This document shows positions 1 through 64,000 of a DNA stretch of 64,000 nt, one piece after another. Positions within the stretch are counted from its first letter, which is position 1. Every line of letters begins with the position of its first letter. Location of the stretch: the NCBI RefSeq assembly GCF_000615445.1, contig NZ_BALY01000002.1, positions 42,490-106,489 of the forward strand. Reading direction: 5' to 3'. This DNA comes from Lactobacillus hamsteri DSM 5661 = JCM 6256. Its GTDB lineage: Bacteria; Bacillota; Bacilli; Lactobacillales; Lactobacillaceae. Under the pieces are notes generated by a model that saw nothing but the letters and a program-made list of their open reading frames with translations, had not been told where the DNA came from and ran no database searches. The translations under genes and the position numbers were made by a program.

Positions 1-579
1 ACTAAGGCAAGAAATCAGGCTCTTGAAGCTGAAAATAAACAATTGCGATCAGCATTAAAATTAAAGGACACTCTAACAGGGTATGATCTAATTAATGCAT
101 CAGTTATTTCTAGATCATCAGATACTTGGTCAGATTTATTAGTAATTAATAAAGGCTCTTCAGCGGGAGTTCAAAAGAATCAAGCTGTTATGTGTGGTGG
201 AGGAGTTATTGGCCGTATTATTGAGGTGAATGCTGCTTCATCTAAGGTTGAATTGATTACTACGACTGATAAATCAGCCAATAGATTCGCAGTTCAAGCA
301 ACAGCTTCAAATGGTAAAAGTGTTCACGGAATTATTACTGTAAATTCTGATAATAATTTAGCATTTACGCAAGTTGTTGATAGTAGAAAATTAAAACAAG
401 GTACTAAAGTATATACAAGCGGAATGGGCGGTAATTCACCAAAAGGATTATTAGTGGGAACAGTTTCTAAAACTACCCGTGATTCCTTTGGTTTATCAGA
501 TTTAATTAAAATAAATCCTGCCGGAGAAATTAATGATCCGTCTGTTGTCACTGTCATTAAGAGAAAGGTGGCAAATTAA
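1..579 (+). CDS. mreC: Rod shape-determining protein MreC, 5'-truncated by window edge
   Basis: MreC is a membrane-anchored scaffold of the elongation machinery and organises MreB, MreD and the penicillin-binding proteins in rod-shaped cells. The frame is open from base 1, so the transmembrane start lies outside the window. The visible 192 residues begin in the coiled coil (rich in A, E, Q, K) and continue through the beta-rich extracellular domain, with typical stretches such as GSSAGVQKNQAV, VELITTTD and SPKGLLVGTV. The stop overlaps the mreD start by one base, so the two genes are translationally coupled. The assignment is firm; the N-terminus is not visible. Confidence 0.93.
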   Translation, partial: TKARNQALEAENKQLRSALKLKDTLTGYDLINASVISRSSDTWSDLLVINKGSSAGVQKNQAVMCGGGVIGRIIEVNAASSKVELITTTDKSANRFAVQATASNGKSVHGIITVNSDNNLAFTQVVDSRKLKQGTKVYTSGMGGNSPKGLLVGTVSKTTRDSFGLSDLIKINPAGEINDPSVVTVIKRKVAN

Positions 580-1115
580 TGCGCGTTTTTCGCAAATGGG
601 TACTTGCCATAGCATTATTTGTAGCCTTAATTCTTGATGGTACATTGGCATTTTATTTGCATCAGTTTATGAATATAGGAGCATACGGTGCATCAACTTG
701 GATTTTGCCTATAGGTATTATGTTAATAGGTTTATTTGATGATACTAATCCTAATGAAATTTGGCTTGCGCTTGGTGCAGGAATAGTAGCTGATATTTCT
801 ACTTTAGGAATTATCGGTGTTTATACTGTGTTCTTTCCAGTGTCCTGTTGGGCATGTCAAAGGGTAGCAAGGTTTCTGCCAGAAATATTTTGGTCAAGGT
901 TAATTGTTGTAATTATTGGCGTGACTATATTAGATATTTATTCGTGGGCTATTCTGACTATGGTCGGCATTATTTCCGTCTCGATTAAGATAATGTTAAT
1001 TAGTCTTGCGGTAAATGCATGTTGGACAATTATTTTCTTTTCGATTACTTATTGGATATGGGGTAATTTGGCAGAAAACTATCCATTTTTGATTGATTTA
1101 AGAGCTTATAGATAA
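579..1115 (+). CDS. mreD: Rod shape-determining protein MreD
   Basis: Small integral membrane protein of the elongasome, acting with MreC and RodA/PBP2. The 178 residues are almost entirely hydrophobic, with about five or six predicted membrane segments, and the length is normal for the family. The ATG shares its first base with the mreC stop, and the SD-like AGAAAGG lies inside the end of mreC. A strong terminator follows directly, so it is the last gene of the mreBCD-type operon. Confidence 0.88.
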   Translation: MRVFRKWVLAIALFVALILDGTLAFYLHQFMNIGAYGASTWILPIGIMLIGLFDDTNPNEIWLALGAGIVADISTLGIIGVYTVFFPVSCWACQRVARFLPEIFWSRLIVVIIGVTILDIYSWAILTMVGIISVSIKIMLISLAVNACWTIIFFSITYWIWGNLAENYPFLIDLRAYR

Positions 1116-1120
1116 AAAAG

Positions 1121-1156
1121 AAAGCTTTAGGAAATTCCTAAAGCTTTTCTTTTTTA
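1121..1156. terminator. Bidirectional intrinsic terminator between mreD and the DUF4044 gene
   Basis: An 11-bp stem (AAAGCTTTAGG with its complement) and 5-base loop is followed by a T-rich run and preceded by an A-run. It can therefore stop mreD transcripts and the convergent DUF4044 transcript. Confidence 0.85.
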
Positions 1157-1162
1157 TTTGTT

Positions 1163-1297
1163 TTAGAACCAGCCAGCAGCAGCCATTGATTGAACAGCTC
1201 CAGCTACAACAGCGGCTAAAGTTATAACGGCCATTAACCAAGCCATAACAATAGTTAATTTTTGAAAACCTGATTTTTTCTTTCTTTTACGTGCCAT
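1163..1297 (-). CDS. DUF4044 family membrane miniprotein (44 aa)
   Basis: A 44-residue protein starting MARKRKKKSGFQKLTI. A basic N-terminus is followed by one transmembrane helix (about residues 15-35) and a short tail ending AAAGWF. A perfect AGGAGG ribosome binding site precedes the ATG at a normal distance. Sequence and architecture fit the DUF4044 family of Lactobacillales, whose function is unknown. It is convergent with mreD and divergent from the DUF3397 gene. Small genes of this size are often missed in annotation. Confidence 0.8.
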   Translation of the reverse strand: MARKRKKKSGFQKLTIVMAWLMAVITLAAVVAGAVQSMAAAGWF

Positions 1298-1389
1298 GGG
1301 ATACCTCCTACTGAATAAATATTTTATTCTTATTAATAGTTTTTTTCAATTGAAGAAAAGGGTAGAATAAAAAAGTAGGAGGAACAACA

Positions 1390-1719
1390 ATGCTTTTTAT
1401 TTTTTTGCTTCCCGTTATTGGTTTGATTTTAGATTTAATGATTAATAAATTCTTTCCTAAGGCAGTATTTCATGGATATGATGTGTTGCCATTCTTCTTT
1501 TTGCCCGTGTGCAATATGATAACAGATCGTCAAGATAATCCTTCTTTTTTACCATATGGATTACTGTTTTTCTTTATTTTGGTAATAATTATTACTGTTG
1601 AATCTGCTGTACGAAATAAAAATATCTCTTTGGGTAAAACAATTCATAAAATTTGGAAATATTTAGCTGTTTGTTCAATGATGTGGTATGTAGGTTTAGT
1701 TTGTTTAATGATTGCGTGA
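1390..1719 (+). CDS. DUF3397 family membrane protein
   Basis: The 109-residue protein has three or four hydrophobic helices and few charged residues. Its position directly upstream of mraZ and its composition match the DUF3397 family of lactobacilli, which has no established function. A GTAGGAGG ribosome binding site precedes the ATG. It has its own terminator, so it is probably not cotranscribed with mraZ, although the location suggests a link to envelope biology. That link is inference. Confidence 0.75.
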   Translation: MLFIFLLPVIGLILDLMINKFFPKAVFHGYDVLPFFFLPVCNMITDRQDNPSFLPYGLLFFFILVIIITVESAVRNKNISLGKTIHKIWKYLAVCSMMWYVGLVCLMIA

Positions 1720-1747
1720 AAGCTCATTTTCAGAACGTATGATCCTT

Positions 1748-1783
1748 TTGGCCGTAAGGCTGAGAGGATTTTTTATTTTTTAC
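1748..1783 (+). terminator. Intrinsic terminator after the DUF3397 gene
   Basis: A stem of ATCCTTTT against GAGAGGAT (with G-T pairs) is continued by a GCC-GTAA-GGC inner stem and followed by a long T-run. It separates the DUF3397 gene from the mraZ operon. Confidence 0.75.
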
Positions 1784-1833
1784 TGTTGAAAATACTAAAA
1801 ATTAATAAAAAAATGTTTTTTTTCTTCCATGTT

Positions 1834-1858
1834 GTGGTAGGAAGTGGTGAATTGTGGT
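1834..1858 (+). promoter_or_regulatory. MraZ operator: three GTGGT direct repeats at 10-bp spacing
   Basis: GTGGT occurs at 1834, 1844 and 1854, which is one DNA turn apart, 29 bases before the mraZ ATG. MraZ proteins are known to bind short GTG-type direct repeats spaced by about one helical turn upstream of their own operon and to repress it. The repeats are seen directly; the binding is inferred from the family. Confidence 0.75.
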
Positions 1859-1886
1859 AAATTATTCAATGGAAGGGGGCTAGACC

Positions 1887-2318
1887 ATGTTCATGGGTGA
1901 ATATCACCACAATTTGGACAGTAAAGGTCGCTTGATTATACCGGCTAAGCTGAGAAATCAGATTGGTGAAAAAATGGTATTCACTAGAGGAATGGAAGGC
2001 TGCATTTTCGGTTACACAATGGAAACGTGGCACGAAATTGAGGCCAAGTTAGCGAAACTTCCGTTGACTAAGAGAAACGTGCGTAGTTTTATGCGCTTGT
2101 TTTACTCTGGTGCGATGGAAAGCGAGTTCGACAAGCAAGGGCGTGTTAATCTGACCACGACATTAAAAAAGCATGCCGAGCTTACAAAAGAATGTGTTAT
2201 CGTAGGTGTTTCTAACCGAATTGAAATTTGGTCACAAGAACGTTGGGATAACTTCACTAATGAAGCTAACCAAAGCTATGATGATATCGCAGAGAATTTG
2301 GACGACATTGAACTATAA
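1887..2318 (+). CDS. mraZ: Transcriptional regulator MraZ
   Basis: AbrB-fold ring-forming DNA-binding protein that represses the division and cell wall operon. The 143-residue length is standard. The N-terminal signature MFMGEYHHNLDSKGR and a second copy of the fold near residue 80 (SGAMESEFDKQGRVNL) are both present, as expected for the duplicated SpoVT/AbrB-like domain. An AAGGGGG ribosome binding site precedes the ATG. It is the first gene of the cluster and lies just below three GTGGT boxes that are probably its own operator. Confidence 0.96.
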   Translation: MFMGEYHHNLDSKGRLIIPAKLRNQIGEKMVFTRGMEGCIFGYTMETWHEIEAKLAKLPLTKRNVRSFMRLFYSGAMESEFDKQGRVNLTTTLKKHAELTKECVIVGVSNRIEIWSQERWDNFTNEANQSYDDIAENLDDIEL

Positions 2319-2322
2319 AAAT

Positions 2323-3270
2323 ATGAAATTCAAACACACCAGTGTACTCTTACACGAAACTATAAATAATTTAGAACCTAAAAATGATGGTCTTTATGTA
2401 GATGCTACTTTTGGCGGTGGCGGACATGCTAAGTATTTGCTTAGTAAAATTGACTCAGGTACATTGATAGGTTTTGACCAAGATGAATATGCAATAAAGG
2501 CAGCGAAGTTAAACTTCGCTGATTTATTACGAGACGATAGCAATCCAAAGCTAAAACTGGTACATGACAACTTTAGCCATTTGGAAAGAGATCTGGTTGA
2601 GCTGGGCTATACAGATGGTATAGATGGAATATATTACGACTTGGGTGTTTCGTCTCCTCAATTTGATCAAGCGGATCGTGGCTTTTCTTATCGCTACAAT
2701 GCACGACTTGATATGAGAATGGATCAAAGTCAAGATCTTGATGCTTATGAATTAGTTAATACTAGCAGTCAAAAAGAACTTGCAAATATTTTGTATAAAT
2801 ATGGCGATGAAAAGTTTTCTCGTCAGATTGCTCGCAGAATTGTTGAAAGACGTAGGGAAAAACCGATTGAAACTACATTTGAATTAGTTGATATTATAAA
2901 AGATGCAATCCCTGCTTATGCACGAAGGACTGGTGGACATCCTGCAAAGAAGAGCTTTCAAGCTTTGCGGGTTGCCGTTAATCATGAACTTGATGTTCTT
3001 CAAGCATCTCTTGAAGAAGCAATCAAAGTGCTTCGACCGGGTGGCCGAATTAGTGTGATTACGTTCCAGTCAGATGAAGACAAAATCGTTAAAAAGATTT
3101 TTAAAAAATATTCTGAAGTAGAAGTTCCTAGAGGAATGCCAATGATTCCAGAAGGATTAAAACCTACGCTTAGATTGGTAAATCGTAAGCCAATTACGGC
3201 TTCTGCTTCAGAGCTGGAAAACAACAACCGCTCACACAGTGCAAAATTAAGGGTTGCAGAGAAGATTTAA
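2323..3270 (+). CDS. rsmH: 16S rRNA m4C1402 methyltransferase RsmH (MraW)
   Basis: SAM-dependent enzyme that N4-methylates C1402 of 16S rRNA. The start is taken at the ATG giving MKFKHTSVLLHETI, four bases after the mraZ stop; the upstream in-frame ATG at 2206 lies inside mraZ and does not look like the family N-terminus. The resulting 315 residues are normal. The SAM-binding motif VDATFGGGGHA, YYDLGVSSPQ and the late segment RPGGRISVITFQS are all visible. No strong SD is visible, which is consistent with translational coupling to mraZ. Confidence 0.95.
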   Translation: MKFKHTSVLLHETINNLEPKNDGLYVDATFGGGGHAKYLLSKIDSGTLIGFDQDEYAIKAAKLNFADLLRDDSNPKLKLVHDNFSHLERDLVELGYTDGIDGIYYDLGVSSPQFDQADRGFSYRYNARLDMRMDQSQDLDAYELVNTSSQKELANILYKYGDEKFSRQIARRIVERRREKPIETTFELVDIIKDAIPAYARRTGGHPAKKSFQALRVAVNHELDVLQASLEEAIKVLRPGGRISVITFQSDEDKIVKKIFKKYSEVEVPRGMPMIPEGLKPTLRLVNRKPITASASELENNNRSHSAKLRVAEKI

Positions 3271-3283
3271 AGAGGAAAATGGT

Positions 3284-3646
3284 ATGGCTGATAGTTCTGC
3301 AAGAAGAATAGAATTTGAACCCAACAAACAAGTTGAAGTTGGAAGAAAGCGGCGAATTGCGCCCAATCCACGTCAAGTCCGTTGGACCGGATTAGAAAGA
3401 ACTTTAGTTATTCTTGGAAGTATTATTACTCTTGGTATGATGACTTTCTTGGTTTCTTCTAGTATTTCTGCAACATCAGCACAACATCAGCTTTCAAACG
3501 TTCAACAAGAAATTACTAAGATAGAAAACAGCAATATCGATTTGCGTCAACAAATCGGTGAGCTTTCTTCTAGTGCTCGTTTGAATAAAATTGCTCGTGC
3601 TAAAGGTCTAACGTTAATTGAAAAAAACATTAGGACAATTCGCTAA
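3284..3646 (+). CDS. ftsL: Cell division protein FtsL
   Basis: Bitopic divisome protein that forms the FtsL-DivIC-DivIB complex. The start at 3284 (MADSSARR) is preceded by AAAGAGG; an earlier in-frame ATG lacks a ribosome binding site and would extend the protein into rsmH. The 120 residues comprise a basic cytoplasmic tail, a single membrane helix (about residues 43-65) and a heptad-rich coiled coil (residues about 70-105), the usual FtsL plan. Its stop overlaps the start of the PBP gene. FtsL sequences are weakly conserved, so position is part of the evidence. Confidence 0.85.
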   Translation: MADSSARRIEFEPNKQVEVGRKRRIAPNPRQVRWTGLERTLVILGSIITLGMMTFLVSSSISATSAQHQLSNVQQEITKIENSNIDLRQQIGELSSSARLNKIARAKGLTLIEKNIRTIR

Positions 3647-5814
3647 TGAAAAAGAAAAATAGCAATTTAAAATTACAAAAATCCAAAGCCCACGGCTACC
3701 GCTTTACGGTGGGGAGATTTCTCCAGCTAGCCGTGGCTTTGGTTTTTCTTGTATTTATGGGTAGATTTTTATATATAGGGATTTCAAAAACAGTTGCTGG
3801 TCAAGATTTATCTAAAAGAACTGAGCAATTGTATCATCGAAATCAAGTTTTAAAAGCAACTCGTGGCAGTATTTATGATCGAAATGGCTTAGCCATTGCA
3901 GAAGATTCGCATTTATATACTGTTTATGCAATTCTTGATAAATCATCTATAAATTATAAAAACAAGCCGGAGTATGTAGTAAATAAGGATAAAACGGCCA
4001 GAGATCTTGCAAAGGTCTTGCCTTTATCTGAAGAGAAAATTTTAAAATATTTATCCCCAAAGCAGAAAGTATTCCAAGTTCAATTTGGCAGCGCTGGTAG
4101 TGGATTAACTAAAGATCAAAAAAATAAGATTGATGCCATGAAGTTGCCAGGGATTAAATTTATTGAAACACCGTCAAGACTTTATCCTAATGGAGTGTTT
4201 GCTTCTCATACTGTAGGATTAGCACAACCGATATACAATAAAAAGACAGGTTCTCCAAATTTAGTAGGAACAATGGGATTGGAAGCATGGTTTAATGATA
4301 CTTTGTCTGGAAAAGACGGATATCGTATTTCTGCAGTCGATGCATCGGAAAACCAGCTTCCAAATAAATCTCAAACTTATAAACCGGTTGAAAACGGCAA
4401 CAACCTTTATTTAACTTTAGATTCGCAACTGCAAAGCTTTTTAGAAGAGCGATTAACGGATGTTCAAGAAAAATATGATCCTGTTAGTTTAACGGCTGTC
4501 GTTGAAGATATGAAAACTGGTAAAATTTTAGCTGCTTCTCAACGGCCTACTTTTAATCCGCAAACTAAAAAAGGCTTAACAAAATCATATCGTGACATTT
4601 TAGTTCAGGATACATATGAACCTGGGTCAGTCTTTAAGATATTAACTCTTGCTGCGGCTATTAATAGTGGCAGTTACAATCCGAATGCCTACTATAACTC
4701 TGGAGCAGTAACTGTAGGAGGAGCTACCATTCATGACTGGCAAACCTCTGGCTGGGGAAGCATTCCATTTTCACAAGCGTTTCCACGTTCAAGTAATACT
4801 GGATTTGTTCATATTGAACAACAGATGGGCTCGAAAACTTGGCATAAATATTTAAATCGCTTTAGAATTGGTAAGAAAACGGACGTAACTTTGCCTGGAG
4901 AACAACCTGGTCTCATTTCCTTTAAGACATCAACAGATCAAGCAGTTACTAGTTTTGGTCAAGGCGTAAATGTCAATGTAATGCAGATGATGCAAGCATT
5001 TAGTTCTTTAGGTAATAATGGCCAGATGGTTAAACCACAATTTGTTGATAAGATTACTAATTCTGATGATAAAGTTGTGAAAGGCTATCAAGTTAAGAAA
5101 GTTGGAAAGCCTGTTTATAATAAAAAGACTCGTAAACTTTTAGTTGAAAATATGAAGCGAGTTTTAAATAAGCAAGTCGGAACAGGTTATTCTTATCATA
5201 TGAATGGAAAAAGCATAGCTGTTAAAACAGGTACGGCCCAAATAGCCAATCCAAAAGGTGGAGGCTATTTGAAAGGCGATAGCAACTATATTTTCTCAGT
5301 AGTTGGAATTACCCCAACTAATAATCCTCGATATTGTTTGTACTTAACAATGAAACAACCTCGTCGAATGACAATTCCGGCAGAAAAAATTCTTAGTTCT
5401 ATCTTTAAGCCGGTTATGAATAGAATAATTATCATGTCAAAGAATGATCGTGCTTCTTCTACTAATATTGTTAAAGTACCTAACCTTAAGAATTCTAGTT
5501 TGTCCAAGGCAAAGAATAAGGCTAAAGGATTAGGTCTTAACTTCTATAGATTAGGTACAGGAAGTAAGGTTATTGAACAGGGAATTAAAGCCGGAGAGAA
5601 GATAGAATCTGGAGACAGAATCTTTGTTTTGACTTCTGGTCAAATTAAATGCCCTGATATGACAGGTTGGACCATTGAGGATTTGCATCAATTTGCTAGT
5701 TTGTCAGGAGCTCAAATTAATATTGTGGGTAATGGCACAGTTAAAAAGCAGGATGTAAAACCTGGTACTATTATTAAAGCGGGTAAAAAAATAAAAATTA
5801 GTTTAAAGGAGTAA
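3646..5814 (+). CDS. pbp2B: Class B penicillin-binding protein 2B (division transpeptidase, PASTA type)
   Basis: Septal peptidoglycan transpeptidase, the FtsI equivalent and partner of FtsW. The 722 residues contain an N-terminal membrane anchor (about residues 27-47), the PBP dimerisation domain, the transpeptidase domain with active-site SVFK (Ser 328), SSN near residue 383 and KTG near 527, and two C-terminal PASTA repeats (about 600-722). PASTA domains are typical of the Gram-positive division PBP. It overlaps ftsL by one base. The early coding region contains a terminator-like hairpin, listed separately. Some authors use ftsI or pbpX for this gene. Confidence 0.93.
3683..3747 (+). other. 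Terminator-like hairpin inside the pbp2B coding region
   Basis: CCAAAGCCCACGGCTA (3683-3698) can pair with TAGCCGTGGCTTTGG (3728-3742) over 15 bp with one bulged C, and TTTTTCTT follows directly. A smaller GGAGA/TCTCC hairpin sits in the loop. This is the shape of an intrinsic terminator, 40-100 bases into the gene. The structure is seen directly; any role in attenuation is inference. Confidence 0.5.
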
Positions 5815-5818
5815 TGAC

Positions 5819-6778
5819 ATGCTTATAAGCATTATTGCATTAGTTAGTTCGTTGGTGTTAACAGCGATATTTATACCGTGGTTAATTATTTTTATGAGAT
5901 CTCATCATGAAGGACAAGAAATTCGTGACGAAGGACCTAAATGGCATCAGAAAAAATCTGGAACGCCAACAATGGGCGGAACAATTTTTGTTTTGGCCGC
6001 TGTAATTTCCACGCTATGGGTTTCTATTTGGCAGGGACAATTAAATAAAACTATCTGGATTTTGATTATTTCATTATTAGGATATGGAATTATCGGCTTT
6101 TTAGATGACGGAATTAAATTGTACTTTAAACGTAATTTAGGATTACGTGCATGGCAAAAATTACTATTACAAATTATTATTGCAGCCCTTATTGTTTGGA
6201 TTGCAGCTACAGATCACTTCCAATTTGGCTTATATATTCCATTTGCTGGAATTGTTAATAGTGCAATATTATTTATTATATTCATTATTTTCTGGTTAGT
6301 TGGCTTTTCAAATGCAGTTAACCTTTCAGATGGACTTGATGGCTTAGCAACAGGTTTATCAATTGTTGCTTATGGAACATATGCATATATTGCATTTAAG
6401 CAAAAGAATTTAAGTATTTTAATCTTTTGTATGAGTGTGATCGGTGGATTGATTGCATTCTTAATTTATAACCATAAGCCTGCTAAAATATTTATGGGGG
6501 ATGCAGGATCATTAGCATTAGGTGGTGGTCTTGCCGTAGTAAGTATTTTCTTAAACAGACCATGGTCCTTGCTTTTAGTTGGTATTGTCTTTGTTTGTGA
6601 AACTGCAAGTGTAATTTTACAAGTGATTTCATTCCAAACTACTGGTAAGAGAATTTTTAAGATGACTCCTATTCACCACCATTTTGAAATGTTAGGTTGG
6701 TCTGAATGGAAAGTTGATATTGTATTTTGGATCGTTGGTTTGATTGGAAGTATTATATATTTAGTAATTTGGGGTTAA
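5819..6778 (+). CDS. mraY: Phospho-N-acetylmuramoyl-pentapeptide transferase MraY
   Basis: Integral membrane enzyme that transfers phospho-MurNAc-pentapeptide to undecaprenyl phosphate, making lipid I. The 319 residues with about ten membrane helices are normal. Family motifs are visible: GTPTMGG in the first cytoplasmic loop, [16 protein letters not shown] (catalytic aspartates), [13 protein letters not shown] and the metal-proximal PIHHHFE near residue 285. AAAGGAG precedes the ATG, which lies four bases after the PBP stop. Confidence 0.97.
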
Positions 6779-6793
6779 AAAGAGTACAGAACA

Positions 6794-8173
6794 ATGAAAA
6801 AAATTGATACTTATAAAGATAAAAATGTATTAGTTTTGGGTCTTGGTAAAAGTGGTTTTGCAGTGAGTGAATTACTGCTTACGCTTGGTGCAAAGTTAAC
6901 TTTGAACGATAAGGCTGATTTGGACAGTAATGAAAAGGCGAATGAATTAAAAGAAAAGGGTGTTCGTGTAATTGGCGGACATCATCCAATTGATTTACTT
7001 GAAAAAGAACATTTTGATTATTTAGTTAAAAATCCAGGTATTCCATATGAAAATCCAATGGTTGCAAAGGCTAAAGAATTAAATATTCCAATTATTACTG
7101 AACCTGAAATTGCTTTAAGCTGTAGTGATGCACCATATGTTTGTGTTACTGGTTCAAACGGTAAGACAACTACAGTAATGCTTACACAACAAATCTTAGA
7201 TCATCATCTTCAAAAATCTGGTCATCATGCTTATGCAGTTGGTAATATTGGTGTTCCAATTTCTGAAGTTGTACCTAAGGCAACTAAGGATGATATTTTA
7301 GTTGTTGAAATTTCCAGTTTCCAATTATTAGGTGTAACTGATATCAATCCTAAAGTGGCTGCAATTGTTGATATTTACAACAATGTTCACCTTGATTATC
7401 ACAAGACTTTTGAGAATTATATCAATGCAAAACTTAATGTGACTAGATTCCAAGATGAAAATGATTACTTTATTGCAAACTATGATCAAAAAGATATTTT
7501 AGCTAAGGAAAAGGCTCTTACTAAGGCTAAAATTCAAACATTTTCAGAGACTGATTCAACTGCCGATTACTTTATTGGCGATGAATATCTTGAAAGCAAA
7601 AACGAAAAAATTATGAAGATTGATGATATTAAGCTTCCAGGTATTCATAATTTACAAAATAGTTTAGTTGCTATTGCTATTTCTAAGATAATGGGTGCAG
7701 AAAATGATGATATTCAAGCAGTTTTAAGTACTTTTGCAGGTGCTAAGCACCGTTTACAATATGTAATGACTCTAGATGATAGAAAGATTTACAACGATTC
7801 TAAGTCAACCAATATTGAAGCAGCAACTGTCGCTATTCCATCATTTAAACAACCAGAAGTATTAATTGCTGGTGGGTTAGATCGTGGATTTACATTCGAT
7901 GATTTAGTACCATTATTTAAGAAACATGTTAAAGCAATTGTTTTATATGGTGAAAGTAAGTATCTTTTGGCTGATAGTGCGAGAAAAGCAGGTATTAAAG
8001 ATATTGTAATTGAAAATACTTTGCAAGAAGCAGTTCCAAAGGCTTATGAATTAACCGAGCCTGGTGATGTATTGTTATTTTCACCAGCATGTGCTTCATG
8101 GGATCAATTTAGAACTTTTGAAGAACGTGGCGACTATTTTGTGAAATTTGTTAAGGAATTGAAGACTAAATAA
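6794..8173 (+). CDS. murD: UDP-N-acetylmuramoyl-L-alanine--D-glutamate ligase MurD
   Basis: Cytoplasmic Mur ligase that adds D-glutamate to UDP-MurNAc-L-Ala with ATP. The 459 residues carry the N-terminal UDP-binding domain (LGLGKSGFAVSELL), the ATP-binding P-loop VTGSNGKTTT near residue 117 and the C-terminal ligase domain beginning around residue 300 (AGAKHRLQYV, YNDSKSTN). It follows mraY by 15 bases and is followed by murG after one base, so it sits in the precursor block of the operon. Confidence 0.97.
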   Translation: MKKIDTYKDKNVLVLGLGKSGFAVSELLLTLGAKLTLNDKADLDSNEKANELKEKGVRVIGGHHPIDLLEKEHFDYLVKNPGIPYENPMVAKAKELNIPIITEPEIALSCSDAPYVCVTGSNGKTTTVMLTQQILDHHLQKSGHHAYAVGNIGVPISEVVPKATKDDILVVEISSFQLLGVTDINPKVAAIVDIYNNVHLDYHKTFENYINAKLNVTRFQDENDYFIANYDQKDILAKEKALTKAKIQTFSETDSTADYFIGDEYLESKNEKIMKIDDIKLPGIHNLQNSLVAIAISKIMGAENDDIQAVLSTFAGAKHRLQYVMTLDDRKIYNDSKSTNIEAATVAIPSFKQPEVLIAGGLDRGFTFDDLVPLFKKHVKAIVLYGESKYLLADSARKAGIKDIVIENTLQEAVPKAYELTEPGDVLLFSPACASWDQFRTFEERGDYFVKFVKELKTK

Positions 8174-8174
8174 A

Positions 8175-9281
8175 ATGAAAGTTATTTTTACAGGTGGCGG
8201 TACTGGTGGTCATATTTATCCAATTATGGCTATTATTGAACGATTAAAGGAACGTGGCATCAGTACCAATGATGAAATTTTGTTTGTTGGTACGCAAAAA
8301 GGTTTGGAATCCAAAATTGTTCCGGCTGCAGGCGTTAATTTTGAAACTATTAAAATTCAAGGTTTTAATCGTAAACATCCTTTAAAGAACTTTGAAACAA
8401 TTAATTTGTTCTTTAAGGCTACTAAGCGTGCTCGTGAAATTCTTGAAGATTTTAAACCAGATCTTGTTTTTGGAACGGGTGGTTACGTAAGTGGCGCAAT
8501 GGTTTATGAAGCTTCTAGAATGCATATTCCAACTATGATTCATGAATCAAATTCTGTTGTAGGATTAGCTAATAAATTCTTGGGTCACTATGTTGATAAA
8601 ATTTGTTACACTTTTGATGATGCTGCTAAGCAATTTTCAGAAAAGAAAAAGTTGGTAAAGACGGGTAACCCTCGTTCTCAACAAGTCTTAGGTTTAAATA
8701 TTGAACCACTTGATTTAAAAGAAAAGTTTGGCTTTAATCCAGAAATTCCAACTGTTCTTGTCTTTGGGGGTTCTCGTGGTGCTTTAGCTATTAACCGCGT
8801 GATGCTTAAATCATTGATGGATTTAAAGAAAAAACCATATCAAATTATTTGGGCAACAGGAACATATTATTTCGAAGCAGTACAAAAGAAATTAGAAAAC
8901 ATTGATTTTGGTGAAAATATTAAGGTATTACCATATATTAAAAATATGCCTGCTCTTTTGCCAGAAATGACATGTGTTGTTTCAAGATCAGGAGCAACAA
9001 GTATTGCTGAATTTACGGCTCTGGGTGTTCCAGCAATTTTAATTCCTAGTCCAAATGTTACGCATAATCATCAAATGAAAAATGCAATGGATTTGGAAAA
9101 GGCCGGTGCTGCATTGGTACTTCCAGAAGATGATTTAAATCCAAATAATTTTGTTTCTTCAATTGATCATATTTTATTAGATCAAAAATATGCTAATGAA
9201 ATGAAGAAAGCATCTAAAGCTTTAGGTGTTCCTGATGCCTCCGATCAAATTATTAAGGTTATGCAAGAAATAAGTAAGTAG
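8175..9281 (+). CDS. murG: UDP-GlcNAc:lipid I transferase MurG
   Basis: Peripheral membrane glycosyltransferase that converts lipid I to lipid II. The 368-residue length is normal. The N-terminal glycine-rich loop GGGTGGHIYPIMA, the interdomain GTGGYVSG, the second nucleotide-binding loop FGGSRGALAIN and the donor-binding SRSGATSIAEF are all present. It starts one base after the murD stop. Confidence 0.97.
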   Translation: MKVIFTGGGTGGHIYPIMAIIERLKERGISTNDEILFVGTQKGLESKIVPAAGVNFETIKIQGFNRKHPLKNFETINLFFKATKRAREILEDFKPDLVFGTGGYVSGAMVYEASRMHIPTMIHESNSVVGLANKFLGHYVDKICYTFDDAAKQFSEKKKLVKTGNPRSQQVLGLNIEPLDLKEKFGFNPEIPTVLVFGGSRGALAINRVMLKSLMDLKKKPYQIIWATGTYYFEAVQKKLENIDFGENIKVLPYIKNMPALLPEMTCVVSRSGATSIAEFTALGVPAILIPSPNVTHNHQMKNAMDLEKAGAALVLPEDDLNPNNFVSSIDHILLDQKYANEMKKASKALGVPDASDQIIKVMQEISK

Positions 9282-9288
9282 AAAGTAG

Positions 9289-10149
9289 GTGAGGCAGTTG
9301 CCAAGAAAAAATATTACAAAAATTGATCCAAGAAAGGAACTATCCCCTTATTTGAATCATCAAACTACTCAAAATAAAGGTAGAAAAAGATCAACTAAGG
9401 TATCTGCCTCGCTTTCTGGATTAAAATCTGAAAGACGCAAGTCATTAGCTAAACGTTTAGGAATTATTTTGGGTATATCTATTGTTGCAATCCTAATGTT
9501 TGGATACTATGTTTCTCCATTAGCAAATGTAAGTAGTGTCCAGGTAGAAGGAGCATCAGATTTACCGGCTAAAGAAGTGATTTCTACTTCTGGTATAGAA
9601 ACTTGCGATAAGGTTTTTGATTATTTATTTAATAAGAAAAAGCTAAGTTCTAAATTATCACAAAAATATCCTGAAATTAAAAGTGTAGATGTTGAAGTAA
9701 AGCACTTAAACCATTTGATTTTAAATGTTGACGAATATCCGACGATTGGGTATATCAAAGATGGAAATAACTATCGTAAAATTTTAACTGATGGTGCTAT
9801 TGGAAGCCGTGCATTGCCTTGGGCAAAGGTAAATCAAGAAAAGCCGGTGTTTGTTGGTTATAATCATAAGATTTCGTTAAAGGATAATCTAAAATTATTT
9901 AATAGTTTTCCTAAAGATTTTCGTGAAAAAGTTAAATTATTGAGCGGAAGCGGAACTCGAAAAACACAAATTATTTTGGTTATGAAAGATGGAAATGTGG
10001 TAATTGGAAATATAGCTACATTGAAAGATAAGATCAAGTACTATGATGCCATTAAATCTAAAGCTGGCAAAAATAGTTTGATCGATTTAGAAGTAGGAGC
10101 TTTTAGTAGACCACTTACTTCAAATGAAAAGAAGGCATATGGAATATAG
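9289..10149 (+). CDS. divIB: Cell division protein DivIB/FtsQ
   Basis: Bitopic divisome protein with an extracellular POTRA domain that stabilises FtsL and DivIC. The reading frame begins at a GTG at 9289; a TTG at 9298 better placed after AGGTG is an equally likely start and would remove three residues. A basic cytoplasmic tail of about 60 residues precedes one membrane helix (about residues 56-77), followed by the POTRA domain and the beta domain. The 286 residues are in the family range. A possible extended -10 (TGTTAAAAT) for ftsA lies 22-30 bases after the stop. Confidence 0.9.
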   Translation: MRQLPRKNITKIDPRKELSPYLNHQTTQNKGRKRSTKVSASLSGLKSERRKSLAKRLGIILGISIVAILMFGYYVSPLANVSSVQVEGASDLPAKEVISTSGIETCDKVFDYLFNKKKLSSKLSQKYPEIKSVDVEVKHLNHLILNVDEYPTIGYIKDGNNYRKILTDGAIGSRALPWAKVNQEKPVFVGYNHKISLKDNLKLFNSFPKDFREKVKLLSGSGTRKTQIILVMKDGNVVIGNIATLKDKIKYYDAIKSKAGKNSLIDLEVGAFSRPLTSNEKKAYGI

Positions 10150-10214
10150 TAGCTGTTTTATGTGCACTTTTATGTTAAAATTTCTTGAAGGCAGTTATTA
10201 ATGGGGGCTTAATT

Positions 10215-11578
10215 TTGGATAATTCAAAACTATTAGTAGGTCTTGATATAGGTACTACTAGTATAAAAGCAGTTGTTGCCGATTCAGGTAAAGTGATTGG
10301 CGCTGTATCAACACCTAACGCTGGTATGAGACATGGTAAAATAGTAGATATTGATCAAACTGCGGCTGCAATCAGCAAAGCTTTAAAAGAAGTAGCTGAG
10401 AAAACTAATTCTAATATTTATAGAGTAGTTACCGGTATTCCAGTAGGAATGTTACAGTTAGAAAGTGCTACTGGCTTAACTAGTGTAGCCGATAATGGTC
10501 AAGAAGTTGGAAACAACGATGTTAAGAGGGTTTTACAAGCAGCTATTAAATCTGCAGTTAAAGATGGTAGAGATCCAATTGCTTTTTTACCAAGTCGATT
10601 TTTAATCGATGGAAAAACAGATGTAGATGATCCTCGTAAGATGATTGCACATTCGTTAGCTGTGAGAGGCATTCTTTTGACAGCTCCTACTGGTGCTTTG
10701 CATAATATTAAGAAGGCTATAGAGAGAGCAGGTTACAAGAATAATTTCTTTGTACCTACACCACTTGCAATTGCTAGTGTTGCGCTTGATGAAGGAGAAA
10801 GAACTTTTGGTTCTATCATTCTTGATCTCGGCGGTGGAACTACGACAGCTACTGTTATCCATGAAGGTCAAATTAAATATGCAAATATTGATCTTGAAGG
10901 TGGAAGTGACATTAGTAATGATATTTCAGTAGTTTTGAGTACTTCTAAAAAAGATGCCAATCAAATCAAGCTTGATTATGGTTTTGCAGATCCAAGTTTA
11001 GCTTCCGAGAATGATAAGTTTGCCGTAAATAGCGTAGGTACGAATGGTCAAAAAATGATCGATGAAGTTTACCTAAGCGAAATCATCAATGCTAGATTGA
11101 TGCAAATTCTTAATAGAATTGGTAAGGGGTTAGCTAAGAATAAGGCTTTGAAATTGCCTGGTGGTGTAATAATCACTGGTGGTAGCAGTTTGCTTCAAGG
11201 AATTGATAGTTTAGTTGCAAATACTTTAGGAATTAAGGCAAGAATATATCAGCCGATCAAATGGGGATACGTAATCCGGTTTATGCAGCGGCTTATGGTA
11301 TTGTAAATTATTCATATAAAATGTCAGATATTGACTATATTGTGAATAGTGCAATTTATGGTGATGAAGTGGTAGCTAAAAAGGTACAACCTGAACCAGT
11401 AAATCATGAAAATACCAAGAATTTAAAAAGAACTATCAGTTCTCGTGAAACTGAGTCAAAAGAAGCATATAATAGTAATAAGCTAACAGGAGAAGAAACA
11501 GCTCCTGAAAAAGAAAGAGAAAATAATCAAAGTAGAACTGGAAGTTTAAAAAACTTCTTCAAAAAGTTCTTCGACTAA
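10215..11578 (+). pseudogene. ftsA: Cell division protein FtsA, frame broken by one missing base near 11256
   Basis: Actin-like membrane tether of FtsZ. Translation most likely starts at the TTG at 10215, preceded by GGGGG at seven bases. The first part carries the actin-fold motifs LVGLDIGTTSIKAVV and IILDLGGGTTT. At about 11256 the frame shifts: restoring one A in CCGATCAA gives QPNQMGIRNPVYAAAYGIVNYS and a continuous 454-residue FtsA. The two halves read separately as 10185-11306 and 11261-11578. The tail has the amphipathic, F/K-rich C-terminus (LKNFFKKFFD) used for membrane binding. As ftsA is normally essential in this group, a sequencing or assembly error is more likely than real loss. 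Confidence 0.9.
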
Positions 11579-11594
11579 AGGTAGGTTAAATTAG

Positions 11595-12968
11595 ATGGAT
11601 TTTACATTCGATTCAGATGACAATAAAAATGCTGTCATTAAGGTAATCGGTGTTGGTGGTGCCGGCGGTAATGCGGTTAATCGAATGATCGATGACGGTG
11701 TGCAAGGCGTTTCATTTATTGCTGCTAACACTGATGTTCAAGCTTTAAATAGCAATAAGGCAGAAGACAAGATTCAACTTGGACCTAAGTTGACAAGAGG
11801 TTTGGGTGCAGGTTCTCATCCTGAAGTTGGACAAAAAGCTGCCGAGGAAAGTGAACAAACTATTGAGGATGCACTTAAAGGTGCAGATATGATTTTTATC
11901 ACTGCCGGTATGGGTGGCGGTACTGGTACTGGTGCTGCTCCGGTTGTTGCTAAAATAGCTCGAGAAACTGGTGCTCTTACCGTGGGTGTTGTTACTCGTC
12001 CATTCAGTTTTGAAGGTCCTAAGAGATCAAGAAACGCAGCAGAAGGTATTACACAATTAAAGCAATATGTTGATACTTTAGTTATTATTGCTAATAACCG
12101 TCTACTTGAAATGGTAGATAAAAAGACTCCAATGATGGATGCCTTTAAAGAAGCTGATAATGTTTTGAAACAAGGTGTTCAAGGTATTTCAGATTTGATA
12201 ACTTCAACTGACTACGTTAACTTAGACTTTGCTGATGTTAAAACTGTTATGGAAAACCAAGGTGCAGCTTTAATGGGTATTGGTCGTGCTAGTGGTGAAA
12301 ATAGAACTGTTGAAGCTACTAAGTTGGCTATTTCTTCACCTCTTTTAGAAGTATCTATTGATGGTGCTAAGCAAGTGCTTCTTAACATTACTGGTGGTCC
12401 AGATTTGACATTATTTGAAGCTCAAGATGCTTCAGAAATCGTTTCTAAGGCTGCAGGGGATGATGTAAATATTATCTTTGGTACATCAATCAATCCTAAC
12501 TTGGGCGATGAAGTTGTTGTTACTGTGATTGCCACAGGTATTGATTCTGCTGCTGAGGAAGCTGCATCAAAACAACTTCCTGGTCGCAGTCACCAAATTA
12601 AGTCTCAACCTAAGAAGGAAACTACTGCTTCAAACGAAAATAATGCTACAGTGCCACCTAAGCAATCACAAATTGGTCAAACAGTTCAACCAAATCAAAC
12701 TGTTAAACCAGCTGAAAGTCAATCTGCAGTTAAGCCTGCACAAAAGCACGATACAATGGTTGACCCTACTAGTGTTTGGGGATTGAACGATACTAACCAA
12801 AATACTAGAAGACCTAATCCAACTGAACCAGATGAAAATCGTGATACTAGTTTTGAATCATTTAGTAATGACGAACAGAATAGTATTTCCCAAATTGAAA
12901 CTAGTGCTCAAGATGATGATGACGATAATAATGATATTCCGTTCTTTAAACATCGTAGCGAGGACTAA
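11595..12968 (+). CDS. ftsZ: Cell division GTPase FtsZ
   Basis: Tubulin-like GTPase that forms the Z ring. The GTP-binding loop [15 protein letters not shown], the tubulin signature [12 protein letters not shown] (about residues 104-115) and the T7 loop region [16 protein letters not shown] segment are visible in the first 320 residues. A long Q/N/P-rich linker follows (about 320-440), ending in the conserved partner-binding peptide DIPFFKHR. The 457 residues are long for the family because of that linker. AAAGGTAGG precedes the ATG, 16 bases after ftsA. Confidence 0.98.
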
Positions 12969-12984
12969 TTAGGAGGAAGATAAT

Positions 12985-13428
12985 ATGGCTTTTGATAAAT
13001 TAGGTAGATTCTTCGGTATCTCAGATGATGATGATACAGTTGATGATGAAAGTTATGTTGAAGATCGTCAAGAAGACACTGAAGAAGAACAAATACCTTT
13101 AAATAATTTCAATCGCGATAATGTTGTCTCCATTAAATCCGGCATGAGTTCTACTAAGAGTCAAATAGTTCTTTATGAGCCAAGAGTTTATTCAGATGCG
13201 AAAGATGTGGCACAAAATCTTTTGCAAAATAAAGCTGTAGTAATTAACTTTGGTCGTATGGAAGACAGTTCAGCTAGAAGAATTGTGGACTTTATTACTG
13301 GTACTGTTTATGCTTTAAATGGTGAAATTCAACGTATTGGTGACAAAATTTTCTTAGCAACTCCACCTAAGTTTGTTACTGATGGAAAAATCAGCGAATT
13401 AATTGATAAGAAGGATAATATAGGTTAA
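12985..13428 (+). CDS. sepF: Cell division protein SepF
   Basis: FtsZ-bundling membrane anchor of the Z ring in Gram-positive bacteria. The 147 residues show an amphipathic N-terminal membrane-targeting helix (MAFDKLGRFFGIS), an acidic linker (about residues 15-40) and the folded SepF domain (VLYEPRVYSDAKDVAQNLL, VVINFGRM, RIVDFITGTVYALNGEIQRIG). AGGAGG precedes the ATG. Its stop overlaps the yggT start, as usual in this cluster. Confidence 0.96.
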   Translation: MAFDKLGRFFGISDDDDTVDDESYVEDRQEDTEEEQIPLNNFNRDNVVSIKSGMSSTKSQIVLYEPRVYSDAKDVAQNLLQNKAVVINFGRMEDSSARRIVDFITGTVYALNGEIQRIGDKIFLATPPKFVTDGKISELIDKKDNIG

Positions 13429-13724
13429 TGGCAATTTATTATATTTTATCTGTAATCTCATGGATTATATGGTTGTATTGTCTTCTTATTGTAATTAGTG
13501 CAATTATGAGTTGGTTGCCCATGTTAGCCAATTCTGTAGTTGGACAATTTTTGAATAAGATTGTAAATCCTTATTTAAGTTTGTTTAGAAAAGGTCCATT
13601 GGAAAAACTTGCATATAGTACAGGGATTGATATTTCACCTGTAATTGGGATCTTTATTCTGTATTTTATTCAAGATTATGCCTTACAATGGATAGCAAAT
13701 ATTTTATATAAATTGGTGGGATAA
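13428..13724 (+). CDS. YggT family membrane protein (YlmG)
   Basis: A 98-residue protein with two membrane-helix regions separated by a loop (NKIVNPYLSLFRKGPLEK), the YggT/YlmG plan. The family is conserved next to sepF in Firmicutes and has been linked to division and envelope organisation, but no biochemical role is established. Both ends overlap neighbouring genes by one base. Confidence 0.9.
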   Translation: MAIYYILSVISWIIWLYCLLIVISAIMSWLPMLANSVVGQFLNKIVNPYLSLFRKGPLEKLAYSTGIDISPVIGIFILYFIQDYALQWIANILYKLVG

Positions 13725-14527
13725 TGGAGAAAAGACAAGCTAGTAGCTTTTATCCACATTTTAGCCAAGAAGAAAGACCAACTATTGATAAATTAGTTGG
13801 TCTTTTTAATAATCTTGTTTTTAAGCATCAAAATATTTTAACTGATTTTCTAGACCCAGGTGAAAGAGATATTTTGAAAACTATTGTTGGAAATGATGCT
13901 TTTATTCAAGAATTTGGTGGATACAAAAATGCTGAAAAAAAGCGAGTATATTTAAGTGAAGAATGGGTTAATTTAACTCCAAAGGATTATCAGGTGACCG
14001 CGTTTAATATCGAATATCCAACAAAATTCACCCAATTAAATCATAGTTCAATTCTAGGTGCTTTGGCTAATTCGGGAATTGAAATGGATACTTTTGGTGA
14101 CATAATTACCGATGGTGAAGGAGAATGGCAATTTTTCGGCAAATCAGAATTAACCTCTTTTTTTACTGAACAAATTGATAGAATTGGTAAAACGCAAGTA
14201 AAAGTTAGACCGATCTTATTTAAAAATATTCTTGAGCCTCAAGATGATTCGGAGGAAAGAACAGAAATAGTTGCCTCTTTGCGAATTGATGCTGTATTGG
14301 CTAGAGTCAGCAAACAAAGCAGAGGACAAGTCCAAAAATCTATTGAAGCTAAAGAGGTCAAATTAAATTGGCATGATGTCCAAAATTCGAATATAATGGT
14401 AGAAGCAAATGATGTTTTGAGTCTACGACATTTTGGAAGATTGCAGATAGAAGACATCGTGTCAACAAGAAAAGGTAAATACAGGGTGGTGTTGAGAATT
14501 TGGCAGACAAAAAAGAAACACAAGTAG
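13724..14527 (+). CDS. ylmH: YlmH family S4-domain RNA-binding protein
   Basis: The 267-residue protein has an N-terminal YlmH-specific region and a C-terminal S4 RNA-binding domain beginning near residue 185 (LRIDAVLARVSKQSRGQVQKSIEAKEVKLNW). YlmH has been linked to ribosome binding and rescue of stalled 50S-peptidyl-tRNA complexes in Bacillus; that role is family knowledge. The gene overlaps the probable start of divIVA by 28 bases. Confidence 0.93.
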   Translation: MEKRQASSFYPHFSQEERPTIDKLVGLFNNLVFKHQNILTDFLDPGERDILKTIVGNDAFIQEFGGYKNAEKKRVYLSEEWVNLTPKDYQVTAFNIEYPTKFTQLNHSSILGALANSGIEMDTFGDIITDGEGEWQFFGKSELTSFFTEQIDRIGKTQVKVRPILFKNILEPQDDSEERTEIVASLRIDAVLARVSKQSRGQVQKSIEAKEVKLNWHDVQNSNIMVEANDVLSLRHFGRLQIEDIVSTRKGKYRVVLRIWQTKKKHK

Positions 14528-15366
14528 GTCAATTGACACCGATGGATATTCATAATAAAGAGTTTAAACATCGGGGTCGCAATGGATATGATCGTTATGA
14601 AGTTGATAGTTTTCTAGATCAAATTGTTGATGATTACGGTGATAGCTTAGATCAGGTTGTAGATTTAAAGAATCAAATTGCATCTTTAAATCAAAAGATT
14701 GATAATCTTCAATCGCGTGTTGATGAATATGATAAAAAAGAAGAAGAAGTAAATCAGATTCTAGTTTCAGCACAAAAGTCAGCTAATCGAATGATTGCGG
14801 ATGCAAAAAAACAAGCTGAAAGGACAGTTTCTGAAGCTAAGAAACAAGCACAAACAGATACTGATTATCAACGCCAACAACAAGAAGTACTATCAGATGA
14901 TTATAAACGTTTGAAAAAGGAAGTTGGTGAATTTCGTCAACATATTCAGGAAATGCTTCAAAAGCAAATTGATAGTTTGAATGATAGCGAATGGCAACAT
15001 TCACTGGATGAGTACTTCCATACAGAACGTTTTTATCCAGGAAATGGTGCCGAACCGCTACCAATTTCTGATTCACAGGAAGATGAATTTGCACGTGAAG
15101 AAAAGATAGCTGAAGAAGATGAGAATTCAGATGATATAGGCGAGTGGGTTGAAGTAGATGATGATATCGATGATGAAGATATTGACAGCGATGACCCAGA
15201 TGAAGTAGACTCTAATGAAGAGTCTGAGGATGATGAGGGTGAAAATCCTCAACCAATGACCGGAGATAGTCCAAGTCATCAAACAATGAACATCAGTGAT
15301 GAACCGAAGAGACGTAGTTCAGATGTAAATATTGTTTTCCCAGATGATTACAAAGATCATAATTAA
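14500..15366 (+). CDS. divIVA: Cell division/polarity protein DivIVA
   Basis: Coiled-coil protein that recognises negatively curved membrane at poles and septum. The start is taken at a TTG at 14500 (MADKKETQVGQLTPMDIHNKEF), with GGGTGG upstream; the ATG at 14542 is the alternative and would give the more usual short N-terminus. The membrane-binding domain spans about residues 12-65 (DIHNKEFKHRGRNGYDRYEVDSFLDQI), then a long Q/K-rich coiled coil to about 165, and a very acidic D/E tail from about 190 to 260. It ends the division cluster. Confidence 0.94.
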   Translation: MADKKETQVGQLTPMDIHNKEFKHRGRNGYDRYEVDSFLDQIVDDYGDSLDQVVDLKNQIASLNQKIDNLQSRVDEYDKKEEEVNQILVSAQKSANRMIADAKKQAERTVSEAKKQAQTDTDYQRQQQEVLSDDYKRLKKEVGEFRQHIQEMLQKQIDSLNDSEWQHSLDEYFHTERFYPGNGAEPLPISDSQEDEFAREEKIAEEDENSDDIGEWVEVDDDIDDEDIDSDDPDEVDSNEESEDDEGENPQPMTGDSPSHQTMNISDEPKRRSSDVNIVFPDDYKDHN

Positions 15367-15374
15367 ATAGACTG

Positions 15375-15560
15375 ACAGTAAAATTTGAAAGCATTACAGC
15401 GAGCTAACGTTGGTGGAAGGTTAGCATAAGAGCCGGATAATTGATCAGCTGCCGATGGGTCTATGCGTTTTATTGTACGTTACACAATAATAAGTGGAGC
15501 AGTAGCTCAATTTAGGTGGTACCACGGTTAACCTCGTCCTAATTAGGGACGAGGTTTTTC
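15375..15560 (+). promoter_or_regulatory. T-box leader of ileS
   Basis: The 200-base gap before ileS contains the conserved T-box AGGTGGTACCACGG at 15514-15527, a stem I hairpin (GCTAAC at 15403-15408 with GTTAGC at 15420-15425), and a terminator hairpin CCTCGTCC/GGGACGAGG with T-run at 15532-15560. T-box RNAs sense uncharged cognate tRNA and antiterminate transcription. An ATC at about 15443 could be the Ile specifier, but the exact specifier loop was not folded. Confidence 0.92.
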
Positions 15561-15578
15561 GTTTAGAAAGGATTTTTT

Positions 15579-18358
15579 ATGAGAATCAAAGATACTCTTA
15601 ATTTAGGAAAAACTAAATTTAAGATGCGCGGTAACCTTCCAGTTCGTGAAGGCGAATGGCAAAAACAATGGCGTGAAAATAAATTATATGAACAAAGATT
15701 AAAGCTTAACGAAGGTAAACCTCGTTTTGACTTACACGATGGCCCTCCATTTGCAAATGGTAATATCCACATGGGTCATGCTTTGAACCACATTTCTAAA
15801 GATATTATTGTTCGTTACAAGAACATGAATGGTTATTACGCACCTTACGTTCCTGGTTGGGATACTCATGGCTTGCCTGTTGAACAGCAATTAGCTAAAA
15901 AGGGTATTGATCGTAAGACGATGGATCGTGCTAAGTACCGTGAACTTTGTCGTCAATACGCTGAAGAACAAGTTCAAAAACAAATGACTGACTTCAAGCG
16001 TTTAGGCATCATGGCAGATTGGGACCATCCATACATTACCTTGCAACCTGAATTTGAAGCCGAAGAAATTCGTATCTTCGGTGAAATGTTCAAGAAAGGT
16101 TACATTTACAAGGGTAAGAAACCTGTTTACTGGTCATGGTCAAGTGAATCCACTTTGGCAGAAGCCGAAGTTGAATATAAAGATGTTGAAGCAAATTCAA
16201 TCTTTGTTGCTTTCCCTGTCAAGGATGGCAAGGGAATTATTGATCCAGAAAATACTTACTTTGTAATTTGGACAACTACTCCTTGGACTATTCCAGCTAA
16301 TGAAGCTATTTGTGTAAATCCTAAATTTGATTACTCAGTAGTTAAAGTTGGAGACAAGAATTATGTTATTGCTTCTGGTTTGCTTGATAGAGTCGCTGAA
16401 CAAATCGGTTGGGAAGATTATGAAGTAATTAAGACTATCAAGGGTGCAGATATGGAATACATGACTGCTAAGCACCCACTTTACGATAAAGAAAGTCTTG
16501 TTATCGAAGGCTTCCATGTAACTTTAGATGATGGTACTGGTTTGGTTCATACTGCACCTGGTTTTGGTGAAGACGACTTTAATGTTGGTCAAAAGTATAA
16601 TTTACCAATCTTTAGTCCAGTTGATGCTCAAGGTAAGTATACTGATGAAGTTCCTGAACTTGCAGGTATGTTCTACCAAGATGTTGATAAATTGATGGTT
16701 GAAAAACTTAAAGATTCAGGTGCTCTTCTTAAGCTTAAGGTATTTACTCACTCATACCCACACGATTGGCGTACTAAGAAGCCAGTTATCTTTAGAGCTA
16801 CTACACAATGGTTTACCTCAATTGCACCATTTAGAGACCAAATTTTGGATCAAATCGAAAAGGCTAGCTTCATCCCTTCATGGGGTAAAACTCGTCTTTA
16901 CAATATGATTAAAGATCGTGGTGATTGGGTAATTTCACGTCAACGTGCTTGGGGTGTTCCACTTCCAATTTTCTACGCTGAAGATGGTACACCAATCGTT
17001 ACTCCAGAAACGATCGAACATGTTGCGCAAATTTTTGAAAAAGAAGGCTCAAATGCTTGGTTTAAGCACACAGCTAAAGAATTACTTCCAGAAGGCTTTA
17101 CTTCTGAACACTCACCACATGGTGAATTTAAGAAGGAAACTGATATTCTTGATGTTTGGTTTGACTCAGGTACATCATGGGCTGGCGTTATGAGAAAGCG
17201 TGGTTTGGGCTTCCCAGCAGATCTTTATCTTGAGGGTTCAGATCAATACCGTGGTTGGTTTAATTCAAGTTTAATTACTTCTGTCGCAGCCACTGGTTTG
17301 GCACCATACAAACAAGTTCTTTCACAAGGATTTGTTTTGGATGACAAGGGTCATAAGATGTCTAAGTCACTTGGAAATGTTATTTCTCCAAATGATGTTA
17401 TCAAGAAGATGGGTGCAGAAATTATTCGTCTTTGGGTAGCACAAGCTGATACTTCATCTGACGTTGCTGTATCATACGATATCTTAAGTCAATGTGCAGA
17501 AAGCTACCGTAAGATTAGAAATACTTTCCGTTACATGCTTGCTAACACTAGTGACTTTGATCCTAAGGAAAATCGTGTTGCTTATGCTGATCTTCGTTCA
17601 GTGGATCAATACATGGAAGTTAAGCTTAATGATTTAATTAAAGACTGCTTGGAAGCATATGATAAGTATGACTTCTCAACTGTCTTTAAGAAGGTATTTA
17701 ACTTCATTTCAAACGATCTTTCATCATTCTACTTAGACTTTGCTAAGGATGTTCTTTACATCGAAGCTGAAGATAGTCATGCTCGTCGTTCAATGCAAAC
17801 TGTAATTTACGATGCTGCAGTTAAATTGGCTAAGGTTTTGACTCCAATTTTGCCACACACAATGGAAGAAATTTGGGGCTTCCTCAAGGAAGATGGCGAA
17901 TACATTCAACTTTCTGAAATGCCTGAAGTTGAAACTTATGATAATCATGATGAATTAATTGAAAACTGGCATAAGTTCATGAGCTTCGTGATGATGTTTT
18001 GAAGGCTTTAGAAGAAGCTAGAAATAACAAGTTGATTGGTAAGTCATTTGAAGCTGCTGTAACTATTTATCCTGATAAAGAAACTAAGGCAATGCTTGAT
18101 AAATTAGATGCAAACGTAAGAGAAATCTTAATTGTTTCAGATTTGACTATTTCTGATGGTGAAGCACCTGCAGATGCTGAAAAATTGTTTAACGCATCTA
18201 TTGTAGTTAAGAAGGCTGAAGGAGAAGTTTGTCCACGTTGTCGTATGATCAGCAAGGATGTTGGTTCAGATCCAAAACTTCCAATGCTTTGTGCCCGTTG
18301 TGCAAAAATAGTTGAAGAAAATTATCCTGAAGCTGTTCAAGAAGGATTTGAAAAGTAA
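15579..18358 (+). pseudogene. ileS: Isoleucyl-tRNA synthetase, frame broken by one missing base near 17985
   Basis: Class I synthetase charging tRNA-Ile. The HIGH-type motif ([16 protein letters not shown], about residue 50), the editing domain, and KMSKS (KMSKSLGN, about residue 593) are intact in the upstream frame, which stops at 18002. The C-terminal zinc-binding region (CPRC...CARC) continues in another frame from 17999 to 18358. Restoring one base in GAGCTTCGT near 17985 gives [15 protein letters not shown] and a normal 926-residue protein. The gene is essential, so an assembly or read error is the likely cause. It lies under an Ile T-box. Confidence 0.92.
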
Positions 18359-18579
18359 TGCGTTTAGGAAAAGTAAAGCAGTTTGACGAAGGCAGTAGTT
18401 ATGGATTTGTTGAAGACGATTTAAACCATAAATCTTATTTTGTCTTCTATACTGCAATTAAAGAAGAAGGATATAAGCGCTTAGAAGTAGGCCAAAAGGT
18501 AAAATATCAATTAGCTCAGGGCAAAAATGGTTTGCAATGCGTTAATGTATACTTGGCTGATTCAAAAGACAAGGATTAA
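18358..18579 (+). CDS. Cold-shock-domain-like protein (73 aa)
   Basis: The sequence MRLGKVKQFDEGSSYGFVEDD resembles the start of a cold-shock domain (MxxGxVKxFxxxKGFGFI), and YFVFYTAI stands where RNP2 (VFVHFSAI) would be. Several nucleic-acid-binding aromatics are altered, so it is a divergent CspA-like protein. It starts on the last base of ileS and is probably cotranscribed. Role in RNA binding is inferred from the fold only. Confidence 0.7.
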   Translation: MRLGKVKQFDEGSSYGFVEDDLNHKSYFVFYTAIKEEGYKRLEVGQKVKYQLAQGKNGLQCVNVYLADSKDKD

Positions 18580-18580
18580 T

Positions 18581-19153
18581 ATGGATTTAAAAGAAACCGA
18601 AATTTCTTCACAGCCAATATTTAAAGGCAGAATTGTTGATCTTTCAGTTAGAACGATTGAACTTCCCAATGGAGAAACTGCTACGCGTGAAGTAGTTAAA
18701 CATCAGCCTGCTTCTGCAGTTATTGCAATTAATGATAAAAAGCAAATGCTTTTGGTTAAGCAATGGCGTGAGGCAATTAAGCAATTAACATTAGAAGTTC
18801 CAGCTGGTTTGGTTGATTCAACCGATGCTAGTCCATTAGATGCGATGAAGCGTGAATTAAATGAAGAAGGCGGCTATCGCGCGGAATATTGGGAAAAGGT
18901 TACTGAATTTTATACTTCACCTGGTTTTGCAGATGAAAAAATTCATTTGTTTTATTGTGATACCTTAACTAAACTAGAGGATAAACGGTCACTTGATGAA
19001 GATGAATTTTTGATTGCAAGCTGGTATGGTTTAGATGATCTTAAGAAATTAATTTCCGAAGGGAAAATTGTAGATTTAAAAACTATTTTTGCAATTACTT
19101 TTTGGGAAAATATGTTGCTTAATGGTAAGCAAGTGAAGGAAAACGATGACTGA
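18581..19153 (+). CDS. Nudix hydrolase, ADP-ribose pyrophosphatase type
   Basis: The start at 18581 (MDLKETEISSQ) gives 190 residues; the longer frame from 18527 reads through the previous gene. The Nudix box is visible at about residues 85-110 (AGLVDSTDASPLDAMKREL, then NEEGGY). REL-NEE-GG is intact, but the spacing from the first glycine is one residue longer than the canonical box and the usual first glutamate is replaced. ADP-ribose pyrophosphatases of Firmicutes share the WREAIKQLTLEVPAG segment. It overlaps the next gene by eight bases. Confidence 0.85.
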   Translation: MDLKETEISSQPIFKGRIVDLSVRTIELPNGETATREVVKHQPASAVIAINDKKQMLLVKQWREAIKQLTLEVPAGLVDSTDASPLDAMKRELNEEGGYRAEYWEKVTEFYTSPGFADEKIHLFYCDTLTKLEDKRSLDEDEFLIASWYGLDDLKKLISEGKIVDLKTIFAITFWENMLLNGKQVKENDD

Positions 19154-19472
19154 AAAGCGATCTGATTATCGTAAAAAGCAAAATCAGAGAAAGCCAAAAA
19201 ACTTTTTTCAAAAAATGAAGGCAGCTTTTGATGATAGCGATATTGATCAAGAGGATGTGGATGTCAATCCAGATTTTCAGCGTGATCCGTCAGAAAGAAG
19301 ACCTCTTGATGGTAATGGTATTGAAGATATTAATCAGAATATTGAAAATATAAAAAATATTAATGCCACAAGTGAAGATAAGAGATTGCGCCTGAAAAAA
19401 AGATTGAATAGTGCTATTCTGATAGTGTTCGTTTTAATAATATTAGTGCTATTAGCACTGTTTCATTTATAA
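19146..19472 (+). CDS. Hypothetical single-pass membrane protein (108 aa)
   Basis: Not recognised as a named family. A basic N-terminus (about residues 1-25), an acidic and asparagine-rich middle, and one C-terminal membrane helix (about residues 88-107) suggest a tail-anchored protein facing the cytoplasm. It overlaps the Nudix gene and lies 18 bases upstream of mtnN, so it is probably part of the same transcript. No SD stands out, so coupling is likely. Confidence 0.6.
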   Translation: MTEKRSDYRKKQNQRKPKNFFQKMKAAFDDSDIDQEDVDVNPDFQRDPSERRPLDGNGIEDINQNIENIKNINATSEDKRLRLKKRLNSAILIVFVLIILVLLALFHL

Positions 19473-19490
19473 TATGAATTGAGGAAGAAA

Positions 19491-20186
19491 ATGAAGATTG
19501 CGATTATTGTTCCAATGGAAATTGAAGCAGAATATTACCGCAAGAATTTTCACTCAGAAGATAAGGAAATGTTCGGATCAACTGTATTCGAACATTTTTC
19601 CGTTAATGGTAATGATATTTACCTTGGTTTGAGTGGAATTGGTAAAGTTCAAGCTGCAATGAATTTAGCAAGTTTATTGAGTAATGTGGATATAGACATG
19701 ATCTTTATGACTGGATCTGCGGGTTCAATGAATGAAGATGTACATAAAGAAGATTTAGTATTTCCAAGTGAATTTGCGTACCATGATGCGCATAATACTA
19801 TGGCAGGTGACTATGTTGAAGGACAAATTCCTCAAGAACCTGCAAGATTTAAGTTAGATTCACCTCAACGTACTGCATTTGGCGAATATTTAAAATCTCG
19901 AGGTATTGAGTATAAGGAAGGCCTAGTTGTAACTGGAGATTCATTTATTGCTTCTGATGCTCAAAAAGATGCAATTAGAAAGAATTTCTCAGATGCCTTA
20001 GGCGTCGAAATGGAAGGTGCAGCTTTTGCACAAGTTGCTTACCATTTTAATAAGCCATTGATTGCTATGCGTGCAATTTCTGATAATGGTGATGAAGATG
20101 CTAATGAAGACTTTGATGCTTTTGTTAAAAAAGTAGGAGCTAAGGCAGCTAAGTTAATTTGTGATTATGTTGAAAATTTAAATTAA
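19491..20186 (+). CDS. mtnN: 5'-methylthioadenosine/S-adenosylhomocysteine nucleosidase
   Basis: Cleaves MTA and SAH to adenine and thioribose sugars, part of the activated methyl cycle and AI-2 precursor supply. GAGGAAG precedes the ATG at 19491, so the shorter start is preferred to the TTG at 19479. The 231 residues are normal. MKIAIIVPMEIEAEYY, GLSGIGKVQAA, MTGSAGSM, VTGDSFIAS and VEMEGAAFAQVAYHF (with the catalytic glutamates) and AISDNGDEDA are all family signatures. Confidence 0.95.
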   Translation: MKIAIIVPMEIEAEYYRKNFHSEDKEMFGSTVFEHFSVNGNDIYLGLSGIGKVQAAMNLASLLSNVDIDMIFMTGSAGSMNEDVHKEDLVFPSEFAYHDAHNTMAGDYVEGQIPQEPARFKLDSPQRTAFGEYLKSRGIEYKEGLVVTGDSFIASDAQKDAIRKNFSDALGVEMEGAAFAQVAYHFNKPLIAMRAISDNGDEDANEDFDAFVKKVGAKAAKLICDYVENLN

Positions 20187-20216
20187 TCCTATTTGTGAGC
20201 ATTTAAGTATAAATAG

Positions 20217-20245
20217 TTGCTTTTAAAAAGAAAGTAACTTATTAT
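20217..20245 (+). promoter_or_regulatory. Promoter of the DUF1831-mnmA pair
   Basis: TTGCTT at 20217 and TATTAT at 20240 are separated by 17 bases and lie 20 bases upstream of the DUF1831 ATG, with GCGAGG as SD between. Confidence 0.55.
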
Positions 20246-20264
20246 TAATAAGCGAGGAAAAACT

Positions 20265-20606
20265 ATGGCAAATAAAGTTGTGATTAATGGTGATAATCGT
20301 AAATTTACGTTGAGTCCTGATATTAAGCTTTATGCTTTAATTGATGCAGGTTTTACTAAAACAGCTAAAGGCAACTATAATTATGAACATCCTTTATATA
20401 ATGACTCACCTTATAATGCTCCAACTAAGCTTAAGATGACTATTAATAAAGAATTGTCTCATTTAACAATGGTTGTTACTGATCGCAATGGTTTGCAAAA
20501 GGTTAATATTTTTAAGAACAAGCAATTAGCGCCAACTGTTGAACTTTTAAATTACATTTTAAAAGATCTTGAAGAGCGTAAAATTATTGTTCCAGTAAAG
20601 GATTGA
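20265..20606 (+). CDS. DUF1831 family protein
   Basis: A 113-residue soluble protein, without membrane segments, that resembles the DUF1831 family of lactobacilli (TLSPDIKLYALIDAGFTKTAKGNY). The family commonly neighbours the cysteine desulfurase and mnmA genes of tRNA thiolation. Here it lies four bases before mnmA, with no desulfurase gene between. Function is not established; a link to sulfur transfer is inferred from context. Confidence 0.7.
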   Translation: MANKVVINGDNRKFTLSPDIKLYALIDAGFTKTAKGNYNYEHPLYNDSPYNAPTKLKMTINKELSHLTMVVTDRNGLQKVNIFKNKQLAPTVELLNYILKDLEERKIIVPVKD

Positions 20607-20610
20607 TTGA

Positions 20611-21738
<1,128 letters not shown>

Positions 21739-21743
21739 AAATG

Positions 21744-21775
21744 AAAAAGAGATCCGATTTCGGGTCTCTTTTTTT
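21744..21775 (+). terminator. Intrinsic terminator of mnmA
   Basis: AGAGATCCG pairs with CGGGTCTCT (one G-T pair) across a 4-base loop and is followed by seven T. Confidence 0.9.
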
Positions 21776-21832
21776 AACTAAAATTAAATGATAAAATTAT
21801 AGAAAACGTTTTATTTTATTGAGGGATGAAAA

Positions 21833-22657
21833 ATGTATAAACTTATTACGTGCGATTTAGATGAAACTTTATTAAGCGATAATACTCATGTTTGTGAGCG
21901 AAACAAAGAAGCTATTAAAAAAGCAACAGATTTAGGCGTTAAATTTGTACCTGCTACGGGACGGGGATATGATGCAGTTTCAGGAACTTTAAAAGAAATT
22001 GGACTATATAATAAAGAAAATGAGTACGTTATTTCATTTAACGGGGCATGTGTAACTGAAAATAAAAGTAATCAAGTTTTGCGTTTTGACGGTTTGAATT
22101 ATGATATTGCAAATGAGTTATATAAAATGGGTAAAGAAAAAGATGTTTGTATTCATGTTTATACAAAAGATATCGTTTATGTATATAACATGAATGATGA
22201 TGAACGTAAATATATGGAAAAACGGCATCGTTTTGAAGAAATTGACAAAGCGGATTTAAGTTTTATAAAAGGACAGGATATTCCTAAGGTTTTATATGAA
22301 AGCACCAATCAAGAATATTTGCGTGATATTGCAAAAGAAATGGGAGAACTGGCGAATAAATTAGATGTGTCGTATTCTTCTAATCGCTATCTTGAATTTA
22401 ATAGTCAAGGTATAAATAAGGGCGTTGGTTTATTGTGGCTCGCAAATAAATTAGGTATTAAGCCTGAAGAAACGATGGCATTAGGTGATAATTTTAACGA
22501 TTTATCAATGATTAAAGCAGCAGGCTTGGGTGTTGGAATGGCTAATACTAATCCTGATATGAAGGATCAATGCAATATAATTACCAAGGCTGATAATAAT
22601 CAAGGCGGGGTAGCCGAAGCAATTGAACGCTTCGTTTTAAACGAAGATAACAATTAA
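21833..22657 (+). CDS. Cof-type HAD-IIB family phosphatase
   Basis: The 274-residue protein has the HAD motif I DLDETLL near the N-terminus, motif II SFNGA, and motif III/IV near the end (GDNFNDLSMIKAAGLGVGMANT). The cap insertion between motifs II and III is the IIB type. Such enzymes dephosphorylate sugar phosphates, FMN or PLP; the substrate cannot be read from sequence. GAGGGATG lies before the ATG. Confidence 0.88.
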   Translation: MYKLITCDLDETLLSDNTHVCERNKEAIKKATDLGVKFVPATGRGYDAVSGTLKEIGLYNKENEYVISFNGACVTENKSNQVLRFDGLNYDIANELYKMGKEKDVCIHVYTKDIVYVYNMNDDERKYMEKRHRFEEIDKADLSFIKGQDIPKVLYESTNQEYLRDIAKEMGELANKLDVSYSSNRYLEFNSQGINKGVGLLWLANKLGIKPEETMALGDNFNDLSMIKAAGLGVGMANTNPDMKDQCNIITKADNNQGGVAEAIERFVLNEDNN

Positions 22658-22676
22658 ATTTGAATAGAATTTTTGC

Positions 22677-22682
22677 TACAAT
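22677..22682 (+). promoter_or_regulatory. Extended -10 upstream of the histidine phosphatase gene
   Basis: TGCTACAAT (extended -10) with a weak TTAAAT -35 at 17 bases lies about 27 bases before the ATG at 22709. AAGGAGAG serves as SD. Confidence 0.45.
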
Positions 22683-22708
22683 AGTTCCATAAGGAGAGAA
22701 ATTGTATT

Positions 22709-23368
22709 ATGCAAATTTATTTTGTTCGTCATGGTAAAACCGAGTGGAATTTAGCTAGTCGTTTTCAAGGGGGACATGGCGATTCACCATTATTGCCACA
22801 AAGTCTTGAAGATATTAAAAAACTAGGACATCATTTACAAGGTACAAAATTTAGAGGTGTTTTTGCGAGTCCATTGCAACGAGCTTTTAATACTGCACAA
22901 GGCATCGATGATGCGATGAATGCTAATTTACCTGTTGTAATTGATGAAAGATTACGTGAATTTAATCTTGGTGATATGGAAGGGATGAAATTCGATGATG
23001 CTGCTAAAAAGTATCCAGAACAAATTGACAATTTTTGGCATCATCCTGAAAAATATGATCCTACTGAACTTCACGGAGAAGATTATGAACATGTAATTGC
23101 GCGTGGCAAAAATTTTGCACAGGAAATGGCTGAACGTTTTCCAGATGATAATGATAAAATCTTAGCAGTTAGCCATGGTGCGGCTTTATCTGCAATTATG
23201 GGTGGTTTGTTAGGCTATCCTTTGAAGGACGTTCGTAAACGTGGTGGTCTTAGCAATACTAGTTTAACGGTTCTTGAAACTAAGGATGGAGGAAAAACTT
23301 TCCATCCGGTTGTTTGGAATGAAACTAGTTTCTTAGGAAGAAAATTATCAAAAACGGATTCATTGTAA
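22709..23368 (+). CDS. Histidine phosphatase (phosphoglycerate mutase-like) family protein
   Basis: The catalytic RHG motif is at residues 7-9 (YFVRHGKTEWN), and the second histidine is in VSHGAALSAIMGG near residue 156. The 219 residues fit the branch of cofactor-dependent phosphatases found in lactobacilli rather than glycolytic GpmA. Substrate unknown. Its stop overlaps the start of the TPR gene. Confidence 0.87.
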   Translation: MQIYFVRHGKTEWNLASRFQGGHGDSPLLPQSLEDIKKLGHHLQGTKFRGVFASPLQRAFNTAQGIDDAMNANLPVVIDERLREFNLGDMEGMKFDDAAKKYPEQIDNFWHHPEKYDPTELHGEDYEHVIARGKNFAQEMAERFPDDNDKILAVSHGAALSAIMGGLLGYPLKDVRKRGGLSNTSLTVLETKDGGKTFHPVVWNETSFLGRKLSKTDSL

Positions 23369-24015
23369 TGGATAAAAAAATATCAGAATTGTATGACGCG
23401 GGCAAAATTGACCGCGCCATTCACTTATTAATAGAAAAAATAGATGCACATCCTCAACAAGTTGAGAATTATTTACAATTATCAACTTATTTGATTGAAC
23501 AGGGGAGTCCAGATCAAGCCCAAAAGCTTTTAGAGCAGGCTGAACATTTAGTGAAAAAACCGCAAGAATTATTTTATAATTTAGCAGTTTGTTACTATAT
23601 GCAAGGCGATTTTGATAAGGCACTAAATTTACTTGATCGCATCCCTAATGATGATTTGACTTTGTATCAAAAATCATTGGTATATTTAAAATTGGGGCAA
23701 AGTCAAAAGGCTTTAGCTTTTGCACTTACAATTAAAAATATTGATGAGCGTGTACAGGAATTATTGGGTGATATTTGGATGAGCTTAGGTCAACTTAAAG
23801 AAGCAGAAAAGACTTATTTTCAAATTCCTGATGAAAAACGATCTGCAAAAATATATTTCTTATTGGGCGTTACATTGTTTGATCATGATCGTGATCAAGC
23901 AGAAAAGATGTTTGCAATTTCTAAAAAAATGGATGAAAAATATTTCCAAAAAGCCCATGATCAATATGCTTCAATTTTAAAATTAGTCAACGATAAGGAA
24001 AAGAAAAATGGTTGA
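23368..24015 (+). CDS. TPR repeat protein
   Basis: A 215-residue helical protein with five or six tetratricopeptide-like repeats (for example AIHLLIEKIDAHPQQVENYLQLST, FYNLAVCYYMQGDFDKALNLLD). TPR proteins are protein-binding scaffolds. It is coupled to the upstream phosphatase and overlaps recD2 by eight bases, the order seen widely in Firmicutes near recD2. The specific partner is not known. Confidence 0.82.
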   Translation: MDKKISELYDAGKIDRAIHLLIEKIDAHPQQVENYLQLSTYLIEQGSPDQAQKLLEQAEHLVKKPQELFYNLAVCYYMQGDFDKALNLLDRIPNDDLTLYQKSLVYLKLGQSQKALAFALTIKNIDERVQELLGDIWMSLGQLKEAEKTYFQIPDEKRSAKIYFLLGVTLFDHDRDQAEKMFAISKKMDEKYFQKAHDQYASILKLVNDKEKKNG

Positions 24016-26389
24016 GTTTACCGGTAAGATCAATGGAATCGTTTTTGAAAATGATAAAGATCTTTTTAAAATTCTCGATGTTGAGATTATTGGAAATCTT
24101 GATGACTATGAGCGTGATGAAATAAAAGTAACCGGTAATTTTGGTGATGTGCAGGTTGGCGGAAGCTATCGGTTTGATGGCTATTTGGTGATGCATGAAA
24201 AGTTTGGATTGCAGTTTAGAGCCAACACATATAAGCAGGTTTTGCCCCATGAAGAAGGAAGTTTAACTAGATATTTAAGTTCTAATAAATTCCCAGGTAT
24301 TGGTAAAAAAGCTGCAGAAAAAATTATTGGTGAGTTAGGTTTAAAAGCTTTAGATGTTTTAAAAGATAACCCTGCTAAAATTGATGATTTGGATTTAACC
24401 CAGAAACAAAAAGATAGCCTATTATCAGGACTTAATACTATGGATTCTTTTTCGGAGGTTCTTCTTAAGCTTGCACAATTTGGGATAAATCGTAAAACTG
24501 CAACTCGCTTGTATCAGTTATATCATGGTGAAGCTGTTGAAAAATTGAAAAAGGACCCTTATGCATCAGTTGCAGAGGTAATAGGTTATGGTTTTAAAAC
24601 TGCTGATCAAATTGGACGTGAAATAGGTCTTGCTCCAGATGATCCTAAAAGAATAAAGGGCGCTATTTTTCAAGTCTTATTGGATGCTTTAAGTGGCATA
24701 GGCGATACTTATGTAAGTTTAGCCACACTTTTAACAGAAGCGAGCAAATTACTTAATATTAATCAATTTGATCCAATTGCTACCGAAGTTAATGCGTTAC
24801 AGGCAGATGGAAAAGTAGTTGTCGATGGTGAAGATGCGGCATTAAGCAATATCTATCAAACAGAAGTAGAAATTGCCAGATTGATGAAAAATTTGGTTGA
24901 AAAACGTAATTTTCAAAAAGATGAAAAATACGATGATGAAGATATTGATGATGCAATTACCAATGCGGAAAAGCAATTACGTATTGAGTATGACGAAACT
25001 CAAAAGATGGCTATTAAGAATGCTGTAAACAATCCGATTTCAATCCTTACAGGTGGTCCGGGTACCGGTAAGACAACGATTGTGAACGGAATTTTGCTGG
25101 TTTTGCGTGAATTGGCTGATATTCCTGCTTCGGCTCTTTATAGCGAAGATCCACCATTTCTCTTAGCTGCACCAACGGGTCGAGCAGCTAAGAGAATGAG
25201 TGAAATTACTGGAATTGCTGCTAAAACGATTCATCGCTTGTTGGGATTAGGAATTAGCGATAATAATACCGAAGATTTAAATGAATTAAACGGTGAAATT
25301 TTAATTATCGATGAAATGTCGATGGTTGATATGTTTTTGTTTAAGCAACTATTATCTAGTATCAATCAGACACGTCATATTGTCTTTGTGGGTGATAAAA
25401 ATCAATTGCCATCGGTTGGAGCAGGAAATGTCTTTAGCGATTTAATTAAATCAAGCGCATTTCCCACAACAATTTTGAAACAAATTCACCGGCAGGGTGA
25501 TGATTCAAGTATTATTACTTTGGCACATGACGTAAATGAAGGAACAAACCAAGAAGTTTTATTTAAAAAAACTAAAAACTATTCATTTATTCCATGTAAG
25601 CCACAATTAGTTGGGGATGCTGTAGGACAAATTGTTGAACTTGCTTTAAAACGTGGTTTTGAAAAAGATGATATTCAAGTTTTAGGGGCCATGTATCATG
25701 GAAATGGTGGGGTTAATAATTTAAATGATATTATTCAAGAAATTATGAATCCACCTAAGGCTAAAAGTAAGTCAATTCAAATTCATGATGAAGCGTTTAG
25801 AATTGGCGACCGTATCTTACAATTACAAAATAATCCTGAAAAAGATATCTATAATGGACAAATAGGTAAAATTATTGGTATTGATGAAAAAAATTCTAAG
25901 GCTTGTTTAATTGCTAATTTTGATGGTCGAGAGGTTGAATTTGATCGAAAAGATTTAAATGATTTAACCAGGGCATATGCTATTACTATTCATAAATCAC
26001 AAGGTTCAGAATTTCCGCTGGTGGTTCTTAATTTAACCATGCAGAATTATGTAATGCTTAAACGTAATCTGCTTTATACAGCTATTACACGTGCTGAAAA
26101 GAATTTAGTGCTTATTGGTGATCCAAGAGCATATATTGCAGCTCTTAATACTCCTGGCAATGATCGTAAAACAGGTTTGACTAGAAAATTGCAAGAGATG
26201 CTAGGTATTGATGAAAAAGATACATCGGATACAAAAAGTGTTAGTGCTACTGATAATAAAAAAGATAAAGAATCCAAGGTAGAGAGTAATAAGGGATCAG
26301 AAAATTATATTTTGACTAAAGAAAAAATATATTCGGGTGAAATTGATCCAATGATTGGGATGGAAGGGATTACTTTGTTTCAAAATTAA
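24008..26389 (+). CDS. recD2: ATP-dependent DNA helicase RecD2
   Basis: Superfamily 1 5'-3' helicase of organisms lacking RecBCD, involved in repair and replication-fork maintenance. The N-terminal OB-like and helix-hairpin-helix region (FPGIGKKAAEKII) is followed by Walker A GGPGTGKTT near residue 348, the Walker B segment IIDEMSMVDMF, QIHRQ, and the 2B-domain motifs TIHKSQGSEFPLVV and YTAITRAEKNLVLIG. The 793 residues are normal. The 3' end is directly followed by a hairpin terminator that is now split by an insertion sequence. Confidence 0.95.
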   Translation: MVEFTGKINGIVFENDKDLFKILDVEIIGNLDDYERDEIKVTGNFGDVQVGGSYRFDGYLVMHEKFGLQFRANTYKQVLPHEEGSLTRYLSSNKFPGIGKKAAEKIIGELGLKALDVLKDNPAKIDDLDLTQKQKDSLLSGLNTMDSFSEVLLKLAQFGINRKTATRLYQLYHGEAVEKLKKDPYASVAEVIGYGFKTADQIGREIGLAPDDPKRIKGAIFQVLLDALSGIGDTYVSLATLLTEASKLLNINQFDPIATEVNALQADGKVVVDGEDAALSNIYQTEVEIARLMKNLVEKRNFQKDEKYDDEDIDDAITNAEKQLRIEYDETQKMAIKNAVNNPISILTGGPGTGKTTIVNGILLVLRELADIPASALYSEDPPFLLAAPTGRAAKRMSEITGIAAKTIHRLLGLGISDNNTEDLNELNGEILIIDEMSMVDMFLFKQLLSSINQTRHIVFVGDKNQLPSVGAGNVFSDLIKSSAFPTTILKQIHRQGDDSSIITLAHDVNEGTNQEVLFKKTKNYSFIPCKPQLVGDAVGQIVELALKRGFEKDDIQVLGAMYHGNGGVNNLNDIIQEIMNPPKAKSKSIQIHDEAFRIGDRILQLQNNPEKDIYNGQIGKIIGIDEKNSKACLIANFDGREVEFDRKDLNDLTRAYAITIHKSQGSEFPLVVLNLTMQNYVMLKRNLLYTAITRAEKNLVLIGDPRAYIAALNTPGNDRKTGLTRKLQEMLGIDEKDTSDTKSVSATDNKKDKESKVESNKGSENYILTKEKIYSGEIDPMIGMEGITLFQN

Positions 26390-26399
26390 AAGACTTAAG

Positions 26400-26408
26400 A
26401 ATTTGATT
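26400..26408 (+). repeat. Left copy of 9-bp target-site duplication of the IS
   Basis: AATTTGATT directly precedes the left inverted repeat and recurs at 28064-28072 directly after the right one, as expected of a transposition footprint. Confidence 0.9.
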
Positions 26409-26456
26409 CAATGTCATTAAGTTAAGACATTGACAATAATAGTTGAAAGTGTTTTT

Positions 26457-26490
26457 AAGAATCGAATCATTTGGATTCGATTCTTTTTTT
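26457..26490 (+). terminator. Inward-facing terminator at the left end of the IS
   Basis: A perfect 12-bp stem (AAGAATCGAATC against its complement), a 5-base loop and seven T lie between the left inverted repeat and the transposase. It would stop transcripts entering from recD2. A second hairpin (AAGGCG...CGCCTT) is at 26511-26529. Confidence 0.8.
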
Positions 26491-26570
26491 GCATAAAATA
26501 AAGGCGAAAAGACCTACCTTCTCGCCTTAGTATTAAATTTTAGACCTTCAACTTTATTACCAGAAAGCTG

Positions 26571-27950
26571 GTGCTAATTATGAAAGCCCTTCATAAAAAT
26601 ATTTTAGAGCGTCTTGATCAAATTATCAATGATACCGGTAAGCATATTCATAATTTTATTGATAATTCTCATGCCTTTACCAGAAAACGTACTTTAGATG
26701 CAGCGACTGTTCTTAAAACTACAATTAATATGCAGGGGCAGAATTTAACAAATGAATTGTTTAGAGCATTTGGTAAAAAAGCTATCAAAAATAATGACAA
26801 AATAGTTAGCACATCTGCATATGTCCAACGCAAAAGTCAATTGACTCCTGCTTGTTTTAAACATATTTTGACGGTCTTTAATCAAGATTTGTTTAATATT
26901 CAGCTGCTAGATCACCAGTATCGTTTGTTTGCCATTGATGGTTCTGATTTTAATCAAATTTGGAATTCAAAATCGAAAAATATTGTACAATCTGCAACTC
27001 ATATAAATAAGCCTTATTGTCAAATTCATGTTAATGCCTTATATGATCTAATGAATAATACTTATCAGGATTGTATTTTTCAGCCTAAATCAGAAATGGA
27101 TGAACGTAAAGCGGCTGTACAAATGCTTAAAGCTTTGAATTGTGGTCCATACATTGTAACAATGGATCGTGGTTACACCAGTTTTAATATGATTGAAAAC
27201 TGTAATCGTTTACCAAATTGTTACTACATAATACGAACTAAAGTTGGACGTAGCGGATTTAAAGAAATAGAAACATTGCCTAATCAAGACTGTGATCGTG
27301 ATATTTCCTGTCGCGTAACTACCTCTAATTATTACTACATCACACATAAAGCACATGAAAATATCCATCATGTCAATCATCATTATCACCAATATATTAA
27401 ATATCGTTCTAAAAATACACAAGATCGCAACTGGGATTTTGGCGAATTATGTACAGTAAAATTTCGTGCTTGCAAGTTCAAAATAAATGATTCCAAATAT
27501 GACAAAGAAGAATGGGAAGTTGTGCTAACTAATCTTGATCGGAAAACTTTCCCACTACAAAGAATTAAAGAGCTTTATCATTTGCGTTGGGGTATTGAGA
27601 GCTCCTTTAGGAAGCTTAAGTATTCTTTAGGCTGTGTAGAATTTCATTCTAAACAAGATAAATTTATTGAAATGGAAATTTATGCTCATATGATTATGTT
27701 TAACGCAATTAGTCAAATCGATGCACAAGCCTATATCCCACAAAGGCATTGCAAGTATCAATATGCCATCAATTTCAAACAATCATGCTTTATCATTCAA
27801 AGTATGTATTTGATTTCTTCTTTATCGCGAGATTTTGAACGGATTCTTATTCAAATCAGTTATTATACGATTCCGATTAGGCCGGGACGCAAGGATAAGA
27901 GAATTATTAAACCTAAATCAGCTGTATATTATTTGTATCGTGTAGCTTAA
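26571..27950 (+). CDS. IS4-family transposase
   Basis: DDE transposase. Numbered from the ATG at 26580, the catalytic residues are visible as D120 (FAIDGSDF), D196 (VTMDRGYTSF) and E340 in the signature Y-2-R-3-E-6-K (YHLRWGIESSFRKLK), characteristic of IS4. A GTG at 26571 is the alternative start; no clear SD supports either. The frame is intact and full length (about 456-459 residues), so the element may be active. A single copy lies in this window. Confidence 0.93.
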   Translation: MLIMKALHKNILERLDQIINDTGKHIHNFIDNSHAFTRKRTLDAATVLKTTINMQGQNLTNELFRAFGKKAIKNNDKIVSTSAYVQRKSQLTPACFKHILTVFNQDLFNIQLLDHQYRLFAIDGSDFNQIWNSKSKNIVQSATHINKPYCQIHVNALYDLMNNTYQDCIFQPKSEMDERKAAVQMLKALNCGPYIVTMDRGYTSFNMIENCNRLPNCYYIIRTKVGRSGFKEIETLPNQDCDRDISCRVTTSNYYYITHKAHENIHHVNHHYHQYIKYRSKNTQDRNWDFGELCTVKFRACKFKINDSKYDKEEWEVVLTNLDRKTFPLQRIKELYHLRWGIESSFRKLKYSLGCVEFHSKQDKFIEMEIYAHMIMFNAISQIDAQAYIPQRHCKYQYAINFKQSCFIIQSMYLISSLSRDFERILIQISYYTIPIRPGRKDKRIIKPKSAVYYLYRVA

Positions 27951-28063
27951 AAATTAAAAAAGTGCTATATCATACAAAAAAGCACCAATTTAACAAATTA
28001 ATTGTTAAATCAGTGCTTAAAAAGTCAAAACTAGTTTGTCAATGTCTTAACTTAATGACATTG

Positions 28064-28072
28064 AATTTGATT
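28064..28072 (+). repeat. Right copy of 9-bp target-site duplication of the IS
   Basis: AATTTGATT follows the right inverted repeat and matches 26400-26408. It is followed by CTTAAG and a T-rich tract, the right arm of the split recD2 terminator. Confidence 0.9.
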
Positions 28073-28090
28073 CTTAAGCCTTTTATATTT

Positions 28091-28204
28091 TTATTTGAAT
28101 TTCTTATTTTTAACAGGAACTTCTTTTGGTTTAATCATTGTGATACTTGTTGCAGTTAGTAGTAATACTAAAAAGGAGCAGCAAGTAAGGAAAATATGAA
28201 TCAA
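28091..28204 (-). CDS. Possible 37-aa single-pass membrane peptide
   Basis: A TTG-started frame on the minus strand gives a hydrophobic segment (FLVLLLTATSITMI) and a basic tail (KNKKFK). AAAGGATG lies eight bases upstream of the TTG. It would converge on the split recD2 terminator, which has A-runs on the other side and so could end it. The size and plan resemble small membrane peptides, including type I toxins, but no family is recognised. The call is tentative. Confidence 0.3.
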   Translation of the reverse strand: MIHIFLTCCSFLVLLLTATSITMIKPKEVPVKNKKFK

Positions 28205-28310
28205 TATTCATCATCCTTTCTTATCTTGGGTTTAAACATAGAATAGACTCTAAATGTGAAGATTTTATGTAGATTTGTTTATGGATAGTTTAAGAAAGCG
28301 CTTAATATGA

Positions 28311-28400
28311 TTAAATAATTTGCAAGAATAAGGTAAAATATAAGTAGTTAGAGTCAAATCGATGTCCCAAACCCTAAGCTATTCAGGCTTAGGGTTTTTG
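28311..28400 (+). promoter_or_regulatory. Promoter and short leader with intrinsic terminator upstream of the 206-aa gene
   Basis: TTAAAT (28311) and TAAAAT (28334) with 17-base spacing form a weak promoter. About 30 bases downstream a perfect 11-bp stem AAACCCTAAGC/GCTTAGGGTTT with 7-base loop and T5 (28369-28399) lies 17 bases before the next ATG. It could produce a leader RNA of about 55 bases or attenuate the gene. The rest of the gap since the IS (28205-28310) shows nothing. Confidence 0.55.
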
Positions 28401-28416
28401 TGAAGAAGGAATTTAA

Positions 28417-29037
28417 ATGAGTTCGTATAATGAATTAAAATGGCGTGATGAAGATTATGAAAAGTATAGTACTGACAAACTTTATTTTATTTGGAATGTT
28501 TTAAAGCAGCCATTTCCACCTCAATATCGTGAAATGGTGGGTGAACTAGCTTTTCGTAAAGAAAAAAAGCAACGTGAAGAGAACTTAAAACGAATAAAAG
28601 AAATTATTTCTAGCCGTGACGATAAAAGTGAAATTCGTGAAGCCTGGAAGAAATTACATCCTAATAAAGAAATAAAAAAGGATGGCAAGTATATTAATGA
28701 ATTAGCAAAATTAATGCCTAATATGGCAGAACAATTAGGTGCATTTATTGAATTGGAAAATATTGAAATAAAATATTTTGATGAAAATGGTGAACCTTTG
28801 TATGAATTAGCAGATTTTAAGGATATTTTTCCTGAAAATTTTGCTCAAAGTGGATTTAGAAAATATGGTCTTACAAAAGAACAATTTTTAAAAATATATC
28901 CTAATATTGATAAAGAAAATTTTGAACGATTATTGTCTCAAGTTAACTTAGAACAAGCAGAAGATAGTAGTACAATTATTCCGTATTATCCCGCAATTCA
29001 GATAAAACAAATTTTAGTCGATCAGTTGAATAATTAA
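28417..29037 (+). CDS. Hypothetical protein (206 aa), family not recognised
   Basis: A charged, mainly helical soluble protein without signal peptide or membrane segments. Residues 45-75 are very rich in K, E and R (FRKEKKQREENLKRIKE), suggesting a helix or coiled coil. GAAGAAGG precedes the ATG. It stands alone between two short structured leaders with terminators, next to the insertion sequence, so it belongs to an accessory stretch. No catalytic motif is visible and no function is proposed. Confidence 0.6.
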   Translation: MSSYNELKWRDEDYEKYSTDKLYFIWNVLKQPFPPQYREMVGELAFRKEKKQREENLKRIKEIISSRDDKSEIREAWKKLHPNKEIKKDGKYINELAKLMPNMAEQLGAFIELENIEIKYFDENGEPLYELADFKDIFPENFAQSGFRKYGLTKEQFLKIYPNIDKENFERLLSQVNLEQAEDSSTIIPYYPAIQIKQILVDQLNN

Positions 29038-29059
29038 AAAAACATATGTTATATTATAC

Positions 29060-29140
29060 GAGGTGCGTGAGATAGGCTTACGCACAACTATACAATATGT
29101 TTCTTCAAAGTCGCCGGGTCTCTATATGGGCGACTTTTTT
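29060..29140 (+). ncRNA. Candidate structured leader RNA or sRNA upstream of the DUF1828 gene
   Basis: TTGAAT (29023) and TATATT about 18 bases on form a promoter. The short transcript has a 9-bp hairpin GTGCGTGAG/CTTACGCAC (29063-29085, loop ATAGG) and a 9-bp terminator AAAGTCGCC/GGCGACTTT with T-run (29107-29140). The first loop contains ATAG, and CTAT occurs both in the linker and in the terminator loop, so loop pairing is possible. It ends 62 bases before the DUF1828 start. No known RNA family was recognised. Confidence 0.5.
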
Positions 29141-29202
29141 GATGGCTAAATTTTTTTGTTTAAGGTAATATAAAAATATATATGCTTGAAAGGAAATAAT
29201 TA

Positions 29203-29586
29203 ATGAATTCTAGCGGAGAAGCAAAGTTTATGAAAAAGGGTATTGGTGACTGGATTAGTGATCATACTCATATTATTCAAGTTAGTGAAGATACTTTTGA
29301 AGTTGCAACTACAGAAATTGATGCATATGGAGATACAATTTACTGTTTTGTCACTAAAAAAGATAACTGGTATCAAATTAGTGATGGAGGTAGGATCTTA
29401 TTTAAATTAGATCCGGGAGAAACTGATCCTGAACTTTATCAAACTGCTGAAGAAATTGCTATTGGTGCAGGATTTGATTTTGATGAAAAGGTATGTGAAA
29501 TTTCTGTAACAACAGAAAAAGAAAATTTAGTACAAGCAATTGTTAAATTATCTCAATTACAAATTGCTATTTCATATTTGGGATAA
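29203..29586 (+). CDS. DUF1828-like protein (127 aa)
   Basis: Soluble protein without membrane segments. The segment TIYCFVTKKDNWYQISDGGRILFKLD resembles the core of DUF1828, where a strand-rich region is followed by a DDG/DGG turn. GAAAGGAA precedes the ATG. DUF1828 has no established function. A short structured RNA with terminator stands upstream. Its terminator faces the convergent lipid kinase gene. Confidence 0.6.
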   Translation: MNSSGEAKFMKKGIGDWISDHTHIIQVSEDTFEVATTEIDAYGDTIYCFVTKKDNWYQISDGGRILFKLDPGETDPELYQTAEEIAIGAGFDFDEKVCEISVTTEKENLVQAIVKLSQLQIAISYLG

Positions 29587-29589
29587 AAT

Positions 29590-29618
29590 AAAAAAGACTA
29601 GGAATTTTCTAGTCTTTT
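29590..29618. terminator. Bidirectional terminator, DUF1828 gene / lipid kinase
   Basis: AAAAAGACTAGGA pairs with TCTAGTCTTTTT around a short loop, with A- and T-runs on both sides, between two convergent genes. Confidence 0.85.
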
Positions 29619-30565
29619 TATTTGCGTAAATTAAAGTAATCAATTTTAAAGGTAATGTCATACTTAGAATACGGTCCGCTTTCTCCATCAATTTGACTGT
29701 ATTCAGGTATATTTGTTTTAATATGAATTTCTTGTGCTTCAATATAGTGAAAAAGAGGATCATTAACATGTGAACCATCTTTAATAAGTTTGGTAAAAAG
29801 CTTTATAAATTTAATGAAATTAGGTTTTTGTACTACAACAGTATCTAATACATGACTATAAATATTAGCTTTTGGTAAAATGGCTACGCCGCCACCAAAG
29901 TATGGATGATTAGTAGTTGTAGTAAAATATACATTATCGTATTTATATTCTTTTTCGTTTGCTCTAACGGTAACTGAAAATGTATTCTGTTTTATTAAAG
30001 CATTAAAAATATTAGATACATAAACTAAATTTCCAAAATTAATTTTATTAAGTTTTTTCTTTAGAGAATGACTGTTGCTTCGATTAACAATATATGCATC
30101 TAGTCCAATTCCAAAATTATTAATGAAATAAATTGGTTCATTTTTGATATCATTGTCTACGAAGAAACCACAATCAACTTGTTGTGCAGGATAGTTCTGA
30201 AGTAACTGATTTACTAACTTATAAGGGTTGTTAGTAAGACCTGCGGCACGAGCAAAATCATTGCCTGATCCTGCTGGAAGATAGGCAATAGCAGTATCAG
30301 GATGCTGAGATCTTTTAATGCCATTGACTACTTCGTTTAAGGAACCATCACCACCAATTACCAATAATATTTCATTTTTTGAGTGGAGGGAATTACCGTA
30401 TTTTTGAGCGATATCTGTTAAATTCCCTGAATAAGAACTGGAATGAGTAGAATATTCAATTTTCTTTTGTTTTAAAAATTGAATTAATTTTGCATAAGCT
30501 TTTTTTGATTTTCCATTACCAGCAACAGGATTTAATAGGATATGTAAAATTATTTTTGTATTCAT
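29618..30565 (-). CDS. Diacylglycerol kinase / YegS-type lipid kinase
   Basis: The catalytic-domain motifs LNPVAGNGKSKKAYAK (N-terminus), VIGGDGSLNEVVNG and YLPAGSGNDFARA are present, as in DgkB and YegS/BmrU kinases that phosphorylate diacylglycerol for phospholipid recycling. The start giving MNTKIILHILLNPVAG at 30565 is chosen because the family begins close to this motif; a frame from 30595 would begin inside the terminator of rnjA. Neither has a clear SD. About 315 residues. A DgkB role is likely but not proven. Confidence 0.85.
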   Translation of the reverse strand: MNTKIILHILLNPVAGNGKSKKAYAKLIQFLKQKKIEYSTHSSSYSGNLTDIAQKYGNSLHSKNEILLVIGGDGSLNEVVNGIKRSQHPDTAIAYLPAGSGNDFARAAGLTNNPYKLVNQLLQNYPAQQVDCGFFVDNDIKNEPIYFINNFGIGLDAYIVNRSNSHSLKKKLNKINFGNLVYVSNIFNALIKQNTFSVTVRANEKEYKYDNVYFTTTTNHPYFGGGVAILPKANIYSHVLDTVVVQKPNFIKFIKLFTKLIKDGSHVNDPLFHYIEAQEIHIKTNIPEYSQIDGESGPYSKYDITFKIDYFNLRK

Positions 30566-30582
30566 TATATATTTTTTGCAAA

Positions 30583-30610
30583 ATAAAACCCCCATTAAGG
30601 GGATTTTTTA
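30583..30610 (-). terminator. Terminator after rnjA (minus strand)
   Basis: On the minus strand, AAATCCCC and GGGGGTTTT pair across TTAAT and are followed by a T-rich stretch, between rnjA and the lipid kinase gene. Confidence 0.8.
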
Positions 30611-30615
30611 GTAAT

Positions 30616-32295
30616 CTATTTCTTTTCAACGATCATTGGTAAAATCATTGGTCGACGTTCAGTCTTTGAGTATAGGAAATCAGATAGGTTTTCAATAATC
30701 GCTTTTCTAATTTCACTATCTTTAGGCTTATCTGATTTTGCCATTTCGTTTCTGAGAACATGGTAAACATGTTTTTGAGCTTGACTAATTAATTCTGTTG
30801 ATTCGCGCATGTAAACAAATCCGCGACTTAAAATATCAGGACCAGCTAAAACACGTTTATGTTTGTAATCGATAGTCGCTACAGCAACGACAAGTCCTTC
30901 TTCTGATAAGATTTGTCGATCGTGTACAACTACATTTCCAACATCTGCCGTGCCAGAAGTATCGACATATACATCACCAGCCGGAATATGACCAGCAATT
31001 CTTGATCCTTCTGGGCCAAAGCAAACAACTTCACCGTTGCTTAAAACAAAAGTATGATCAGCTGGAACACCAGCTTCTTGGGCCAATTCAGTATGAATAA
31101 CTTGCATACGGTATTCACCGTGAACAGGAATCATATATTTTGGCTTAGATAATTCAACCATTAACTTTAATTCTTCTTGACCACCGTGTCCAGAAGTATG
31201 GACATTATTAACACGGCCATGAATTACGTTAGCTCCACCTTCCATTAATTTATTAATAAGGTGGTTAACACTTAATGTATTTCCTGGAATTGGGTTGGAA
31301 GAGAAGATAACAGTATCATCAGGTTGAAGACTGATCTGTCTATGAGTACCATTAGCAATTCTTGATAAAGCAGCTAGTGGTTCACCTTGTGAACCGGTAC
31401 ATAAAATCATAGCTTTTTCTGGAGGAGTATGATTAATTTCATCAGCATCAACGATCAATCCTTCAGGTACGTTTAAGTAACCAAGATCAATACCATTTTG
31501 AACGCCGTTTTCCATACTTCTACCAAAGATAGCAACTTTACGGCCTGTATCAATTGCAGCTTGAATTGCTGTAGAAACACGGTAAAGGTTAGAAGCAAAT
31601 GTTGCAAAAATGATTCTACCTTTAATACCAGTGATCATATCATGAAGTGATTTGGCAACAAATCTTTCAGACTTTGTAAATTGTGAGACCTCTGCGTTAG
31701 TTGAATCAGATAAAAGAGCTAAAACGCCTTCTTGTCCTAATTCTGCCATTTTTTGGAAGTCAGGAGCAGGTTGATTCATTACTGGAGTAAGGTCAAACTT
31801 AAAGTCACCAGTAAAGACTACTGCGCCAAGTGGTGTGTGAACAGCAATTCCCAAAGTATCAGGAATTGAGTGAGTTGTTCTGAAGAATGAAACACTTAAT
31901 TTATTGAACTTAAGGACAGTATCTTCATGTTCTTCATGAAGTTCAGTAGTATTAAGAATTCCATGTTCTTCAAGTTTTCCTCTGATAAGAGAAAGAGCAA
32001 ATGGAGTAGCATAGACAGGAATTTCTGGAATCTTTTCGAGTAAGAAAGGAATTCCGCCAATATGGTCTTCATGTCCGTGGCTGACTACCAAGGCTTTGAT
32101 TTTTTTACGATTTTTTACTAGGTATGAATAATCAGAGATAACGTAATTAATACCTAGGAGGTCATCTTCTGGAAACTTAATTCCGCAGTCCATGATGACA
32201 ATTTCATCTTGGTACTGTACACAGTACATATTTTTACCGATTTCGTGCAACCCCCCGATGGCGAAAACGGCAACTTCATTATTTTTAATTCTCAA
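30616..32295 (-). CDS. rnjA: Ribonuclease J1
   Basis: Metallo-beta-lactamase/beta-CASP nuclease with 5'-3' exonuclease and endonuclease activity, central to mRNA decay and 16S rRNA maturation. The zinc motif HGHEDHIGG (about residue 75) is intact. The beta-CASP domain and the C-terminal multimerisation region (KSDKPKDSEIRKAIIENLSDFLYSKTERRPMILPMIVE) are visible. The 559 residues are normal. It is downstream of rpoY with a six-base gap, the usual order in lactobacilli. A paralogue, RNase J2, is at 44214. Confidence 0.97.
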   Translation of the reverse strand: MRIKNNEVAVFAIGGLHEIGKNMYCVQYQDEIVIMDCGIKFPEDDLLGINYVISDYSYLVKNRKKIKALVVSHGHEDHIGGIPFLLEKIPEIPVYATPFALSLIRGKLEEHGILNTTELHEEHEDTVLKFNKLSVSFFRTTHSIPDTLGIAVHTPLGAVVFTGDFKFDLTPVMNQPAPDFQKMAELGQEGVLALLSDSTNAEVSQFTKSERFVAKSLHDMITGIKGRIIFATFASNLYRVSTAIQAAIDTGRKVAIFGRSMENGVQNGIDLGYLNVPEGLIVDADEINHTPPEKAMILCTGSQGEPLAALSRIANGTHRQISLQPDDTVIFSSNPIPGNTLSVNHLINKLMEGGANVIHGRVNNVHTSGHGGQEELKLMVELSKPKYMIPVHGEYRMQVIHTELAQEAGVPADHTFVLSNGEVVCFGPEGSRIAGHIPAGDVYVDTSGTADVGNVVVHDRQILSEEGLVVAVATIDYKHKRVLAGPDILSRGFVYMRESTELISQAQKHVYHVLRNEMAKSDKPKDSEIRKAIIENLSDFLYSKTERRPMILPMIVEKK

Positions 32296-32301
32296 TCTGA
32301 A

Positions 32302-32523
32302 TTACTTCTTATCGAACGACGTTAATTTGAAATCAGCGTGTTCTTGTTCGTACTTTAAAGAATTTCCGGTTAATTCTTGGATGAGTTCAATGTTGTAGGG
32401 GGTGTTGTCCTCAACCATGGTTCTAGCTTCGACTTGATTGTCTGCTTCGATGAAGAGAGTTTGAGTAGTTTCTCTACGTGGGTTAACAATCTTGTCTTTT
32501 TGATATAAAACTTTGTAGATCAT
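32302..32523 (-). CDS. rpoY: RNA polymerase epsilon subunit RpoY
   Basis: A 73-residue protein (formerly DUF1447, YkzG) that binds RNA polymerase in low-GC Gram-positive bacteria. [24 protein letters not shown] is the family N-terminus. A strong AAGGAG precedes the ATG. It is always found next to rnjA in this group, here six bases upstream. Confidence 0.93.
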
Positions 32524-32687
32524 AATTAATAATCTCCTTATTTAATTGTAAAAACGTTCTTATTAATGAATACTTTTTTCAAAATATTCAATAGCTAATA
32601 AAATTTTATCATATTTGTCCAGTCAAGTATAGAAACAAGTTTTGCAGAAATTACTTTAATTACTAAGCTATAAAATTACATAACACG

Positions 32688-32817
32688 TTGACATAAAATA
32701 ACATTAGATATAAGATGAAACTGAAGTAAGTAGAAAAACTCGCTTACTTATGTTAAGAAGTCTCTTCAATCTTCTTAATTCCCATGAAGGGAAGCGGAGT
32801 GGGTACCGCTTCTTTTT
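32688..32817 (+). ncRNA. Candidate stand-alone small RNA with promoter and terminator
   Basis: In the 369-base gap between two minus-strand genes, a consensus promoter TTGACA (32688)-17 bp-TAAGAT (32711) points along the plus strand. The expected RNA runs from about 32722 to 32817 (about 95 bases) and folds into AAGTAAG/CTTACTT, TTAAGAAG/CTTCTTAA, TTCCC/GGGAA and a terminator GAAGCGG/CCGCTTC with T5. No SD-led open frame is inside. The next plus-strand gene is about 900 bases away. No named RNA family was recognised. Confidence 0.6.
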
Positions 32818-32823
32818 AATAGT

Positions 32824-32853
32824 AAAAGGACACCTCAATGAGGTGTCCTTTTT
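32824..32853. terminator. Terminator of def (bidirectional shape)
   Basis: AAAAGGACACCT pairs with AGGTGTCCTTTT across a 5-base loop, 40 bases after the def stop on the minus strand. It also backs up the sRNA terminator on the plus strand. Confidence 0.85.
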
Positions 32854-32892
32854 GTTATTAACATAATATAATATTAAATTTAAAATAACGAA

Positions 32893-33447
32893 TTAGGAAA
32901 TAACAACAGTATCGTCTGCTAAATCGAATGGATTTTCCTTGTTGATTCTATCGTAGAATAAATGACCATTTAAGTGATCAATTTCGTGACTAGCGACGAT
33001 AGCTGGATAATCTTTTAAGCGAATAGTTTTTTCTTCGCCATCAACAGTAAAGTAATGAATAGTTAATTTATCAGGACGAGGAACGTAACCGTTAATTACT
33101 TTGTCTACACTTAAACAGCCTTCACCTTCACTTAAACAAGCTTGGCGAACAGATTCAGAAATGATTTCTGGATTAACAAATGTTTCTTTGAAAATAATGT
33201 TGCCCTTGTCATCAGGAACAAGCAAGGATGCCATTTGTACGCTTTCGTCAACTTGTGGTGCAGCTAAACCAACACCGGCACGTAATTGATGCTTTTCAGC
33301 GATCTTAGGATCTTGTGAATTAATTAAATATTCCATCATATCTTTAGCTAATTGTTGGTAGTGTTCATCTAATGGAAATGTTAAGGGCTTAGCAACCTTA
33401 CGTAAAACGGGATTTCCATCACGAGTGATATCTTTCATTAAAATCAA
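32893..33447 (-). CDS. def: Peptide deformylase
   Basis: Metalloenzyme that removes the formyl group from nascent N-formyl-methionine. All three family motifs are present: [15 protein letters not shown] (metal-binding cysteine) and HEIDH (metal-binding histidines and catalytic glutamate). AAGGAG lies eight bases from a TTG at 33447, favouring that start ([11 protein letters not shown]) over the ATG three codons later. The 184-residue length fits the type 2 Gram-positive enzyme. Confidence 0.96.
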
Positions 33448-33563
33448 TTGAATTACTCCTTTTATTAATTGTTAATTTCATTATATAGTATATTTTTACA
33501 TAAAAATAAAATCTATGCTTTATTTTTATTTTGATTCTGTAAATTAAACTTTTGCTTAAAGCG

Positions 33564-33678
33564 TTGACCCTATTGAAGCTAGGTGGTAAAATTTATCAAC
33601 GTAACTATACAGATTTTAAGCACTTCGATAAGGCGTAAAAACGCGCTACCGAAACTGTGACAAAGTCACAGTTTTTTT
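33564..33678 (+). promoter_or_regulatory. Promoter and structured leader with terminator upstream of typA
   Basis: TTGACC (33564)-17 bp-TAAAAT (33587) is a strong promoter. The leader of about 80 bases contains GCGT/ACGC and ends with AAACTGTGAC/GTCACAGTTT and a T-run (33652-33678), 24 bases before the typA start and just before its SD. Every typA transcript from this promoter must pass the terminator, so attenuation or a leader sRNA is suggested. Confidence 0.6.
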
Positions 33679-33702
33679 ATTGAAGAGTGGGGAGGAATAT
33701 TT

Positions 33703-35544
33703 TTGTCAGAAAAAAGAAGAGACAATCTTAGAAATATCGCAATTATTGCTCACGTTGACCACGGTAAGACTACTTTAGTTAACCAATTATTGAAGCAATC
33801 TGACACTTTGCCAGAGCACATGAACTTGGAAGATCGTGCAATGGACTCAAATGCCATTGAACGTGAACGTGGTATTACTATTTTGTCTAAGAATACTGCT
33901 GTTAAATATAAGGGCACTACTATTAACATTTTGGATACGCCAGGACACGCTGACTTTGGTGGTGAAGTAGAACGTATCATGCACATGGTTGACGGTGCAC
34001 TTTTGTTAGTTGATGCTTACGAAGGTCCAATGCCACAAACTCGTTTTGTTTTAAAGAAGGCTTTGGAAGCTGGCGTTAAGCCAATTGTTGTTTTAAACAA
34101 GATTGACCGTCCAGGTGCTCGTCCAAAGGAAGTTCTTGATGAAGTTCTTGAACTCTTTATTGAATTAGGTGCCAATGATGAACAACTTGACTTCCCAGTT
34201 GTTTATGCATCAGCTTTAAACGGTACATCATCATACGATGAAGATCCAGCAAAACAAGAAAATACTATGGATCCTATTTTTGATACTGTTATCAAGAATA
34301 TTCCAGCCCCAATCGACAACTCAGATGAACCATTACAATTCCAAATCACTATGCTTGATTGGGATGATTACGTAGGTCGTATTGGTGTAGGTCGTATTTA
34401 CCGTGGTAAGGTAAAGGTTGGCGACAACATCACTGTTATGAAGCGTGACGGTTCAACTCAAAACTTCCGTGTTACTAAGTTGTTTGGCTTCTTTGGCTTG
34501 AAGCGTAATGAAATCCAAGAAGCCGAAGCTGGTGATATTATTGCCATTAGTGGTATTAATGATATTTACGTTGGTGAAACTATTGCTGATGCTCAACATC
34601 CAGAAGCATTGCCTCTTCTTAAGATTGATCCACCAACACTTCAAATGGACTTTGTTGCTAATGACTCACCATTTGCAGGTCGTGAAGGTGATCAAGTAAC
34701 TCCTAAGAAGCTTGAAGATCGTTTGATTCGTCAAACTCGTACTGATGTTTCTTTGAAGGTTGAACCAACTGATCAAATTAATGCTTGGACTGTTTCAGGT
34801 CGTGGTGAACTTCACCTTTCAATTTTGGTTGAAGAAATGCGTCGTGAAGGATTCGAATTACAACTTTCACGTCCTAAGGTTATTTACCGTGAAATTGACG
34901 GTGTAAAGTGTGAACCATTTGAAGCTGTTCAAATTGATACGCCAGATGAATACGTAGGTTCAGTTATTGACTCACTTTCACAAAGAAAAGGTACCATGCA
35001 AAACATGGAATCAACAGGAAGTGGCCAAACTCGTCTTGAATTCTTGGTTCCATCACGTGGTTTGATTGGTTACAACAATGAATTTATGTCACAAACTGGT
35101 GGTTACGGAATTTTGAACCACACCTTTGATTCATACAAGCCAGTTGTTAAGAACTGGGAACCAGGCCGTCGTAATGGTGCTTTGGTATCTATTAATCAAG
35201 GTCAATCTACTACTTACTCACTTCAATCAGTTGAACAACGTGGTGTTTTGTTCATTGGTGCTGGTGTTGAAGTATACGAAGGTATGATCGTAGGTCAATC
35301 AAGCCGTGAACGTGATATCGCAGTTAACGTAACTAAGGGTAAGAACTTAACTAACACTCGTGCCTCTGGTAAGGACCATGCTGCTGCTATTAAGACTCCA
35401 AAGACTTTGACTTTGGAAGAAGCTATCGAATTCTTGAATGATGATGAATATTGTGAAGTAACTCCAGAATCAATTCGTCTTCGTAAGAAGATTTTGAATA
35501 CTTCAGAACGTCAAAAGGCTGATAAGAAGCGTAATCGCAACTAA
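33703..35544 (+). CDS. typA: Translational GTPase TypA/BipA
   Basis: Ribosome-binding GTPase related to EF-G, important in stress and cold and in 50S assembly. The start is a TTG with GGGGAGG upstream. G-domain motifs [25 protein letters not shown] and NKIDRP are intact. Domains III-V and the TypA-specific C-terminus follow (SRGLIGYNNEFMSQT, GKNLTNTRASGKD). The 613 residues are normal. Confidence 0.97.
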   Translation: MSEKRRDNLRNIAIIAHVDHGKTTLVNQLLKQSDTLPEHMNLEDRAMDSNAIERERGITILSKNTAVKYKGTTINILDTPGHADFGGEVERIMHMVDGALLLVDAYEGPMPQTRFVLKKALEAGVKPIVVLNKIDRPGARPKEVLDEVLELFIELGANDEQLDFPVVYASALNGTSSYDEDPAKQENTMDPIFDTVIKNIPAPIDNSDEPLQFQITMLDWDDYVGRIGVGRIYRGKVKVGDNITVMKRDGSTQNFRVTKLFGFFGLKRNEIQEAEAGDIIAISGINDIYVGETIADAQHPEALPLLKIDPPTLQMDFVANDSPFAGREGDQVTPKKLEDRLIRQTRTDVSLKVEPTDQINAWTVSGRGELHLSILVEEMRREGFELQLSRPKVIYREIDGVKCEPFEAVQIDTPDEYVGSVIDSLSQRKGTMQNMESTGSGQTRLEFLVPSRGLIGYNNEFMSQTGGYGILNHTFDSYKPVVKNWEPGRRNGALVSINQGQSTTYSLQSVEQRGVLFIGAGVEVYEGMIVGQSSRERDIAVNVTKGKNLTNTRASGKDHAAAIKTPKTLTLEEAIEFLNDDEYCEVTPESIRLRKKILNTSERQKADKKRNRN

Positions 35545-35559
35545 TTAGTTAAGAATTTT

Positions 35560-35597
35560 AAAAAGTCACTGCTTCATAGAAGTAGTGACTTTTTTGT
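35560..35597 (+). terminator. Terminator of typA
   Basis: AAAAGTCACTGCTTC pairs with GAAGTAGTGACTTTT (one G-T pair) and is followed by T6. Confidence 0.9.
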
Positions 35598-35644
35598 TTT
35601 ATAATTAAATAGATATTATCTAGTCGAAAAGGAGACGGCATAAA

Positions 35645-36829
35645 GTGCGTCGAAAAATACATTATTTAAATTTGAATATATTTATTCCATATATTGTGCT
35701 GGTTATTTTAGGTGTAATTTTAGTTTATTCGGCTAGTTCGGATATTCTTTTGGTTAACGGATTTAAACCAGCAACTTATGGTATTAGGCAAGCCATTTAT
35801 GCCGGAGTAGCTTTTTTCTTTTTTGGTATACCTTTTTTTGCTTTGAAATTAGAGGTTTTCAAAAATAAAAAGTTTGTCATGTGGTTTTTGCTAATAAGTT
35901 TAGCTATGCTGTTTTTTTTGGTAGTAATGAAAGTCGTTCGCGGATCAAGTGCTGCCGTTAACGGTGCAGTTGGTTGGATTAATTTAGGATTTATCAATTT
36001 ACAGCCACTTGAAGTTGCTAAGTTATCTTTGGTAATTTATTTAGGATATGTATTGGATAAACGTGATGGTAAATTGGTACGAGGTCAAATTTGGACCAAT
36101 TTAGCCCATCCTGCAATTATGACGGCAGTCATGATGGGATTAGTAATTGTTGAACCAGACTTTGGCGGTACGGCAATTTTGTTCATGATCGCATTAGTGA
36201 TGTTCTCAGTTTCTGGAATTCCAACTATTCTTGCACTTAAATGGCTAGCTTTAATATTCATAAGCGTAGGCGTCTTGTTTTTTATAATTATTACGTGGAA
36301 TCCTAAGTTCTTGCAAGATAGTTATCAATTCCAGAGATTAATGTCTTTTCTTCATCCTTTTCAACTTGAAAGAAAAGGTGGGGCACAGCTAGTTAATTCA
36401 TTTTATGCAATTCATAATGGTGGTCTGTTCGGCGTTGGTCTAGGAAATAGTATGCAAAAACGTGGCTATTTACCAGAACCATATACTGACTTTATTTTGT
36501 CAATCACAGCTGAAGAATTAGGTGCTATTGGCGCCATAATTGTTGTAGGATTACTTTTTTATTTAATGTGGAGCATTATGGAAGTTGGTATCCATGCTAC
36601 ATCACAGTTTAATGCGCTGGTTTGTTTTGGTATTACAACAATTATTTTTACGGAATCATTATTTAATATTGGAGCGGTTTTGGGACTTTTACCAATTACT
36701 GGTGTTACGTTGCCCTTTGTTTCGTATGGTGGTTCATCAATGATTGTTTTGACGGCATGTATAGGGTTAGTTTTAAATATTTCCGCTAATGAAAAAATTA
36801 AGAAGGAGGCTGAAGATACTGTAGCATGA
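35645..36829 (+). CDS. ftsW: SEDS-family septal glycosyltransferase FtsW
   Basis: Lipid II polymerase of the divisome, with about ten membrane helices in 394 residues. SEDS signatures are visible: LQPLEVAKLSLVIYLG, EPDFGGTAILF, LGNSMQKRGYLPEPYTDFI and VTLPFVSYGGSSM. The start is GTG with AAGGAGACGG upstream. FtsW rather than RodA is inferred from the position between typA and ylbG-rsmD-coaD, the usual ftsW context in lactobacilli; the paralogue cannot be excluded from sequence alone. Confidence 0.87.
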   Translation: MRRKIHYLNLNIFIPYIVLVILGVILVYSASSDILLVNGFKPATYGIRQAIYAGVAFFFFGIPFFALKLEVFKNKKFVMWFLLISLAMLFFLVVMKVVRGSSAAVNGAVGWINLGFINLQPLEVAKLSLVIYLGYVLDKRDGKLVRGQIWTNLAHPAIMTAVMMGLVIVEPDFGGTAILFMIALVMFSVSGIPTILALKWLALIFISVGVLFFIIITWNPKFLQDSYQFQRLMSFLHPFQLERKGGAQLVNSFYAIHNGGLFGVGLGNSMQKRGYLPEPYTDFILSITAEELGAIGAIIVVGLLFYLMWSIMEVGIHATSQFNALVCFGITTIIFTESLFNIGAVLGLLPITGVTLPFVSYGGSSMIVLTACIGLVLNISANEKIKKEAEDTVA

Positions 36830-37170
36830 GTATAAATAAGGATATTGCAGATGCGGGTTTGTCTCAACGCGCGGGGTTAATTGTATATTTAAAGAACGCA
36901 AGTGATCAATATAAATTGCGGCACTTTGGCGATATTGTATATTTTTCAAAAAGAATGCGATATTGCGTATTATATATTGATGATAGCGATATTGACTATG
37001 AACTATCAGAAATTTCACACTTGGATTTTGTGGATCGTGTTGAGATTTCTGAAAAAGATCAATTAGATTTAGACAGTAAACATATTGAAAAACAGCTTAT
37101 AGAAATGTCTGAAAAAGCAGAAATTGAATTGCAAAAAAGACAAAAAGAAAATGAGGATATACTCAAGTGA
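36826..37170 (+). CDS. YlbG family protein (DUF2129)
   Basis: A 114-residue protein. The first 85 residues match the compact YlbG fold (AGLIVYLKNASDQYKLRHFGDIVYFSKRMRYCVLYID) and the tail is a charged helix. The family is conserved next to rsmD and coaD in Firmicutes; its function is unknown. The gene overlaps ftsW and rsmD by four bases each. Confidence 0.85.
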   Translation: MSINKDIADAGLSQRAGLIVYLKNASDQYKLRHFGDIVYFSKRMRYCVLYIDDSDIDYELSEISHLDFVDRVEISEKDQLDLDSKHIEKQLIEMSEKAEIELQKRQKENEDILK

Positions 37171-37715
37171 GAATAATTTCAGGAAAATATGCTAAAAGAA
37201 ATTTATTTACTTTAAAAAGCAGAAAAACTCGACCAACTAGTGATAAAGTAAAAGAATCTTTATTTAATTCATTAGGTCAATTTTTTAACGGTGGCCAAGT
37301 ATTAGATTTGTATGGTGGCTCTGGCGCTTTAGGAATTGAAGCAGTATCAAGAGGCTGTGATCATGCAACTTTAATTGATATTAATTATGCTGCCGTTAAT
37401 ATTATTAAAAAGAATGTTGCATTAACAAAAGAAGAAAATAAATTTTCAGTTTATAAAATGTCCAGCAATGCGGCATTAGATTTCTTTAAAGAAAATGGAA
37501 TAAAATTTGATCTTGTTTTCTTAGATCCGCCTTATGCTAAGCAACGTATTGCATCTGATATGGGAAAGATGCTTAAGTTTGATTTATTGAATGAAAAGGC
37601 TATTGTTGTAGCTGAAACGGATGATGACACTGAATTAATTGAAATTGACGGATTTTCTTTAGTTAAAGAGCATCATTTAGGCAAGACAATTGTGAGAATT
37701 TATCGAAAGGAATAG
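37167..37715 (+). CDS. rsmD: 16S rRNA m2G966 methyltransferase RsmD
   Basis: SAM-dependent enzyme methylating G966. MRIISGKYAKRNLFTLKSRKTRPTSD-type start, the SAM motif VLDLYGGSGALGIEAVSRG and the catalytic FLDPPYA (about residue 117-123) are visible. The 182 residues are normal. Translationally coupled to ylbG and followed by coaD after two bases. Confidence 0.95.
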   Translation: MRIISGKYAKRNLFTLKSRKTRPTSDKVKESLFNSLGQFFNGGQVLDLYGGSGALGIEAVSRGCDHATLIDINYAAVNIIKKNVALTKEENKFSVYKMSSNAALDFFKENGIKFDLVFLDPPYAKQRIASDMGKMLKFDLLNEKAIVVAETDDDTELIEIDGFSLVKEHHLGKTIVRIYRKE

Positions 37716-37717
37716 TT

Positions 37718-38206
37718 ATGGCGATTGCTATTTTTCCCGGTAGCTTTGATCCAATAACAAATGGACATATAGACGTTATTGAACAAGCTGCAGCTGTGTT
37801 TGAAAAGATTTATGTGGTAATTATGACTAATACGCATAAAAATTATCTTTTTTCAGCTGGTGAACGTGCAGCTTTTGCTCAAGATGCAGTAAAAAACATA
37901 AAAAATGTTACAGTAATTGAAAAACCAGATTCTTTAACTGTCGATGTTGCACATGAATTAAATGCCAAAGCTATCGTACGTGGAGTACGCAATAGTGAGG
38001 ACTTTCTTTATGAACAACAAATTGCTTTTTTGAATAAAAAATTAAATGATGATGTTAAAACAATGTTGTTTTTTACCAATCCTGAGAATAATTTTGTAGC
38101 ATCGAGCATGGTTAAAGAAATAGCAAAATTTAACGGTTCAATTGAAAAGTTTTTGCCACAAAAGGCTGCTGAAGCTTTGAAGAATAAATTAGGGCGAAAA
38201 GATTAA
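37718..38206 (+). CDS. coaD: Phosphopantetheine adenylyltransferase
   Basis: Penultimate enzyme of coenzyme A synthesis. The nucleotidyl-transferase signature PGSFDPITNGHIDVIEQA (HxGH-like TNGH) and the second motif SSMVKEIAKFNG are present, with RGVRNSEDFLYEQQIA. The 162 residues are normal. It lies between rsmD and sepM in an overlapping set. Confidence 0.97.
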   Translation: MAIAIFPGSFDPITNGHIDVIEQAAAVFEKIYVVIMTNTHKNYLFSAGERAAFAQDAVKNIKNVTVIEKPDSLTVDVAHELNAKAIVRGVRNSEDFLYEQQIAFLNKKLNDDVKTMLFFTNPENNFVASSMVKEIAKFNGSIEKFLPQKAAEALKNKLGRKD

Positions 38207-39246
38207 TGAAAGAAAAAAGAATACAAAGGAAAACTAGGAACTGGATAATTGCCATCCTAGTTTTTATCGTAGTTGCAATAGTTGCTTGTTGGCCAACAAA
38301 ATATTTTATAGAAAGTCCTGGAGAATCGGTTCCTGTTGCGCAATTTATAGATTCTAAAGATAAACAAAAAAATCAAAATAATTTATATATGGTGACTGTA
38401 AGTGTATCTTCACAACCTGCAGTTGTACTTCAATATTTGTGGAGTTTTACTCGACCTTTTGATACTCGTATTGATGGTAAAGAATTAATGCAAGGGCAAA
38501 CAAGCAGTCAGTATAATGAACTTCAAAATTGGTATATGGAAACCTCACAGCAAAACGCGATATATTATGCAGCCAAAAAAGCAGGCTTAAAGCCGAAATT
38601 AAGTTATAAAGGCGTCTATGTGATGGCTGTTCAAAAAAATTCTAGTTTCAAGCATAAATTACAGATTGGTGATACAGTTTTAGGTGCTAATGGGATTAGA
38701 TTTCATTCAACTGAACAAATGATGTCATATTTTGCTAGACAAAAGGTAGGCTCAAAGGTTGCAATTCAAGTTTTGAGAAATAAGGAAAAACGAACTTTTA
38801 CAGGTAAAATTGTAAAAGTTGCTGGTACAGGGCGCTCAGGGATTGGAATTCAACTTGTTGAGCATGTAAATGTAACTACAAGACCCAAATTGACTATTAA
38901 TGCAGGAGATATTGGCGGACCGTCAGCGGGTTTAATGTTTTCACTGCAAAGTTACGAGATTTTTTCTCATAAAAATTTGACGCATGGTCATAAAATTGCC
39001 GGAACAGGTACAATTGATCCTACAGGAAAAGTAGGGATTATTGGTGGCGTAGATAAAAAGGTTGTAGCAGCAAACAGAGTTGGCGCTGAAGTGTTTTTTG
39101 CTCCAACTGATCATGAAGGAATTAAGAAAAGCCAAAGCAATTATGAAGTAGCTAAAAGGACAGCCAAGCGAATTCATTCTAAAATGAAGATTGTTCCAGT
39201 AAGCAAGTTTGATGATGCTTTGTATTATTTAGAGAAAAAATATTAA
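38206..39246 (+). CDS. SepM/YlbL family PDZ-Lon serine protease
   Basis: Membrane-anchored extracellular protease. An N-terminal signal anchor (about residues 13-32), a PDZ domain (about 130-215; VQKNSSFKHKLQIGDTVLGANG) and a Lon-type catalytic domain with Ser in GGPSAGLMF and Lys in GGVDKKVVAANRVGAE are present. In streptococci SepM processes the competence pheromone; here the substrate is unknown. Its position just before comEA and comEC may be chance, as the coaD-ylbL pairing is old. Confidence 0.9.
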   Translation: MKEKRIQRKTRNWIIAILVFIVVAIVACWPTKYFIESPGESVPVAQFIDSKDKQKNQNNLYMVTVSVSSQPAVVLQYLWSFTRPFDTRIDGKELMQGQTSSQYNELQNWYMETSQQNAIYYAAKKAGLKPKLSYKGVYVMAVQKNSSFKHKLQIGDTVLGANGIRFHSTEQMMSYFARQKVGSKVAIQVLRNKEKRTFTGKIVKVAGTGRSGIGIQLVEHVNVTTRPKLTINAGDIGGPSAGLMFSLQSYEIFSHKNLTHGHKIAGTGTIDPTGKVGIIGGVDKKVVAANRVGAEVFFAPTDHEGIKKSQSNYEVAKRTAKRIHSKMKIVPVSKFDDALYYLEKKY

Positions 39247-39265
39247 AATTTAAGAATTTATAAAG

Positions 39266-39299
39266 AAAAAAGCTCAGACAAAAATCTGAGCTTTTTTTG
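39266..39299 (+). terminator. Terminator after sepM-like gene
   Basis: AAAAAGCTCAGA pairs with TCTGAGCTTTTT across a 6-base loop and is followed by T. It separates the coaD group from the com genes. Confidence 0.9.
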
Positions 39300-39323
39300 C
39301 GCATTTAAATAGGGAGGTAATTT

Positions 39324-40009
39324 ATGAATATTGAAAAAATTAAAGATTTTGTCATTGAAAAGAAATTTTATGGAATAGCAATTATTGTAATGGTGATTGC
39401 AGTTATATTTTTTAAACATAATGATCAACAGAAGGCGGACAATTCTGCTCTTTTAGGAGCGAAAACAGAGATGAGCCAAAGTTCTTTTAAAAATAAATCT
39501 GAAAGTACAGAAATACAAAAATCAACTTCTGATCAACCAAAAACTGTTACTTGTGATATTTCAGGTGCAGTAAAGCATGAAGGGGTGTATACATTAAAGA
39601 ATGGACACGCATTCAAGAATTAATATCTGCGGCAGGTGGATTGAAAAATAATGCTCAACTTAAGGCAATCAATCGAGCTGTGATGCTAAAAGATCAGGAT
39701 AAAGTTCATATTCCTTACAAAGGAGAAAAAGTTGAAAGTGCTACAACTGTAACAAATGATGTCAACCAGTCTAATAATCAAAATGCTGCATCTAATTCTC
39801 AAAATAAGGAAAACGGTGAAAAAGTAAATATTAATACCGCGTCAGCAGCTGATTTGCAAAAATTAAATGGAATTGGTGAAAAAAAGGCTGAGCAAATCAT
39901 TGCCTATCGTGATCAAAATGGACAGTTCAAAAAAGTAGAAGATTTAATGCAGGTTTCAGGAATAGGAGAAAAAACATTTGCTGCACTTAAAGATCAGTTG
40001 GCTATCTAA
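39324..40009 (+). pseudogene. comEA: Competence protein ComEA, frame broken by one missing base near 39605
   Basis: DNA receptor of the uptake machinery. The first frame (39324-39623) has a membrane anchor (about residues 13-30) and the start of an SLBB domain (VTCDISGAVKHEGVYTLKNG). Adding one A in GGACACGC near 39605 gives NGTRIQELISAAGGLKNNAQL and a continuous 228-residue protein. The second frame (39641-40009) ends with the two helix-hairpin-helix motifs (NINTASAADLQKLNGIGEKKAEQII and DLMQVSGIGEKTFAAL). GGGAGG precedes the first ATG. comEA is dispensable, so a genuine null is possible, but the same error type recurs in three other genes. Confidence 0.9.
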
Positions 40010-42269
40010 ATATTGCAAATTAGGTTTTTTCTTTTTAAATGCTTTGCTGTTAACATCATTATCGTTTTATTTTTATCAAACTAATACGATTATGCAAAGA
40101 TTTGTAGTTATTACTATAGTTATATATTTAATATTTTTACTTTTAAAAAAATATAGTAATTTTAAGTATGCTATCAGTATATTAATTGCTTTATTTTGCT
40201 TTATTTTATGGCGCAGTAGTCAAAATCAATGTCTAAATTTAACTGACAGAACCATTTTTAAAGCTTATCCTGATGAAATTAAAATAAAAGATGATTGGTT
40301 TTCTGGAGTTGGGGTAGCTGATGGACAGAAAGTTTTAATTTCAGGGAAAATTTCTAAAGAAGATCAGCGTTTAATAAAAAAGGGTTATCCTTTGATGTTT
40401 TTTAATATAAATGGTGATCTTTCCAAAATTGATCCGGCCACCAATATAGGTGAATTTGATTTTCAAAAGTATTATGCTGCTAAGAGAATTTTTCAAAGAG
40501 TAAAATTTAAAAGCTTTAGAATGAAAATGGCCAATTTAGACTGGCAAGGATATTGCCATATGTTTAGGTTTCGTTTACAAGAATACTTTATGAAAATGCC
40601 ACGGTTACTTGGATTTTTTACTAGTGAATTAATTTTGGCAGAGAATAATTCCATGAATAATCAAGATATTCTTAACAATTATCGTGATTTAGGTGTAATC
40701 CATTTGCTTAGTATTTCTGGTTTACATGTAGGAATTTATACTTTAGCAGTAAGCACCTTATGCTATCTATTAAAATTCACAGAAAAGGAAACTTTTATAT
40801 TTTGCGTAGTAGTTTTGGTAATTGGGATATTTTTAAGTAATTACCAGCCTGGATTTGTTCGTGCAAGTTTGGCTTATGTTTTAGGAAAAGTATTTTCGTT
40901 TAAGAAATTAAAAATAGCTGGTATAGATCTTTTGGGATTAACTTGTTTAGTTTATATTATGTTTTTACCACGATTATTTATGGGCATAGGTGCTATTTTA
41001 AGTTATGTCTTAGCTTTAGGATTACAATTAACAAGCAAGATGTCTAAGTTGAAACAATCAGTAACTTTAAATTTGCTTTTAACGCCCTTATTGTTGGTCT
41101 ATTTCTTTCAAGTGAACGTTTTAACTGTCTTTTTTAATATGCTAATTGTGCCATATTTTAATTGGTTGGTAATTCCGATAACATTTTTTAATTTAATAGT
41201 TTTTAGTAGATTTTCTAATTTAAGCTATTTATTTGAAGATATTTTAGAAAAATGCGAAACAGTTATTGGAAATATTTCTCAAACGAAAATAGGGATGATT
41301 ACATTTGGAAAAATCAACTGGTGGCAATGTTTATTGCTGTTGGCACTTACTTTTGTATTTGTGGCATATCTAAATGAAAAAGTTCAGTCAAAAAAGATAA
41401 AAAGTAAATTTATAGGAACAATTAGCTTAATTTATACAATATTTTTTGCTATTATTCATTTTCCCTTAATTGGACAAGTAACATTTATTGATGTTGGACA
41501 AGGCGATAGTATTTTGATAACAACACCATTTCCGAGAAAAGTCTTTATGATTGATACGGGTGGAAAATTAAACTTTTCAGGTAGAAAACAGCAACCGCAA
41601 GTTGAAAGAATTACATTGCCATTTTTAAAAGCACAAGGGATAAATAAAATTGATGGCTTATTTGTGTCTCACCAAGATGCTGATCATGTTGGCGATGTGA
41701 GGGCCTTGTTAAAAGAAATTCAGATAAATAATATTTATATGGCTCAAGGATTGATAAAAAATCCTTCATTTAGAAAAAGAGTAGAAGGGGTAATTGATCA
41801 TACTAAATTAGTAGAATTATTAGCAGGGATGCAGACTAAAAATAATCCGTTGAATTTTCAAGTTGTATATCCTTTTCGGGCCGGAGAGGGTAAAAACGAA
41901 GATTCATTGTCTATATTTTTTGAACTGGCTAATAAAAAGTGGCTATTTACGGGAGATCTAGGACAAGATGGAGAAAAAGAATTAATCCATCAATTTCCCA
42001 ATTTACGAGTAGATTATTTCAAATTAGGGCATCATGGAAGCAAAACAGCATCAAATCCAGAATTTTTAAAAATAATCCATCCCGAGTTAGTTTTTATTTC
42101 TGCAGGACGAAACAATCGATTTGGTCATCCTCATCAAGAGACACTGGAGACATTAAAAGCTCAAAGCATCCCGTGGGCATCGACTCAAGACTGTGGTATG
42201 ATTAGCTGGTATTATGGTTATTTTCAAAAGCCTAAATTTGTCCGTTTTCTACAGGAAGGGTCGCAATGA
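39978..42269 (+). CDS. comEC: DNA internalisation competence protein ComEC/Rec2
   Basis: Membrane channel that transports single-stranded DNA. The TTG at 39978 overlaps the end of comEA by 32 bases. The 763 residues contain the N-terminal domain, the polytopic competence region with the signature ISGLHVGIYTLAVS, and a C-terminal metallo-beta-lactamase domain (FIDVGQGDSILI, SHQDADHVGD, LGHHGSKTA). Length and domain order are complete, so the channel gene itself looks intact even though comEA is broken. Confidence 0.93.
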   Translation: MLHLKISWLSKYCKLGFFFLNALLLTSLSFYFYQTNTIMQRFVVITIVIYLIFLLLKKYSNFKYAISILIALFCFILWRSSQNQCLNLTDRTIFKAYPDEIKIKDDWFSGVGVADGQKVLISGKISKEDQRLIKKGYPLMFFNINGDLSKIDPATNIGEFDFQKYYAAKRIFQRVKFKSFRMKMANLDWQGYCHMFRFRLQEYFMKMPRLLGFFTSELILAENNSMNNQDILNNYRDLGVIHLLSISGLHVGIYTLAVSTLCYLLKFTEKETFIFCVVVLVIGIFLSNYQPGFVRASLAYVLGKVFSFKKLKIAGIDLLGLTCLVYIMFLPRLFMGIGAILSYVLALGLQLTSKMSKLKQSVTLNLLLTPLLLVYFFQVNVLTVFFNMLIVPYFNWLVIPITFFNLIVFSRFSNLSYLFEDILEKCETVIGNISQTKIGMITFGKINWWQCLLLLALTFVFVAYLNEKVQSKKIKSKFIGTISLIYTIFFAIIHFPLIGQVTFIDVGQGDSILITTPFPRKVFMIDTGGKLNFSGRKQQPQVERITLPFLKAQGINKIDGLFVSHQDADHVGDVRALLKEIQINNIYMAQGLIKNPSFRKRVEGVIDHTKLVELLAGMQTKNNPLNFQVVYPFRAGEGKNEDSLSIFFELANKKWLFTGDLGQDGEKELIHQFPNLRVDYFKLGHHGSKTASNPEFLKIIHPELVFISAGRNNRFGHPHQETLETLKAQSIPWASTQDCGMISWYYGYFQKPKFVRFLQEGSQ

Positions 42270-43252
42270 GCTTACTTTCATTATTTAAAAATACAAATAA
42301 TAATAACCCTCACACATTGATTTGGGGAACAGATGACTTTTTAAATGATTATTTAGCAAAATCATATATTAAGGATGAAAAATTTTCTGGTTTAGATCAA
42401 GTAACTGTTGATTGTGAAAGTGATGGTTTAGATGAATTGATTGCTAGTTTGACAGAATCTAGCTTGTTTTCTAGCCAAAAAGTAATTACTGTAAAGAATC
42501 CATTCTTTTTAACTGCAAAAACTTTTAAGAAAAATCAAAAACAATTAGAACAATTACAGAATATTTTTTCGCATATCCGCGATATTGAGGATGTGGTAGT
42601 AATTGTTGCTTCTTATGAAAAAATAGATCGTCGCAAAAAGCTGACCAAGACTGTTATGGCTAATTTTAATGTGGTTGAACCACAAATTAAGCCGTACGAG
42701 GTAAGTGCCATTACTAAGGCCTTAATAAAAGACGAAGGCTATCAAATATCTCAATCTGCTTTGCAACTTTTAGTTGAAAGAAGTGATCAGGTAATGGATA
42801 CAATTTTAAGCAACTACTCTAAGCTTAAAGTTGTTTCCGAAGATGATAAAATTACTGAAAAATCTGTAAGGCAAAATATTGATCTATCTTTAGCTCAAAA
42901 TGTATTCGCAATCTTAGATGATGCTTTGCGACAAAACTATCATGAGGCACTTGAACGTCTTAATGACCAATTAAGAGAAGGAAGTAATCCGGTTCAACTG
43001 TTAGCAGTGTTTGAAAACCAAGTTGAATTAATTCTAGTTGCAAAAATTTTAGCTAAGCGGGGAAGGAATCAGCCGCAAATTGTTAAAGAATTAGGCGTAC
43101 ATCCTTATCGAATAAAATTAGCATTACAAAATAAGCAGTCAATCGAGAAGCTTGAAAAAATGTTGGAAGAACTAATTAAGCTAGATTATAATTATAAAAA
43201 TGGCAATTATCGTATGGATAATTTCTTGAAAATGTTTATTTTAAGTGTTTAA
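42266..43252 (+). CDS. holA: DNA polymerase III delta subunit
   Basis: Clamp-loader subunit that opens the sliding clamp. The 328 residues show the delta fold: LIWGTDDFLNDYLAKSY at the N-terminus, ESSLFSSQKVITVKNP, and a helical C-terminal domain with GSNPVQLLAVFENQVELIL and HPYRIKLAL. It overlaps comEC by four bases, a standard order in Firmicutes, and is convergent with rpsT. Confidence 0.93.
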   Translation: MSLLSLFKNTNNNNPHTLIWGTDDFLNDYLAKSYIKDEKFSGLDQVTVDCESDGLDELIASLTESSLFSSQKVITVKNPFFLTAKTFKKNQKQLEQLQNIFSHIRDIEDVVVIVASYEKIDRRKKLTKTVMANFNVVEPQIKPYEVSAITKALIKDEGYQISQSALQLLVERSDQVMDTILSNYSKLKVVSEDDKITEKSVRQNIDLSLAQNVFAILDDALRQNYHEALERLNDQLREGSNPVQLLAVFENQVELILVAKILAKRGRNQPQIVKELGVHPYRIKLALQNKQSIEKLEKMLEELIKLDYNYKNGNYRMDNFLKMFILSV

Positions 43253-43257
43253 TAACA

Positions 43258-43295
43258 AAAAAGAGACGAAGTTCACTTGAACTTCGTCTCTTTTT
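43258..43295. terminator. Bidirectional terminator between holA and rpsT
   Basis: AGAGACGAAGTTCA pairs with TGAACTTCGTCTCT over 14 bp, with A-run on one side and T-run on the other, between convergent genes. Confidence 0.92.
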
Positions 43296-43308
43296 ATTAA
43301 ATGCTAAA

Positions 43309-43560
43309 TTATTTGCTCATTTTAGCTAAACGACTCTTAGTACGAGAAGCCTTGTTCTTGTGGATTAAACCTTTTGAAACGGCCTTGTCCAAAGCTTTTT
43401 CTGCTTCTAAACGTAACTTGGAGGCGTCTTCTTCGCCAGCTACAGCTGCCTTCTTGAACTTCTTAACGATAGTTCTTAACTTGTTCATTTGAGCAGCGTT
43501 GCGCTTGTTAGTAGCGTCTTGAGTCTTAACACGTTTGATAGCTGATTTAATTTGTGGCAT
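43309..43560 (-). CDS. rpsT: 30S ribosomal protein S20
   Basis: Small basic ribosomal protein binding 16S rRNA. The start giving [14 protein letters not shown] is chosen because GGAGGTG lies seven bases upstream; the extra five residues of the longer frame overlap that SD. The 83 residues are normal. Its own promoter is visible upstream. Confidence 0.97.
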
Positions 43561-43598
43561 GAATTTCACCTCCATTAGTTGGTAGTTTTACTTAATTG

Positions 43599-43627
43599 AT
43601 TATACTTAAGAATAAAGATTCATGCAA
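43599..43627 (-). promoter_or_regulatory. Promoter of rpsT
   Basis: On the minus strand TTGCAT and TATAAT are spaced by 17 bases, about 40 bases upstream of the rpsT start. Confidence 0.8.
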
Positions 43628-43639
43628 GACAATTTCCGC

Positions 43640-43768
43640 TTGCTTTTTAAAAAATTTCTTTGTATCATAAAAGATGTTGTGAACCATTAACGCTGTTTGT
43701 ACGCTCACACCTGACGTCTAACGTTGTTAGTGGCAATTATTATTTATTTTTTTGAAAGGTGATTATTA
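43640..43768 (+). promoter_or_regulatory. Promoter and structured 5' leader of rpsO
   Basis: TTGCTT (43640)-17 bp-TATCAT (43663) drives a leader of about 95 bases. CCATTAAC pairs with GTTAGTGG, enclosing further hairpins, just upstream of the SD GAAAGGTG. S15 autoregulates translation through its leader in several bacteria with unrelated RNA structures; that this leader does so is inference. Confidence 0.55.
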
Positions 43769-44038
43769 ATGGCTATTTCAAAGGCAAAGAAAGACGAAAT
43801 CATTAAAGAATACGCAACTCACGAAGGTGACACTGGTTCTGTTGAAGTTCAAGTTGCAGTTTTAACTGAAGATATCAACAATTTGACTGAACACATGAAG
43901 AACCACAAGCATGACCACCACTCATACGTTGGTTTGCTTAAGAAGATCGGTCACCGTCGTAACTTGCTTCGTTACTTACAAAACAACGATATCAACCGTT
44001 ACCGTGAATTGATTAAGAAGTTAGGTTTGCGTCGTTAA
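43769..44038 (+). CDS. rpsO: 30S ribosomal protein S15
   Basis: Primary 16S rRNA-binding protein. The 89 residues contain the family signature ([21 protein letters not shown], then [17 protein letters not shown]). GAAAGGTG precedes the ATG. Monocistronic, with a leader and a strong terminator. Confidence 0.98.
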
Positions 44039-44053
44039 TTCTAACTTTACCAA

Positions 44054-44088
44054 TAAAAAGTCAGTCCGTTTGGACTGGCTTTTTTGTT
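44054..44088 (+). terminator. Terminator of rpsO
   Basis: AAAGTCAGTCC pairs with GGACTGGCTTT across GTTT and is followed by T-run. Confidence 0.9.
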
Positions 44089-44213
44089 TTTGTCATAATA
44101 ACCTTCTTTATGCTAAAATTAATTCAGACTGTATCTACAATTGATCGAAAGATCCATAAAACTTTAAATATAGAAACTAATTAAAAGAAATTAAATTAAG
44201 AAAAGGAAATAAA

Positions 44214-46067
44214 ATGACAAATCAAAAAATTAAAATAATGGTTCTTAGTGGAGCACGTGAACATGGTAAAAACATGTTTGCCGTAGATGTTGATGGACAA
44301 ATTTTTGTTTTAGATGCGGGGTTAAAGTATCCTGATAGCTCTTTGTTTGGAATTGATGTAGTAATTCCTGATATGGATTTCTTTGCTCAATATGGAGACC
44401 GAGTTTCAGGGATTTTCTTAACCCACGGTCATGCAGATTCAATCGGCGCTTTACCATATATTTTAAGAAATTATGATATTGATATTTTTGGTTCCGAATT
44501 AACTATTGCGTTAGCAAAAATTGAAGTTAAACGTGAAAATAAAAAGATTAATAATAAATTATTCCACGTAATTGACCAAGATAGTGAAATTGAATTTAAA
44601 TCAGCTTCAGTTTCATTTTTCCATACAACTCACTCAATTCCTGATTCTTTAGGTATTGTAATTCATACTTCAGAAGGCCAAATTGTTTATACAGGTGATT
44701 TTAAGTTTGATCCTTCCGCAACACAAAATTATCGTACTGATATGGATTTGCTTGCTAAAATCGGCCTTAATAAAGTTTTGGCTCTATTGAGCGATTCCTC
44801 AAATTCTGAAGCTTGGTTCCCAAGCGCCTCAGAACAAGATATTGAAAAATATGTAACTGATGTATTTAGAAATGCAAAAGGCAGAATTATTGTTGCTGCT
44901 AAGGCTTCAAATTTGAATCGTGTTCAGGAAGTTTTGAATGCTGCTCATAAAACAGGTAGACGTGTGCTTCTAACTGGCCGAGATGTTGCAAAAATAGTTA
45001 GAACTTCAATGAAGCTTGGTTATTTAGATGTACCTGATGGTCTCTTAATGCGCGTTAAAGATCTTAAGACAACTCCTGATGAAAAGACAGTTATCTTAGA
45101 AACAGGCCGTATGGGTGAACCATTAAATTCATTGCAAAAGATGGCTACAAAGCGTCATAGCATGATTAGAATTCATAAGGGTGATTTGGTATTTATTGCA
45201 ACTACACCTTCTAATTCTGTTGAAACTATGGTTGCTGAAACTAGTGACATGGTTTACCGTGCAGGCGGAACTGTAATTCAGTTAGGAAGAAATAAGCATA
45301 CTAGCGGTCATGCTACAGGAAGAGATTTGCAACTTCTTATTGATACATTAAAACCTAAGTTTTTATTCCCTGTTATTGGTGAATACCGTTTAATGGAAAT
45401 TCATAAGAATCTTGCAATTAAAGTAGGCATGAAGAAAGATGATATTTATCTTGTTCAAAATGGCGAAAGCTATGTCTATGAAAAGAATAAGGACCATTTC
45501 TACCTTTCAGATCCTGTTCCAGGTGAAGATACTATGATTGATGGCTCTGGAGTGGGCGATGTTGGTAATATTGTTTTACGCGATCGTGAAATACTTTCAG
45601 ACGATGGTATTTTTATCGCTGTAGTGACAATTGATCGTAAAAAGAAGAAGATTATTGCTCAGCCTCAAGTAACTAGTCGTGGTTTTGTTTATATCAAGGC
45701 TAACCATAAATTGATGCATGATTCGATCGAAGTGATTAAAAAGGCAATTGACAATAATTTTGAACATAAGAAATTTGATTGGACAGAGTTAAAGCAAGAT
45801 ATTAGAAATGATCTTGAAAAATTCTTGTACAAGCAAACTAATCGTCGTCCTGTTGTTTTGCCAGTCGTGATGGAAGTAAATCAAAATCGTCATCGTGCAA
45901 TGCAAAAGAAGAATAATGCAAAAGACGAGCAAGCAAAGATTAATAAGAAGTCTCATAAAACACATAATTCAGGTTCTAATAAATATAACAATCGTCAACA
46001 CAAGCATCCAATTGATGTAAATAAGAGTGGGAAAAAGGTAGTAGAAAAGGATAAAGAAAATAAATAA
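44214..46067 (+). CDS. rnjB: Ribonuclease J2
   Basis: Paralogue and partner of RNase J1. The 617-residue protein has the same metallo-beta-lactamase/beta-CASP plan, but the catalytic motif reads HGHADSIGA instead of HGHEDHIGG, so one metal-binding histidine is replaced by serine. This loss is typical of J2 proteins, which are weak nucleases acting in complex with J1. A basic, low-complexity tail (K/N/H-rich, about residues 555-617) extends the C-terminus. An extended -10 (TGCTAAAAT) lies about 95 bases upstream. Confidence 0.94.
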   Translation: MTNQKIKIMVLSGAREHGKNMFAVDVDGQIFVLDAGLKYPDSSLFGIDVVIPDMDFFAQYGDRVSGIFLTHGHADSIGALPYILRNYDIDIFGSELTIALAKIEVKRENKKINNKLFHVIDQDSEIEFKSASVSFFHTTHSIPDSLGIVIHTSEGQIVYTGDFKFDPSATQNYRTDMDLLAKIGLNKVLALLSDSSNSEAWFPSASEQDIEKYVTDVFRNAKGRIIVAAKASNLNRVQEVLNAAHKTGRRVLLTGRDVAKIVRTSMKLGYLDVPDGLLMRVKDLKTTPDEKTVILETGRMGEPLNSLQKMATKRHSMIRIHKGDLVFIATTPSNSVETMVAETSDMVYRAGGTVIQLGRNKHTSGHATGRDLQLLIDTLKPKFLFPVIGEYRLMEIHKNLAIKVGMKKDDIYLVQNGESYVYEKNKDHFYLSDPVPGEDTMIDGSGVGDVGNIVLRDREILSDDGIFIAVVTIDRKKKKIIAQPQVTSRGFVYIKANHKLMHDSIEVIKKAIDNNFEHKKFDWTELKQDIRNDLEKFLYKQTNRRPVVLPVVMEVNQNRHRAMQKKNNAKDEQAKINKKSHKTHNSGSNKYNNRQHKHPIDVNKSGKKVVEKDKENK

Positions 46068-46069
46068 TT

Positions 46070-46903
46070 ATGATATCAGTAAGTCAAAAGAACTTATTAA
46101 AGCTTGCTGAAGAAAATGAACAAAAAGGTGACATAGAAACAGCAATTCAGAATTTGGAGGAAGCTTTGAGAAGCGGACGCTCTAATGAAATAATGTTGTA
46201 TTTATGTCGCTTATATAGGAAAAATAATCAGGGAGATCGGGCGTATACCTTAATCAAGGAAGAACCTGATCTTTTTTCTGATCAGCAAGTATATAAAGAA
46301 TATTGTGAAATATTAGCAGCAAATCATTTTTTTATTGAAGCACTTCAATTAGAACGGCTAAGTGGAAAAAAGATTCCTATAAAGGTAGAAGCGGCTAGTG
46401 TAGAGAAGCAAAACTTAATAATGGATTTGTTCAAAAGGCAAAAGAATGTTACGCAATGGGATTACGAACAACTATTAAAGTTGGATTTGGTTAATTTTAA
46501 AAATTTTGCTCAAAGCCTGTTGTTAGACCCAAGCCAAAATTTTGCAGTAAGACTTTCTTTATGTGAAGATTTAATACGATTAAGAGTTAAAGAAAATATT
46601 AAGATTATAATTTTAGGCGAAGAAGAAAAGTTTGTTCCAGCGGATACTTTATTATTAGAACAAAGCCCGATTTATAAAGAAATCATTTCAGGAATAGGTA
46701 GTAAATTTAGAAATAATCCTAGTCAGCTTCCTATGATGCTAGGTGAAATAAACTTGATATTAGGTGGTTTGTATCCAAAATTGTCTAGTTATGTTGATGA
46801 AACAGATAGTTTTACAAGTGATTTGATTTCATTTTTGAATACAGGCAATGGTAGAAGACATCAAAAACTTTTTAAAAAAATTTATACATACTTACCAAAA
46901 TAA
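46070..46903 (+). CDS. TPR-like helical protein (277 aa)
   Basis: The N-terminal 100 residues form tetratricopeptide-like helix pairs (LLKLAEENEQKGDIETAIQNLEEALR, MLYLCRLYRKNNQGDRAYTLI). The rest is helical without recognised motifs, and no signal or membrane segment is present. It begins two bases after rnjB and is probably cotranscribed, so it may act with RNA decay or ribosome functions; that is context only. Confidence 0.7.
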   Translation: MISVSQKNLLKLAEENEQKGDIETAIQNLEEALRSGRSNEIMLYLCRLYRKNNQGDRAYTLIKEEPDLFSDQQVYKEYCEILAANHFFIEALQLERLSGKKIPIKVEAASVEKQNLIMDLFKRQKNVTQWDYEQLLKLDLVNFKNFAQSLLLDPSQNFAVRLSLCEDLIRLRVKENIKIIILGEEEKFVPADTLLLEQSPIYKEIISGIGSKFRNNPSQLPMMLGEINLILGGLYPKLSSYVDETDSFTSDLISFLNTGNGRRHQKLFKKIYTYLPK

Positions 46904-46918
46904 TTTTATTCAAAAAGG

Positions 46919-47089
46919 TTTACTTTTTAATTCTATTTAGTATAATTAGCTAAGGTTATTTTCATTGAGGCATGGCACTAGCATTTTTTACTAGGCATTT
47001 GCCGATGAAAGTAGTACAATATTCAACAGAGAATTATCCGTTAACTTATCTCAACGGACTTCTTGCAAATTTACAGGAGGGTCATTTTA
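46919..47089 (+). promoter_or_regulatory. Promoter and 5' leader of tuf
   Basis: TTTACT (46919)-16 bp-TATAAT (46941) is followed by a leader of about 140 bases. TTTCAT with ATGAAA encloses an inner CTAG...CTAG hairpin, and CCGTT...AACGG forms another near 47040. It ends in a strong AGGAGGGT SD. Long leaders are common for translation-factor genes; regulation here is not shown. Confidence 0.6.
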
Positions 47090-48280
47090 ATGGCAGAAAA
47101 AGAACATTACGTTAGAACTAAGCCACACGTAAACATTGGTACTATCGGTCACGTTGACCACGGTAAGACTACCTTGACAGCAGCTATTACTACTGTTTTG
47201 GCAGAAAAAGGTTTGGCAAAGGCAGAAGACTACCACCAAATCGATGCTGCTCCAGAAGAAAAGGAACGTGGTATTACTATTAACACCGCCCACGTAGAAT
47301 ACGAAACTGAAAATCGTCACTACGCTCACATGGACGCTCCAGGCCACGCCGACTACATCAAGAATATGATTACTGGTGCTGCACAAATGGATGGTGCCAT
47401 CTTGGTTGTTGCTGCAACCGATGGTCCAATGCCACAAACTCGTGAACACATTTTGCTTGCTCGTCAAGTTGGTGTTGAATACATCGTTGTATTCTTGAAC
47501 AAGTGTGATTTGGTTGACGATCCAGAACTTATCGACTTGGTTGAAATGGAAGTTCGTGACTTGTTAACTGAATACGATTACCCTGGTGACGATATTCCAG
47601 TTGTTCGTGGCTCAGCTTTGAAGGCTTTACAAGGCGACAAGGAAGCTCAAGAACAAATCTTGAAGTTGATGGACATCGTTGATGAATACATCCCAACTCC
47701 AGAACGTCAAACTGACAAGCCATTCTTAATGCCAGTTGAAGACGTATTCACTATTACTGGTCGTGGTACTGTTGCTTCAGGTCGTATTGACCGTGGTACT
47801 ATCAAGGTCGGTGACGAAGTTGAAATCGTTGGTTTGGTAGACAAGGTTCTTAAGTCAGTTGTTACTGGTTTGGAAATGTTCCACAAGACTTTGGACTTGG
47901 GTGAAGCCGGCGATAACGTTGGTGTATTGCTTCGTGGTATTGACCGTGACCAAGTTGTTCGTGGTCAAGTATTGGCTGCACCTGGCTCAATCCAAACTCA
48001 CAAGGAATTTAAGGGTCAAGTTTATATCTTGAAGAAGGACGAAGGTGGTCGTCACACTCCATTCTTCTCAGACTACCGTCCACAATTCTACTTCCACACT
48101 ACTGATATTACTGGTGAAATTGAATTGCCAGAAGGTACTGAAATGGTTATGCCTGGTGATAACACAGAATTTACTGTTAAGTTAATCAAGCCAGCTGCCA
48201 TCGAAAAGGGTACTAAGTTCACTATCCGTGAAGGTGGTCGTACCGTTGGTGCCGGTCAAGTTACTGAAATCCTTGACTAA
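47090..48280 (+). CDS. tuf: Elongation factor Tu
   Basis: GTPase delivering aminoacyl-tRNA to the ribosome. The start at 47090 ([29 protein letters not shown]) follows AGGAGGGT; the longer frame from 47063 would include the SD. The 396 residues and G motifs ([28 protein letters not shown]) are complete. Codon use is strongly biased toward C-ending codons, as expected for a very highly expressed gene. Confidence 0.99.
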
Positions 48281-48296
48281 TTTCTAACGATATATA

Positions 48297-48333
48297 AAAG
48301 AGATGTACTTCTTCAGGGAAGTGCATCTTTTTT
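48297..48333 (+). terminator. Terminator of tuf
   Basis: AGATGTACTTC pairs with GAAGTGCATCT (one G-T pair) across a short loop, followed by T7. Confidence 0.92.
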
Positions 48334-48425
48334 TCGCTCAAAATTTGTGTTTTGAGTCTGTTTAAGGTAAGATAACTTAGTATGCAAGTAGCAAACTCAA
48401 ATTTGACATTGGAGGTATTTAATTA

Positions 48426-49733
48426 ATGTCTGTAAAATGGGAAAAAACCGGTAAAACATCCGGTGAACTTACTTTTGATATTTCACAAGATGAAATTAAA
48501 TTAGGTTTAGACCAAGCTTTTAGAAGAGTAAAGAAGAACTTGCGTGTACCAGGTTTTAGAAAAGGTCACGTATCTCGTGTAATTTTTGATCAATACTATG
48601 GTGAAGAAGCATTATATGAAGATGCTTTAAACGCTGTATTGCCAGTTGCTTATGCTGCAGCCGTTAAGGAAGCTAAGATTGATGCTGTAGGTCAACCACA
48701 AATTACCCCAGTTTCAATGGACAAGGGTAAGGACTGGACTATGAAAGCAACTGTTTCAGTTCAACCAGAAGTAGAATTAGGCGAATACAAGGGTATTGAG
48801 GTTCCTAAGCAAAACACTCGTGTTTACGCTAAGGATATCGATGCTGAAATTGACAAGCGTCGTGAACAAAATGCTGAACTTGTTCTTAAGAAAGACAAGG
48901 CTGCTAAGGGCGACACTGTAACTATCGACTTCAAGGGTACTATTGATGGTAAGCCTTTTGAAGGTGGCACAGCTGAAAACTACTCACTCGAATTAGGTTC
49001 AAACCAATTCATTCCTGGCTTTGAAGATCAACTTGTTGGTCACGAAGCAGGTGACGAAGTTGACGTTGTTGTAACTTTCCCTAAGGATTATGGTGCAAAG
49101 GATTTAGCTGGTAAAGAAGCTCACTTTGCTACTAAGTTACATGAAGTTAAGTCAAAGCAACTTCCTGAATTGGATGATGAGTTTGCCAAGGACGTTGATG
49201 ATTCCGTAGATACTCTTGATGAATTAAAAGACAAGATCAAGAAGGACTTGAAGGAACAAAAGGAAGCACAAGCTAAGGATGCTATTCAAGAAGCAGCTAT
49301 TGAAGGTGCTGTAGCTAATGCTAAGATCGATGAAATTCCTGATGCTATGATTCAAGAAGATATCGATACTCAATTGAACCAATACTTAGGCAATATGCAA
49401 CGTCAAGGTATTGACCCACAAACTTACTACAAGTTAACTAACACTAATGAACAACAATTACGTGCACAATTCGCTAAGGATGCTGCAGAAAGAGTTAAGA
49501 CTAACTTAGTTCTTGAAGCAATTGTTGCTAAGGAAGGCCTTAAGGCAAGCAAGGAAGAAATGGATAAAGAAATCAAGGACCTTGCAGCTGAATACAACAT
49601 GGATGAAAAGGTTGTACGTAGAACCTTGAACGATGATATGTTGGGTCACGACATCACTGTACGTAAGGCTATGGATTTAGTTACTGACAACGCAAAGCAA
49701 GTAGCTAAGTCAAAGTTTAAGGAAGAAAAATAA
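48426..49733 (+). CDS. tig: Trigger factor (ribosome-associated chaperone)
   Basis: Peptidyl-prolyl isomerase and holdase at the ribosomal exit tunnel. The ribosome-binding signature [11 protein letters not shown] (F-R-K in the loop, residues about 42-52), the FKBP-type PPIase domain (about 155-245, [20 protein letters not shown]) and the helical C-terminal arms are present. The 435 residues are normal. GGAGG precedes the ATG. Monocistronic, between tuf and clpX. Confidence 0.97.
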
Positions 49734-49763
49734 TTAATCAGTTAAGTTTTTAATTATTTTGAT

Positions 49764-49797
49764 AAAAGGCGACTGTTAAGCAGTCGTCTTTTATTTT
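49764..49797 (+). terminator. Terminator of tig
   Basis: AAAAGGCGACTG pairs with CAGTCGTCTTTT across TTAAG and is followed by T-rich sequence. Confidence 0.9.
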
Positions 49798-49872
49798 TGT
49801 GAGTTAAAATCCTTTATTATAATCAGATTTATGATAATCTTTAATCTGTAGATATTAGGAGGAAATTGATTT

Positions 49873-51144
49873 ATGACAACTCAGTTTACGGATCAAGAAG
49901 AGATTAAATGCTCTTTTTGTGGTAAAACTCAAGATCAAGTCAAAAAAATGATCGCCGGAAATGGCGTTTATATTTGTAATGAATGTGTTGACTTATCAAA
50001 AAAGATTATCGATGACGAATTACGAGCAGATTCTATGAAGCAAACTCGTGAATTGCCTAAGCCAATGGAAATAAAAAAGCAATTGGATGACTATGTCATT
50101 GGTCAAGACCGTGCCAAGAAGGTTCTCTCAGTAGCCGTATATAACCATTACAAGCGTATTGGACAAATGGATGTTGATTCATCTACTCAATTGCAAAAGT
50201 CGAATATTGCCTTAATTGGACCTACTGGCTCAGGTAAAACTTATCTTGCTCAAACCTTAGCTAGAATTTTAAATGTACCGTTTGCTATTGCTGATGCAAC
50301 TACTTTGACTGAAGCTGGTTACGTTGGTGAAGATGTAGAAAATATTTTGCTTAAGCTTTTGCAAAATGCTGACTATGATTTGGAAAGAGCTCAACGCGGT
50401 ATTATTTATATTGATGAAATTGATAAGATTTCTAAAAAAGCGGAAAATGTTTCTATTACTCGTGACGTTTCTGGTGAAGGTGTACAACAATCGCTTTTGA
50501 AGATCTTAGAAGGTACTATTGCGTCAGTACCACCTCAAGGTGGTCGTAAGCACCCACAACAAGAAATGATTAGAATGGATACTTCTAATATTCTGTTTAT
50601 TGTTGGGGGAGCTTTTGATGGTATCGAACAGATTGTTAAGAATCGTTTAGGTAAAAAGACAATTGGTTTCGGTGCAGAAAATGAATTTAATAAATCAAAT
50701 GATGAAGAATGGACTCATCATTTGACTACAGGTGATTTAGTTAAATTTGGTATGATTCCAGAATTTATCGGAAGAATTCCAGTCATTACGACTTTAGATA
50801 AGTTAGATAGTAAAGACTTAATCAGAATTTTAACCGAACCTAAGAACGCTTTAGTAAAACAATATCAGAAATTGTTGTCTTTAGATGATGTTGATTTAAC
50901 ATTTACTGAAGGTGCCTTGCAAGCAATTGCTGATTTGGCCATTAATCGTAATATGGGTGCTCGTGGTTTGAGAACTATTATCGAAAATTCGTTAATGGAT
51001 ATCATGTATAAGACGCCAAGCGAATCAGATATTGAAAAGGTAGAAGTTACCAAAGATGTAATTACTCGTCATTCTCAACCTCGAATTACACGTCGAAAAG
51101 ATAATGAAGAAGCACAAGCAAAGGCAGCTGCAGATGATAATTAA
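49873..51144 (+). CDS. clpX: ATP-dependent Clp protease ATP-binding subunit ClpX
   Basis: AAA+ unfoldase partner of ClpP. The N-terminal zinc-binding domain (CSFCG near residue 14 and CNEC near residue 36), Walker [13 protein letters not shown], Walker [21 protein letters not shown] sensor region and the ClpP-binding IGF loop (KKTIGFGAE) are visible. The 423 residues are normal. AGGAGG precedes the ATG. No CtsR-type operator was seen upstream. Its end overlaps engB by 11 bases. Confidence 0.98.
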
Positions 51145-51721
51145 AAATAGTGAATATGCTGTAAGTGCAGTTAGAGAAGATCAGTATCCTAAAGATAATC
51201 TTCCTGAAATAGCTCTTGCGGGTCGCTCTAACGTAGGTAAATCTAGTTTGATAAATACCTTGCTTAAGCGAAAAAATCTTGCGAGAACCTCTTCTCAGCC
51301 CGGAAAAACGCAAACGTTAAACTTCTATCGTGTAAATGATAGTTTTTACTTAGTTGACGTACCTGGTTACGGTTATGCACGAGTTTCTCAGAAAAAACGT
51401 CAAGAATTTGGCGAGATGATTCAAGATTATTTGGAAACACGTGCAAATTTGCGAGGTTTAATTATTTTAGTTGATAGTCGTCATGAACCAACTAAAGATG
51501 ATATTGCCATGTATAATTATGCGCAATACCTAGATTTGCCTATTTTAGTAGTTTGCACAAAAATTGATAAGTTAAAAAAGAATCAACTTAATAAAGTAAG
51601 AGCAAATTTGAAGAAGAATTTAGATCTTAGCTATGAAAATGTTTCTGTATTGACATTTAGTTCTGTAAGCAAAGTTCACGTTAAAGAACTAGGTGACTGG
51701 ATAGAAGACAAACTTAAGTAG
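51134..51721 (+). CDS. engB: Ribosome biogenesis GTP-binding protein EngB (YsxC/YihA)
   Basis: GTPase needed for 50S subunit assembly. The ATG at 51134 ([15 protein letters not shown]), inside the end of clpX, gives the family's usual 195 residues; the longer frame from 51104 is clpX sequence. G motifs [32 protein letters not shown] and CTKIDK are intact. Translation is probably coupled to clpX, the standard pairing in Firmicutes. Confidence 0.96.
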
Positions 51722-51722
51722 A

Positions 51723-51757
51723 AAAAAGAGAGAACTATTATTGTTCTCTCTTTTTTG
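51723..51757 (+). terminator. Terminator of clpX-engB
   Basis: GAGAGAAC pairs with GTTCTCTC across a 7-base loop, followed by T6. Confidence 0.9.
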
Positions 51758-51901
51758 TTTATATGAATAATGCCTGAAAAAGAATTTTCGTAAGTTATCA
51801 ACATGATGTCTTAGGTTCAATTGCAAATATAGAAAATATTACTTATATTGTGCATGGGACACCCAAAAAGAGCTCAGAAACGTTTTAAATCTTGTTCCTA
51901 A

Positions 51902-52018
51902 CAGTCTTTGCTTGTTGCTAAGGTATTTACTCATGCGATTATTTCATCAGGCTTAATGGGGATGATAAGAGGATTCTTCATGCATTTGGATTCATCAATT
52001 ATCGAGGAAGAAAAATAA
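51902..52018 (+). pseudogene. Possible degenerate C-terminus of a regulator
   Basis: In the 341-base gap after engB a short frame reads VFTHAIISSGLMGMIRG... to a stop at 52018. It has no start or upstream continuation. The helix pattern is reminiscent of the C-terminal domain of small TetR-like regulators, but the match is weak. Nothing else is visible in 51758-51901. It may be a gene remnant or chance. Confidence 0.25.
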
Positions 52019-52030
52019 TTAAGAATAATA

Positions 52031-52060
52031 CAAAAAGCTTGGCAACACCAAGCTTTTTTA
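52031..52060. terminator. Terminator downstream of the lipase-like gene (bidirectional)
   Basis: AAAAAGCTTGG pairs with CCAAGCTTTTT across CAACA and stands directly after the minus-strand stop at 52063. Confidence 0.88.
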
Positions 52061-52062
52061 TT

Positions 52063-53673
52063 TTATCTATGCTTATCCGGCAATTTTTTTCGTTGTGAGA
52101 AAAGCTCACCAATTAGTTTAAAGAAACCATATATTATTAATAAAATTCCTAAAACTGTTAATGATTGTTTAGTGAAGTAATTAGGATTGATAATAATCGT
52201 TATTCCTAATGCAAAAGCAACAAGCGCTTCAATAGTTACAATAATTTTGTAAAAAATACCATTTATTTTCTTTAAAATAAGCTGTCGTATTCTTACATAA
52301 GAATAAACGATTAAAAATGTTCCTAAAAAATAATGAGCCAAGAAAATTAATAAGCGATTATTTGAAAGAAGAGCAACAGATAGAGCGAATATAATTAGCC
52401 AACTGATTATAAAGAATCGTTTTTGTTGTTCTTTTAAACTAGATACCGCGGCATCGATGATTTGTTTGACGCTAAAGCCAATTCCAGCAAAAGCAACTAA
52501 TGCGCCAAAAGCACGCAATGAATACTGAGGAGCAGTTAACGTAATAATTCCTAAAATTATCATAATCCAACCGATAATTGAATCAACGGAAAAAAGTAAT
52601 TTGGGAATCTGCATTCGTTTAATAGTTTGCCAAATTGCAGAAAATAAACTACCAAATACAAAACGAGTTCGCCGTGATGATCCAGCTAAGGAAAATAAAA
52701 TCGCTCCAAAGCCCCCAAAACCATTCTTGCTAAGCTCTGTAATCTTAGTAGATCCACCAGACCCTAAAGCATCAAAAAGATCGTTAGTAAGCGATTCTCG
52801 CTCAGATAGGGTAGCATCACCGATCCAATCATTAATTAGCTGATTATAAATTCTGGCTTGTGCGTTTCTATGTTTTTTAGTTACGAAATGTGATCCGGTA
52901 ATTGTCCAACTAAATGCATCATGTTGGGCTAAATTTGGTCGTGATGATTCAACAATTGTAGGTGGAATATTATTTGGCTCAAATAGTCTGCCAATTACGC
53001 TAAATTCAGGTACATAACGTTTCAATTTTTCTTGTAAAAATTTTTGTGGTAATTGTGCACCGACTTCTTTAGCTATTCCTGGTGAATCAAATGTATAAAT
53101 TGCATTGATCCTTTTTCTTAGCTTGGGTTCAATGTTTAAAGCTGCATATTCAGCCAAATTTCCACCCTTGGAGTGGCCACCTAAAAGGTAATTTTCATCA
53201 TCCGATTTCATTACTTTTTCTAAGAAATCTTTAGCCTGTTTTTGTGCAATAGTTGTTCGAAAGCTGATTTCGAAATCTTCTCGCCAGCCGACGAGTGAAT
53301 CATCAGTTCCGCGAAAAGCGATAAAATTTGTTCCATCTTCTAGCCTTATTTTTACAGCACTAAACTGAGTTTGATCGGTCAAAGTGTCAATGAAATAGGA
53401 AAGTTTAGCATTTTTAAATCGATTTGCTGAGCCCATTAATTTCATTAGACGCTGGTAATATCTATGATCGGTTTTGTTGCCATCAGGAGAAAAGTAGATC
53501 TTTTCAGCTTCTTCAACAGTTATTTCTTTTCCATCGTCAGTGACAATGCCATTTAAATCAACATAAGAAAAAACTGATAGTACTAAAGCGTCAATTTCAT
53601 TAAAAGGCGCCTTTTCAAGATCAATATCACCACGCCATTTTAAGTAAGAAAATACATTATTTTCTGGGTACAT
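52063..53673 (-). CDS. Lipase-like alpha/beta hydrolase (DUF2974/Mbeg1 type) with C-terminal membrane domain
   Basis: The N-terminal part (about residues 1-290) resembles the DUF2974 family: FRGTDDSLVGWREDFEISF and the nucleophile elbow GGHSKGGNLAEYAA with Ser 168, followed by YTFDSPG. The C-terminal 190 residues carry about six membrane helices like HdeD/DUF308 proteins (GIITLTAPQYSLRAFGALVAFAGI). The start at 53673 follows AGAGGTGAG. A cytosolic hydrolase fused to a membrane module suggests action on membrane lipids; the substrate is unknown. Confidence 0.8.
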   Translation of the reverse strand: MYPENNVFSYLKWRGDIDLEKAPFNEIDALVLSVFSYVDLNGIVTDDGKEITVEEAEKIYFSPDGNKTDHRYYQRLMKLMGSANRFKNAKLSYFIDTLTDQTQFSAVKIRLEDGTNFIAFRGTDDSLVGWREDFEISFRTTIAQKQAKDFLEKVMKSDDENYLLGGHSKGGNLAEYAALNIEPKLRKRINAIYTFDSPGIAKEVGAQLPQKFLQEKLKRYVPEFSVIGRLFEPNNIPPTIVESSRPNLAQHDAFSWTITGSHFVTKKHRNAQARIYNQLINDWIGDATLSERESLTNDLFDALGSGGSTKITELSKNGFGGFGAILFSLAGSSRRTRFVFGSLFSAIWQTIKRMQIPKLLFSVDSIIGWIMIILGIITLTAPQYSLRAFGALVAFAGIGFSVKQIIDAAVSSLKEQQKRFFIISWLIIFALSVALLSNNRLLIFLAHYFLGTFLIVYSYVRIRQLILKKINGIFYKIIVTIEALVAFALGITIIINPNYFTKQSLTVLGILLIIYGFFKLIGELFSQRKKLPDKHR

Positions 53674-53769
53674 GAGCTCACCTCTAATTCTATATATCAA
53701 TTTTAACGTAAATATGGAATAGCAGAGTATGAAAAAGCAAAAAGATTATAAGTTTATTATATAACTAAT

Positions 53770-53965
53770 GTTACTTTTATTTAAAATAAAAACTAGGTAG
53801 AAGGGGATTCAACTACCTAGTAAAGGGTCATAATTAAGGACTTTATTAAATATTCAAGACCCGTATCTAGTATATCAAATTACTACTTATGATGGTATAT
53901 TAACTAGTGATCTATTTATATTTTTAAAAATACTTTAAAGTCATCTAGAAGAGATGGCTTTTTGC
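53770..53965 (+). promoter_or_regulatory. Structured leader with terminator upstream of the ABC-F gene
   Basis: The 320-base gap holds three successive elements: hairpin ACTAGGTAG/CTACCTAGT (53792-53821), GGGTC/GACCC (53825-53862), and a terminator AAAGTCATCT/AGATGGCTTT with T5 (53937-53963), 56 bases before the ABC-F start. A possible 10-codon frame (ATG at 53768) ends at the TAG inside the first hairpin but lacks a clear SD. Several ABC-F genes are controlled by ribosome-stalling attenuators; that this is one is inference. Confidence 0.45.
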
Positions 53966-53984
53966 AAATAATTTGATATACTAA

Positions 53985-55642
<1,658 letters not shown>

Positions 55643-55645
55643 AAT

Positions 55646-55676
55646 AAAAAGAGATCTCAATAGAGATCTCTTTTTA
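55646..55676. terminator. Terminator after the ABC-F gene
   Basis: AGAGATCTC pairs with GAGATCTCT across AATA, flanked by A-run and T-run. It can also end the convergent miniprotein gene. Confidence 0.88.
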
Positions 55677-55682
55677 TATAGA

Positions 55683-55826
55683 CTACTTGTTATTTTCGTC
55701 TTTTTTCTTAGAATCTTTTTCTTCTTTTTTGCGCTTGTTCATTGGTGATTTCTTAGGATCTGGAACAACAGCAAATTTATCAAGCATTTTGTTTAAGTTG
55801 TTTGGATTATCAAAAGTTAAACCCAT
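55683..55826 (-). CDS. Small conserved-looking protein (47 aa), SPJ_0845-like
   Basis: Starts MGLTFDNPNNLNKMLDKFAV and ends in a K/E-rich tail (KKEEKDSKKKDENNK). AAAGGATG precedes the ATG on the minus strand, and TATAAT lies 25-30 bases further upstream. The N-terminus resembles small SPJ_0845-type proteins of lactobacilli and streptococci; the family link is tentative. It converges on the ABC-F terminator. Function unknown. Confidence 0.65.
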   Translation of the reverse strand: MGLTFDNPNNLNKMLDKFAVVPDPKKSPMNKRKKEEKDSKKKDENNK

Positions 55827-55917
55827 AGTATTATCATCCTTTCGTTTAAGTAAATTATAAATGATTTTATCTATTACTACCAGTATGAGAATTCATAAGG
55901 GATGAAATTAAACCTTA

Positions 55918-56013
55918 ACTTATAGTTGTTTTAGTCTTATAATGAGGAATTGTAGTTTAAAAATAATTAGATCTACATGAATCCAGAAAAGATAGGCGAG
56001 CAACCTATCTTTT
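55918..56013 (+). promoter_or_regulatory. Promoter and short leader with terminator upstream of the 171-aa membrane protein
   Basis: TTAACT and TATAAT (about 55938) spaced by 17 bases form a promoter. TGTAG/CTACA can pair in the leader, and AAAAGATAGG/CCTATCTTTT with T-run (55987-56013) forms a terminator that ends about 20 bases before the ATG, right against the SD GGGGAGG. Confidence 0.5.
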
Positions 56014-56033
56014 TTCTTTAGGGGAGGAATAAA

Positions 56034-56549
56034 ATGAAAGTTACATATTTCTTTCTTGCGTTCGTAATTATAGCTTTAATAATTGTTTTATTTAAATCGG
56101 AAAATAGATTTCAATTTCTAAAAGCAGCAATTCTTTTTATTTTTCAGTTGTTTTTTAGTACAGTAAATTTCTTGATATTTTTTGTTATATCGTATTTATT
56201 GATGAATGATAAAGATCATGTTAATTTGGGAAATCTTTTCTTACTGTTAGCTATTTTCGTTGTTTTATCAGGGATTTTGCTTTATTGGGGAATGCGTTTA
56301 GCAGCAAAATTCTTGAAATTTTCTACGACAGTTTTGACACTAATTGAATATTACATTCAATGGGGGTTGATCTATGTAACTGTTTATCAGGCAATTTTTA
56401 GCAATATCAAAAGAATAAGTAGTATTTCCGAATTCGTTAGAGTAGGGAATTTCTTAGATCCAAATTTAATTGTTGTAATGATCTTACCATCATTTATTTC
56501 CGCTTGGATTGCAATAATTTTATATAAAAAGCATACTAAAGCAATTTAG
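56034..56549 (+). CDS. Hypothetical polytopic membrane protein (171 aa)
   Basis: Five or so hydrophobic helices cover most of the sequence, with short charged loops (KSENRFQF, MNDKDHVN) and a basic C-terminus. No conserved motif was recognised. GGGGAGG precedes the ATG. It is a single gene behind its own leader and terminator, with a bidirectional terminator after it. Confidence 0.6.
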   Translation: MKVTYFFLAFVIIALIIVLFKSENRFQFLKAAILFIFQLFFSTVNFLIFFVISYLLMNDKDHVNLGNLFLLLAIFVVLSGILLYWGMRLAAKFLKFSTTVLTLIEYYIQWGLIYVTVYQAIFSNIKRISSISEFVRVGNFLDPNLIVVMILPSFISAWIAIILYKKHTKAI

Positions 56550-56556
56550 AGAGTAG

Positions 56557-56592
56557 AAAACGCTAAAACTCGTATGAGCTTTAGCGTTTTTG
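56557..56592. terminator. Bidirectional terminator, membrane protein / nucleoside hydrolase
   Basis: AAAACGCTAAA pairs with TTTAGCGTTTT across a loop that itself pairs (ACTC/GAG), between convergent genes. Confidence 0.88.
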
Positions 56593-56594
56593 GT

Positions 56595-57530
56595 TTATTT
56601 TAATTTGGCACTTGTTAGTAGTTCGTCCATTTTTTGGAAGAAAAGTTCTTTGTTAGCATTAGTTACTAAAGTAACTTTACGACCATCAGATACTTCTTCA
56701 AAACTGCCGGCACTTAAGCCGTTAGTAATAACTTTTGCGTTTGCTTCACGAGTTTCAACGATTTCTGGATAAAGAGCACTCATAGTAGTTAAAACGTCCC
56801 AAAGGTATAATTCAGCAGTTGGTACAGAGACGATTAAACTATAGCCTTGACCAACTAAATCCATAGCAGGGTATTTCCTTAAGCTAGCCCAGTGTTGGCG
56901 TAATTTGTCACTTAATGGCAATTCTTCTGTACTTTCAAGGCCAACCATCTGAATTGGAATGCTGGACTCAAAAACACGCTTGACTGCAAATGGATCCCAG
57001 AATGCGTTCCATTCTTGTGTTCCATCAGCATTGACCTGCATAACGTTTCCATGTCTGTTTAATGATCCGCCCATCCAGTAAAGTTTTTCAATTTTATTTT
57101 CAATACTTGGATCGTGATCTAATGCTCTTGCTAAGTCGGTTAAAGGTCCCGTCATTACTAAAGTAATAGGCTTGTCAGCATTTTTTATTTTTTCAATCAT
57201 ATCTAAATGAGCAGGAAGCTTAGCTTCAGGAGTATCAATTTTTCCTCGTTCATTTAGAATAGGCAAGTAATTAAATGAATAAGTTGCCATACGCCATTCT
57301 TGTGGAAATTGATTTACTGCTCTTGAATCAGATCTAGCAATTTCAAGTTTATCATTACGCAAGTTAAAGCGATCGGTCATTTTTCGACACGCTTCTACAG
57401 ATGGATCAATGTATCCGTCAGCGTCGATTGCGCCAACGCCAAGTAATTTAATATTAGGTGCTTGCAATAGTAATAAATAAGAAACTAAATCATCAATATT
57501 GCCATCGTGGTTAAAATAAATTTCTTTCAT
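56595..57530 (-). CDS. Inosine-uridine type nucleoside hydrolase
   Basis: Cleaves N-glycosidic bonds of nucleosides in salvage. The start at 57530 (MKEIYFNHDGNIDDL) follows GAAAGG. NHDGNIDD stands at the calcium-binding N-terminal motif (usually DxDPGxDD), with the central LVMTGPLTDLARAL, WMGGS and WNAFWDPFA also present. The 311 residues are normal. The altered first motif (H in place of the first-aspartate neighbour and N for G) makes the exact substrate uncertain. Confidence 0.85.
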   Translation of the reverse strand: MKEIYFNHDGNIDDLVSYLLLLQAPNIKLLGVGAIDADGYIDPSVEACRKMTDRFNLRNDKLEIARSDSRAVNQFPQEWRMATYSFNYLPILNERGKIDTPEAKLPAHLDMIEKIKNADKPITLVMTGPLTDLARALDHDPSIENKIEKLYWMGGSLNRHGNVMQVNADGTQEWNAFWDPFAVKRVFESSIPIQMVGLESTEELPLSDKLRQHWASLRKYPAMDLVGQGYSLIVSVPTAELYLWDVLTTMSALYPEIVETREANAKVITNGLSAGSFEEVSDGRKVTLVTNANKELFFQKMDELLTSAKLK

Positions 57531-57681
57531 GATTTTCCTTTCAATATTAATCAACTTTAAATCCTATTGTATCTAAAAAAGAATAAATGTCTTGCTTTTT
57601 TCTTAAGTAAAGTTGAAATGATATCTTTTATATAAATATACGTGTATACTTAGTATAAGAGCTAAAAGAAAAAAGGTATTT

Positions 57682-57885
57682 ATGAATAAATTATCAATTT
57701 CAGAAGAAGAACAAGAATTTGTTAAAATGTATGCACAAGATAGCAGCCCACGTATGGTTGCTAAAAAGCGCGTTAATAAGTTGCGTCAACTTAATTTCAA
57801 CAATAATGAAATATTTACTAATCTAAAAAAAGATTTTAATAAGCATTTTACTGATCCGCAAATAGTTATGATTGTAAATGAATAA
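57682..57885 (+). CDS. Hypothetical small protein (67 aa)
   Basis: A charged helical protein without membrane segment, starting MNKLSISEEEQEFVKMYAQ. AAAAAAGG precedes the ATG; TATACT and TATAAG sequences upstream could be -10 elements. It has its own terminator directly after the stop. No family recognised, but separate promoter, SD and terminator support a real gene. Confidence 0.6.
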   Translation: MNKLSISEEEQEFVKMYAQDSSPRMVAKKRVNKLRQLNFNNNEIFTNLKKDFNKHFTDPQIVMIVNE

Positions 57886-57912
57886 AAGCATCCCTAATGG
57901 GATGCTTTTTAT
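57885..57912 (+). terminator. Terminator after the 67-aa gene (also faces bglA)
   Basis: AAAAGCATCCC pairs with GGGATGCTTTT across TAAT, followed by T-run. Confidence 0.88.
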
Positions 57913-57939
57913 ATTTTATGGTTTATATAGCTATAAAAG

Positions 57940-59436
<1,497 letters not shown>

Positions 59437-59472
59437 TTAAACATAGTTTTGCTTGTTTAGCAAGTCAAAATA

Positions 59473-59514
59473 AAAATATAGACATTAATCTTTAAAATTA
59501 ATGTCTATATTTTT
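59473..59514 (-). terminator. Terminator at the end of gntR
   Basis: AAATATAGACATTAAT pairs with ATTAATGTCTATATTT over 16 bp across a 7-base loop. It overlaps the gntR stop and separates it from bglA. Confidence 0.8.
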
Positions 59515-60223
59515 ATGATTTACTACCATTAACAGTTAGAGCTCCACGATCGTAGCGATTTCGAAATTCTGAAATTTCAAATGGAGTCCCATCTACTAAA
59601 TAGGCTTTTTGGTGTACACATAAAACTGGATCATCGCTATTACAATCTAAATATTGCATATCGTAAGCATCAGATTTATCAGCTGTAATAATGCGGTCAT
59701 CTTTACCTATTTGTAATTTTAAAGTGTTCTTAATATATGAATAGATTGATTTATGCAATACGTCTTCTGTAATTCCGGGAATTAGTTTAACAGGCATAAT
59801 TGTATATTCTAACTTTGCAGGCTGATTATTTAAAATTCTTTGACGAATAATATCATATACATCATCATTAATATCAATATTCAGTGCTTTCACTTCTTTT
59901 TGATTAGGCTTGCGAATGTTAAAAGATACAATGTGGCTTGTTATTTCAGCACTGCCGTTAACGTGTTGCGTAAAGCCATCATTTTCTGATGCTCCAGAAT
60001 TTAAAAATACATCGGGAATTGACTTAGCACAAATAAAAGTTCCGTGTCCTTTAATTGTTTTTATTAGATTTTTTTGGGCTAATATTTTTAATGCATGAAC
60101 AATAGTAACACGACTGGTGTTATATTTTTTAGCTAAATCAAATTGCTCAGGTAATTGATAAGTATACTTTTTACTTATAATATCTTTTTCAATATCAGTA
60201 GCAATTTCTTTATAGCGGCTCAT
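59513..60223 (-). CDS. GntR family regulator (HutC/UTRA type) of the beta-glucoside locus
   Basis: Winged-helix DNA-binding domain at residues about 1-70 (FDLAKKYNTSRVTIVHALKIL, KTIKGHGTFI) followed by a UTRA ligand-binding domain. The start at 60223 follows AAAGGAGGT; the longer frame from 60265 includes the SD. The 236 residues are normal. Divergent from the PTS IIB gene and upstream of bglA, so it most likely senses a phosphorylated sugar and controls this locus. A perfect GTATATAC-centred palindrome upstream of the PTS genes is a candidate operator. Confidence 0.92.
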   Translation of the reverse strand: MSRYKEIATDIEKDIISKKYTYQLPEQFDLAKKYNTSRVTIVHALKILAQKNLIKTIKGHGTFICAKSIPDVFLNSGASENDGFTQHVNGSAEITSHIVSFNIRKPNQKEVKALNIDINDDVYDIIRQRILNNQPAKLEYTIMPVKLIPGITEDVLHKSIYSYIKNTLKLQIGKDDRIITADKSDAYDMQYLDCNSDDPVLCVHQKAYLVDGTPFEISEFRNRYDRGALTVNGSKS

Positions 60224-60293
60224 GAGAACCTCCTTTCTGCATGTTAAGAAAAATATTACATTCACATTTATTGTACATTGTCGCTCCCATTAT

Positions 60294-60307
60294 TGGAAGC
60301 GGTTACT
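60294..60307. promoter_or_regulatory. cre-like box near the gntR promoter
   Basis: TGGAAGCGGTTACT matches 12 of 14 cre positions, about 70 bases upstream of gntR on its promoter side and near a TTCCAA/TACAAT promoter pair on the minus strand. Confidence 0.45.
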
Positions 60308-60407
60308 TAAATTAAAAGAAGATTTTAAGAGTGATGTGCAATAAAATAAAAAAATTTCAAAAAAATTTTATGCTTCTTAGACCTAGATAAATAAGGCTTT
60401 TTAGGAT

Positions 60408-60423
60408 AAAAGTATATACTTTT
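60408..60423. promoter_or_regulatory. 16-bp palindrome AAAAGTATATACTTTT, candidate GntR operator
   Basis: The palindrome is perfect and lies 24 bases upstream of the PTS -35, between the divergent gntR and IIB genes. Its GTATATAC core resembles sites of other GntR/UTRA regulators. A weaker variant (AAATATATACTTA) occurs near 61935, upstream of the IIC gene. Confidence 0.5.
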
Positions 60424-60438
60424 TTAATCGCATGTATA

Positions 60439-60475
60439 AAAAAGCGTTTACAACAAAGTGAAAGCGTTTTATAAT
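60439..60475 (+). promoter_or_regulatory. PTS IIB promoter with two cre-like boxes
   Basis: TTTACA (60447)-17 bp-TATAAT (60470) is the promoter. AAAAAGCGTTTACA (60439-60452) covers the -35 and TGAAAGCGTTTTAT (60459-60472) fills the spacer to the -10; each matches 12 of 14 cre positions. Binding of CcpA here would block polymerase. Confidence 0.75.
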
Positions 60476-60543
60476 AACTGATGTAGATAAGGCAAGTCTA
60501 TTAAGAATATAAATCTTATAAAAATCTAGGAGGAAATTTTATT

Positions 60544-60879
60544 ATGGCAGAAAAGACAATCATGTTAAATTGTAGTGCAGGTATGAGTACTTCACTTTTG
60601 GTAACTAAGATGCAACAAGCAGCTAAGGAACACGGCATTGATGCAAAGATTTTTGCTTGTCCAGCTTCAGAAGCTGATCAACACATTCAAAATGAAGAAA
60701 TCGACTGTGTATTGCTTGGACCTCAAGTAGGTTACATGAGAGGCGAATTTGAAACTAAAGTTAAGGGTGCCGGTAAAGACGGTAAGGACATTCCATTGGA
60801 TGTTATCGACATGCAAGCTTACGGTATGATGGATGGCGAAACGGTATTAACCCAAGCTGAAAACATGATGAAAGACTAA
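60544..60879 (+). CDS. celA: PTS lactose/cellobiose family IIB component
   Basis: Cytoplasmic phosphotransfer protein of the cellobiose-type PTS. The phosphorylated cysteine is visible at residue 10 in MLNCSAGMSTSLLVTKM. The 111 residues are slightly longer than the usual 100-105. AGGAGG precedes the ATG. It is the first gene of the operon under a promoter with two cre-like boxes and is followed by IIA after 27 bases. Confidence 0.95.
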   Translation: MAEKTIMLNCSAGMSTSLLVTKMQQAAKEHGIDAKIFACPASEADQHIQNEEIDCVLLGPQVGYMRGEFETKVKGAGKDGKDIPLDVIDMQAYGMMDGETVLTQAENMMKD

Positions 60880-60906
60880 CTATTTTAAGAAAGCAGGATA
60901 ATTTGT

Positions 60907-61278
60907 ATGGCAGAAGAAAAGAAAATTCCAGAACAAAAAGAACAAGAAACTTTAATGGCAGCCATGGGATTAATTGCCAATGGTGGTAATGCTAAAAGTT
61001 TAGCATTTGAAGCAGTTAAATTAGCTAAAAAAGGTGATATTGAAGGTGCCCGCGAAAAGCTTAAGGAATCTGACAAATCACTTGTTGAAGCACATAATTC
61101 TCAAACTGATATGTTAACCAAAGAAGCTCAAGGCGATCACATGCATGTGACTTTATTGGTTGTACACTCACAAGATCACTTGATGAATGCAATTACTTTT
61201 AGAGATATGGCTGGAGAAATGGTTGATCTTTATGAAAAGCTATACAAATCCGGCTCTCTTACGAAAGATGCTGAATAA
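60907..61278 (+). CDS. celB: PTS lactose/cellobiose family IIA component
   Basis: The phosphocarrier histidine is visible as His 87 in VVHSQDHLMNA. The 123-residue helical protein has the family start (MAAMGLIANGGNAKSLAFEAVKLAKKGD). An AAAGCAGG-like SD is present. A terminator follows, so IIB and IIA form a two-gene unit. The gene symbol is by family use only, as celB is also used for other subunits. Confidence 0.93.
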   Translation: MAEEKKIPEQKEQETLMAAMGLIANGGNAKSLAFEAVKLAKKGDIEGAREKLKESDKSLVEAHNSQTDMLTKEAQGDHMHVTLLVVHSQDHLMNAITFRDMAGEMVDLYEKLYKSGSLTKDAE

Positions 61279-61308
61279 TAATTAATATCTTTTCTTTAAT
61301 AATTAAAT

Positions 61309-61337
61309 AAAAAGCTCCCAAGACGGGGGCTTTTTAT
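61309..61337 (+). terminator. Terminator after PTS IIA
   Basis: AAAAAGCTCCC pairs with GGGGGCTTTTT (with a G-T pair) across a short loop. Confidence 0.88.
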
Positions 61338-61380
61338 TTTGGTTATAATTTAGAGAGGTAGTCAGGAATAGGGGGATTTT

Positions 61381-61893
61381 ATGACAAAATTATCATTACA
61401 GGAACAAAAAGAAGAGAATGCTCGAAAAAAGCATGAAGACAGCATTAAATATTTATATTTTAGTCGCTACCTGATGATTAGATATATTGTAACAATATTA
61501 CTGTTTACTAATTTATTTTGGCTAGTATTTACATGTCCATATAAGAAGATATTAGGGATAGTAATAGCCACAATTATGACAATTTATTCTGCTATAGCAG
61601 CTATTGAACAATTGACTAAAATGCATAATCGTAAGCCTGCGATACCAATTACTAGATTGTTTCTTTGGATTCAATTGATTTTAAATATTGTTTTAGCAAT
61701 TACTATCTTTACTCCTTTAAAGAAAGAATTATTTCCGTTTATTGCAACAAATGAAACCAACTATTTAATTTTGGCCTTCTTGTTGATTGGGGCAATGATA
61801 TGTATTTTTGCGGAGATTAGAATAAATAATATTATGAATGGAAAGGATAGATATTTGCGAGTAATTAAGACATTTAAGAAGCATAATCAATGA
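61381..61893 (+). CDS. Hypothetical four-helix membrane protein in the PTS locus (170 aa)
   Basis: A hydrophilic N-terminus (about residues 1-30) is followed by four membrane helices and a basic tail. It is not recognised as a PTS component: no phosphorylation motif is visible. It stands between the IIA and IIC genes with a terminator before it. A GAGAGGTAG element lies upstream, and GGGGG acts as SD. A role in beta-glucoside uptake is context only. Confidence 0.65.
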   Translation: MTKLSLQEQKEENARKKHEDSIKYLYFSRYLMIRYIVTILLFTNLFWLVFTCPYKKILGIVIATIMTIYSAIAAIEQLTKMHNRKPAIPITRLFLWIQLILNIVLAITIFTPLKKELFPFIATNETNYLILAFLLIGAMICIFAEIRINNIMNGKDRYLRVIKTFKKHNQ

Positions 61894-62025
61894 TTTCTTA
61901 TGTTATTTTATTAAGAATGCTGATTGTAAACCAAAAATATATACTTACCAATATAAAGGGCTTACATACAAATGGCTTATTATTAAATAAGCCATTTATT
62001 TTATCGTTTTAATGTTATATGTATC

Positions 62026-62063
62026 AAAAAGCGCTTACATATGAAAGCGGTTTATTGTATAAT
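62026..62063 (+). promoter_or_regulatory. PTS IIC promoter with two cre-like boxes
   Basis: TTACAT (62035)-17 bp-TATAAT (62058). AAAAAGCGCTTACA (62026-62039) covers the -35 and TGAAAGCGGTTTAT (62042-62055) lies in the spacer; each matches 12 of 14 cre positions. The arrangement copies that of the IIB promoter, with the boxes four bases closer. The rest of 61894-62025 shows only the GTATATAC-like variant near 61935. Confidence 0.72.
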
Positions 62064-62114
62064 AGTTTTGTTCAGATTTGATAAGCTTTATAAAATATTG
62101 AGGGGAGAAATATT

Positions 62115-63464
62115 ATGGCTAATTCAAATTCTGGCTCTTTTAAGGACAAAATGGCGGCGGCAGCAGGTAATTTTGCCGGATCTCGTTTTGTAAGAGCTAT
62201 TATGGACGCTGGTTATAGCGTTATTTCGTTTTCTATTATTGGTGCAATCTTCTTAATTTTGACTGTTCTACCACAAGCATTTCCAATTCCGGGTTTTGCT
62301 AGTTTCTATGCCAACACTTTAGGAAGATTTACTAATTTATTCCAAGTAGTTTATAACTCAACGATGGGTATTTTAGCATTAGTTTTTGCCGGAACTTTTG
62401 CTTACTCATATACAAGAATTTATGAACAAGAAGAAAAACTTAATTTAGTTCCTATGAATGGTTTGTTGATGTTCTTGATGGCATTCTTTATTACCGTTCC
62501 AGAATTAATTTGGAAAAATGGTTCTATCCAATTTGTTCAAATCTTTACTAAAACTCAAATGGTTGCAGGCGGTTATGAAGCTTCAACTGGTGGTATTACT
62601 AGAATTGCGTCTGTTGGTATCTTTACCGGTTTAGTAATTGCTTGGTTAACAGTTCAAATATATCGCTTTACTATTAAGCATCATTGGCAAATTAAAATGC
62701 CTGCTTCAGTTCCTTCAGGTGTGGCTAACTCATTTAGCGCTATGATTCCAGGCTTTTGTATTGCTGTTGTTGTATCTGTGATCAATTTGATTTTGGTAAT
62801 GATTGGAACTGATATCTTTAAAGTTCTTTACATTCCATTCTCATTCATTAGCAATATTGCGGATACTTGGTGGGGATTCTTAATTATCATCTTCTTAATT
62901 CACTTTTTGTGGTGGTTTGGTATTCATGGTGCTACAATCATGAGTTCATTTTATACTCCAATTGTTTTAGCTAATATGGCTGCCAATGTAAAAGGCGCTT
63001 CACACTTCTTTGCAGGTGACCCTATGAACTCATTTGTAATTATTGGTGGTTCTGGTGCTACTCTTGGTATGGCGATTTGGTTAGCATTTGGTTCACGTTC
63101 AAGCCAATTGAAAGAAATTGGTAAAGTGGAATTAGTCCCAGCTATCTTTAATATTAACGAACCTCTTTTATTTGGTTTGCCAATTGTCTATAACATTAAT
63201 TTGTTAATTCCGTTTATTTGTGCACCGCTTGCTTCAGGTATTGTAGGTTATGTTGCTGTAACTTCACATCTTGTTCCTAAGATTATTGTTCAACAACCAT
63301 GGCCAACTCCTGTAGGTTTGAGTGGTTATATTGCAACTGTAAGTTGGCAAGGTGCTATTCTTTCAATTATTTGTGCAATTGTCGCTTTCATTGTTTGGTT
63401 CCCATTCATTAAGCACTACGACAACGTTCTTCTTAAGAAGGAACAAGCAGATGCTGCTAAGTAA
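62115..63464 (+). CDS. celD: PTS lactose/cellobiose family IIC permease
   Basis: Membrane channel and sugar-binding component. The 449 residues have about ten membrane helices; LWWFGIHGATIMSSFYTP and the sugar-binding loop FNINEPLLFGLPIVYN are family signatures. It has its own cre-covered promoter, so it is separated from IIB and IIA by 836 bases but is likely coregulated. GAGGGGAG precedes the ATG. Cellobiose or another beta-glucoside is the probable substrate, since bglA is adjacent. Confidence 0.95.
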   Translation: MANSNSGSFKDKMAAAAGNFAGSRFVRAIMDAGYSVISFSIIGAIFLILTVLPQAFPIPGFASFYANTLGRFTNLFQVVYNSTMGILALVFAGTFAYSYTRIYEQEEKLNLVPMNGLLMFLMAFFITVPELIWKNGSIQFVQIFTKTQMVAGGYEASTGGITRIASVGIFTGLVIAWLTVQIYRFTIKHHWQIKMPASVPSGVANSFSAMIPGFCIAVVVSVINLILVMIGTDIFKVLYIPFSFISNIADTWWGFLIIIFLIHFLWWFGIHGATIMSSFYTPIVLANMAANVKGASHFFAGDPMNSFVIIGGSGATLGMAIWLAFGSRSSQLKEIGKVELVPAIFNINEPLLFGLPIVYNINLLIPFICAPLASGIVGYVAVTSHLVPKIIVQQPWPTPVGLSGYIATVSWQGAILSIICAIVAFIVWFPFIKHYDNVLLKKEQADAAK

Positions 63465-63490
63465 TTAATAAATACTTTAAAATACTGAAC

Positions 63491-63526
63491 AAAAAACATC
63501 TAGTCAATCTGACTAGATGTTTTTCT
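63491..63526. terminator. Bidirectional terminator between IIC and DUF3284
   Basis: ACATCTAGTC pairs with GACTAGATGT across AATCT, with A-run before and T-run after, between convergent genes. Confidence 0.9.
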
Positions 63527-63544
63527 TTGCGATTGTAGGCTTAT

Positions 63545-63955
63545 TTAAGCAGCCATATTGGCATATACATTATCAGCCATTCTTTTTAATTCTTTCTTTG
63601 CACCCATTTTTAATTGGAAGTTGTAGAACCAATTGTTTAATTTACTATGTTGGGATGGATCATAACTTTTAATGTCTTCTGAGAAAGTGATTTTAACACC
63701 ATTATCAGTGTCCTTAGTTTTGTAGCTGATAACTATATCTAAGCGTTTATTTTTAAAGTGAGCTTCGTAAACTTCGCCACGTTTGTAATTAGTAATTGTA
63801 GTATCAATATCACCTTGTTTGTATTGAGTTCCTGAAGTTAATTTAACGGGAAGATCAGTACCACGAGCTTTTTTAATAGCATCAATTAGTTGAGTATCTA
63901 AATAATTGAAAAAATCGTTCGCAGAGAAATTATATTCTTTTGTAATTGTTATCAT
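63545..63955 (-). CDS. DUF3284 family protein
   Basis: A 136-residue soluble protein, MITITKEYNFSANDFFNYL at the start and a lysine-rich end (KMGAKKELKRMADNVYANM). It resembles the START/SRPBCC-like DUF3284 proteins that occur next to cellobiose PTS genes in lactobacilli, where their role is unknown. Only a weak purine-rich SD is visible. The promoter would lie in the last 45 bases of the window or beyond. Confidence 0.75.
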   Translation of the reverse strand: MITITKEYNFSANDFFNYLDTQLIDAIKKARGTDLPVKLTSGTQYKQGDIDTTITNYKRGEVYEAHFKNKRLDIVISYKTKDTDNGVKITFSEDIKSYDPSQHSKLNNWFYNFQLKMGAKKELKRMADNVYANMAA

Positions 63956-64000
63956 AGATAATTTAATTTTCTTTTCTATATTATTTTATATATTAAAGTA

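Follow-up and report, generated by a model that had tools for sequence, protein, structure and literature searches.

An IS4-family insertion sequence of Lactobacillus hamsteri and most of its sampled Lactobacillaceae relatives lie in the loops of two-way intrinsic terminators

We report on an insertion sequence of 1,655 bp (26409..28063, plus strand) in a 64,000-nucleotide stretch of the Lactobacillus hamsteri DSM 5661 genome (contig NZ_BALY01000002.1; hereafter the window), where it splits a hairpin at the end of the recD2 gene. This locus raises the question whether such a placement is particular to one copy or follows a rule that its relatives share and, if so, which feature of the DNA is selected.

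The element is bordered by terminal inverted repeats of 28 bp, the right one (28036..28063, minus strand) being the exact reverse complement of the left one (CAATGTCATTAAGTTAAGACATTGACAA; 26409..26436, plus strand), and by two copies of a 9-bp target duplication, AATTTGATT (26400..26408 and 28064..28072, both plus strand). Its single ORF (26580..27950, plus strand) encodes a transposase of 456 aa from the ATG, or 459 aa from a GTG at 26571, which scored 150.4 bits against the IS4-family model NF033592 (cutoff 115) and 64.6 bits against PF01609 (cutoff 23). The IS4 family is defined by the motifs D(60-110)D(100-150)E and Y(2)R(3)E(6)K (PMC2266710), and the transposase carries both, as D120, D196 and E340 and as Y333-R336-E340-K347 (ATG numbering); these residues are invariant in 11 aligned transposases, which include ten relatives, E. 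coli IS4 among them. Moreover, the element end, CAATGTCATTAAGTTA, matches the subgroup-IS4 consensus -AATR--------WTW---- (PMC2266710) at every fixed position, while the ends of subgroup IS231 (CAT-------AA--TAA---) are not matched, the third base being A and not T. Subgroup IS4 is given with direct repeats of 10-13 bp and a size of 1,400-1,650 bp (PMC2266710), and both the element and the 9-11 bp duplications of the 28 copies described below lie just outside or at the edge of these ranges. The terminal 24 bp, CAATGTCATTAAGTTAAGACATTG (26409-26432 and 28040-28063), form an imperfect palindrome, of which the first 17 bases do not vary among 11 elements of the group. Searches for relatives gave no match in phages, one partial relative in viral contigs and nothing convincing for the transposase among solved structures.

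The gene upstream, recD2 (24008..26389, plus strand; TIGR01448 helicase_RecD2, 767.5 bits, cutoff 500), ends in the left arm of the split hairpin (26387..26402, plus strand), which overlaps the stop codon (26387-26389) and the first three bases of the left repeat. The right arm (28070..28085, plus strand) lies beyond the element and runs into a T-rich tract (28080..28097, plus strand). When the element and one repeat are removed the site reads CTTAAGAAT-TTG-ATTCTTAAG, and pairing extends via AAAAG/CTTTT with one A.C mismatch, giving 16 positions per arm around a 3-base loop. The computed stem score of this rebuilt hairpin is 30, second best among 5,880 dyad centres (about 3 kb), and its dyad coincides with the centre of the 9-bp repeat (offset 0). 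The original prediction, that the duplication rebuilds a hairpin with a TTG loop followed by a T-rich tract and that the insertion is centred on the loop, thus agrees with the sequence. Among 11 recD2 orthologues, examined out of 29 orthologue matches, a terminator-like hairpin directly follows the stop codon in six and is absent in five, and a role of the split hairpin as putative recD2 terminator is supported.

Relatives of the element were present in 14 of 75 genomes in a genus search (E ≤ 1e-40), the complete genome G005 alone having 19 copies, and in 9 of 397 evenly drawn genomes in a family-wide search (E ≤ 1e-60), among them a second genus with four copies; an order-level search gave no further genome outside the genus. 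Copies were taken to qualify when both ends and a target duplication were found in the fetched locus. This resulted in 28 Lactobacillaceae copies (22 in the first set, three from G194 and three from plasmids; 17 of the 28 sites come from one genome) with duplications of 9-11 bp. Left out were the duplicates L039, L046, L047 and L078; copies having both ends and no duplication (L041 = L057, L042 = L077, L051, L053, L061, L074 and L080, as well as L087, L105, L108, L127, L128 and L133); and single ends (L044, L045, L059, L072, L075, L076, L079, L081-L084, L089 and most of L115-L134). Also excluded from the count were L097, L098 and L099, which have no duplication, and L109 (Butyrivibrio), with ends that were not resolved; for L043 (Lachnospiraceae) the right end alone was located and the site was not rebuilt.

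Some of these loci deserve a comment of their own. Matching duplications were absent in L039, L053, L057, L077, L061, L074, L080, L087, L105 and L108, and most of their flanks resemble half terminators, which is what recombination between copies would produce. The contig halves L100 and L101 resemble one palindrome by eye. In L106, outside the 28-site count, the flanks have a 10-bp duplication at a site that looks terminator-like by eye, and at L106:2501-5326 an ISL3-family transposase gene immediately follows the IS4-type transposase and is itself followed by the right IS4 end, an order suggestive of nested insertion. Finally, L128:1963-2379 (417 bp) and L133:2406-2687 (282 bp) have two element ends, are too short for a transposase and resemble MITE derivatives.

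The placement seen at recD2 recurs in most of the sample. A stem with a score of at least 19 was found within 4 bp of the repeat centre in 25 of the 28 rebuilt sites (score at least 20 in 24). The staggered cut is 9-11 bp wide, and its centre lies no more than 4 bp from the hairpin dyad in 25/28 sites. The exceptions are L049, L050 and L073 with weak stems (9-11.5). Using a 6-bp search of the 22 first sites, 17 rank first or second by stem among up to 5,880 surrounding dyad centres and 19 fall in the top 1%, with best offsets between -3.5 and +4. The transposases of the sampled copies are 50-88% identical to that of the hamsteri element and the target property holds across them; the three G194 copies (55% identity) are all in terminators. 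In G005, a stem score of 20 is attained at 16 of 17 sites, compared to 3.9% of 43,414 control positions drawn from the intergenic DNA in 400 kb of this genome, with open-ended frames masked. Chance placement is rejected by these controls, and the insertions are centred on intrinsic terminators above chance. Collecting copies and rebuilding their targets, the check proposed together with the original prediction, therefore gave mostly centred palindromes or terminators.

Palindromy is just part of the target. In an alignment on the duplication, A occupies position -11 in 26/28 sites and T occupies position +11 in 25/28, the inner arms show no base preference, and the A- or T-run starts about 17 nt outward of the element ends. 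At 54 of the 56 ends of duplicated copies, compared to 19% of random positions, a T-rich stretch (5 of 7) is found 15-32 nt outward, and the same holds for 52 of 65 further end flanks; the latter are the distinct flanks of left-out copies, used solely in this count and not all independent events. Both tracts accompany 23 of the 25 strong-stem sites (score at least 19) versus 98 of 215 intergenic control hairpins (p = 7e-6), and the difference persists among control hairpins having either tract (98/170; p = 7e-4). Simple palindromy was rejected as the rule, as a fixed -k/+k pairing is weaker than the A/T signal. The expectation of palindromic targets held with respect to the centred stems; A-runs on the left and T-runs on the right, at a fixed distance, are equally regular. 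Because the tracts stand at a fixed distance beside centred stems, the target is a composite of A-run, hairpin and T-run, that is, a two-way intrinsic terminator. Stem and tracts each carry information, the tracts giving the steadier effect when stems are matched.

Could the transposase read the pair of A- and T-runs alone, as bent DNA at a set spacing, the hairpin being present because such pairs are most often found at terminators? A 1994 paper on IS231A reportedly deals with bending of target DNA, going by its title. The weak-stem sites L049, L050 and L073 keep both tracts, the weakest stems include those of copies inside genes, and the tract signal is about equally sharp on the duplication as on the dyad alignment (left 6.49 vs 6.21 bits, right 5.10 vs 5.81 bits). 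E. coli IS4, whose transposase is 20% identical to that of the hamsteri element, points in the same direction. Thirteen loci were fetched and 12 used, representing five distinct sites; TTT is present at 15-25 nt in 10/10 ends compared to 19% of positions in the K-12 locus, and only two sites are clear terminators with strong stems (scores 37.5 and 28.5), the remaining three having stems of 14-14.5. The K-12 site had been considered a clean negative, which was overturned by the four additional sites, with T-runs throughout and two perfect terminators. Against a reading of tracts alone, an inner stem of at least 14 is present in 23 of 26 sites versus 69 of 214 tract-matched intergenic controls (p = 3.4e-8), and the excess persists, while shrinking, at stricter (19/22 vs 60/127) and strictest matching (12/13 vs 30/56, p = 0.011). 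In addition, the targets of IS1675 and of the G1002 copies are palindromes mostly lacking tracts. We consider it doubtful, on balance, that the tracts suffice.

These relatives bear also on the converse reading, in which the feature recognised is an extruded hairpin or cruciform, as has been proposed for IS1272, with cleavage around the loop; the tracts would then merely ease extrusion. The Lactococcus element IS1675 (31% identical over the transposase) was represented by five loci, four with an exact duplication, and its sites (L113, L110, L112, L114 and L111) are palindromes sharing a core like RRGTATACYY and palindromic arms like CCAACA/TGTTGG, mostly with no A- or T-runs. Its target is defined by sequence, unlike that of the Lactobacillus elements. 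Two G1002 copies also lie in palindromes without tracts, and since most IS1675 and G1002 sites have no clear tracts the target rule differs across relatives. A second element type in G1002 (L161 and L162) has broken transposase frames and flanks sharing a GTGCCTC-like sequence. That distant relatives use palindromes without tracts would suit recognition of a cruciform, and so would the stems of the 28 sites, which are mutually unrelated in sequence and keep their symmetry. Duplication length agrees with dyad parity in 19 of the 25 strong-stem sites (p = 0.007), a modest test, and a loop-duplicating branch is drawn as a possible IS1272 route in the excerpted text of PMC5678879. However, the tracts are more regular than hairpins alone would give (23/25 vs 98/215, as above) and weak-stem sites do occur, and extrusion as the main signal is possible without being probable.

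The location of the sites relative to genes touches on two further explanations. Terminators downstream of genes account for most of the 28 sites, and 22 of the 28 lie outside any open frame of at least 80 codons. Six lie inside when open-ended frames are counted: frames of 401, at least 1,002 and 327 codons are split in L040, L049 and L073, respectively, L058 lies at the final codon of a frame of 238 codons, and frames of 93 and 103 codons contain L064 and L070, respectively. Two of the three gene-splitting copies are weak-stem sites, the third has the lowest stem score among the remaining sites, and all three mostly keep the tracts. Hence, the hairpin is not strictly needed and genes are also hit. 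The pattern named beforehand as speaking against the prediction, i.e. non-palindromic targets and insertions spread in genes, is partly present, in the three split frames and the three weak stems, with 22/28 sites outside frames. If insertion were undirected and just harmless copies persisted, a predominance of sites outside frames would follow, and selection probably filters the copies to some extent in any event; as gene-splitting copies are mostly weak-stemmed yet mostly have tracts, survival probably adds to preference. Survival gives no account of the centring within 4 bp of the loop or of the fixed tract spacing, and other intergenic places are equally harmless, yet just 3.9% of them reach the score of 16/17 G005 sites. 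Pure survival was rejected on loop centring and tracts, and we regard it as very improbable. Attraction to terminating or paused RNA polymerase, rather than to DNA, would be in keeping with targets downstream of genes, but the IS1675 and G1002 palindromes mostly have no T-runs, three copies are inside long frames, and the T-run occurs on both sides, which makes a role of the polymerase improbable as well. A putative safe-haven strategy, in which insertion into terminators would spare genes, fits the distribution of the sites.

The element has terminator-like hairpins of its own. One near the left end (26457..26485, plus strand; a 12 bp stem followed by a T-run) and one near the right end (27980..28018, minus strand) face inward, and a further one is located near the left end on the other strand (26501..26528, minus strand). 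Shuffles of the element gave 0.7 such hairpins on average compared to the three seen, and a hairpin with an inward T-run was present at both ends in all ten Lactobacillaceae elements examined. The left hairpin covaries over 11 elements, with 14 two-sided changes and 94.7% paired, neither of which was reached in 500 shuffles; two of five covariation measures were no better than shuffles (pairs changed on both sides, 77/500; further pair types, 495/500). These hairpins are predicted to act as terminators. If so, the inward-facing ones would stop host-gene transcripts that escape the split terminator, and they would shield the transposase gene from transcription entering from outside.

Together, these data suggest that the hamsteri element and most of its sampled Lactobacillaceae relatives sit in the loops of two-way intrinsic terminators and that a transposase dimer selects this dyad-symmetric DNA directly, a reading to which we assign a probability of about 0.72. 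Each transposase subunit would meet the same layout, a stem arm and then an A- or T-run about one helical turn beyond the repeat, and the cut would therefore straddle the dyad and the loop would be duplicated. A dyad-selecting dimer is the most economical reading, two-way terminators being the commonest such sites in AT-rich genomes. We would extend it only tentatively to the IS4 subgroup at large, as a terminator-homing lineage of DDE transposons in which the transposase captures an extruded hairpin between A- and T-runs, the loop is duplicated, and the two terminators of the element take the place of the one it splits; such a lineage might spread from lactobacilli to E. coli while doing little harm, a rule that would also explain the sites of IS4 itself.

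For a branch of a large transposon family this provides a concrete target rule (A-run, hairpin, T-run, with the cut centred on the loop), and whether a DDE transposase reads DNA structure can be put to a direct test, for which even E. coli IS4 in K-12 would serve. Because the transposase likely recognises a symmetric terminator site at gene ends, a new copy would seldom break a gene, which offers a mechanism by which an insertion sequence can multiply (one genome has 19 copies) and mostly spare genes. It also offers a reason for such elements to carry terminators at both ends. Moreover, copies of such elements mark, and may alter, gene ends and read-through.

Among known systems, E. coli IS4 resembles the Lactobacillaceae copies in its single ORF, its complete YREK and DDE motifs, ends that fit -AATR--------WTW, duplications roughly one helical turn long and T-runs in the target arms of its five sites; it differs in duplications of 12-14 bp compared to 9-11 bp and in strong centred hairpins at 2/5 compared to 25/28 sites. 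Arm specificity in subgroup IS4 targets was reported by De Palmenaer et al. 2008 (PMC2266710), in a text where the word terminator is absent and the sole match to "palindrom" is a program name. IS1272 (IS1182 family) also targets inverted repeats of unrelated sequence; as described in the excerpted text of PMC5678879, where terminator likewise does not occur, its new insertions replace the stem-loop with no duplication, whereas the hamsteri element keeps both arms, duplicates the loop and has a 9-bp duplication. Nine copies of ISRm22 (IS4 family, subgroup IS4Sa) lie in extragenic palindromes, the REP elements, according to the part of PMC1525189 that we cite. REPs are one repeated sequence, whereas the terminators hit by the Lactobacillaceae copies share no stem sequence. 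IS1675 shares the end sequence and has duplications of 10 bp that are likewise centred on palindromes, and differs in the core shared by its five sites and in mostly having no A- or T-runs. Group IIC introns insert behind intrinsic terminators; they are retroelements that insert beside the hairpin, with no target duplication of the loop. The likeness is that they, too, are mobile elements recognising a DNA stem-loop (excerpts of PMC10190682). Our searches of open-access papers gave no IS4-family element described as terminator-targeting, and the excerpts of PMC9208149 and PMC10969869 report none. Targeting of palindromes and stem-loops is already known from IS1272 and ISRm22; the apparently new part is the intrinsic terminator as target of an IS4-family element.
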